Part shown: positions 1-33,441 of the stretch, piece after piece
How positions within the stretch are numbered: the first letter of the stretch is position 1
Layout: every line of letters begins with the position of its first letter
Assembly: GCA_937910235.1 (NCBI GenBank)
Contig: CALENB010000451.1
Span: 1-33,441 of the forward strand
DNA from: an uncultured Myxococcales bacterium
GTDB lineage: Bacteria; Myxococcota_A; UBA9042
Direction: 5' to 3'
Length of the DNA stretch: 33,441 nt
Position numbers and translations under genes: made by a program
The notes under the pieces: generated by a model
Database searches by the model: none
What the model was told of the DNA's origin: nothing
The model's input: only the letters and a program-made list of their open reading frames with translations

Positions 1-14
1 CGACGCGAGGCCTC

Positions 15-1016
15 ATGGCGAATCTCAGCAAACCCGGCCTGATCGAATCCATGGGCCTGCGCCCCTTTGGCCTCGCCGCGCGCCAGACCGCGATGGCCAT
101 CTTTGGCGCCGAGGACGTGCCGCCGTCAAAGACCGGCCCCAGCAGCCTCGCCCTGCTCAGCCCACGTCTCGGCGTCCCCCTGTGGCTCGGTCGCGCGCCG
201 GCGCCGCGCAAGGTCATCCTCACCAACCTCTTCAACCACACCCCTACGCCTGAGGCCGTCGGTTGGTCGACGCTGCGGACCCAAGTGCGCGACTTTCGTG
301 GCCGCAAGCAGACCTACGACAGCCACAACGGCACCGATCTCTGCATCCCGCGCGGTACGGTGGTGGTGGCGCCGGCGTCGGGTCAGGTCGGGCGCGTGTT
401 TCGGGAGTTCAACCGTGGTGGCCTCAAGATCGCCATCGACCACGGCGGCGGGCTGATGACGTGCTGCGTGCACCTCGCCCGCGCGTTGGTGGCGGAGGGC
501 GATTTTGTGCAGGCCGGCCAAGCCATCGCCATCTCGGGGTATAGCGGCCTCGACGGCTTCTCCACCTTCCCGTGGGGCATCCCGCACATTCACTTCAACA
601 CGTGGCTGCACACGACCCCTGTGGACCCGTTCGCGGTGGGCGACGAGGCCTCGCTTTGGATCGACGGCCGCCCGATGCCCGTCTCGGACGAGCTCGCCTC
701 AGCGGCCGAGAATACGGGGTTTTCGCCGCCGACGTCGGTGGATGACAACGTTTCGGAGTACGACAATGCCGCGGTAGATGCGCTGATCGCGAGCTGCATC
801 ACGCCGAGCGCGCGGACGCGGCTGCAGGCCATTGGCCCGTTGTGGCAGCGCGCGGCGCACGTCATCTGCGAGCGTAACTACTACCCGACCCGCTTCCCGC
901 CGCGGCAGCTGGGCGAGCGCTCGGTCTATGCCGCCCACCACCCACGCGCAGAGCGGCTGCTGATGCCCTTCTTGGCCCGTGATTTCGACGGGGTCGTGTT
1001 TCGTGACGAACTCTAA
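15..1016 (+). CDS. M23-family (LytM-like) metallopeptidase
   Basis: Predicted zinc endopeptidase of the M23/LytM family, which cleaves peptide cross-links of peptidoglycan. The catalytic domain spans about residues 100-205: H104 and D108 form the HxxxD motif, H153 lies in CVHL, and H191-I-H193 is the HxH motif, so all expected zinc and catalytic residues are present. The glycine-rich stretch before H153 is also typical. No signal peptide or membrane segment is visible at the proposed start, which is odd for a wall enzyme. The reading frame stays open to the window edge and the Shine-Dalgarno before this ATG is weak, so the true start may lie upstream and the N-terminus is uncertain. About 130 residues after the peptidase domain match nothing I recognise. 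The gene converges with the vWA lipoprotein gene, 18 bases away. Confidence 0.85.
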   Translation: MANLSKPGLIESMGLRPFGLAARQTAMAIFGAEDVPPSKTGPSSLALLSPRLGVPLWLGRAPAPRKVILTNLFNHTPTPEAVGWSTLRTQVRDFRGRKQTYDSHNGTDLCIPRGTVVVAPASGQVGRVFREFNRGGLKIAIDHGGGLMTCCVHLARALVAEGDFVQAGQAIAISGYSGLDGFSTFPWGIPHIHFNTWLHTTPVDPFAVGDEASLWIDGRPMPVSDELASAAENTGFSPPTSVDDNVSEYDNAAVDALIASCITPSARTRLQAIGPLWQRAAHVICERNYYPTRFPPRQLGERSVYAAHHPRAERLLMPFLARDFDGVVFRDEL

Positions 1017-1034
1017 CCGCTAATCCTTAGGCCC

Positions 1035-2828
1035 CTAATCTTTAGGCCAGGGCTCCGGCGGCTTGCTGACGGGCGTCTGATTCTTCAGCTTCTTCAAGTT
1101 CGTCAGGAACAGGTCGACGTAGATCAGGTCGTCGACGATGTCGGGATCTGGGGTCGCGCCCGCCTGCTTCTTGTCGTCCAACCAGCTCTGCACCGCGCCT
1201 TTCAGGGAGAGCAGCGTGCCGATCGCCGCGCCCGGATCACCGTCGACGGCGAGCTGCGAGGCCTGCTGAAAGCCGACGAAGATGTTGAGCATCACAAAGC
1301 CCTTCTCCACCGTGCCGTTGGTGAACACGCCACCATCAGCGATCTGAATCTTGGCCGCTTGTTTGTCGATGGTGCTGGTCTGCGTGTGGATGGCGCCGGT
1401 CTGCGGATGTTGCCACGACAGCTTCACCGTCCCGACCACGCTGCTCTTGGGCTTCACACCCGGAAAGGGCATCGCCTCAATCAGAATCGCGCCGCCACCG
1501 CCGCGGCGTCCGGTGCCTGGGGTCGTCGGCAGCGGGGTGTCGCTCTTGAGGCGGCCGGCGAGGAACAAGGACGGGATGTGGACGCTGCCGCCGCCCGATT
1601 TGCCCTTCCAGCCATGCGTACCGTAGCCCTCACGGATCACCCAGGCGTCGCCGATCGAGACGTCCATCTTGACGTCGAGCGCGATCGGCACGAGGAAGGT
1701 TTTGACCTCCTCGGTGAACACCTCTTTGACGGCGGCCGGCTTGTCGAGGAAGTAGAAGTTGCCCGCGCCCACCTCGGCGATGTCCCGCAAGATGTCGATC
1801 GAGAAGTTGGTGCCGACGCCGATGGTGGTGATCCCGATGCCCTGCACCGCGTAACCCTTGGCCAGCGAGACATACTTCGCGCTCGAAGCGATGCCGGTCG
1901 TCGGCTGGCCATCACTGAGCAACACCACCCGACTCTCCAGGTTTTTACCGGCATACTTCGAAGCCTTGGCAAATGCGGTGAACAGGCCGTCGTAGAGGTG
2001 CGTACCGGCCCCAGCCGTCAGGCTCAGCACCGCCTTCTGCATCTTGGTCTTGTCACCGACGCCGAGGTGCTCAAACACTGTTTTTGCGGTGTCTGAGAAG
2101 GTCACGAGCGTCACGTGATCCTCGGCCTGGAGGTTGTCGAGCATCTGGCTGAGGCCCTGCTTCACGTAGGTCAGCGGCTGGCCGACCATGGAGTTGCTCG
2201 TGTCGATGGCGAGCACCAGATGCAGCGGCGGCCGCTTGAGGCTGTCGACCTTGATGGGGGTGTTCAGCCCGATCTGAATGAGCGTGCAGGTCGACCCGGT
2301 GATGAGGTTGCCCATCTCGCCGAGCAGCGCGTGCATACACATGTTCTGACCACAGGTCGGGTCGGGGTAGTCGAACTTGTGCTCGGCGAAAAAGCCCAGG
2401 TCGTCGATGGTCTCCGGGGCTGGGATCTGGCCCTGTTCGAGGATCTGACGGAAGAGCCCGAAGTCCTGCGCGCCCGCTTGCGAGAGGCCGGTGTTGCCGC
2501 CCGTGAAGGCGTCATCCTCTGGCGTCGCGCCAGCGTCCCCGCTGGCGCCATCGGAGGCCCCGGCGTCCGACGTGCTGCCGGTGTCTGCCGCGGCGCTGCC
2601 GGCGTCGATCCACATCGCCGCGTCGGCCCTGCCGCGCCAGCCGGCCGTGTCCGACGCGCCCATACCGTCCGCGCCGCGGCTGCGTGCGCCAGGAGTCGGC
2701 ACGGGGTTGACGCCCCACGGCGTGCCGCCGCTGCTGCTGGTCGGATCCGACGAAGTTCCGCAGCCCGTGAGCAAGAGCAGCAGCGAGCCGATCAGCAACA
2801 GCGTGCGCGTCGTTTGGGTGGTGTTCAT
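1035..2828 (-). CDS. vWA-domain lipoprotein
   Basis: Predicted outer-surface or periplasmic lipoprotein of 597 residues. The start at 2828 is chosen because GGAGGG lies just upstream and the protein then begins with a lipoprotein signal: a hydrophobic core, then LTGC with C23 as the lipidated residue. A low-complexity Asp/Ala/Ser/Gly linker follows (about 25-115). Residues about 200-380 are a von Willebrand factor A domain with an intact metal site (D209-T-S-N-S213). The C-terminal about 200 residues look beta-rich, and four Cys lie before the vWA domain. vWA domains usually bind protein ligands through a metal ion; the ligand here is unknown. It is the last of three same-strand lipoprotein genes, 74 bases after the previous one. 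The residues after the lipid Cys (CGxSxDPTSSS-like) resemble those of the VIT lipoprotein upstream, suggesting common origin or shared sorting. Confidence 0.85.
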   Translation of the reverse strand: MNTTQTTRTLLLIGSLLLLLTGCGTSSDPTSSSGGTPWGVNPVPTPGARSRGADGMGASDTAGWRGRADAAMWIDAGSAAADTGSTSDAGASDGASGDAGATPEDDAFTGGNTGLSQAGAQDFGLFRQILEQGQIPAPETIDDLGFFAEHKFDYPDPTCGQNMCMHALLGEMGNLITGSTCTLIQIGLNTPIKVDSLKRPPLHLVLAIDTSNSMVGQPLTYVKQGLSQMLDNLQAEDHVTLVTFSDTAKTVFEHLGVGDKTKMQKAVLSLTAGAGTHLYDGLFTAFAKASKYAGKNLESRVVLLSDGQPTTGIASSAKYVSLAKGYAVQGIGITTIGVGTNFSIDILRDIAEVGAGNFYFLDKPAAVKEVFTEEVKTFLVPIALDVKMDVSIGDAWVIREGYGTHGWKGKSGGGSVHIPSLFLAGRLKSDTPLPTTPGTGRRGGGGAILIEAMPFPGVKPKSSVVGTVKLSWQHPQTGAIHTQTSTIDKQAAKIQIADGGVFTNGTVEKGFVMLNIFVGFQQASQLAVDGDPGAAIGTLLSLKGAVQSWLDDKKQAGATPDPDIVDDLIYVDLFLTNLKKLKNQTPVSKPPEPWPKD

Positions 2829-2902
2829 GGTTCCCTCCGAGGGTCGATCGTGGCGTGCGGGCGGCGTAGCGGCGGTGCCGATGCGGTCGTGGATAGGCCG
2901 GC

Positions 2903-4138
2903 TCATGGCTTGCTCCAGACGCTCTCGATGTGGCGGTTGCCGACCAGCGAGGCCGCGACGGCGGTGTCCCAAACCAGGCGCTCGATGGCCCGCACCAAGT
3001 GCAGCCGGCCGCCGCCGGCGAGCTTCAGCGTCGCGCCGTTATCGAGCTGAAACGCCGCTTTTCCGGGTTCCTGGACCGTCACGCTGAGCGCGCGGGCGTA
3101 GGTGCCGACCTCGTCGTGCAGGGCAGGGCAGCCTTGGGTCACGGCGATCTTGGCGTCGCCCTTGCCGAAGTAGACGATGTCGGTGCCGCGCCCCATGCGG
3201 ATGTGGCCGCTGTCGCTCAGCAGCTCGACGCCGGTGACGGGCAGCACGTTGTGCCCGGTCGCTAGCCCGGCGATGTAGACGTCGTCGCCGGCGCTGAAGG
3301 GCAACATGCCGGGCGGCACACACACGTAGACGCGCTGCACGCCCAGGTCCGTCAGCAGATCCATCGCGCTGCAGCCATCCGGTGCGGTCACAACCTCCAT
3401 GAGCGTCTGATTGCCGCTCGGTAGCGCCGTCCAGCTCAAGTCTTGCTCCTGCGACGGCATGGCGCAGCCCTCGGGCGCGACCGGGTCAAAGAGGCTCGGC
3501 GCTGGAAACAGCGCGATATGGGCGCCCCAGACCGCCTCGCCCTCGCTCGCCGCGATCGCCACGAAACGCCCGCCAGACTGGGCGCCAGCGACGGTCGAGG
3601 GGATCGAGGCCACCTGCAGCGCGGTGTGGTGCCAGAAGAGCAGCCGTCGCGGCAGGCCGGTGCCGTCGATCAGCACCGCGGAGCACGCGCCTTTGCCGCG
3701 CGGCATCACCGGCACCGCGCGCCCGCTCGCCACCAACCAGCTCTGCGCCGGCGCGAAGTGCTCGGGTCGCAAGGCGAGCTGCGGCGACTGCACGATGGCG
3801 TCGCAGTCCATCTCCACCGTCGACCGCAGCGCGCGCAAACGCACCACGCGGGTCTGCCCGGTGACGTTGCCGATCACCAGCGCGCCCTTCACCGGTGGGA
3901 ACTGACTGGCCTGCCGCTGCCACACATCCCCGGTCGCCGACTGGTCGGCGTCCCACGGCTCGTTGGGGGTGTCCGTGTCGACGTCGGGGAAGGGCTGCGC
4001 GCGGGGTGATGAATCATCCGGCGGCCAATCGACGATGAGCGGGCACCCGCTGAGCAGCGTCGCCACCGTCGTCAGCAGCGCGCCGTGCAGCAGCAGCGTC
4101 ATGAGGCGGCCGCGGGGTCGGGGGATGTGCGTCATCAT
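2903..4138 (-). CDS. Unknown secreted lipoprotein
   Basis: Hypothetical lipoprotein of 411 residues. It begins with a basic N-terminus, a hydrophobic stretch and LLSGC (C32), a clear signal peptidase II site. AGGAG lies about six bases before the ATG at 4138. The mature part starts with a Pro/Asp-rich linker and then appears globular and beta-rich, with several Cys (around 115, 131, 225, 255, 273) that could form disulfides. I recognise no named domain. It lies between the VIT/vWA/DUF2135 lipoprotein (57 bases upstream) and the vWA lipoprotein (74 bases downstream), all on the minus strand. It is therefore probably co-transcribed and may act with them at the cell surface; that is inference from position only. 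Confidence 0.75.
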   Translation of the reverse strand: MMTHIPRPRGRLMTLLLHGALLTTVATLLSGCPLIVDWPPDDSSPRAQPFPDVDTDTPNEPWDADQSATGDVWQRQASQFPPVKGALVIGNVTGQTRVVRLRALRSTVEMDCDAIVQSPQLALRPEHFAPAQSWLVASGRAVPVMPRGKGACSAVLIDGTGLPRRLLFWHHTALQVASIPSTVAGAQSGGRFVAIAASEGEAVWGAHIALFPAPSLFDPVAPEGCAMPSQEQDLSWTALPSGNQTLMEVVTAPDGCSAMDLLTDLGVQRVYVCVPPGMLPFSAGDDVYIAGLATGHNVLPVTGVELLSDSGHIRMGRGTDIVYFGKGDAKIAVTQGCPALHDEVGTYARALSVTVQEPGKAAFQLDNGATLKLAGGGRLHLVRAIERLVWDTAVAASLVGNRHIESVWSKP

Positions 4139-4195
4139 GGGGCGCTCCTGTCGGCTCAGACTCTGGTTTTCCGGGCTATTCGCTAGGTCTACCGG

Positions 4196-7100
4196 CTATT
4201 TGAAGGTCACGGTCTCGACCAAGGCGAGGTCATTTTTCTTCTTCAGCACCACCGAGTAGTGGCTGATGCTGGGCGCGGTGTTGCCCAGGTCCTGCACGAT
4301 GGTTACGTCGACCCAGGTCTCCGCCGCCAGCTTGTTGCCGTTGTTGGCGAAGTAGTGCACCTCGATCTTCCAGTCGCCCGGCATCGCCTTGGTCACCTGA
4401 AAACGCTCGGGGCCGTAGCCTTGCGTCAGGTCATCGAGGAGCGCGCCGCCTGTGCTCAGCTGCTTGTGTTTATACCAACATTTCTCGCCGTTCGGCGCCG
4501 TGATCCAGAGATCGATGTCGGTGGCGTTGGTGTTCCAAGTCGCCGTCACCCGCAGGTCGCCGCTCAGGTTCTTGAGCGACAGCGTCTGCACCCGCTGCTT
4601 GAGGACCGGCGCGATGGCGTGCGTCGGGTGCTGGGCGAGAAAGCTGTGGGCGAAGAGCGCGTATTCCTCGGTGATCACGGTCTTGAGCGTCTTCCACTTG
4701 GCGTCCCATTGGCCCGCCAACGCGGCCTCGTAGAGCACCATCGCCAAGCCTGGCCGCGTCGCGGAGATGGTGTTGGCCAGGTCCCGCCAGGACTGCGGCT
4801 CGAAGGGTCGGCGCATCAACACGGCGAAGAGCAGCTCGCCCGCGCTCTCGAGCTGACCCCACGCGGCGAGGCGATAGGCGGCGAGGCGGCTCAGCTCGTC
4901 GCTGCCGGGGTTGCGCTCCACCGAGGTCGACAGGGCGCGGATGGCGCCCGGCAGGTCGCTGAGCTGGCTGCGGCGGCGCTCCGCTTCGGTGGTGAAGGGC
5001 AGCACGAGGTCGAGGTTGGTGTCGATCAGGGCGTCGAGATAGGACACGGGCACCGACTTCGCAGGCACGCCGGCCCACGACAGCGTGGCGTAGGGCAGCT
5101 CCATGCCGCTCTTGCCCACCGCGCCGAGCACGTCGCTGATGAAGCTCTGGTTGAGCAGCGATTGGTTGAGCTTGGCGCCGACCGTGGCGAGGACATCGAC
5201 GGTGCGCGACCAAGTTGAGAACGCGCCCTCGCCGAGCTTCAAACCCAGCGCGATGATCTTGGCGAGCGGCTGACCGCTGAACTTGGCGGTCTCATCTTTG
5301 AGGTCGTACTTTGTCCAGGTTTGCTTGTCTTGGAGCACCAGAAACGACGCGACCCGGTTGGCGACGAGGTAGTGCTGCGACAAGGCCATGGCGAGGCCTT
5401 CGAGCTTCTTGTCGCCGCTGTCGAGCAGCTGGCTGATGGCGATCTGCGCCCACGCCCGCGGCGCGAGTTGGCCGGAGGGGGCGAGGGTGACGGGGATCGT
5501 GTGGATGAGCGTCTCGCCGCTCGGCAGCACCCCTTCGAGGACGATCTTGGCCTTGCCCGCCGACGCCACGGGTCCAGCCAGGGTGAGGCTCGCGCCTGGG
5601 TAGAGCGTGGCGAGGCGACCGCCGATGAGCAGATCGGTGATGGCGCCGCCCGTCGCGCCGTCCGACCCGCCATCTGGGATCACCGTGGCGCTGGTCAACC
5701 GCATGCCGGCGGCCTGGTGGGCTTGGCTGCAGGCCGGCAAGGCGCTCGGCGTCAGGCAGTCGAAGATGGCGCCGCCGTCGGCGGTGAGGCGGCTGAACAA
5801 CGCCAGGTTCTCGGCGCCCAAGCCCAGCCGATAGGCGAAAAAGCGCGCTTTCCACGGCGAGTCGGCCTCAAAGCGGGCCAGCAGCGCGCCGACGGAGCGC
5901 TCGCCCCAGGTCACGGCGCCGTCGGTCAGCACAAACACGTCGACGTTGGTGCCCTGCGGCACGGCCCAGCTCGGCTTGGCGAGCTTACGCAGCGCGGCGC
6001 CGACGTCCGACGCGCCCTCCAGCAGCAACCCGTCAAACGCGGCGGCGGCGGCCTTGCGGCCCTTGGCGTCGTTGGTCACCCAGGTCTGGTTGAGCCAGCT
6101 GGCGCCCGAATCAAAGGGGATGACGTTGAACGCCTTGATTCCGGGCGACCCTGCCAAGATCTTGTCCATCAGCTGCAGGGCGATGTTGAAGCGCGTCGGA
6201 TGGCTGGAGCGCGACGTGTCGAGCAGAAACACCGCGTGCGCGCTGGTGGCCGTCGCGCCCGCTGCGAGCCCGGGAATCTGGGGTCGCAGCCGCAGCGTGG
6301 CGTAGTCCTTGTTCAGCACCGGGTCGCTGCCGACCAGCACATCCACCTCGTCGCCGCCGAGCGCCGGCGGGAAGTGAAACACCAGCTTGCCGCCCTTGCT
6401 GTCAGCCTGATCGGTCATGCGCGCGAGGTAGCCGGCCGCCGTCGTGGTCTCCGTCACCGCGATGGCCGTTACGTTGACGGGCACCTTGCCTGGCTCGTAG
6501 TCCGCCACGCCGCCCGTCGTGTTGCCCGCCACCTTGCCGCTCAACACGTGGGCCTTCTTGGCGAGCAGTGTGAAGTCGAAGCTCTCGAGTTTCCCCTGCG
6601 GTACCGTGAAGATGTACTCGTAGACCCGTTGACCCTTCTCGCCGGAAGGCAAGCTGGAGAGGGTCTGCTCCCAGGCGATCAGGACGCGGTTGTAGCCCTT
6701 GCCCGGGATGGGAAAGACCTTGGCCTGGAACGTATTGGGCGCCACAGCTTCGACGATCGCCGGGTCGATCTTCTGCGCGGTCTCCGCCTCGTAAGCCTGC
6801 ACCGCCTCGAGGTGACGCTGAATCTTAGCGACCTTAGGATTGCCCCAGACCTTGGCGTCCGAGCTCTCGACGACGCTGGTGGGCGTGGTGCCCGCGACGG
6901 TGGCCTGGTCGCTGCTGCCGAGGCCATCGCCCGTGCCAAAGAAGCTCGGCTGACCGCCGCCCTGGCCCTCAAACATCGCGTAGTAGCTGACCTCAGACTC
7001 AGGCGGCAGGGTGTAGCGGAAGTCGCCCTCGACGGTCTCTTTGAACGGGTTGTAGAAGATGTGGTCGACCAAGACCCGCGCCCGCAGGCCCTCGATGCGC

Positions 7101-7516
7101 ACGGCCACACGCATGCTCACCAGCTCCAGGGTCTTGCCGCCACCCAGGCTGACTTGCGCGACCGGCGGCGAGTCCGACTGCTGCTGCCAGGATTGGCCAC
7201 CGCCGTCCGCCTCGCCGGCGTCTCCGCCGCTTGCATCAGACTCAGCGCCGACGTCGCTCGCGCTCGCGTCAGCGCCGCCCCAGCCGCCCCACGCGTCGTC
7301 AGCGGCGCTGCTGGTGTCGGCCGCTGCGGATGCGTCCAGGCCACCCCACGCGGCGTCCGTCGCGACCGCGTCGGAAGCAACGCTCGTCGCCCCGTCTTGG
7401 AGGCCGTAGAACCCGCTGCCCCCGGCGCTGCTGCTTGTGGGGTCAGTGCTGGCGCCACACGCCACGCCGCTCAGCGCAACCAGCAGCACCACCATCGTTC
7501 GCATTCCCTTGGCCAT
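4196..7516 (-). CDS. VIT-vWA-DUF2135 lipoprotein
   Basis: Large secreted lipoprotein of 1106 residues. The signal ends at SGVAC (C20), followed by about 90 residues of Asp/Ala/Ser/Gly/Trp linker. A VIT (vault/inter-alpha-trypsin) domain covers about 125-290, including the typical NPFKETVEGDFRYTLP stretch and VAPNTFQAKVFPI. A vWA domain covers about 425-600, with metal-site residues D433-T-S-R-S437 and D532. A tetratricopeptide-like helical region follows, and a C-terminal DUF2135/YfaP-like domain lies at about 1000-1090 (TDIDLWITAPNGEKCWY, then GYGPERF). This VIT-vWA order is that of inter-alpha-trypsin inhibitor-like proteins; the bacterial role is generally unknown. The start at 7516 is preceded by GGGAGGA at good spacing. 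It is the first gene of a three-lipoprotein minus-strand cluster and has a sigma-54-type promoter 45 bases upstream. Confidence 0.9.
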   Translation of the reverse strand: MAKGMRTMVVLLVALSGVACGASTDPTSSSAGGSGFYGLQDGATSVASDAVATDAAWGGLDASAAADTSSAADDAWGGWGGADASASDVGAESDASGGDAGEADGGGQSWQQQSDSPPVAQVSLGGGKTLELVSMRVAVRIEGLRARVLVDHIFYNPFKETVEGDFRYTLPPESEVSYYAMFEGQGGGQPSFFGTGDGLGSSDQATVAGTTPTSVVESSDAKVWGNPKVAKIQRHLEAVQAYEAETAQKIDPAIVEAVAPNTFQAKVFPIPGKGYNRVLIAWEQTLSSLPSGEKGQRVYEYIFTVPQGKLESFDFTLLAKKAHVLSGKVAGNTTGGVADYEPGKVPVNVTAIAVTETTTAAGYLARMTDQADSKGGKLVFHFPPALGGDEVDVLVGSDPVLNKDYATLRLRPQIPGLAAGATATSAHAVFLLDTSRSSHPTRFNIALQLMDKILAGSPGIKAFNVIPFDSGASWLNQTWVTNDAKGRKAAAAAFDGLLLEGASDVGAALRKLAKPSWAVPQGTNVDVFVLTDGAVTWGERSVGALLARFEADSPWKARFFAYRLGLGAENLALFSRLTADGGAIFDCLTPSALPACSQAHQAAGMRLTSATVIPDGGSDGATGGAITDLLIGGRLATLYPGASLTLAGPVASAGKAKIVLEGVLPSGETLIHTIPVTLAPSGQLAPRAWAQIAISQLLDSGDKKLEGLAMALSQHYLVANRVASFLVLQDKQTWTKYDLKDETAKFSGQPLAKIIALGLKLGEGAFSTWSRTVDVLATVGAKLNQSLLNQSFISDVLGAVGKSGMELPYATLSWAGVPAKSVPVSYLDALIDTNLDLVLPFTTEAERRRSQLSDLPGAIRALSTSVERNPGSDELSRLAAYRLAAWGQLESAGELLFAVLMRRPFEPQSWRDLANTISATRPGLAMVLYEAALAGQWDAKWKTLKTVITEEYALFAHSFLAQHPTHAIAPVLKQRVQTLSLKNLSGDLRVTATWNTNATDIDLWITAPNGEKCWYKHKQLSTGGALLDDLTQGYGPERFQVTKAMPGDWKIEVHYFANNGNKLAAETWVDVTIVQDLGNTAPSISHYSVVLKKKNDLALVETVTFK

Positions 7517-7560
7517 GTCATCCTCCCGCGCAGACGGCTTGTCGTTGCGGGCAATAAGAT

Positions 7561-7576
7561 TGCGAGGGTTGTGCCA
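7561..7576 (-). promoter_or_regulatory. Candidate sigma-54 promoter (-24/-12)
   Basis: Read on the minus strand the site is TGGCAC-AACCC-TCGCA. It differs from the sigma-54 consensus TGGCAC-N5-TTGCA at one base and keeps GG and GC at the required spacing. Transcription would start near 7550, leaving a leader of about 35 bases that contains the ribosome binding site of the VIT lipoprotein gene. A sigma-54 activator is encoded at 21093-22577, but nothing shows that it acts here. The match was found by eye. Confidence 0.55.
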
Positions 7577-7685
7577 CGGGCCGTATTCTTGACGTTTCGG
7601 CTACAAATACAGGTTGATAGATGATGGTCTGGTCGCGTTGAACGTCACTGGAGATCGCAGCAAAAACTGTTCACGAACCAAGCCA

Positions 7686-7702
7686 TGTTGAAAATTTCAA
7701 CA
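7686..7702. other. 17-base palindrome at helicase stop codon
   Basis: TGTTGAAA-A-TTTCAACA is a perfect inverted repeat around one central base in an AT-rich island. It covers the TGA stop of the HelD-like gene (7697-7699). The one-base centre makes it a poor RNA terminator but a possible binding site for a dimeric regulator of the VIT lipoprotein gene, whose start is 170 bases away. It could also be chance. Confidence 0.35.
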
Positions 7703-10024
7703 AGATGCCTCGCGCGCCTCAGCCCGATCCCGGGCCTCCAGCACCAGCGGCGACACGGGCGTCGCGCTCGTCAACCAGAGCTGGTGGATCGCCCGCGTCG
7801 CGCCGACATGCAGCACGCGCCGCGCCGCGTCGGTGTTCGGATAACGCCCGGCGCTGACCTCCACCAAGATCACGTAGTCGAACTCCAGGCCCTTGACCTC
7901 GCTCACCTCGGTGACCTCGACGCCCGGCGCGAAGGCGAACTTCTGCTCGGTCACCTGGCGCAGGCGCGGCACGTCACCACGCTCCAAACCCCGGAAATAC
8001 AGGTCGCTGAGCTGGCGAGAGGGGGTGAGCACCGCCACCGACGCGTTGGGCTCGCTGTCCGCCAGCGCGTTGAGCGCATCGGCCAGAAAGACGACGCAGG
8101 CGCCGTGATCGGTGAAGGGGAACAGCTCCACCTCTGGGCCAGCGCGCACCACCAGGGGCGGATCGTCCTCGCGCAGCGGGCCGAGCACGTCCATGGCGAA
8201 GTTCACGACCTGGCGGGTGCAGCGATACGACACCCGCAAGGTCTCCACCGCCGCGCCGTCGACGCCGAGATGGCGGAAAAAATCGCTCCAGGAGGTGAAC
8301 CCGGCGTCTTTCATCACGTGCTGCTGCGTGTCGCCGGCTAACGTGATGCTCTGGCGCTCATCGAGGCAGCCCAGCACCACACGCACGTCGACCGGCGAGA
8401 AGTCCTGCACCTCGTCGATGGCGACGTGCAGCAGGCGCAGCGGGCGCTTGTGCTTGCCGACGAGCGGGCCGACGCGCAGCTGCCACGCGTAGAGCAGCAA
8501 GCTGTTGTCCTCTTCGTCGAGCATGGAGGGTGGCCGCTTGCGGCGCTTGCCACCGCCCTGTTTAACGCGATCACTGCCGCCATGGTGGCCCCCATCGCCG
8601 TCGTCGCCGCCAGGGCCACGCCCCCACGCCTGTTGACCATAGACGTCCGCGTCGAGGCTATCGCCGCTCTGGCGGTCTTCTAGCCACACCAGCAGCTCGG
8701 CGTGTTGGGTGGTGCACCACGTCGTCGCACGCTCCAGCTCCTCTTCGCTGAAGGCGCCCGGCACCGTCGCCGCCACGGCCTCGGCGAGCAGCGTCGGGTT
8801 GGTGAGGGCGTTGGTCCAATCATCGATCGCCTGCGCACGCGTCGCCCGGCCGGGGGTACGCGCCACTTGCCACGCTAGCGCGCGCAGCACCGCCGGGTGG
8901 TTCTTCAGCGCGACGACGACGGCCGGGGTGTCGTGGCGATGGCCATGCGGCAGCTGTGGATAGTGCTGCTGCCGCTGAAAACCGGCCCATTCGCCGAACG
9001 TGCGGATGTTGACCTCGCTGACCCCGAGCGCCGGCAGCACGTGGCTGACGTAGTCGCGCAGCGCCCGCGAAAACACCAGAAACAGGGTGCGACCGCTGTT
9101 GATGCGGTGGTCGTTGTGGGCGAGCCAGGCGATGCGATGCAGCGCCACGGTGGTCTTGCCCGAGCCGGCCGAGCCGCGGATCACGACGAAGCCTTCGGGG
9201 CGGGTGATCAGGTCGAACTGGTCTGGATCGATGAGGCCGGCGATGTCGGGGAGGTGTTTGTCGCGGCGACTCTGCCGTCCGCGGCGGTCTTGGCCCAGCC
9301 GTCGGCCCGCCGCGCCCTCGGTGTGCCAGTGCAGCGCGCTGCCGGCGCCACCGGCGAGGCGTGGCGTCTCGATGGCGGTCTGGCGCCAGCCGTCGGCGAG
9401 CTGGCCCTCGTCGACATCGTCGTCGTCGGGCTGAGCGTCGTCGGGCTGAGCGTCGTCGCGATGACGTGCGGCGGGCGGCGTGCGCTGAAAGACGCCCTCC
9501 GGCGCGTAGATGGCCTCGAGCGCGCCGTCGCGAATCGCCACCGTGCGCCGCGTCAGCACCTCGCCTTCGACCAGCCGCCCACCGAGCTCTTCTTCGTAGG
9601 TGTCGCCCTGGCGGTACTGATAAAACAGCCGCGACACCGGGGCGTGGCGCCAGTCGATGATACGCATGCCACGCTCGATGCGGGTCGCTTTGCCGAGACA
9701 CAGATCGCGCGTCCGCAGGCCGCCGTCGACCTCTTCGCGGACGCGCAGGTGGCCAAAGTACGGACTCGCAGGATCGACCTGCGGCTTGCCGCGCGCGCTG
9801 CGCAGCTGCTCCAACAGCGACACTTGTGCGTGGTACTGCTCCTGCAGCGCGCCGAGATCGTCACCCTTGGCGGTGGCCAGCTCGCCGCGGATGCGCAGCA
9901 GCTCCTCCTCGAGCGGCGCGTCCGACGGGGTGATCCGGGTCTCGGGCACCGCGAGCTGCTTGGAGATCAGGGCAAAAAGCGCGCGCTCGTCGGCGACGAT
10001 GGGGTGCTGCGGGTCTTGTGGCAT
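7697..10024 (-). CDS. HelD-like UvrD-family helicase
   Basis: Superfamily 1 ATPase of 775 residues resembling the HelD/HelR group. Studied members bind RNA polymerase and remove it from DNA or from rifampicin; others are annotated as DNA helicase IV. The N-terminus (1-80) is likely coiled-coil. SPYFGHLRV and IIDWRHAPVSRLFYQY (about 87-138) are HelD-type signatures. Walker A is GSAGSGKTT (K290), Walker B is AIDEVQDFS (about 535-542), motif IV is SYRCTRQ (599-605), and VKGLEFD (710-716) and LHVGATRA (738-745) are motifs V and VI. Two low-complexity stretches are unusual: an acidic one (about 188-206, encoded partly by a 15-bp tandem repeat) and a Gly/His/Lys-rich one (about 468-500). No good Shine-Dalgarno precedes the ATG. 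The gene follows the VOC gene after 92 bases. Confidence 0.85.
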   Translation of the reverse strand: MPQDPQHPIVADERALFALISKQLAVPETRITPSDAPLEEELLRIRGELATAKGDDLGALQEQYHAQVSLLEQLRSARGKPQVDPASPYFGHLRVREEVDGGLRTRDLCLGKATRIERGMRIIDWRHAPVSRLFYQYRQGDTYEEELGGRLVEGEVLTRRTVAIRDGALEAIYAPEGVFQRTPPAARHRDDAQPDDAQPDDDDVDEGQLADGWRQTAIETPRLAGGAGSALHWHTEGAAGRRLGQDRRGRQSRRDKHLPDIAGLIDPDQFDLITRPEGFVVIRGSAGSGKTTVALHRIAWLAHNDHRINSGRTLFLVFSRALRDYVSHVLPALGVSEVNIRTFGEWAGFQRQQHYPQLPHGHRHDTPAVVVALKNHPAVLRALAWQVARTPGRATRAQAIDDWTNALTNPTLLAEAVAATVPGAFSEEELERATTWCTTQHAELLVWLEDRQSGDSLDADVYGQQAWGRGPGGDDGDGGHHGGSDRVKQGGGKRRKRPPSMLDEEDNSLLLYAWQLRVGPLVGKHKRPLRLLHVAIDEVQDFSPVDVRVVLGCLDERQSITLAGDTQQHVMKDAGFTSWSDFFRHLGVDGAAVETLRVSYRCTRQVVNFAMDVLGPLREDDPPLVVRAGPEVELFPFTDHGACVVFLADALNALADSEPNASVAVLTPSRQLSDLYFRGLERGDVPRLRQVTEQKFAFAPGVEVTEVSEVKGLEFDYVILVEVSAGRYPNTDAARRVLHVGATRAIHQLWLTSATPVSPLVLEARDRAEAREASC
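9426..9455. repeat. Two 15-bp tandem repeats in helicase gene
   Basis: TCGGGCTGAGCGTCG occurs twice head to tail and encodes the repeated Asp-Ala-Gln-Pro-Asp stretch of the acidic linker in the HelD-like protein. The repeat keeps the reading frame and looks like slippage growth. Confidence 0.7.
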
Positions 10025-10116
10025 AGGTGGGCTGCTCGGGCTGGGAAACTGCGGGCGAGGGACGTAGCAGACTCCGGGACTGAATCCAAGCCGAACGCCC
10101 CGTGGTCGGACCTGCC

Positions 10117-10515
10117 CTACGCGGGCGCGGACGATGCGGCCGGCGGTTGCCAGAGCTCGACGCGGTTGCCCTCGGGATCCATCACCCAGCCGAACTTGCC
10201 GAAGTCGCTGTCTTCAACCTTGTCGTCCACCTCGCAGCCGTTGGCGCGCAGCTGGGCCAGCATGGCGTCGAGGTCGCTGACGCGGAAGTTGACCATAAAG
10301 CCCTTGTTGCTGGGCTCAAAGTAGGTTGTGTCGCTCGCGAATGGGCTCCACACCGTGTGCGCGTCACCTGCGGGGTTGTTATCGCGCCACGAGAAGACGG
10401 CGCCGTGCCAGCTCGCGTCGACCGGTACGCCGAGGTTGTCGCGATACCAAGCGGCCAAGGCGACTTTGTCGGTCGCTTTGAAGAAGAACCCACCGATGCC
10501 CATGACCTTTTCCAT
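10117..10515 (-). CDS. VOC-fold (glyoxalase-like) protein
   Basis: Small protein of 132 residues with two beta-alpha-beta-beta-beta modules of the vicinal oxygen chelate superfamily: GIGGFFFKATDKVALAAWYRD at the start and DPEGNRVELW near the end. The superfamily includes glyoxalase I, dioxygenases and antibiotic-binding proteins, so the substrate cannot be read from sequence. E120 in NRVELW sits at the usual metal-ligand position. A frame extension to a TTG at 10527 is possible, but the ATG at 10515 has GGAGG five bases upstream and is preferred. It lies 43 bases after the merT/HMA fusion on the same strand and could be read through from the mer promoter. A role in metal resistance is not supported by sequence. 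Confidence 0.8.
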   Translation of the reverse strand: MEKVMGIGGFFFKATDKVALAAWYRDNLGVPVDASWHGAVFSWRDNNPAGDAHTVWSPFASDTTYFEPSNKGFMVNFRVSDLDAMLAQLRANGCEVDDKVEDSDFGKFGWVMDPEGNRVELWQPPAASSAPA

Positions 10516-10558
10516 CCTGTCCTCCAATGCCGGTCCACGCTTGGGACTGGCGTTGCGT

Positions 10559-11161
10559 TCACTGTCGTCGGAGCTGAAAACCGACGACCTCCCCGGCGTG
10601 GTTTACGGCGGCGTCGGACAACGTAACACCTAGTTCGATGGACACCACCGCCTGCTTTGCACCGTAATTTACCTTGGCCGACACCACGCCTGGGATCTTC
10701 GCCAACTCCGTCTCCAGCAGCCCCGTACAGCCCTTGCAGTGCATCCCAGCGACCGAGAAGCGCACCTCGACGGCACCGGGCGATTCGGGCACGGAGGCGG
10801 CCGGCGTCGGACCGACGATGGTGTGCATCCACAGCGGGAACGTGGCGAAGCCGAGGACCATCACGGTCGTCACCCACAAGATACCGCGGTTGAGCCGTTG
10901 GAGCGTGCGATTTGGAGCGGCGCAGACACCATCCGAGCACGACCGCTCGGGGCGGTAGACGAAGTAGAACGCCGTCGCTAGCAGCCCGCCGGTACCGATG
11001 AGCAGCGGCGTTCGGTAGGCCTCAAACGCCGCGGCGACGCCCCCGGCAGACACCCCGACGCCGACCAGCAGGAGCGGCAGCCAGCAGCACGCCGAGCTGA
11101 GCACGGCCGCCACAAACGCCCCCGCTGTGGCGATGCGTGGGTCTGCCGGGCGGGGCGTCAC
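10559..11161 (-). CDS. merT: MerT-HMA fusion mercury transporter
   Basis: Inner-membrane mercuric ion uptake protein of 200 residues in which MerT is fused to a MerP-like domain. The first helix carries the vicinal pair C25-C26 (SSACCWLP), the site that accepts Hg(II) in MerT. C75 and C80 in the loop after the second helix match the cytoplasmic pair of MerT. After a third helix (about 92-113), a heavy-metal-associated domain (about 130-198) has GMHCKGC with C142 and C145. The GTG start at 11161 overlaps the stop of the preceding gene in GTGA, indicating translational coupling. Such fusions are known as MerTP. The family normally delivers Hg(II) to the reductase MerA, which is absent from this window. 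Third gene of the merR operon. Confidence 0.88.
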   Translation of the reverse strand: MTPRPADPRIATAGAFVAAVLSSACCWLPLLLVGVGVSAGGVAAAFEAYRTPLLIGTGGLLATAFYFVYRPERSCSDGVCAAPNRTLQRLNRGILWVTTVMVLGFATFPLWMHTIVGPTPAASVPESPGAVEVRFSVAGMHCKGCTGLLETELAKIPGVVSAKVNYGAKQAVVSIELGVTLSDAAVNHAGEVVGFQLRRQ

Positions 11162-11469
11162 AGCCGTTCCCCGCGAAGTCGCGTCACGACGGCGGCCACG
11201 GATGGCACCCCCACCAGCCCGTCGGCCGTCAGGTAGACGCGGCAGCAATCATCTGAGCCGCCGCTGGCCTGGCCGGTCACATCCAGCTGATCGACGAGGA
11301 TGGTAGGCGAGCCATAGCCTTGTGCGTGCGGGGGCAGCGCATCGACGCCGATCTGCCACTCCTGCCATCGCTTGGGCCGCCCGATCTGACCGAGCGCATC
11401 GCGTAGGACGGCCCGGGCTGCGTCTACGTTGGGGCAGTCCGTCTCCCAGACCAATTCAAGCTGTTTCAT
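11158..11469 (-). CDS. Thioredoxin-fold protein of the mer operon
   Basis: Protein of 103 residues. It begins with a beta strand and TDCPNVDAAR (C12), has GSPTILVD at 53-60 (the cis-proline loop of thioredoxin folds), and ends with DDCCRVY (C75-C76) and GVPS. This pattern of CPN, GSPT, CRxY and GVP is recurrent in small thioredoxin-like proteins of mer and other metal or arsenic operons; their biochemical role is unclear to me. With C12 and the C75-C76 pair it could bind or relay Hg(II), which is inference. AAGGAG precedes the ATG at 11469. The gene start lies inside the 3' end of merR (14-base overlap), and its stop overlaps the start of merT, so the three genes are translationally coupled. 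Confidence 0.7.
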   Translation of the reverse strand: MKQLELVWETDCPNVDAARAVLRDALGQIGRPKRWQEWQIGVDALPPHAQGYGSPTILVDQLDVTGQASGGSDDCCRVYLTADGLVGVPSVAAVVTRLRGERL

Positions 11470-11872
11470 TGGGTTCTCCTTCCAGTGCATACAAGACGGG
11501 ACAGTCCGAGGTCGGCCGTTGATCGCCACAAGCGGCGACAAGCTCGGCGAGCACCGCGGCCAGTCGCTGTAGATCTGCGATCTTGGTTTCGACCTCGACG
11601 AGCTTGGCCTGCGTGGCCGCTCGCACCTGGCCACACGCCTGCCCCTGCTCGATCCGCAGCCCGAGCAGCTGTCGGATCTCCTTGAGCGTAAAACCTAGGC
11701 CCTTGGCGCGCTTGATGAACAACAGTCGCGCCACCGTCGACGGCGGGTACTGCCGATAGCCAGACGAGCGACGCGGCGGCTCGGGGATCAACCCCTCGCG
11801 CTCGTAGAACCGCACCGTTTCGACGCCGACAGCCGCGGCTTGGGCGACGCGACCGATGGTCATGGACTGCAT
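11456..11872 (-). CDS. merR: MerR mercury-responsive regulator
   Basis: Hg(II)-responsive transcription factor of 138 residues. The N-terminal winged helix-turn-helix (MTIGRVAQAAAVGVETVRFYEREGL) is typical of MerR. The three mercury ligands are at C80, C115 and C124, with spacings of 35 and 9 residues identical to those of C82, C117 and C126 in the Tn501 protein. The last lies in SDCPVL, also typical of true MerR. This separates it from the zinc, copper and cadmium sensors of the family. The ATG at 11872 is chosen because GGAGGT ends five bases upstream; a GTG one codon earlier is too close. MerR is the first gene of its own operon and lies directly behind its operator, so it should be autoregulated. 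Confidence 0.92.
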   Translation of the reverse strand: MQSMTIGRVAQAAAVGVETVRFYEREGLIPEPPRRSSGYRQYPPSTVARLLFIKRAKGLGFTLKEIRQLLGLRIEQGQACGQVRAATQAKLVEVETKIADLQRLAAVLAELVAACGDQRPTSDCPVLYALEGEPNETA

Positions 11873-11887
11873 CACGGACCTCCAGGC

Positions 11888-12337
11888 TTAAGTATGCACT
11901 CCGTAGTAGGGTACAGAGTCAAGCGGGGAGTTTGGAGGCGGGGTTGGTTCGGTGGTGGAAACCCCGATTCTCGGCCGCGTGGATCCGCTGAATCGGTACG
12001 CGGATGTGGCGGGGAAGGCCACTTGGGTCAGCCCGAGCGGCCGCAGGAACGCCTCATTGGCCTCTGACGGGGACTCGACCAGCGTCGCCATGCGCTTTGT
12101 CGCCTCGTCGCTCAGCCCGGTCGGATGCTTGGAGAACATCCACTCCAGCTGGGCGAGCGTGGGCGTCATCAGGTTAGTCTGGTCACCGGCGGAGGGTCCA
12201 ATAGCGACAAAGCGGCGCCCACGTCGGACTTCCATGACCGCCGTCAGGAACAATGACAGCGCCTCGTCGATGACTTGGCTCTTGCTCATTCCCAACAGCG
12301 TCGCCAGATCCTTCGACGCTATCCAAAACTGACCCAC
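11888..12337 (-). pseudogene. Disrupted ribbon-helix-helix-like ORF
   Basis: Open frame of 149 codons starting at a GTG. Residues about 8-33 (SKDLATLLGMSKSQVIDEALSLFL) resemble a ribbon-helix-helix or CopG-like DNA-binding segment as found in antitoxins, with a helical tail (LAQLEWMFSKHP, SDEATKRMATLV). Both ends look foreign. The first codons (VGQFWI) come from the GGGTCA-type repeat taken here as an insertion-sequence end, and the last 11 codons are the mer promoter and operator themselves. The native start therefore seems to be lost, and the native stop probably too. No Shine-Dalgarno is seen at the GTG. It is probably a gene remnant between two acquired pieces. The family assignment is weak. 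Confidence 0.4.
11891..11922 (-). promoter_or_regulatory. mer promoter and MerR operator
   Basis: On the minus strand, TTGACT (11917-11922) and CATACT (11891-11896) are separated by 20 bases, the overlong spacer of MerR-activated promoters. The spacer holds the dyad ACTCCGTA-N6-TACAGAGT (11898-11919 on the plus strand), seven of eight positions symmetrical and close to the known mer operator. Transcription would start near 11884, giving a very short leader with the merR ribosome binding site almost at its 5' end. MerR would bend and untwist the DNA on Hg(II) binding. Confidence 0.85.
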
Positions 12338-12642
12338 CCCTGCTCGTGAAAAATGACCCCCTGGCAGCGAGCCTCCTGAGCACCTGGTGCTGGTGCTTCA
12401 GCTGGCCCCGCAAGCGACGCTTTTGGAGAGCTTCGGAAATCGGTTGGAGACGGTGACCGATGATGTGCCATTTTCGAGTCGCCATAGCCGACCGCACACG
12501 GGTTGCCTGTGCGGTGCCAGCGCTGAGGGCATAGGCAGGTTGCGGGGCGGCGCAGCGGGAGCCACCTGGTTGCACCGTAGCGTCACCTCGGTTGGGCGCG
12601 GTGATGAAAGCCTACCTTCGTCCAAGTGAGCGTTGCACCACG
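12321..12642. mobile_element. Possible IS21-type end and non-coding remnant
   Basis: Two direct repeats 24 bases apart, AAAACTGACCCA (12325-12336) and AAAAATGACCCC (12349-12360), resemble the multiple GGGTCA-TTTT repeats at ends of IS21-family elements. No transposase gene is present. The following 280 bases have no convincing gene: only overlapping frames without family signals. They contain a hairpin CCGCACA-N9-TGTGCGG (12492-12514) and one arm of a longer inverted repeat (12575-12583 with 12640-12648). I read this as a decayed insertion boundary. The IS21 assignment is from memory of the repeat pattern and is tentative. Confidence 0.35.
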
Positions 12643-12648
12643 CTACGG
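12575..12648. repeat. Inverted repeat flanking exported-protein stop
   Basis: CCGTAGCGT (12575-12583) and ACGCTACGG (12640-12648) are perfect nine-base complements 56 bases apart. Both are next to a GTTGCACC copy (about 12569-12576 and 12632-12639). The right arm overlaps the TAG stop at 12643-12645. It may be a remnant of the insertion event or a long-range terminator; chance is possible. Confidence 0.35.
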
Positions 12649-13146
12649 CTGCGGCGTAGTTGGCCTTGTCGCGTGGACGCGTCTCGCCCTCAGACGGTTG
12701 AGCGCGAAGAGGTTCAGGGTCTTCGCCGCGTGCGCCTCACTGGCACGCGCGCGTTCCAAACAGGCCTGCTTCGCCGGGCCGCTCCTCGCCATGCCGCCGG
12801 AACACGTCTCGCCGGGGAGCAAGGTGATGGCGAGGCCGCGCTTGGTGGGGGCAAATAGGAACGACAGGGATACCGAGAACTGAAACTCCCGCGTCTTCGC
12901 GACTTCGTGCAGTTTGACCTTCGGGGCTTCGGCGAGCGGATGCGGTATCCACACCAAAGCGTAGCTCCGAAAGTCGAAGTAGCCGGGGACCTGATCGGCG
13001 GCCTTCTGTCCCAACTGGCGCACCACGGCCTTGCGCGACTGCAGTACGTGGACCGGAACTTTGGCGTGGTTTGACTCGGCCTCGACCTCGGTGGTGCCTG
13101 CGAGCAGCGACAGCCCCACGGCGGTCGCCAGCATCGTCATTCTCAT
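12643..13146 (-). CDS. Small exported protein, unknown
   Basis: Hypothetical protein of 167 residues. The ATG at 13146 has GGAGGT four bases upstream and gives a classic Sec signal peptide (MRMTMLATAVGLSLLAG), with likely cleavage near EVEA-ES. The mature protein is about 145 residues with no further membrane segment. A central region (VPGYFDFRSYALVWIPHPLAEAPKVKLHEV) and two Cys (about residues 115 and 128) might form one disulfide. The tail is rich in Arg/Ala and shows no motif. No family recognised. It lies upstream, on the same strand, of the scarred mer-boundary DNA and is 153 bases from the end of ychF, so it is probably transcribed alone. A shorter or altered C-terminus cannot be excluded because its stop lies in an inverted repeat. 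Confidence 0.6.
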   Translation of the reverse strand: MRMTMLATAVGLSLLAGTTEVEAESNHAKVPVHVLQSRKAVVRQLGQKAADQVPGYFDFRSYALVWIPHPLAEAPKVKLHEVAKTREFQFSVSLSFLFAPTKRGLAITLLPGETCSGGMARSGPAKQACLERARASEAHAAKTLNLFALNRLRARRVHATRPTTPQP

Positions 13147-13299
13147 GTCGACCTCCATGGCAGCGCAAAATGTCAACGTACCGCATTCAAGCCGCCCGGT
13201 CAGCGGCGCGAGAGCCGAGGCAAACGAGGTCGATTCGGGCCGGATTCTGGACTCGCCGCTCTGGGCTAGTGCTTGATGACAGGTCGTCAGGCAGCCTCT

Positions 13300-14391
13300 C
13301 TACACATTGAACCGAAACAAAACCACATCCCCTTCCCGCATCACATACCCCTTGCCTTCCAACCGCTTCTTCCCCGCCGCCGCCACCGCCGCCTCAGACT
13401 TGTACTCAAACAGATCATCGCAGCCGTAGATCTCCGCCTTGATAAAACCGCGCTCAAAGTCCGTGTGAATCACCCCAGCCGCCTGCGGCGCCGTCCAACC
13501 TTTCCCGATCGTCCAAGCCCGCGCCTCTTTCGGCCCAACTGTGAAGTACGTCTGCAGCCCCATCAGCTCAAACGCCGCGTGCGACATGCGATCCAGCCCC
13601 GACTCCGCCAGTCCGATGTCTTCCAAGAACGCGGTGCGCTCGGCCTCGTCGTCGATCTCAGCGATCTCCGCCTCCATCGCGCCCGACAGCACCACCATGT
13701 GCGCGCCCTCTCGCGCCGCCAGCTCGCGCACCGCCGTCACGTGGGCGTTGTCTTCGGTCGCGTCGTCGGTGTTGGCCACGTACAGCATCGGCTTGCGTGT
13801 CAGCAGGTGCAGCTGATCGGCGTATTTCTCAACGTCTTTGTCGACCTGCACCGTCCGCGCCGGTCGTCCGTCGTTCAAGGCCTCCAGCATCTGCTCGCAG
13901 AGATCGGCAAAGATCTTCGACTCCTTGTCCCCACCACGCGCCGCCCGCGTCTCTTTCTTGAGGCGCTTCTCCATCGACTCCATGTCGCAGATCAGCAGCT
14001 CGGTGTTGATGATCTCGGCGTCGCGCGTCGGATTGACGCCGCCCTCCACGTGCACCACGTTGTCATCGTCAAAACACCGCACCACATGGGCGATCGCGTC
14101 GGTCTCACGGATGTTGGCCAGGAACTGATTGCCCAGCCCCTCCCCCTTGCTCGCGCCCTTGACCAGGCCGGCGATGTCGACGAACTCAACGGTGTTGTAG
14201 ATGGTCTGCTTGCTGCCGATCGTCTGCGCTAGCCTGTCGAGCCGCGCGTCGCGCATGGGCACGATGCCAACGTTGGGCTCGATGGTGCAGAACGGGTAGT
14301 TAGCGCTCTGTGCGCCCGCGTTCGTGAGCGCGTTGAAGATGGTCGATTTGCCGACGTTGGGTAGGCCGACGATGCCGCAGCTGAGTGCCAT
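13300..14391 (-). CDS. ychF: YchF/OLA1-type GTP/ATP-binding protein
   Basis: Conserved P-loop protein of 363 residues, the standard length for YchF. The family belongs to the OBG GTPases but often prefers ATP, binds ribosomes and affects stress responses. G1 is GLPNVGKST (8-16), switch and G3 lie in VEFVDIAGL, and the characteristic loop KGASKGEGLGNQFL follows. The C-terminal TGS domain includes LQTYFTVGPKEARAW and ends with GDVVLFRFNV as usual. The ATG at 14391 gives the expected MALSCGIVGLPNVGKS N-terminus. A longer frame upstream runs through the rnhB region on the other strand and is not real. The upstream 220-base divergent gap to rnhB holds a tandem 11-bp repeat and a stem-loop repeat. 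Confidence 0.97.
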   Translation of the reverse strand: MALSCGIVGLPNVGKSTIFNALTNAGAQSANYPFCTIEPNVGIVPMRDARLDRLAQTIGSKQTIYNTVEFVDIAGLVKGASKGEGLGNQFLANIRETDAIAHVVRCFDDDNVVHVEGGVNPTRDAEIINTELLICDMESMEKRLKKETRAARGGDKESKIFADLCEQMLEALNDGRPARTVQVDKDVEKYADQLHLLTRKPMLYVANTDDATEDNAHVTAVRELAAREGAHMVVLSGAMEAEIAEIDDEAERTAFLEDIGLAESGLDRMSHAAFELMGLQTYFTVGPKEARAWTIGKGWTAPQAAGVIHTDFERGFIKAEIYGCDDLFEYKSEAAVAAAGKKRLEGKGYVMREGDVVLFRFNV

Positions 14392-14453
14392 GTTGGGTCT
14401 CCGGAGGGGGTGGGCCCCGGCAGGTAGCACGAGGGCTCTGCGTGAGCAAGGAT

Positions 14454-14508
14454 GGGGCCCAGTCGGGGCGGAGTCGGGGCCCAGTCGGGGCGGAGTCGGG
14501 GCGACTAG
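14454..14508. repeat. 11-bp tandem repeats upstream of ychF
   Basis: GGGGCCCAGTC and GGGGCGGAGTC alternate as four exact 11-bp units (14454-14497), so a 22-bp unit occurs twice, followed by a degenerate fifth unit to 14508. They lie in the divergent gap between ychF and rnhB, 63 bases before the ychF start. They could alter promoter spacing by slippage. Confidence 0.8.
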
Positions 14509-14521
14509 CAGGCCTATTTTG

Positions 14522-14546
14522 CGGCCTACCCGACGATTTCGGGCCG
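14522..14546 (-). repeat. Dispersed stem-loop repeat, copy 1
   Basis: Read on the minus strand it starts with CGGCCCGAAATCGTCGG and closes with GGCCG, forming a CGGCC/GGCCG stem around a 15-base loop. The first 17 bases are identical to those at 28334-28350, and similarity continues for about 31 bases with four differences. Both copies are intergenic. Confidence 0.5.
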
Positions 14547-14610
14547 CTGTAGCGTTGTACTGAAGGGGTGCCGGCGATTGCGCGGCGTCTGTTTGACCAA
14601 GGAGGTCGCC

Positions 14611-15363
14611 GTGGCCAGGAAAACCCGCTCGCCGTCTGCTCGCAAGGTGTCGACGTCCGAGTCGACATCCAACGCGTCGCTGCGCACGACAAACCAAGGG
14701 GACTTGTTCACAGCCAAGCCGCTCCGAATCGGCGACGAAGAGCGCCGCTGTCGTCGCGAGGGGACGTGGCCCGTGGTGGGCACCGACGAGGTCGGTCGCG
14801 GGCCGCTGGCCGGGCCCGTGGTCGCCGCCGCTGTGCTGCTGGCCGATGGCGCGCGGTTGCCGGGGCTCGACGACAGCAAGAAGCTCAGCGCCGCGCAGCG
14901 GGAGGCCCTCGTTCCCGAGATCGAGCGCCAGGCGGTGGCGTTCTCGGTGGTCGAATGTTCGGTTGAAGAGATCACCGAACGCAACATCCTCGGCGCGTCG
15001 ATGTGGGCGATGCACCAAGCGGTGAGCCACGTCTGCGCCGCGGCGCGCGACCAAGGGGTCCCGCCGGCGCTGGTGTTGGTGGACGGCAATCGACCCATCC
15101 CAGGCCTTGAGGGACCGCCGCAGCGCGCCGTGGTGAAGGGCGACAGCCGCTCCCGGGCCATCGCCGCGGCCTCCGTGCTGGCCAAGGTGCATCGGGATCG
15201 ACTCATGGTGGCCATGGCCGCTGAGTTTCCGGGCTACGGCTTCGCCGGCCACAAGGGCTATCCGACCCCCAAGCACCTCGCCGCGCTGCGCGCGCTGGGC
15301 CCCTGTGTGCATCACCGGCCGACGTTCGCGCCCGTCGCCGCGCTGCTCAAAGCCCGCGATTGA
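14611..15363 (+). CDS. rnhB: Ribonuclease HII
   Basis: Endonuclease that removes ribonucleotides and RNA primers from RNA-DNA hybrids. GTDEVGRGPLAGPVV supplies the first catalytic Asp-Glu pair, LDDSKKLS and the later SFAGHKGYPT-like segment (GFAGHKGYPTPKH) are typical, and LVLVDGNRPI plus VVKGDSRSRAIAAASVLAKVHRD contain the other acidic residues. The GTG at 14611 is chosen because AAGGAGGT ends four bases upstream; the frame could extend to a TTG at 14578. About 50 residues before the domain are Ser/Thr/Arg-rich and unusual for the family. They may be a disordered tail or mark a later start. The stop overlaps the start of yraN by four bases (TTGA), so the two are coupled. Confidence 0.95.
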   Translation: MARKTRSPSARKVSTSESTSNASLRTTNQGDLFTAKPLRIGDEERRCRREGTWPVVGTDEVGRGPLAGPVVAAAVLLADGARLPGLDDSKKLSAAQREALVPEIERQAVAFSVVECSVEEITERNILGASMWAMHQAVSHVCAAARDQGVPPALVLVDGNRPIPGLEGPPQRAVVKGDSRSRAIAAASVLAKVHRDRLMVAMAAEFPGYGFAGHKGYPTPKHLAALRALGPCVHHRPTFAPVAALLKARD

Positions 15364-15773
15364 GCACCGATCCCACCCAACCCAAGACCGGCAGCGCCCA
15401 CGGGATCGGCCTGCGCGGCGAACGTGTAGCCGCCGCGGTGGCGCGCGCGCGCGGCTGGCAGGTGCAGGGGATGCGGCTACGAACGCCGGTTGGCGAGGCC
15501 GACATCTTCGCCACGCGGCGCTGCCCAGCGGATCGCCTGCCGGGACGCTCGGAGGCGCCTCAGGCGATCGGCGTCGTGATCGAGGTCAAGACCGCGCTCG
15601 GCCGCTGGCCATCGACCGACTTGGTCCACCGGCGTCGTCAGGCGCGGCTCTGGCGGGTCGCTGCGCACCTCGGTGAGCAAGCCGGGCTGGCGGAGCTGGA
15701 GGTCGTCGTCGCGTTGGTGCGCCTTGAACGCAATCACGAGGCGGTGCGGTGGATACCGTTGGACGCATGGTAG
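15360..15773 (+). CDS. yraN: YraN/UPF0102 endonuclease-like protein
   Basis: Protein of 137 residues of the UPF0102 family, a small restriction-endonuclease-like fold that commonly sits next to rnhB. LRGERVAAAVARARGWQV, RTPVGEADIFA and VVIEVKTA give the expected G-E, GE-D and E-x-K positions of the nuclease-like core. The usual spelling is GEIDLIA, here GEADIFA. An insertion of about 15 residues (RRCPADRLPGRSEAPQA) lies between these motifs. It begins at TTG overlapping the rnhB stop, and no separate Shine-Dalgarno exists, so expression depends on rnhB translation. The cellular role of the family is not settled. Confidence 0.85.
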   Translation: MSTDPTQPKTGSAHGIGLRGERVAAAVARARGWQVQGMRLRTPVGEADIFATRRCPADRLPGRSEAPQAIGVVIEVKTALGRWPSTDLVHRRRQARLWRVAAHLGEQAGLAELEVVVALVRLERNHEAVRWIPLDAW

Positions 15774-15793
15774 GGGTGCGCTAAAACGCCGAA

Positions 15794-15828
15794 CACCCGG
15801 GCTGCCATGAACCATGGCGACCCGGGTG
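15794..15828 (+). terminator. Strong hairpin after yraN
   Basis: CACCCGGG and CCCGGGTG pair perfectly over eight bases. Beyond a two-base internal mismatch GCCATG pairs with CATGGC around the loop AAC. It lies 21 bases after the yraN stop in the convergent gap with rplS. No clear T-tract follows, so it may act as a factor-assisted or bidirectional terminator. Confidence 0.6.
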
Positions 15829-15878
15829 AGGCGGTCTGAGTGCGGCTGTCATCGTGAGGGTGACGGCCCTAGGGCTAA

Positions 15879-15898
15879 CGGCTGCGTCGAGGCAGCCG
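15879..15898 (-). terminator. Hairpin after rplS
   Basis: CGGCTGC and GCAGCCG form a perfect seven-base stem with a six-base loop, seven bases beyond the rplS stop. The following minus-strand bases (TTAGCC) are only weakly T-rich, so termination strength is uncertain. Confidence 0.55.
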
Positions 15899-15905
15899 CG
15901 CGAAA

Positions 15906-16253
15906 CTAACGCTGGTCGATGCGGCGCAGCTTGGCCTTCTTGCCGACGCGGTCGCGCAAGAAGTAGATACGCGCCTGACGCACGTAGCCCTGGTGCATGA
16001 CCTCGATCTTGAGCAGACGTGGGCTGTGCAGCGGGAAGATCCGCTCCACGCCGACGCTGTGGCTCAGCTTCCGCACGGTGAACGTCTTCTTCAGACCTTC
16101 GCCCGCGACGCGCAGCACGGTGCCTTCGTACACCTGAACGCGCTCTTTCACGCCCTCGATGATGCGGTTGTAGACCCGCACGGTCTGGCCGGTGCGGAGC
16201 TCGGGGAGGTCATGGCGCTCGTGTTGCGCCTCTACGTAATCTACCAAGTTCAT
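15906..16253 (-). CDS. rplS: Ribosomal protein L19
   Basis: 50S ribosomal subunit protein of 115 residues, normal for L19. FRTGQTVRVY-type sequence (LRTGQTVRVYNRIIEG), VQVYEGTVLRVAGEG, FTVRKLSHSVGVERIFPLHSPRL and the basic end GKKAKLRR are family hallmarks. The ATG at 16253 has GGAGGA about nine bases upstream. It is the last gene of the minus-strand cluster gpsA-rimM-trmD-SPOUT methyltransferase-rplS. The 88-base gap before it holds a six-base stem hairpin that might set separate expression of this ribosomal protein. Confidence 0.97.
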   Translation of the reverse strand: MNLVDYVEAQHERHDLPELRTGQTVRVYNRIIEGVKERVQVYEGTVLRVAGEGLKKTFTVRKLSHSVGVERIFPLHSPRLLKIEVMHQGYVRQARIYFLRDRVGKKAKLRRIDQR

Positions 16254-16303
16254 GGTGCTGGCTCCTCCGGGTAGCGGTCGCCTTGTACGTGCCCGGTGCG
16301 AGT

Positions 16304-16320
16304 GGCTGCGCGTGGCAGCC
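16304..16320 (-). other. Hairpin in rplS leader
   Basis: GGCTGC and GCAGCC pair over six bases with a five-base loop, 21 bases after the stop of the methyltransferase gene and 50 bases before rplS. With no T-run it is more likely an RNA-processing or leader structure than a terminator. Confidence 0.35.
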
Positions 16321-16341
16321 GGTAAAGTCATTCGACGCCAC

Positions 16342-16914
16342 TCAGGCGCCGAACAGCCTGTCGAGCGCGATCGCCGCAGCGGCACGCACCGACAGGTGGT
16401 TGTAGCCATCCGATGGGCCGAGCTCGGGGTCCCGCACGATGGCGGGGAGGCACACGTCGGCGCCTTCCACGAGCTCGGGAGCCATGCCCCAGCCTGTGCC
16501 GAATAACATCAGCACGGGCCCGTCATGGTGGCGCAGTCGTTCCCGCATGCCGGCCCAGGTTGAATCTGGGCCTTCCATACGGGCGCTGGTGGCCACCACC
16601 AGGGGAGCCTGACCGGTCAGCGAGGTGATCACCTCACAGGCCGCGGCTACAGATGGCGCAGCAGTGACACGGCGCATGGCCTCGGCTCGACGATCGTTTC
16701 GCGTCAAGCCTTCTCCAACCGTCCAATGATGAACCATCTCGGTCACCATCTTCTGCTGGAGCGTCACCGGGGTCACGATAAAGAGCCGCTCGGCACCGTA
16801 AGTACGGCTTGAGCGACCGATGTCGTGCACGTCAACATTCGTCAACGCGGTCGTGATCACCTTCCCCTGTCTATCGACGCAGGGATGGTGCACGAGGGCG
16901 AGGAACATACGCAT
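16342..16914 (-). CDS. SPOUT RNA methyltransferase (COG4752-type)
   Basis: Predicted SAM-dependent RNA methyltransferase of 190 residues. It matches the family of short SPOUT proteins found beside trmD in delta-proteobacteria and some other lineages (Pfam RNA_Me_trans, PF09936). It begins with FLALVHHPCVDRQGKVITTALTNVDVHDIGRSSRTYG, the most conserved block. The knot region is LMLFGTGWGMAPELV (about 135-150), with GPSDGYNHLSVRAAAAIALDRL at the end, as in other SPOUT enzymes. The target RNA is unknown. It starts 13 bases after the trmD stop and is clearly in the same transcript. No good Shine-Dalgarno is visible, which suggests coupling to trmD. Confidence 0.85.
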   Translation of the reverse strand: MRMFLALVHHPCVDRQGKVITTALTNVDVHDIGRSSRTYGAERLFIVTPVTLQQKMVTEMVHHWTVGEGLTRNDRRAEAMRRVTAAPSVAAACEVITSLTGQAPLVVATSARMEGPDSTWAGMRERLRHHDGPVLMLFGTGWGMAPELVEGADVCLPAIVRDPELGPSDGYNHLSVRAAAAIALDRLFGA

Positions 16915-16927
16915 CGAAACTATCCAG

Positions 16928-17740
16928 TCAAGAGGTTGTTGAATCGTCGTGATTTCGCCCTGTCCGAAGCACTGTCACACGCGCTGTCCGGCGCGGCGTC
17001 TGACGCTTGGCCTCGGGTGGGTCGTCATCGCGGGACTGCAGCACCTTCTGCCACAGATCGGGCCGCCGCGCTTGGGTCCGCGCCTCGGCTTCCGCGCGCC
17101 GCCAAGCCGCGATCGCGGCGTGATTGCCTGACAGCAGCACCGCCGGCACCTCCTGGTCCTGCCACACCCGCGGCCGGGTGTAGTGCGGATACTCCAACAG
17201 CCCGGCGGCGTGGGACTCCTCACCCTGCGCCTCCCCTAGCGACGCGACGTTGCCGATCACCCCAGGCCGCAGCCGCGCCGTCGCCTCGATGATCGCCATC
17301 GCCGCCACTTCACCGCCGTTGAGCACATAGTCACCCAGGGACACCAGCTCGTCGGCGGCGTCTTCGATGCGCGCGTCGAACCCCTCATACCGCCCACAGA
17401 CCAGCGTCAGCCCCGGCCCGTCGGCCCAACGCCGCGCCGTGGCCTGGTCAAAAGGTCGCCCGGCCGGCGTCAGGACCACGAGCGGCGTGCGCGCTGGTTG
17501 CTGCGCGCGCACGGCGTCTACACAGCGCATCAGCACGTCGGGCTTGAGCACTAGCCCAGCCCCGCCACCAAAGGGCGCGTCGTCGACGGTGTTGTGTTTG
17601 TCCTCGGCGAAGTCTCGAAAATTGTGGAGCTGTACGTCCAGCAAGCCACGGGCGCGGGCTTTACCGAGCAAGCTCTCGTCGATAAATCCCGCGAAGAGGC
17701 CGGGAAACAGCGTCAGGATGTCGTAGCGGAAGCAGGGCAT
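16928..17740 (-). CDS. trmD: tRNA (guanine-37-N1) methyltransferase
   Basis: TrmD of 270 residues, which methylates G37 next to the anticodon and prevents frameshifting. The N-terminal SPOUT knot shows ILTLFPGLFAGFIDESLLGKARARGLLDV, NFRDFAEDKHNTVDDAPFGGGAGLVLKPDV and the SAM-binding LVCGRYEGFDARI, DYVLNGGEVAAMAIIEA. The C-terminal tRNA-binding domain includes EYPHYTRPRVWQDQEVPAVLLSGNHAAIAAWRR. About 20 extra residues rich in Arg and Asp follow the usual end. It begins eight bases after rimM and lacks a strong ribosome binding site, consistent with coupling. Confidence 0.97.
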   Translation of the reverse strand: MPCFRYDILTLFPGLFAGFIDESLLGKARARGLLDVQLHNFRDFAEDKHNTVDDAPFGGGAGLVLKPDVLMRCVDAVRAQQPARTPLVVLTPAGRPFDQATARRWADGPGLTLVCGRYEGFDARIEDAADELVSLGDYVLNGGEVAAMAIIEATARLRPGVIGNVASLGEAQGEESHAAGLLEYPHYTRPRVWQDQEVPAVLLSGNHAAIAAWRRAEAEARTQARRPDLWQKVLQSRDDDPPEAKRQTPRRTARVTVLRTGRNHDDSTTS

Positions 17741-17748
17741 CGGTGTGA

Positions 17749-18333
17749 TTACGCCTGCCAGTGGTCGAGATCACGGACCTCGACGCGGCCAGGGACCTCG
17801 CCGATCGAGGTGACATAGCGCGGTAGGATCGGGACCAACACATCACCGCCGGCATCGAGGCGGATCTCGAGCAGCTCGTTGCCGGTGGTGTGTACATGTC
17901 GCACCACACCGAGCCGCGCGCCGGAGTCAGCGTCCACCACGGCCGCGCCGAGCACGTCGACGTGGTAAAACTCGCCCTCTTCGAGCGGCGGCATCGCCTC
18001 GCGGCGCACCGAGAGCACGCCGTGCGTGAGCCGAGACGCGGCCTCTCGGTCGTCGACCCCCTCCACCTCTACGATCCAATGGTCTCGGGCGTGACGCGCG
18101 GCGACGAGGTGCAGCAGCTCCGGCGGCTTGCCCTTTCGGCTCAGTCGCAGCTCGTCCACGTCGAAGATCAGCGTCGATTCGGGGTTGAACGGCTGCACCT
18201 TCAACTCGCCATGCACCCCGTGGGGCCGGCCGATTCGCGCCATGGCCACCCAGGTCTTTTTGCCGTCGGCGCCGATCTCGTCAGCAGGTCTGTCGTCCGC
18301 CGGCGTATCGCCGTGGGTGATGTCATCGGTCAC
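17749..18333 (-). CDS. rimM: 16S rRNA processing protein RimM
   Basis: Ribosome maturation factor of 194 residues that binds S19 and helps 30S head assembly. The N-terminal RimM domain begins at VAMARIGRPHGVHGELKVQPFNPES (about 29-53), and the PRC-barrel domain covers about 110-185 (GEFYHVDVLGAAVVDADSGARLGVV, DVLVPILPRYV). The first 27 residues are an extra Asp-rich tail. The gene lies directly before trmD and 75 bases after gpsA. The usual neighbours rpsP, the KH protein and ffh are not in this window, so the classic operon is split here. Confidence 0.95.
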   Translation of the reverse strand: MTDDITHGDTPADDRPADEIGADGKKTWVAMARIGRPHGVHGELKVQPFNPESTLIFDVDELRLSRKGKPPELLHLVAARHARDHWIVEVEGVDDREAASRLTHGVLSVRREAMPPLEEGEFYHVDVLGAAVVDADSGARLGVVRHVHTTGNELLEIRLDAGGDVLVPILPRYVTSIGEVPGRVEVRDLDHWQA

Positions 18334-18408
18334 GTTGGGTTCCGTGGTGGTGGCGCCGCAACCGGCATCGTTGGCAGGGCCCTGGAGCGGGCGGGAGGCC
18401 GGCGCTGT

Positions 18409-19440
18409 CTACAGCGGGATCCACTCATCTTTCAAGGGCCGGCTCATCAACCCTTCGAGCGCTTCGCCCATGTCCATGCCTTCCCAAAGCACCCGGTAGG
18501 CCGCTTCGATGATCGGCACCTGATCCGCGACGCCCAGCTTCTGCGCCAGCCGCCACGCCGAGCGGCTGGTGAGCACGCCCTCGGCGACCGTCACAGTGGA
18601 GCCCATGATCTCGTCCAAGGTCTCGCCCGCGCCGAGCCGTTTGCCCACCGTGAAGTTGCGGCTCATGTCACTCGTCGCGGTCAGCACGAGGTCGCCCATC
18701 CCCGCCAGCCCCTGCAACGTCAGCGGATTAGCGCCCTTGCGCACCGCCATCCGAGAGATCTCACCGAGCCCCCGGGTGATCAGGCCAGCGCGCGCGTTGT
18801 TGCCAAACCCGAGCCCCGTCGCGGCGCCTGTGCAGATCGCCATCACGTTCTTCAGCGCGCCGCCCATCTCGACGCCCACCACATCGCGCGTGGTGTAGCA
18901 GCGGAAGCGCCGTGAGCTGAGCAGCTCCTGCACCTCGTGACCGACCCGCGGCATGAAGCTCGCCACGGTCACCGCTGTCGGGTGCTCGAGCGCCACCTCG
19001 GTCGCAAACGAGGGGCCTGAGAGGTAGGCGAGCTGGCTGTGCAGGCGGCGCGGCAGGACGCGCTCGAGGATCTCGTTGACGGTCTCCAGGTTCTCGTTCT
19101 CGATGCCCTTCGAGCAGCTGACGATGATGTGATCGTCCGTCAACCAGTCGATGCAGCCCTTCATCGTCTGGCCCACATAGGGGGTCGGCGTCACGCTCAG
19201 CAACAGGTGAGCGTGGCGGACGCAGGCCTCCATGTCGTTGGTGACGCGGAGGTTCCCAGGGATCTCGAAGCCAGGCAGGTAGACCCGATTCTCGCGGTGC
19301 GCGTTGATGTCGGCCACCACTTGCGGCTCACGTGCCCACAGCACTGTGTCGTGGCCCGATCGTGCCGCGTGAATCGCCAGCGCCGTGCCCCAGGCACCCG
19401 AGCCGATCACGCCGACCCGCGTCGTCTTGTCCATGTACAT
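18409..19440 (-). CDS. gpsA: Glycerol-3-phosphate dehydrogenase (NAD(P)+)
   Basis: Makes sn-glycerol 3-phosphate from dihydroxyacetone phosphate for phospholipid synthesis; cytosolic, 343 residues. The nucleotide-binding loop is VIGSGAWGTALA (10-21). Later blocks include SCSKGIENENLETVNEIL, YLSGPSFATEVA, the catalytic-lysine region GVEMGGALKNVMAICTGAATGLGFGNNARAGLITRGL and LAGMGDLVLTATSDMSRNFTVGKRLG. The ATG at 19440 has GGGAG six bases upstream. It probably heads the gpsA-rimM-trmD cluster. The 141-base gap before it contains a hairpin taken as the end of the AAA+ gene transcript, so its own promoter should lie there; none was clear by eye. Confidence 0.97.
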   Translation of the reverse strand: MYMDKTTRVGVIGSGAWGTALAIHAARSGHDTVLWAREPQVVADINAHRENRVYLPGFEIPGNLRVTNDMEACVRHAHLLLSVTPTPYVGQTMKGCIDWLTDDHIIVSCSKGIENENLETVNEILERVLPRRLHSQLAYLSGPSFATEVALEHPTAVTVASFMPRVGHEVQELLSSRRFRCYTTRDVVGVEMGGALKNVMAICTGAATGLGFGNNARAGLITRGLGEISRMAVRKGANPLTLQGLAGMGDLVLTATSDMSRNFTVGKRLGAGETLDEIMGSTVTVAEGVLTSRSAWRLAQKLGVADQVPIIEAAYRVLWEGMDMGEALEGLMSRPLKDEWIPL

Positions 19441-19548
19441 CTCGTGCTCCCGTTGTGCCGCGTCGCCCAGTTCCCGTCACCCCGCTCCCGTCGCGTGGTC
19501 GGCGAATGGTCGCCGCACCGGCCCGCGCTGTCGACCGTCGATCGACGA

Positions 19549-19569
19549 CAGGCAGCTCGCCACTGCCTG
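19549..19569 (-). terminator. Hairpin after Ycf46-like ATPase gene
   Basis: CAGGCAG and CTGCCTG form a perfect seven-base stem with a seven-base loop, 12 bases beyond the ATPase stop codon. No T-tract follows. A 12-base palindrome CGTCGATCGACG lies just beyond (19536-19547). Confidence 0.5.
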
Positions 19570-19581
19570 CTACCCCGAATT

Positions 19582-21069
19582 TTAGGGCCGCCAGCTCTCT
19601 CCGCCGTCCCGCGCGTCGACAAAAAGGTCGCGCAGGCTGCGATCTTGCCCCGCCGATCGCGCGCGCCGTCGGGCCCACTCGCGCAGCTCTTTTACCTGCT
19701 CTTCGTAGGTCTCCACGAAAGGCACCGTCTCGCTGATCGCGCGTTCGATGTCTTCGGTCAGCAGCCCGCGCTGCTCGTCGAAGGCCACGGAGAGGGCCTC
19801 CGCCACGGCCTGCTCGATCTCTGCTCCGGTGAGCTTGGCGGAGGCGCGACCGAGGCGCTCCAGGTCGAATCGGGCGGGATCTCGGCCGCTGCGGCGGATG
19901 TGAATGCCGAAGATCTCCTCGCGCACCTGCACGTCCGGCAGATCCACAAAAAACGTCTCGTCGAAGCGACCCTTCCGCATCAGCTCGGGCGGCAGGTGAT
20001 CGACGCGGTTGGCGGTGGCGGCCACAAAAACGCCGTCGGGATGCTCCGCGAGCCACGTCAGGAACGTACCGAAGATCCGCGCGGTGACGTCCGACCCCGT
20101 CGTCGCACCGGCGAACGCCTTGTCGATCTCGTCGACCCAGAGCACCACCGGCGCCATGGCCCCTGCGACGGCCAAGGCGTGGCGTAGGTTCTCCTCCGGT
20201 GCCGACTCCCGTGTGAACAGTCGGCTCAGATCGAAACGCAGCAGGGGCAGCCCGAGCGACTGCGCCGTCGCCTTGGCAAACAGCGACTTGCCACAGCCCT
20301 GCACGCCGACGAGCAGCAGGCCGCGCGGCGCCGGCAAGCCAAACGCGCGCGCGTCCTCACTCAGCGCGCGACGCCGCCGACCGAGCCAGGATTTCAAGGT
20401 GTCCATGCCGCCGATGTCTTCCAGCGTCGGCGCCCAGGCCGCCACCTCCAAGACCCCGCCGTGCGCGATCAGGTCGCGTTTCTCGGCGTGCAGCGCGGCG
20501 ATGTCCTCCTCATCGAGATGATCGCGGCCCAACCTCAGCCGTCGCAACGCCCGTCGCAGCTGGCTCCGGGTCATCCCGCGCGCCGCCTGCAAGCACTGCT
20601 GCACCAGCTCAAGATCGGGCGGCAGCCCGGCGTCGCCCGTGAGCGCGGCCACCACCAAGTCCCGCAGCTCGGCGTCGCTTGGCAGCCCCAACTCCAACAC
20701 CACCCGCTCTCGATCGAGCTGCTGGCAGGGTCGGCGCCAAGCGGAGAGCAGCACAACGCAGTGCCCGCCGCGCTCAATGTCGCGCAGGCTCTCGGTCAGC
20801 AGCTGCACAAAGACCGGGTCAGCGAGCAGGTGCTGGGCGGCCGGCACGATCACGAGATGACGTTCGGTCTGTTTCAGCAACGCCGTGATGGCGCCACAGC
20901 CGGCCTCGATCAGCGGCGTGGTGCCAAAGCGCGGCGCGAGCAGCTTGAGTCCGGCGCGCTGTGCGGAGTCCGCGACAAGGCGTCTGGCGTCACTGGCGTC
21001 GGCGGTCACTACGTCGAGCAGCGGATAACGCGCTGCGATGCGATTGTAGAGCGGGTTGCTGCGATCCAT
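19582..21069 (-). CDS. Ycf46-like AAA+ ATPase
   Basis: AAA+ ATPase of 495 residues with two parts, like Ycf46 of plastids and cyanobacteria. The N-terminal about 200 residues look like a degenerate AAA module without Walker motifs but with a HLVIVPAAQHLL / GGHCVVLLSAWRRP core and a helical lid. The C-terminal module is complete: GGMDTLKSWLGRR, Walker A GVQGCGKS (255-262), Walker B VVLWVDEID (308-316), and MRKGRFDETFFVDLP (364-378) with the FtsH-like arginine region. The role of this family is not established in general; known members are linked to photosynthesis regulation in cyanobacteria. It starts 23 bases after the sigma-54 activator gene on the same strand, so the two are probably co-expressed. 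Confidence 0.85.
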   Translation of the reverse strand: MDRSNPLYNRIAARYPLLDVVTADASDARRLVADSAQRAGLKLLAPRFGTTPLIEAGCGAITALLKQTERHLVIVPAAQHLLADPVFVQLLTESLRDIERGGHCVVLLSAWRRPCQQLDRERVVLELGLPSDAELRDLVVAALTGDAGLPPDLELVQQCLQAARGMTRSQLRRALRRLRLGRDHLDEEDIAALHAEKRDLIAHGGVLEVAAWAPTLEDIGGMDTLKSWLGRRRRALSEDARAFGLPAPRGLLLVGVQGCGKSLFAKATAQSLGLPLLRFDLSRLFTRESAPEENLRHALAVAGAMAPVVLWVDEIDKAFAGATTGSDVTARIFGTFLTWLAEHPDGVFVAATANRVDHLPPELMRKGRFDETFFVDLPDVQVREEIFGIHIRRSGRDPARFDLERLGRASAKLTGAEIEQAVAEALSVAFDEQRGLLTEDIERAISETVPFVETYEEQVKELREWARRRARSAGQDRSLRDLFVDARDGGESWRP

Positions 21070-21092
21070 GTGATGTCCCTCACGAACACGTG

Positions 21093-22577
<1,485 letters not shown>

Positions 22578-22579
22578 CG

Positions 22580-22858
22580 CTACGAGGCCTCGTCGCGGTC
22601 GCCTTCGATCCACGCCATGCGCACATCGTGTAGCAGCCGACCCAACAGTCGCTCCTCATCGCTGGTCAGGTTGCCGCGGGTCTTCTCCTGCAACATCGCC
22701 AGCATGTCGATACTTTGGCGCGCCAGCGGCAGGTTGGTGTGCGCTGGGCCTCCGAGCGGATCCGGCACTTGGCCGAGGTGCATCATCGCCGAGCTGGCGA
22801 GGGAGAGCACAAACGTGGAGAAGTCGATGGTCGACTGACCGTGGGGGGGCTGTGGCAT
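22580..22858 (-). CDS. DUF1844 protein
   Basis: Small cytosolic protein of 92 residues of the DUF1844 family: IDFSTFVLSLASSAMMHLGQVPDP followed by LPLARQSIDMLAMLQEKTRGNLTSDEERLLGRLLHDVRMAWI. The family is common in delta-proteobacteria and has no known function. It is the first gene of the cluster with the sigma-54 activator and the Ycf46-like ATPase, with only two bases between its stop and the activator start. Translation of the activator is therefore likely coupled to it. A 208-base gap separates it from the divergent rpoH. Confidence 0.85.
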   Translation of the reverse strand: MPQPPHGQSTIDFSTFVLSLASSAMMHLGQVPDPLGGPAHTNLPLARQSIDMLAMLQEKTRGNLTSDEERLLGRLLHDVRMAWIEGDRDEAS

Positions 22859-23002
22859 GGTACCTCGGCGGTCCGCGGCTCGGGGCCGTGGCGTTGCACA
22901 CTAGGGCGTTGTGGCTATGGTGTAGGCCCGTCACAATAGCTGCTTCGGGAGGCAAGGTCGGGGGAATGTCCCGATCGGCCGCGGGGTTTGTCAAGAAGCC
23001 AC

Positions 23003-23060
23003 TCAGGAAGGCTCCCTTCAGGAAGGCTCTCTCCAGGAGAGCTAGTGTACTCAGGAGTAG
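23003..23060 (+). repeat. Repeats and hairpin in rpoH leader
   Basis: TCAGGAAGGCTC occurs exactly twice (23003-23014, 23018-23029). Looser copies CCAGGAGAGCT (23033-23043) and TCAGGAGTAGGC (23051-23062) follow, the last holding the rpoH Shine-Dalgarno AGGAG. GCTCTC and GAGAGC (23026-23042) can form a stem. CTCC at 23012-23015 could pair with the Shine-Dalgarno. Confidence 0.55.
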
Positions 23061-23066
23061 GCGAAC

Positions 23067-24038
23067 ATGTCGAAAGAGCCCATTCTCAACAACCCGCTTG
23101 AGCAGTACCTCCGTGAGGTGAATCAGTACGAGCTGCTGAGTCGCGCCGAGGAGTATGAGCTCGCCACCCACTTCCGAGACACCGGGGATCCCGCCGCCGC
23201 CCGCGCGCTGGTGACGGCGAACCTGCGTTTTGTGGTCAAGGTCGCCTACCAGTTCTCAAACTACGACATCAAACTCACCGACCTCATCCAAGAGGGCAAC
23301 ATCGGCCTGATGAAGGCTGTGCAGAAGTTCAAGCCTGACACCGGTTTTCGTCTGATCAGCTACGCCGTGTGGTGGATCAAGGCCTACATCCAGAACTACA
23401 TCATCAACACGTGGTCGCTCGTGCGCGTGGGGCCCGTCGCGCAGCAGCGCAAGGTGTTGTTCGGCAAACGCGAGCTGCCTGCGCCCTCCGAGCAGGGTCA
23501 CGGCGACATCACGCGGCTCCTCGCCGACGGCACCGCCGAGATCATCGATGTTGACGCGAACATCGAGGACGACGCGACCTTCCTCATCGTCGCGGAGGTC
23601 GCCGACGCGCCCGGGACCAAGCGCCGCAAGGCGAAGAAGCCGACTCAGGACGAAGTCGATGTGTGGCGCAAGGCCGCCCACGCCGCGCGTCGCGATATGA
23701 ACCTCGACAACACCATCTCCGAGGACGGCCGGATGACGCTCGGGGAGACGCTGGCCGCCGATGACCCGAGCATCGAGGAGCAGTACGCCAGCGCAGAGAT
23801 CACGGCCATGGTCGCCGATCGCCTGTCGGAGCTGCACGCAGATCTCAATGACAAAGAGCTGACGATTTTGGAGGAGCGCCTGCTCGCCGACGAGGGCCGC
23901 ACGCTCCAAGACGTGGGTGAGCAGTACGGGATCTCGCGCGAGCGGGTCCGCCAGATCGAGGTCAACCTCAAGAAGAAGATCGCGCGTCGGCTGGAGGGGC
24001 TCAGCCCCGTCGCCCTGTTTGGGCCGCCCGAGCTGTAG
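23067..24038 (+). CDS. rpoH: RpoH-like (sigma-32) sigma factor
   Basis: Alternative sigma factor of 323 residues, probably for heat or related stress genes. Region 2 (about 45-120) reads ANLRFVVKVAYQFSNYDIKLTDLIQEGNIGLMKAVQKF and GFRLISYAVWWIKAYIQNYI, with the WSLVR that starts region 2.4/3. QQRKVLFGK (126-134) corresponds to the RpoH box. Region 4 (about 258-310) has DVGEQYGISRERVRQIEVNLKKKI. Between them residues about 145-200 form an acidic then lysine-rich insert that I do not recognise in standard RpoH, where region 3 is shorter. Myxobacterial RpoH-like sigma factors such as SigB and SigC are an alternative label. AGGAG lies nine bases before the ATG. It is convergent with topA, with only 14 bases between. 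Confidence 0.9.
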   Translation: MSKEPILNNPLEQYLREVNQYELLSRAEEYELATHFRDTGDPAAARALVTANLRFVVKVAYQFSNYDIKLTDLIQEGNIGLMKAVQKFKPDTGFRLISYAVWWIKAYIQNYIINTWSLVRVGPVAQQRKVLFGKRELPAPSEQGHGDITRLLADGTAEIIDVDANIEDDATFLIVAEVADAPGTKRRKAKKPTQDEVDVWRKAAHAARRDMNLDNTISEDGRMTLGETLAADDPSIEEQYASAEITAMVADRLSELHADLNDKELTILEERLLADEGRTLQDVGEQYGISRERVRQIEVNLKKKIARRLEGLSPVALFGPPEL

Positions 24039-24052
24039 CCGCTTCTACGCTT

Positions 24053-27000
24053 CTACGCTTCTGGCGCCGCGGTTTTGGGGCGTCTACGCACAACCGATGG
24101 CTTCTGGGCTGGGGCTTCCTTCGCCTTCGCCGCCCGCGCGCTCACGACGGTCACGGTCGAGGTGACGGGCGCTGCCTTCTTCGCAGCGGCGGTCTTTTTC
24201 GGCGCTGCCTTCTTCGCAGCGGCGGTCTTCTTCGGCGCCGCCTTCTTCTTGGCAGCCGCCTTCTTCGGCGTGGCGTCACTCGCTGCGGCGTCGTCCGTTG
24301 CAGCCTTCTTCTTCGCCGGCGCGCGCTTCTTCTTCACCGGTTTGCCGTAGCTGGCGAGCCGCTCCAGGGCGAGGACCAGATCGACGTCCTCCGGATCGGT
24401 GCCCTTCGGCAGCGACGCGTTGTAATCGCCGTCGGTGACGTAGTGCCCCCACGGACCCTTGAGCACACGCACTTCGCCATCGTTCTCGGGGTTTTTGCCG
24501 ACGTTGATGCCCATCTTGTCGCGCCGCGCCTGCTCCAGCAGGATCGTCGCCGACTCGACATCGACCCCTTCCGGATCGAGCTCGCCGAGGTTGAAGTTGG
24601 ACGTGCCATCGGTGATGTACGGCCCGTAGCGCCCACGCCACAGAGACAACATAACGCCATCGCTCTCGCGTTTGCCGATGTCCTTGATCATCTCACGACC
24701 ACGCGCCCGCGGCTGCGCCAGGACATGGACCGCCGTCTCCAGGTCCACGTCGATCGCGAACGTAGTGGGCGGCAAAGACCGGCTCTCAGCGCCGCACTTC
24801 AGGTAGTCGCCATAGCGACCGACCAGCGCGATCACGGGCTCTTTCTTCTCGGGATGCACGCCAATCTCGCGCGGCAACGCCAGCTGCCTGAGCGCCAACG
24901 CCAGCGTCACGTCCTCGGGTTTCATCCCCTTGGAGACGCTGACCATCTTCGGTTTTTCCGCATCCTTCTCGACCTTACCCAGCTGCAAGTACCAGCCATA
25001 ACGACCGTTGCGTAGGAACACATCCGTCCCGTCTGCGGCCTGACCCAGGGGCGCATCGCCGCGCTCCTTGGCCTCGATCAACGCGACCGCGGCGGCGACA
25101 TCGACCTCATCTGGCGCGGACTCCTCGGGCACGGAGGCGGTGCGGTCGCCCCACTTGACGAACGTGCCCCAGCGGCCGATGCGCACGTTGATGGGCTGGC
25201 CATCCGCCTCACCGATACACACAGCGCTCGCGGTGGCCGGATCGATCTGGTCGCGGACCTCGTCGAGCAGCGGCACCAAGCCCTTGACGTCGGCCGAGCC
25301 GTCCGCTTCGCTGAAGCCATCGTTGTAGAACCCGCGCAGGTACGTGGCTGAATCCGCGTCGCCACGGGAGATCGCGTCGAGGCGTGCCTCCATCTGCGCC
25401 GTGAACCCGTAGTCGACCAAGTGCGGCATGTACTGCTCGAGCATCCGGACCACCGCCATACCCATGAACGTCGGCACCAGCGCGCTCGCGCGCCGGAAAC
25501 AATAGCCCCGGTTTAGCAGGCTCTGGATGATCGCCGCGTACGTCGATGGCCGCCCGATGCCCTTGTCTTCCAGGTTGCGCACCAACGTCGCGTCGGTGAG
25601 ACGCGCGGGTGGGCGCGTGTGATGCTCGAGCGCCTCCAGGGCCGGCTCATCGCCCCACGCCAAGGTGTCGCCGACCGCCATCAGGGGCAGCAAGCCGTCT
25701 TCGTCAGTCTTCTGTGGCGCCATCACGGCGAGGTATCCCGCGAACACGATCGCGCGACCGCTGGCGCGGAACGTCGCCTCACCGATGGCGATATCGACGC
25801 TCGTCGCCTCGAGCAGCGCGTCGGCCATTTGGCTCGCGACAGTGCGTCGCCAGATCAGGTCGTACAGCTTCCAGTGCGACTCCCCTAGCTTAGTCTTCAG
25901 GTCGTCCGGGTGCTGAAAGCGCGTGCCAGCGGGTCGAATCGCCTCGTGGGCTTCCTGCGCACCGGCGCTTTTGGTGACATAGACACGCGGCGCGTCGGGC
26001 ACAAACGCCGCGCCAAAACGCTCGCCAATCTCCAGCCGCGCCGCCTCGACGGCCTCGTCCGACAGCCACGTGGAGTCGGTTCGCATGTAGGTGATCAGCC
26101 CCTGCTCGTACAAGCTCTGAGCCAACCGCATGGTGCGCTGCGCGCTGAGCCGAAGCTTGCGATTGGCCTCCTGCTGCAGCGTTGACGTCGTGAACGGCGC
26201 CGACGGTTTCTGCTTCTTTGGTTTCACCTCACGCTCGATGACCGCGGGCGTCGCTGTGCGCGTTCGTGCTACCAGCGCCTCGGCCGCCTCACGATTCAGC
26301 AGCTGCGACTCGTTGGTCTTTCGCGCGCCCGTGGTGCCGTCAAAATCACGGCTGCTGGTGATCCGCGTCCCGTTCACCGCCGACAACGCGGCCGTAAAAG
26401 CGGTCCCATCGGTGCCGACCAGCTTGGCCGAGGCGTCCCAATACTCGGTCGAGATGAAGGCGATCCGCTCCCGCTCGCGCTGCACCAGCATCCGCAGCGC
26501 GACGCTCTGCACACGGCCCGCGCTGAGACCCGGCTTGATCTTGCGCCACAGCACCTGGCTCACATCCCAGCCGTACAGCCTATCGACGACGCGACGCGCC
26601 CGCTGGGCGTTGACGAGGTCCATGTCGAGCTCGCGCGGCGACTCAAGCGAGTGCTGGATGGCGGTCTTGGTGATCTCGCGAAAGACCAAACGGCGAACGG
26701 GCACCTTCGGCTTGAGCTCTTCGACCAAGTGCCAAGAGATCGCCTCGCCTTCGCGATCATCGTCTGTCGCGAGATACAACGCCGTGGCGTCCTTGAGCTG
26801 GCGCTTAAGCGTGTCGATCTGGCGCTTTTTGGACGCAGGGACGCGGTAGATCTCCTCGAGCGGGTCGAAGTTGTTGTCGATGTTGACGCCGTACTTGACC
26901 CAAGCCTCGTCGCGACGCTTGTCCTTCGGCGTCAGGTCCGACTTCCGCGTCACCAGATCGCGGACGTGACCCACGCTGGCCTCCACCTCGTACCCCTCAC

Positions 27001-27106
27001 CGAGGTACTTCCGGATCGTGTTGGCTTTGGTCGGTGACTCGACGATGACCAGCACGGGGCCGGTCTTCTTCGTCTTCTTGCTCGCCGGGGTGCTTGCAGC
27101 TGACAT
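24053..27106 (-). CDS. topA: DNA topoisomerase I
   Basis: Type IA topoisomerase of 1017 residues that relaxes negative supercoils. The Toprim domain (about 16-140) has E23 and the metal triad D115/D117/E119 in ATDDDREGEA. The catalytic tyrosine is Y340 in LITYMRTDST. After the core (ending about 590) come four or five repeats of the type found in zinc-free bacterial C-termini (WGTFVKWGDR, YGWYLQLG, YGDYLKCGAESRS, YGPYITDG, WGHYVTDGDYNASLP). The last about 70 residues are a lysine/alanine/proline-rich, histone-H1-like tail, encoded partly by 33-bp repeats. Such tails raise DNA affinity and processivity in some high-GC bacteria. GGAGATGGG precedes the start. It lies 82 bases after dprA, a common pairing. 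Confidence 0.97.
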   Translation of the reverse strand: MSAASTPASKKTKKTGPVLVIVESPTKANTIRKYLGEGYEVEASVGHVRDLVTRKSDLTPKDKRRDEAWVKYGVNIDNNFDPLEEIYRVPASKKRQIDTLKRQLKDATALYLATDDDREGEAISWHLVEELKPKVPVRRLVFREITKTAIQHSLESPRELDMDLVNAQRARRVVDRLYGWDVSQVLWRKIKPGLSAGRVQSVALRMLVQRERERIAFISTEYWDASAKLVGTDGTAFTAALSAVNGTRITSSRDFDGTTGARKTNESQLLNREAAEALVARTRTATPAVIEREVKPKKQKPSAPFTTSTLQQEANRKLRLSAQRTMRLAQSLYEQGLITYMRTDSTWLSDEAVEAARLEIGERFGAAFVPDAPRVYVTKSAGAQEAHEAIRPAGTRFQHPDDLKTKLGESHWKLYDLIWRRTVASQMADALLEATSVDIAIGEATFRASGRAIVFAGYLAVMAPQKTDEDGLLPLMAVGDTLAWGDEPALEALEHHTRPPARLTDATLVRNLEDKGIGRPSTYAAIIQSLLNRGYCFRRASALVPTFMGMAVVRMLEQYMPHLVDYGFTAQMEARLDAISRGDADSATYLRGFYNDGFSEADGSADVKGLVPLLDEVRDQIDPATASAVCIGEADGQPINVRIGRWGTFVKWGDRTASVPEESAPDEVDVAAAVALIEAKERGDAPLGQAADGTDVFLRNGRYGWYLQLGKVEKDAEKPKMVSVSKGMKPEDVTLALALRQLALPREIGVHPEKKEPVIALVGRYGDYLKCGAESRSLPPTTFAIDVDLETAVHVLAQPRARGREMIKDIGKRESDGVMLSLWRGRYGPYITDGTSNFNLGELDPEGVDVESATILLEQARRDKMGINVGKNPENDGEVRVLKGPWGHYVTDGDYNASLPKGTDPEDVDLVLALERLASYGKPVKKKRAPAKKKAATDDAAASDATPKKAAAKKKAAPKKTAAAKKAAPKKTAAAKKAAPVTSTVTVVSARAAKAKEAPAQKPSVVRRRPKTAAPEA
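24171..24269. repeat. Three 33-bp repeats in topA 3' end
   Basis: Units at 24171-24203, 24204-24236 and 24237-24269. The first two differ by one base, the third is diverged. Each encodes 11 residues of an Ala-Lys-Lys-Thr/Ala-Pro type within the basic C-terminal tail. It is a coding repeat, not a CRISPR: there are no spacers. Confidence 0.85.
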
Positions 27107-27123
27107 CCCATCTCCATCTCATA

Positions 27124-27137
27124 CCCGGAAAACCGGG
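27124..27137 (-). other. Short hairpin in topA leader
   Basis: CCCGG and CCGGG form a five-base stem (27124-27137) around a four-base AAAA/TTTT loop, between the dprA stop and the topA ribosome binding site. It may separate the two messages or be a leader structure; the stem is short. Confidence 0.3.
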
Positions 27138-27188
27138 GCACAACGCGGCGCAGCAGGGCGTCGTCGTTGCGTTCGTTCCGTGGCGCGC

Positions 27189-28277
27189 TCAACCATCGTG
27201 GTAGCGCCCCCATGCGTCTCGCCGCGCCGAACCCGCGAGGGTCCAGTGAAGCAGCAGTCGTGCGACGTCGGCTCTGGTGCGACCGGTGTGACGCACCAGC
27301 TGTTCCAAACTCACGCCGTCGCGCTGCTGTCGGAGGGCCAGCCGCACGGCCCCATCCTCATTCGGCGCGATTAGCGCTTTCAGCTCAACCGGTTGCCTCT
27401 CCGGATCGGTCTCCGCGGCGGGTGCGTCTCCACGGTGCGACACCAGGGCAGCGGGCGCGTATCGTTGCCAGCGCCCACGCTCGGCGTCAATGGCTGCGGC
27501 TGTATCCGGCTTTTTGACGTCCGGTTTCGACGGCTCCCCCGGCTGATTGAGCGCCAGCACCGGCGGCGCTTGGTCGCGCTGAAGCCAGGCGTGACCCGGC
27601 CCCGTGCGCAGCCGTGTCACCACGTCAGCGGCTTGCTCCGGCCCCGCGATCGCGCGCGCCCCTGCGGATAGCAGCAGGTTGGTCCCTTCGGCGTGCAGGC
27701 TGCCTGGGTCCCATGGCACGGCGAACACCGGCAAGCCCAACTTCCAGGCTTGGCGCGCGCAATGCAGCGAACCCGACCGTTGATCGGCGCAGATCACGAT
27801 CAAGGCGTCCACCAAGCGCGCCAGCACCCCGTTCCGCGTGCGAAAGTGGCTGCGCTGAAAGATGTCCTCCGGTCCAAAGGGGCTGATCAGGACGCCGTTG
27901 TCGCGGACCGCTTGAAAGAGCGTGTCGTGACGCCGCGGATACACCTTGCCGACCGCGATCGGCGACACGAGCATCGTCACACCGCCCGCGATCAGCGTGC
28001 TGCGATGGGCCGCGGCGTCGATCCCCAGGGCGCCGCCGCTGCACACCACCGCGCCCGCATCGCTCAGGGCGGCACACAACGCCGCGGCGAAGGCGACCTG
28101 CTGCTCGGAGGGGGTACGGGACCCGATCACGGCGATCCGTGGTCCACGCAGCCGCCCAATGTCGCCCTCGACCCACAACGTGCGACGCCCTGGCGCGCGC
28201 ATCAGCGCATTCCCAGTCAGCGCACGCCACGCGGGTGGCGACGCAGGGGGTGAACCGGATGATGAATCTGCTGGCAT
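27189..28277 (-). CDS. dprA: DNA-processing protein DprA
   Basis: Loads RecA on incoming single-stranded DNA during natural transformation; 362 residues. The Rossmann-like domain (about 47-265) contains IAVIGSRTPSEQQ, VVCSGGALGIDAAAH, VSPIAVGKVYPRRH, LISPFGPEDIFQRSHFRTRNGVLARL, and FAVPWDPGSLHAEGTNLLLSAGA. A linker rich in Pro/Lys/Ala follows, then a C-terminal winged helix (GVSLEQLVRHTGRTRADVARLLLHWTLAGSARRDAWGRYH). The N-terminal SAM-like domain is missing or very short. The second motif reads DQRSGSLHCARQA where many homologues have ARERSGSLITA. The ATG at 28277 has GGAGGA close upstream and is preferred over a GTG at 28295. Presence of dprA suggests possible competence but does not prove it. 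Confidence 0.93.
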   Translation of the reverse strand: MPADSSSGSPPASPPAWRALTGNALMRAPGRRTLWVEGDIGRLRGPRIAVIGSRTPSEQQVAFAAALCAALSDAGAVVCSGGALGIDAAAHRSTLIAGGVTMLVSPIAVGKVYPRRHDTLFQAVRDNGVLISPFGPEDIFQRSHFRTRNGVLARLVDALIVICADQRSGSLHCARQAWKLGLPVFAVPWDPGSLHAEGTNLLLSAGARAIAGPEQAADVVTRLRTGPGHAWLQRDQAPPVLALNQPGEPSKPDVKKPDTAAAIDAERGRWQRYAPAALVSHRGDAPAAETDPERQPVELKALIAPNEDGAVRLALRQQRDGVSLEQLVRHTGRTRADVARLLLHWTLAGSARRDAWGRYHDG

Positions 28278-28333
28278 CGCTCCTCCCGACGGCACCCTAA
28301 AAGCGATGGGCCGTCATAGAGAAGACGAAGCGG

Positions 28334-28358
28334 CGGCCCGAAATCGTCGGTTGGGCCG
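28334..28358 (+). repeat. Dispersed stem-loop repeat, copy 2
   Basis: CGGCCCGAAATCGTCGG followed by TTGGGCCG, so CGGCCC and GGGCCG close a six-base stem around a 13-base loop. It lies in the 104-base gap between rsmB and dprA, in the opposite orientation to copy 1 at 14522-14546. Confidence 0.5.
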
Positions 28359-28381
28359 GAAGATTCTCTGAACTTTCGGGT

Positions 28382-29743
28382 CTACCGGCGGATCAACCGC
28401 GCCGCGTAGAACGCGTCGACACCGTGCCACAGCGGATGTGTGCGCAAATCACCGCGCTCGTCGAGCAGCGCTGTGGCCCAGGCTTGGTGATCGTCCGGCG
28501 GCGCGCGCTGCAGGTCGGGCCGCTCGGCGAGCAGGCGGGCTACGACCAGCGGGCCCTCCTCTTCCGCGAAGGAGCAGACGGCGTAGACCATGATGCCGCC
28601 AACCCGCACGAGGTCGGCGCAGCGTCGGGCCATGGCTAGCTGCAAGTCATGATTGGCGGTGAGGTCAGCCGCGCGGCGTCGCTGCGCGATCTCCGGGCGG
28701 CGCCTGATCGTGCCCAGCCCGCTGCACGGCGCATCGAGCAACACGGCGTCGAAGCTGGCTTCGGGCAGGTCGATGGGGCTGCTCGCGTCCGTCGCGAGCG
28801 TGTCCGCCAGCGGCCAACCGGCCCAATCTGCGAGCCGCGCCGCCTCGGCGAGCCGCGGCCCGCCAATGTCGACCGCGGTCACCGCGGCGCCTGCCGTCGA
28901 GAGAAATAACGACTTCGCGCCGCGCCCAGCGGCCACATCGGCGATCGTCATGCCGGGGGCTGCGCCCACCCACTCGACGACCGCGGCGCTCGCCGCGTCT
29001 TGGGCGATGACCTGGCGCGCCTCGAACAGCCGCCCGGCAAACAGCCCGCCGTCGAGCACCTCAAACGCACCAGGGATGCCGCCGACGGTGGCGACGTCGA
29101 TGCCGTCGGCCGCGAACGCCTGGAGTGCGGTCGCCCGCGCGGGCGCCACGACGTGGGCCTGCAACGGCGCGCGCTCGGCAAACGCGCCGACCAGCGCGTC
29201 GGCGTCTAGCTTCAGCGTGGCGGCGTAGGTACGCACGCGCGTCTCGATCCACGGCGGCAGGGTTGGTCCGACCCCGGCCTGCCAAGGCCGATCGCGGCTC
29301 ATACGGCGTAGTACGGCGTTGACAAAGCCGACCTTACCACGACCGATCGCCTCGCGATTCTCATCGATCGTGGCCGCAATTGCGGCGTGATCGGGGACGC
29401 GATCGAGCCAGGCGAGCTGGTAGAGGCCGAGCCGCATGGCCGTCAGCGCTGCGGGATCGACGCCACGAAGGCCGCGGTCGAGCGCGCCATCCAGCCACCG
29501 GTCGAGCGGTCGTTGTCGCCGCAGCACGCCGTACACCAGCTCGGTCGCCAGGCCGCGATCCATGGTCGACAGCGCTGGCACACGTCGCGCAGCCCGGTCT
29601 ACCGCGCCCTGGCTGCCTTCTCCGCGCTCCTGCACCGCCATCAGGGCCTCGAAGGCGCGGCGGCGGGCGCCATCGCCACCACGCGCGTGCGGGCCGCCTG
29701 CGGAGTAGCCGTCGTCCTGTGGGTGCCGGTTGGGAGGTGTCAT
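28382..29743 (-). CDS. rsmB: 16S rRNA (cytosine-967-C5) methyltransferase
   Basis: RsmB/Sun of 453 residues. The N-terminal NusB-like RNA-binding domain (about 28-150) has STMDRGLATELVYGVLRRQRPLDRWLD and RVPDHAAIAATIDENREAIGRGKVGFVNAVLRR. The methyltransferase domain carries the SAM loop ADVAAGRGAKS (268-278), LLDAPCSGLGTIRRRPEI with C340 and VYAVCSFAEEEG with C390. These are the two cysteines that release product and form the adduct. The SAM loop reads AAGRGAK where AAPGGKT is usual. The first 25 residues are a Gly/Arg-rich extra tail. The gene is divergent from the membrane protein gene, with 97 bases between starts, and is followed by dprA. Confidence 0.92.
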   Translation of the reverse strand: MTPPNRHPQDDGYSAGGPHARGGDGARRRAFEALMAVQERGEGSQGAVDRAARRVPALSTMDRGLATELVYGVLRRQRPLDRWLDGALDRGLRGVDPAALTAMRLGLYQLAWLDRVPDHAAIAATIDENREAIGRGKVGFVNAVLRRMSRDRPWQAGVGPTLPPWIETRVRTYAATLKLDADALVGAFAERAPLQAHVVAPARATALQAFAADGIDVATVGGIPGAFEVLDGGLFAGRLFEARQVIAQDAASAAVVEWVGAAPGMTIADVAAGRGAKSLFLSTAGAAVTAVDIGGPRLAEAARLADWAGWPLADTLATDASSPIDLPEASFDAVLLDAPCSGLGTIRRRPEIAQRRRAADLTANHDLQLAMARRCADLVRVGGIMVYAVCSFAEEEGPLVVARLLAERPDLQRAPPDDHQAWATALLDERGDLRTHPLWHGVDAFYAARLIRR

Positions 29744-29840
29744 GGCGCGTGTTACCCTCGCGCGGCGAACTGGCCGCGTGTGCAGGCTGGCGAGCCGGTC
29801 CGAACCCTGTCAAGCGCTGGTGTGCGCGGAGCTGTCATCC

Positions 29841-30833
29841 ATGACTCAGGACGCGGGCGCCCAGCGCGCTTCTCCACTCCGCCGCTGGCTGCCGGCCGTC
29901 GGCACCGCCGTGTTGTTGATCTACCTCGGCTGGAGCACCGACCTCAGCGCCGTCGCGGAGGCCTTCTCCCGCGCCAACCTGGGCCAAGCCATCGCCGTGC
30001 TCGTGGTCGCGACCCTCATCACGTGGAGCTACGACAGCCTGTGCTTGGTGTGGCTCGTTCGCCGCACCCTCGGCCACCGCGGCCACGTCGGCGGGGGTAC
30101 GTTGGCGGAGCTGATGCCGCTGAAGGCCGCGTCCTACGTGCTCAACATCGTCAACTACAACGCTGCGACGCTTGGCATGGCCTGGGTCGTCTCGCGCCGC
30201 AAAGGCGTGTCGTTCCTGGAGTCCGCTGCCGCGCTCGCGGTGCTGAGCTACGTCGATCTCGTCGCCCTCGCCACCCTGATCGTCGCCGGGTTGGCCATCG
30301 CGCCTCAGGTGCTGGGCGCGCAGGTCGAGCTGGTCGCGCGCCTGCATCTCGTCGTGGTGGCGATCTTCGCAGGATCGCTGGTGCTGCTGCTCGCCTTGCA
30401 GTCCCCCATCCGCCATCCGCTGCTCGACCGGCTGCGCGGCGTCGCGGTGCTGCGTCCGCTCGCGGCCCTCAAACCGCTCGACATGGTCGTGGGAGTGGTC
30501 ATGCGCGCTGGTTTTGTGCTGCTCTACGTTGTCGCCAATTACTTGCTCATGAAGACGTTTGGCATGGCGCCCAACCTGGGTGCGCTGCTGGTGCTGGTGC
30601 CGGTCCTGACCGTTGTCGGCGTGGTGCCGCTGTCGGTCTCGGGGCTCGGAACCACTCAGATCCTGATGCGCACGCTCTACGCCCCATTTGTCCTTGACGG
30701 TCGCGCCTCCGGCCCCGTGATAGACGCTTGGTCGACGGCCATGATCTTCGGTTTCATCGCTGTGCGGTTGGTCGTCGCGGCGCCGTTTCTGCCGAAGGTG
30801 CTGGGTGAGCTGCGGCAGCGTCAGTCGGCCTAG
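29841..30833 (+). CDS. Polytopic membrane protein, UPF0104/flippase-like
   Basis: Integral membrane protein of 330 residues with about eight hydrophobic helices, e.g. WLPAVGTAVLLIYLGW, AIAVLVVATLITW, ALAVLSYVDLVALATLIVAGLAI, LHLVVVAIFAGSLVLLLAL, GALLVLVPVLTVVGVVPLSVSGLGTTQIL. The helix pattern and a conserved VVPLSVSGLGTTQ-like stretch near the end resemble the lysylphosphatidylglycerol-synthase membrane region (UPF0104) family, whose stand-alone members are thought to move lipids. The assignment is moderate. The ATG at 29841 has GGAG nine bases upstream; in-frame starts further upstream at 29730 would overlap rsmB and add a non-hydrophobic Arg-rich leader. Convergent with the anti-sigma gene. 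Confidence 0.7.
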   Translation: MTQDAGAQRASPLRRWLPAVGTAVLLIYLGWSTDLSAVAEAFSRANLGQAIAVLVVATLITWSYDSLCLVWLVRRTLGHRGHVGGGTLAELMPLKAASYVLNIVNYNAATLGMAWVVSRRKGVSFLESAAALAVLSYVDLVALATLIVAGLAIAPQVLGAQVELVARLHLVVVAIFAGSLVLLLALQSPIRHPLLDRLRGVAVLRPLAALKPLDMVVGVVMRAGFVLLYVVANYLLMKTFGMAPNLGALLVLVPVLTVVGVVPLSVSGLGTTQILMRTLYAPFVLDGRASGPVIDAWSTAMIFGFIAVRLVVAAPFLPKVLGELRQRQSA

Positions 30834-30862
30834 CACTGCGGATGCACGGCTGTCGTGGCCGG

Positions 30863-32035
30863 CTACAGAAAGGACGGCGGCTGGATGATGCCCATCAGCG
30901 CCTGATGCTCGAGCTCGCTGACGACACTCATGATCTCGCCACCTTTCACCGTGTGCACCACGCTGTATCCGGCGACCATGTCACGCACCGCGCCGCTCGG
31001 CTCGGGCTGCTGATCGGCGGCCGGCTCGGGTCGGTCGTCGAAGAGTCCCCGCCCCAGGACCGGCAGGTAGCGCACCACCGTCACGGGTTTATCGAAGGCC
31101 ACGTAGCGAAACGTCACGACCCGGCGAGAACCCAGGTGACCCAAACGCGCGCCGAGCAGTCGCACGCCGGCGCCCTCAGCGATCGGTACCGAGCTGTGGC
31201 CAGGCGCCGCTCGACGCAACCAGTCCTGCACACGCGCGCTGCCCGCCACTTCGGGCGGCACCGGCTGCATGTGGCTGCCGACGAGCGCGCGCAGGTTGGC
31301 CCGCGTTCGAATCGCGCCGTAGTTGCCGTCTTGGGCCAAGAACTCGTTGCCCACGCCGCCGCCAAGCACCTCGGTGGTCTCGATGTGGTCCACCAACCGC
31401 ACGCCTGCGCCGGCGCGTCGCTCGGATTCGCAGTACTCCATGTTGTCGCGAAGCGAGCGCGTCACACGCATCGCCGGGCGGTGCTGCGCAGTCCGTTTCG
31501 GGTCCGAGCCACGCACGCCAATCTTCATCGTTCCCGCGACGAGCGTCGGCGTCTTCACGGTGCGAATCGGCGCGGCGCTCGCCGACAACGCCGCTGCCGA
31601 CAACGCCGCTGCCGACAACGCCGCTGCCGACCCTGGGCTCCCGACGATCGCGCCGCGGATCATCGCCGTTCCAAGCCCACCGGCTCGGGCGACCGGCGTG
31701 CCGGCGAGCCCATCGGCGTTTGTCACGCTCCACTGCCATCCGACCACGACTAGGCTGAGACCTGCCGCCATGGCGACCGGGATCACCCAGCGCGGCAGCC
31801 CGTCACCGACGTCTGATGCATCCAAACCCGCACAGATTCGGGCGCGCAGGTGCGTCGGTGCCTCGTCGCAGCGCAGATGCCGTCGCAGTCCGTCACGAAA
31901 ACTGGCGGCGGCCTCCACGTGGCCGCGGCAGGGTGCGCAGACCGTGATGTGAGCTTCGAACTCGGCGCGCTCGCGTCGATCAAACTCACCGTCGAGGTAT
32001 GTATAATCGTACTTGCGTACGTCGTCGCAGATCAC
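30863..32035 (-). CDS. Membrane anti-sigma factor, RsrA-like zinc site
   Basis: Anti-sigma factor of 390 residues. The N-terminal zinc-binding anti-sigma domain has C3, H29, C33 and C36. The C-x25-H-x3-C-x2-C spacing is the same as C11, H37, C41 and C44 of the disulfide-stress sensor RsrA, so a thiol redox switch is plausible. DYTYLDGEFDRRERAEFEAHI is typical of the domain. Unlike cytosolic RsrA, a transmembrane helix follows at about 82-103 (WVIPVAMAAGLSLVVVGW). The next about 285 residues should be periplasmic and match no family I recognise. The GTG start at 32035 has GGAG seven bases upstream. A 15-bp repeat encodes part of the linker. It begins 62 bases after the ECF sigma gene, the usual sigma/anti-sigma order. 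Confidence 0.85.
   Translation of the reverse strand: MICDDVRKYDYTYLDGEFDRRERAEFEAHITVCAPCRGHVEAAASFRDGLRRHLRCDEAPTHLRARICAGLDASDVGDGLPRWVIPVAMAAGLSLVVVGWQWSVTNADGLAGTPVARAGGLGTAMIRGAIVGSPGSAAALSAAALSAAALSASAAPIRTVKTPTLVAGTMKIGVRGSDPKRTAQHRPAMRVTRSLRDNMEYCESERRAGAGVRLVDHIETTEVLGGGVGNEFLAQDGNYGAIRTRANLRALVGSHMQPVPPEVAGSARVQDWLRRAAPGHSSVPIAEGAGVRLLGARLGHLGSRRVVTFRYVAFDKPVTVVRYLPVLGRGLFDDRPEPAADQQPEPSGAVRDMVAGYSVVHTVKGGEIMSVVSELEHQALMGIIQPPSFL
31581..31625. repeat. Three 15-bp repeats in anti-sigma gene
   Basis: GCCGACAACGCCGCT occurs three times in tandem, with a partial fourth copy to 31631. It encodes repeated Ala-Ala-Ala-Leu-Ser in the segment just outside the membrane. Length change would keep the frame. 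Confidence 0.85.
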
Positions 32036-32097
32036 AGCTCACTCCGGGGTTCGTTCCACGTCAGATCACGCATCATCACCAGAACAATCCATCCGTC

Positions 32098-32769
32098 TCA
32101 ACCGTTGGCGGCCTTCGGCGTCCGCTTCGCGCGCAGGCGGAAGGCGTCGATCGGGATGACGCCCTGCTCGTTGACGTCCGGCCGATCCACGATGCCCTCG
32201 CTGACGGCGTGGTCCAGCAGCTTGCGCTGCATCTGCCGGCGCGCCCGGTACAATCGACTCATGACGGTGCCCACCGGGCAGTCCATCACCTCGGCGATCT
32301 CCTTGTAGGAGAAGTCCTCCAGGTCGGCCAGCAGCAACACTGTGCGAAAGTCCTCAGGCAGCGAATCCAGCGCCTCTTGCATATGGGAGCTGATCACACC
32401 GTCGAGGATCTGCTCCTCCAGCGGTCGATAGATCCCGGTGCTCTGGTGGTGCTCGGCGACCTGCAGCTCGATGTCCGGCAACGCGTCCGTCTCCACCATC
32501 GGCCGGCGCTTCTTGGCCCGCTGGATGTTGAAAAAAGTGTTTGTCATGATGCGAAACATCCACGCACGGCAGTTCGTACCCGGCTCATAGCGGTGATGAT
32601 TCTTCAGGGCCTTGATGTAGGTCTCCTGTACGAGATCTTCCGCGTCCGCCGGGTTGCGGCTCAGATGCATCGCGTAGCCATACAGGGAGTCGAGATGAGG
32701 CATCGCCTCTTTCTCGAACTCTCGGCGGGCCTTCGCCTTTGTTCGGTCTTGTCCAAAGAGTCCCAACAT
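32098..32769 (-). CDS. ECF sigma factor, SigR-like
   Basis: Sigma-70 family extracytoplasmic function sigma factor of 223 residues. Region 2 (about 22-88) contains MHLSRNPADAEDLVQETYIKALKN and YEPGTNCRAWMFRIMTNTFFNIQRAKKRRP. Region 4 (about 135-185) contains LPEDFRTVLLLADLEDFSYKEIAEVMDCPVGTVMSRLYRARRQMQRKLL. The phrases after region 2.3 and in region 4 resemble Streptomyces SigR and related ECF12 members, which answer thiol-oxidative stress. A 30-residue C-terminal tail is extra. The ATG at 32769 is behind GGAGGGAGAG; a GTG at 32790 lies in that purine run and is rejected. It is followed by its likely anti-sigma gene and preceded by a SigR-type promoter motif, so autoregulation is expected. 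Confidence 0.92.
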   Translation of the reverse strand: MLGLFGQDRTKAKARREFEKEAMPHLDSLYGYAMHLSRNPADAEDLVQETYIKALKNHHRYEPGTNCRAWMFRIMTNTFFNIQRAKKRRPMVETDALPDIELQVAEHHQSTGIYRPLEEQILDGVISSHMQEALDSLPEDFRTVLLLADLEDFSYKEIAEVMDCPVGTVMSRLYRARRQMQRKLLDHAVSEGIVDRPDVNEQGVIPIDAFRLRAKRTPKAANG

Positions 32770-32819
32770 TGTTTTTCTCTCCCTCCCCACGCGGTGAAGC
32801 CTGGGTCATCCATCCTACC

Positions 32820-32845
32820 AACGCACCGCCCAGCAGCGCTATTCC
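32820..32845 (-). promoter_or_regulatory. SigR-type promoter, GGAAT-N18-GTT
   Basis: On the minus strand GGAAT (32841-32845) and GTT (32820-32822) are exactly 18 bases apart, the pattern known for SigR targets. Transcription would start near 32812, about 43 bases before the ECF sigma start codon. Position and spacing fit autoregulation by the encoded sigma factor. Such a short motif can arise by chance. Confidence 0.55.
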
Positions 32846-32972
32846 GACGCTGCAGCACTTTTCCGATCTTCGGTCACGCTCGCTTTAGCGTCGGTCTCCG
32901 GTAGCCTCTCCTTCAAGGAAGCACGCGGTCGACTGAGGGGAAGGTTCGGTCGATTAAAATCCCGTTCGAGTC

Positions 32973-33000
32973 TTGACACGGTCACCCTGCTCCCTAGACT
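32973..33000 (+). promoter_or_regulatory. Sigma-70 promoter of tRNA genes
   Basis: TTGACA (32973-32978) and TAGACT (32995-33000) are separated by 16 bases. A start near 33007 would lie about 38 bases before tRNA-His. The perfect -35 box supports the call; the spacing is one base short of the optimum. Confidence 0.6.
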
Positions 33001-33044
33001 CCGCATCCGCACGAGGCGCTACGCGCGCTTGCTGTGCGGACCAC

Positions 33045-33118
33045 GGTGGGTGTAGCTCAGTTGGTAGAGCACGGGTTTGTGGTACCTGAGGTCGCGGGTT
33101 CAAGCCCCGTCATCCACC
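33045..33118 (+). tRNA. tRNA-His (GTG)
   Basis: A full cloverleaf can be folded by hand: acceptor GTGGGTG (33046-33052) with CATCCAC (33111-33117), D-stem GCTC/GAGC, anticodon stem CGGGT/ACCTG with loop TTGTGGT giving anticodon GTG, variable AGGTC, and T-arm GCGGG/CCCGT with loop TTCAAGC. The base before the acceptor is G (33045) and the discriminator is C (33118), matching the extra G-1:C73 pair specific to tRNA-His. CCA is not encoded (CCC follows). Confidence 0.95.
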
Positions 33119-33136
33119 CCTGGGGAGATTTGGGAT

Positions 33137-33156
33137 CCACGGCGTTCGCGCCGTGG
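33137..33156. other. Perfect hairpin between the tRNA genes
   Basis: CCACGGCG and CGCCGTGG form a perfect eight-base stem with a TTCG loop, 19 bases after tRNA-His and 86 bases before tRNA-Lys. No T-run follows. It could be a processing signal or a weak terminator; no gene is seen in the 124-base spacer. Confidence 0.5.
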
Positions 33157-33242
33157 GCCTGACTCACCGGAACGCTCATTGGAATCCCAGCGCTCGTTAC
33201 TTTGGAGTTCACGCTTCAAGATAAGGAGACACTTCACACGAC

Positions 33243-33315
33243 GGCTCCCTAGCTCAATTGGTAGAGCATCGGACTCTTAATCCGCAGGTTGATGGTTCGA
33301 GTCCATCGGGAGTCA
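33243..33315 (+). tRNA. tRNA-Lys (CTT)
   Basis: Cloverleaf: acceptor GGCTCCC (33243-33249) with GGGAGTC (33108-type arm at 33308-33314, one G:T pair), D-stem GCTC/GAGC, anticodon loop CTCTTAA with anticodon CTT, T-arm GATGG/CCATC with loop TTCGAGT, discriminator A (33315). The top pair of the anticodon stem is T:C. CCA is not encoded (CCC follows). Confidence 0.95.
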
Positions 33316-33323
33316 CCCAGTGA

Positions 33324-33367
33324 AGACGTCGAGGCCCCCGTCGCTTGCGGCGGGGGTCTCGTCGTTT
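33324..33367 (+). terminator. Terminator after tRNA-Lys
   Basis: GAGGCCCCCGTC and GGCGGGGGTCTC (33331-33360) pair over 12 positions with G:T wobbles around a six-base loop. The stem can be continued outward by AGACG with CGTTT after a one-base mismatch. A short T-run (33365-33367) closes it. No gene is visible in the remaining 74 bases of the window. Confidence 0.8.
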
Positions 33368-33441
33368 CCGGGTGCATCCATGCACGGTGAAGCGCGCGCC
33401 CATGCGGTGCTTTGAAGTTCGGTTCGGCGGGGTTCGGTTCG

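Follow-up and report, generated by a model that had tools for sequence, protein, structure and literature searches.

The sigma-E system with RseA and RseB is known from the Proteobacteria, and sigma-E of E. coli controls rpoH. Its output in E. coli also includes Skp, SurA, FkpA and HtrA (PMC6737893). Full lipid A binding by MucB requires its C-terminal domain, and the pocket lies in the N-terminal domain (PMC7400510).

For the SigH/SigR type, the promoter consensus in C. glutamicum is GGAATA, a spacer of 16-19 nt, and (C/T)GTT (PMC3489674). Sigma release by the anti-sigma RsrA requires the N-terminal zinc cysteine (PMC4960319), and the passage of PMC5358783 that cites Jung 2011 names E39, E40, L45 and E46 as residues that tune RsrA redox sensitivity. 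RsiW of B. subtilis also carries a CHCC site; its C3-C37 disulfide forms with SigW still bound, and it is redox-insensitive (PMC5358783). In M. tuberculosis, the membrane-associated RslA responds to redox state (PMC2877774). The zinc motif occurs in ~48% of membrane-bound class I anti-sigmas, where a structural role has been proposed, and in the same published survey RsrA-like anti-sigma domains of ECF12 were found only in Actinobacteria (PMC7406223).

Here, a sigma/anti-sigma pair is described from a window of 33,441 nucleotides, a contig of a 7.1-Mb Myxococcota MAG (genome G000). All conclusions are predictions from MAG sequence, and the promoters are predicted.

Results

Gene pair and sigma factor affiliation

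Both reading frames lie where the first-pass annotation had placed them (Table 1). The sigma frame stays open to GTG 32790; the true start is probably the ATG at 32769, which is preceded by GGGAGGGAGAG. The anti-sigma gene begins 62 nt past the sigma stop. The pair has the appearance of a two-gene operon, since it is flanked by a convergent LPG_synthase_TM gene on one side and by tRNA-His and tRNA-Lys on the other. The order of the two genes is kept across the family and much of the Myxococcota.

Table 1. Coordinates of the features discussed, numbered from the first letter of the window
Feature	Position	Strand	Evidence
ECF sigma factor, SigR/SigH-like	32098..32769	-	Sigma70_r2 and r4; TIGR02947 217 bits; PDB SigH 174 bits
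Membrane-anchored zinc anti-sigma factor, 390 aa	30863..32035	-	zf-HC2; RsrA model 53.6 bits; one TM helix
ZAS domain, residues 1-56, C3/H29/C33/C36	31868..32035	-	four ligands invariant in 21 orthologues
Transmembrane helix, residues 84-106	31718..31786	-	hydropathy and model helix
Disordered Ala/Gly/Ser-rich periplasmic linker, residues 110-228	31352..31708	-	pLDDT <50 over most
Folded periplasmic domain, residues 229-388	30872..31351	-	predicted model; conserved in family and wider Myxococcota
Autoregulatory promoter (predicted) GGAATAGCGCTGCTGGGCGGTGCGTT	32820..32845	-	GGAAT-N18-GTT
GGAAT-N18-GTT-type promoter GGAATGTCCCGATCGGCCGCGGGGTT upstream of rpoH-like gene	22963..22988	+	predicted
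RpoH-like heat-shock sigma factor, predicted regulon member	23067..24038	+	TIGR02392 235.6 bits, cut-off 323

The proposed likeness of the sigma to SigR is borne out by profile and PDB searches. Its best curated model is TIGR02947 (SigR/SigH) at 217 bits, followed by the next family at 134 and generic ECF at 100; among PDB entries, SigH leads, and the next natural sigma is SigE at 92 bits. The RpoE-like model TIGR02939 gives 104 bits against a cut-off of 236. As the TIGR02947 score is below the cut-off of 251.55, SigR/SigH is the family nearest to the protein, by 83 bits, and the protein is not a curated member of it. On the same model, genus relatives score 211, actinobacterial controls 292 and 335, other Myxococcota 171-184 and Omnitrophota 150. 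In a quick tree of 87 sigmas with long branches, the Myxococcota sequences form one clade (SH-aLRT 88) and the Actinobacteria a separate one (99); both sit inside a single supported set, apart from the other ECFs of the same genome.

Omnitrophota loci (L097-L099) encode a similar sigma and, with it, a CHCC anti-sigma that is anchored in the membrane and has a periplasmic domain alignable with the one described here; a search upstream of these sigma genes for the GGAAT-N18-GTT string did not find it. On another contig of G000 (C190), an ECF sigma other than the one described here is followed by a second zf-HC2 protein, which is small and soluble (85-aa frame).

Zinc site of the anti-sigma factor

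The anti-sigma begins MICDDV... and its C3, H29, C33 and C36 form the C-x25-H-x3-C-x2-C motif reported in the first-pass annotation. The sole Pfam match is zf-HC2 (33.8 bits, cut-off 22.2). With an H-x3-C-x2-C domain encoded next to an ECF sigma gene, the protein is a zinc anti-sigma factor (ZAS, class I ASD). The AlphaFold2 model is confident here, with pLDDT 94-98 across residues 1-50. All four ligands are invariant in 21/21 family members, which answers the suggested check on C3 in orthologues.

The best NCBIfam model is RsrA (TIGR03988), in keeping with the RsrA-like label given earlier; its 53.6 bits are under the cut-off of 62.5, and for a profile built from 21 homologues, the matches to RsrA (1.7e-11) and RsiW (8e-11) are of similar strength. 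The first-pass annotation had also read the ligand spacing as a mark of RsrA. This did not hold: the 25-residue C-to-H spacing is found in 21/21 family members, 18/20 other Myxococcota and 7/7 ZAS proteins from other phyla, and kinship to RsrA on this ground was rejected, the spacing being widespread among ZAS proteins. At the positions of RsrA E39/E40/L45/E46, the window's anti-sigma has T31/V32/R37/G38, and the hydrophobic-core position L18 of RsrA aligns with D10. The zinc site by itself therefore proves little on thiol sensing. Cytosolic thiol sensing through this site appears possible from the sequence but unproven, because the spacing is common, RsiW is redox-insensitive and the RsrA tuning residues are not kept.

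Periplasmic domain

A transmembrane helix and ~285 further residues do follow the zinc site, as first proposed. Of these ~285 periplasmic residues, only ~155 are predicted to fold, and 110-228 are mostly predicted to be disordered. The helix and periplasmic region recur in anti-sigmas throughout the Myxococcota set; the actinobacterial anti-sigmas found are short and have no TM helix. Linker length is highly variable among relatives, and at 31580-31630 the linker of the window holds three head-to-tail 15-bp repeats (GCCGACAACGCCGCT, + strand), which encode an Ala/Leu/Ser repeat.

In the AlphaFold2 model the ZAS domain and TM helix are followed by this linker and by a folded domain from ~229, predicted to contain six strands and a C-terminal helix (pTM 0.79 when modelled alone). 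For both models, full-length and domain alone, Foldseek ranks RseB and MucB first (probability 1.00, best E 1.5e-3), and VIA-align matches the RseB/MucB C-terminal domain (211-311) over 86-92 residues at Z 7.5-8.0, a Z of ~8 being near the level of common folds. Six RseB/MucB entries top the fold list at Z 7.7-8.0 over 87-92 residues, followed by TM1622 at ~7 (7.1) and MucB again at 5.2; in the domain-alone list, the entries after RseB, MucB and TM1622 are unrelated folds at Z 4.5 and below. The match of the model to RslA has Z 6.7.

The profile search recommended for the periplasmic part returned nothing from Pfam, including PF17188, the RseB/MucB C-terminal family, at E<=10. HMM-HMM comparison with E. 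coli RseB, a weak single-sequence test, gave no signal. Sequence homology to RseB was accordingly rejected, and since these tests were negative, the predicted domain is described as having a fold like the RseB/MucB C-terminal domain and not as a member of that family. The RseB/MucB N-terminal domain is absent from the window's anti-sigma, and a search of 22 genomes for RseB C-terminal-domain genes returned none above cut-off. A periplasmic disulfide switch was rejected, as the family has no conserved periplasmic cysteine.

Predicted promoter of the sigma gene

The first-pass annotation had placed a GGAAT-N18-GTT promoter ahead of the sigma gene. It is present ~50 nt before the likely start (Table 1) and recurs with a spacer of 17-19 nt at 20/21 family loci, 19 of them with N18, and at 21/26 other Myxococcota loci. 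The 87 scrambled patterns average 0.10 at the family loci and 0.24 at those of other Myxococcota, so this recurrence is not chance. None of 10 outgroup ECFs has GGAAT-N17-19-GTT upstream. Presence was scored by strict string, which undercounts, and several genomes are fragmented. A control with divergent genes was dropped, since conserved positions of the motif came together with syntenic neighbours and this spoiled the comparison; scrambled patterns were used in its place. The motif agrees with published SigH/SigR consensus promoters, and its conservation strongly supports the predicted recognition of GGAAT-N16-19-GTT promoters by this sigma.

Predicted regulon

The regulon content comes mainly from one genus, in three species of which 156 N18 occurrences were read: 46 of 51 in G000, 77 in G001 and 33 in G003. 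Family-wide follow-up covered the sigma, rpoH, moxR, htrA, trxA and dsbA-like promoters, and the identities of the predicted regulon genes were checked by Pfam and NCBIfam. The genome scan proposed in the first-pass annotation did reveal further promoters of this type, before trxA, clpP and other conserved genes. In all three genomes the motif precedes the genes for: the sigma; TrxA; ClpP; a SurA/PpiC lipoprotein; and a DsbA-like CPFC protein. In two of the three it precedes htrA, OmpH/Skp, Bax1-I, a transglycosylase PBP, rpoH and a second clpP, a pair that says less because its spacers are near-identical. The htrA gene of G000 has the motif at N17, and the third rpoH copy of the genus trio is the one in the window. 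Spacer identity between orthologues is mostly 22-67%, with the motif kept. As a chance hit is estimated by the author at ~0.1% per gene and genome (51 hits in 14 Mb, both strands), the presence of the motif in all three genomes is far beyond chance. The tight motif is also followed by LspA in three genomes and, in one, by a LolD-like ABC protein.

Across the family, the motif stands upstream of rpoH in 20/22 genomes (including G011), and in 14/14 genomes with both genes on one contig the distance between rpoH and the anti-sigma gene is 7.2-11.1 kb. Motif counts are 10-11 for HtrA, 9 for DsbA-like and 4 for TrxA. For MoxR, 13/26 loci tested carry it, including 12/16 closest orthologues with the start present and 0 clear paralogues. 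Pooled, these four gene families have the motif at 36/114 loci (scrambled mean 0.90), and the antisense strand of the same upstream regions has none. A small number of scrambled patterns get as high as 10/114, and one scores 17/26 at rpoH, which makes single motif hits weak evidence; the 17/26 probably arises because that pattern picks up the same conserved site with its letters shifted, or conserved sequence beside it.

In most family members (L160, L183, L185, L214, L218, L222, L243) the MoxR ATPase gene is preceded by the promoter; in G000, G001 and G003 it is not, so that regulon membership seems to shift between genera. A DUF6986 gene is preceded by a GGAATTCAAG-type motif in two species (L193, L149), with a divergent lipoprotein-like gene alongside. 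Hits upstream of DUF6986, AmtB-like and tetratricopeptide genes were discounted as unproven, as were some matches within coding sequence, such as GGAATCGTCGAGGCGGTGAGCGCGTT. The RpoH-like sigma of the window has an extra ~60-70 residues between conserved regions, its matches split at ~residue 139, and its NCBIfam RpoH scores are below the cut-offs.

Discussion

Proposed mechanism and alternatives

Taken together, the sequence, its conservation, the recurrence of the promoter and the domain model make it probable that this pair is an envelope-stress switch built from SigR/RsrA-type parts and functionally like sigma-E/RseA/RseB. In the resting state, the cytosolic zinc domain of the anti-sigma would keep the sigma at the membrane. 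The C-terminal RseB-like domain would read periplasmic damage or misfolding, and the sigma would then be freed, most likely via regulated proteolysis of the anti-sigma. The freed sigma would transcribe its own operon and drive the GGAAT-N18-GTT regulon: rpoH, HtrA, DsbA-like, SurA/PpiC, Skp, thioredoxin and ClpP, with MoxR in much of the family. Envelope stress is the first reading suggested by the predicted regulon and the modelled periplasmic fold. The likeliest signal is envelope folding stress, and the likeliest release proteolysis, because a sigma-E-like output is coupled to a membrane anti-sigma with an RseB-like domain; signal, proteolysis, sigma binding, promoter use and any thiol sensing by the zinc site are inferred.

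One alternative would be a redox switch, in which the CHCC site senses disulfide stress as in RsrA and the anchor and periplasmic domain merely place or tune it. The ligands invariant in 21/21, RsrA as best curated model, and the promoter before trxA, clpP and DsbA-like genes would all fit, as would the redox-sensitive, membrane-anchored RslA (PMC2877774) and the zinc cysteine needed for redox release by RsrA (PMC4960319). This reading is nevertheless unlikely: RsiW has CHCC ligands yet is redox-insensitive (PMC5358783), the tuning residues and the core leucine (L18, here D10) of RsrA are not kept, and the conserved regulon is mostly envelope or heat-shock rather than thiol repair. Zinc-site oxidation and a periplasmic signal might instead each free the sigma, joining thiol and envelope folding stress in one protein. 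That both modules are conserved together, and that the regulon mixes thiol (trxA), cytosolic proteolysis or heat-shock (clpP, rpoH) and periplasmic folding genes, is consistent with such dual input; a zinc site can, however, be purely structural in membrane-bound anti-sigmas (PMC7406223), and this arrangement is considered unlikely. The broadest formulation, with an RsrA-type zinc thiol switch and an RseB-type periplasmic sensor in one protein, and a SigR-family sigma integrating both stresses into a combined sigma-E/SigR/heat-shock regulon across the Myxococcota, can be put forward only tentatively.

It is very improbable that this is an ordinary ECF pair whose sole promoter is the autoregulatory one, the remaining matches being coincidence or belonging to another sigma. 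GGAAT-N18-GTT is short, it has chance matches in coding sequence, and other ECFs can use GGAA -35 elements. Against this, the motif recurs before orthologues with diverged spacers, keeps its exact 18-nt spacing and stands at 20/22 rpoH genes, with no antisense hits.

On the envelope-stress reading, SigR-type parts seem to drive a sigma-E-like output (rpoH, htrA, surA, skp, dsb) in a Myxococcota clade in which RseB was not detected. If true, control of one stress regulon falls to another sigma family here. It becomes testable whether membrane-bound ZAS proteins use their zinc site for sensing or only to hold shape.

Comparison with described systems

SigL/RslA of M. tuberculosis shares a membrane-anchored zinc anti-sigma, with a zinc site that is redox-sensitive in RslA (PMC2877774) and a fold match at Z 6.7; it differs in its HHCC rather than CHCC ligands, its sigma group and its regulon of cell-wall and polyketide synthesis. 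SigW/RsiW of Bacillus subtilis has the CHCC site, one TM helix and an extracytoplasmic domain, and RsiW matches the homologue profile about as well as RsrA does. The differences lie in the sigma group, the regulon and RsiW itself, which is insensitive to redox state and undergoes release through proteolysis.

SigR-RsrA of Streptomyces coelicolor and SigH-RshA of M. tuberculosis and C. glutamicum (ECF12) contain the nearest sigma family. Shared with the window are a CHCC zinc anti-sigma encoded beside the sigma and, as predictions for the window, autoregulation, a GGAAT(A)-N16-19-(C)GTT promoter, and trx and clpP targets (PMC3489674). RsrA, however, is a soluble single-domain protein, whereas the window's anti-sigma crosses the membrane with a TM helix and continues into a periplasmic domain. 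The Myxococcota sigmas also form a clade apart from the Actinobacteria, the scores fall below both curated cut-offs, and rpoH and envelope folding dominate the predicted regulon.

Sigma-E/RseA/RseB of E. coli and AlgU/MucA/MucB of Pseudomonas share the membrane-anchored anti-sigma, and the RseB/MucB C-terminal fold resembles the periplasmic domain predicted here. In contrast to the sigma-E system, the window's sigma is SigR-like and not RpoE-like, a zinc domain replaces RseA_N, the RseB-like domain is fused to the anti-sigma without the lipid-binding N-terminal domain of RseB, and the -10 element differs. In its content (HtrA, SurA/PpiC, Skp, Dsb-like, RpoH) the predicted regulon resembles E. 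coli sigma-E output, with TrxA and ClpP as additions typical of SigR/SigH systems.
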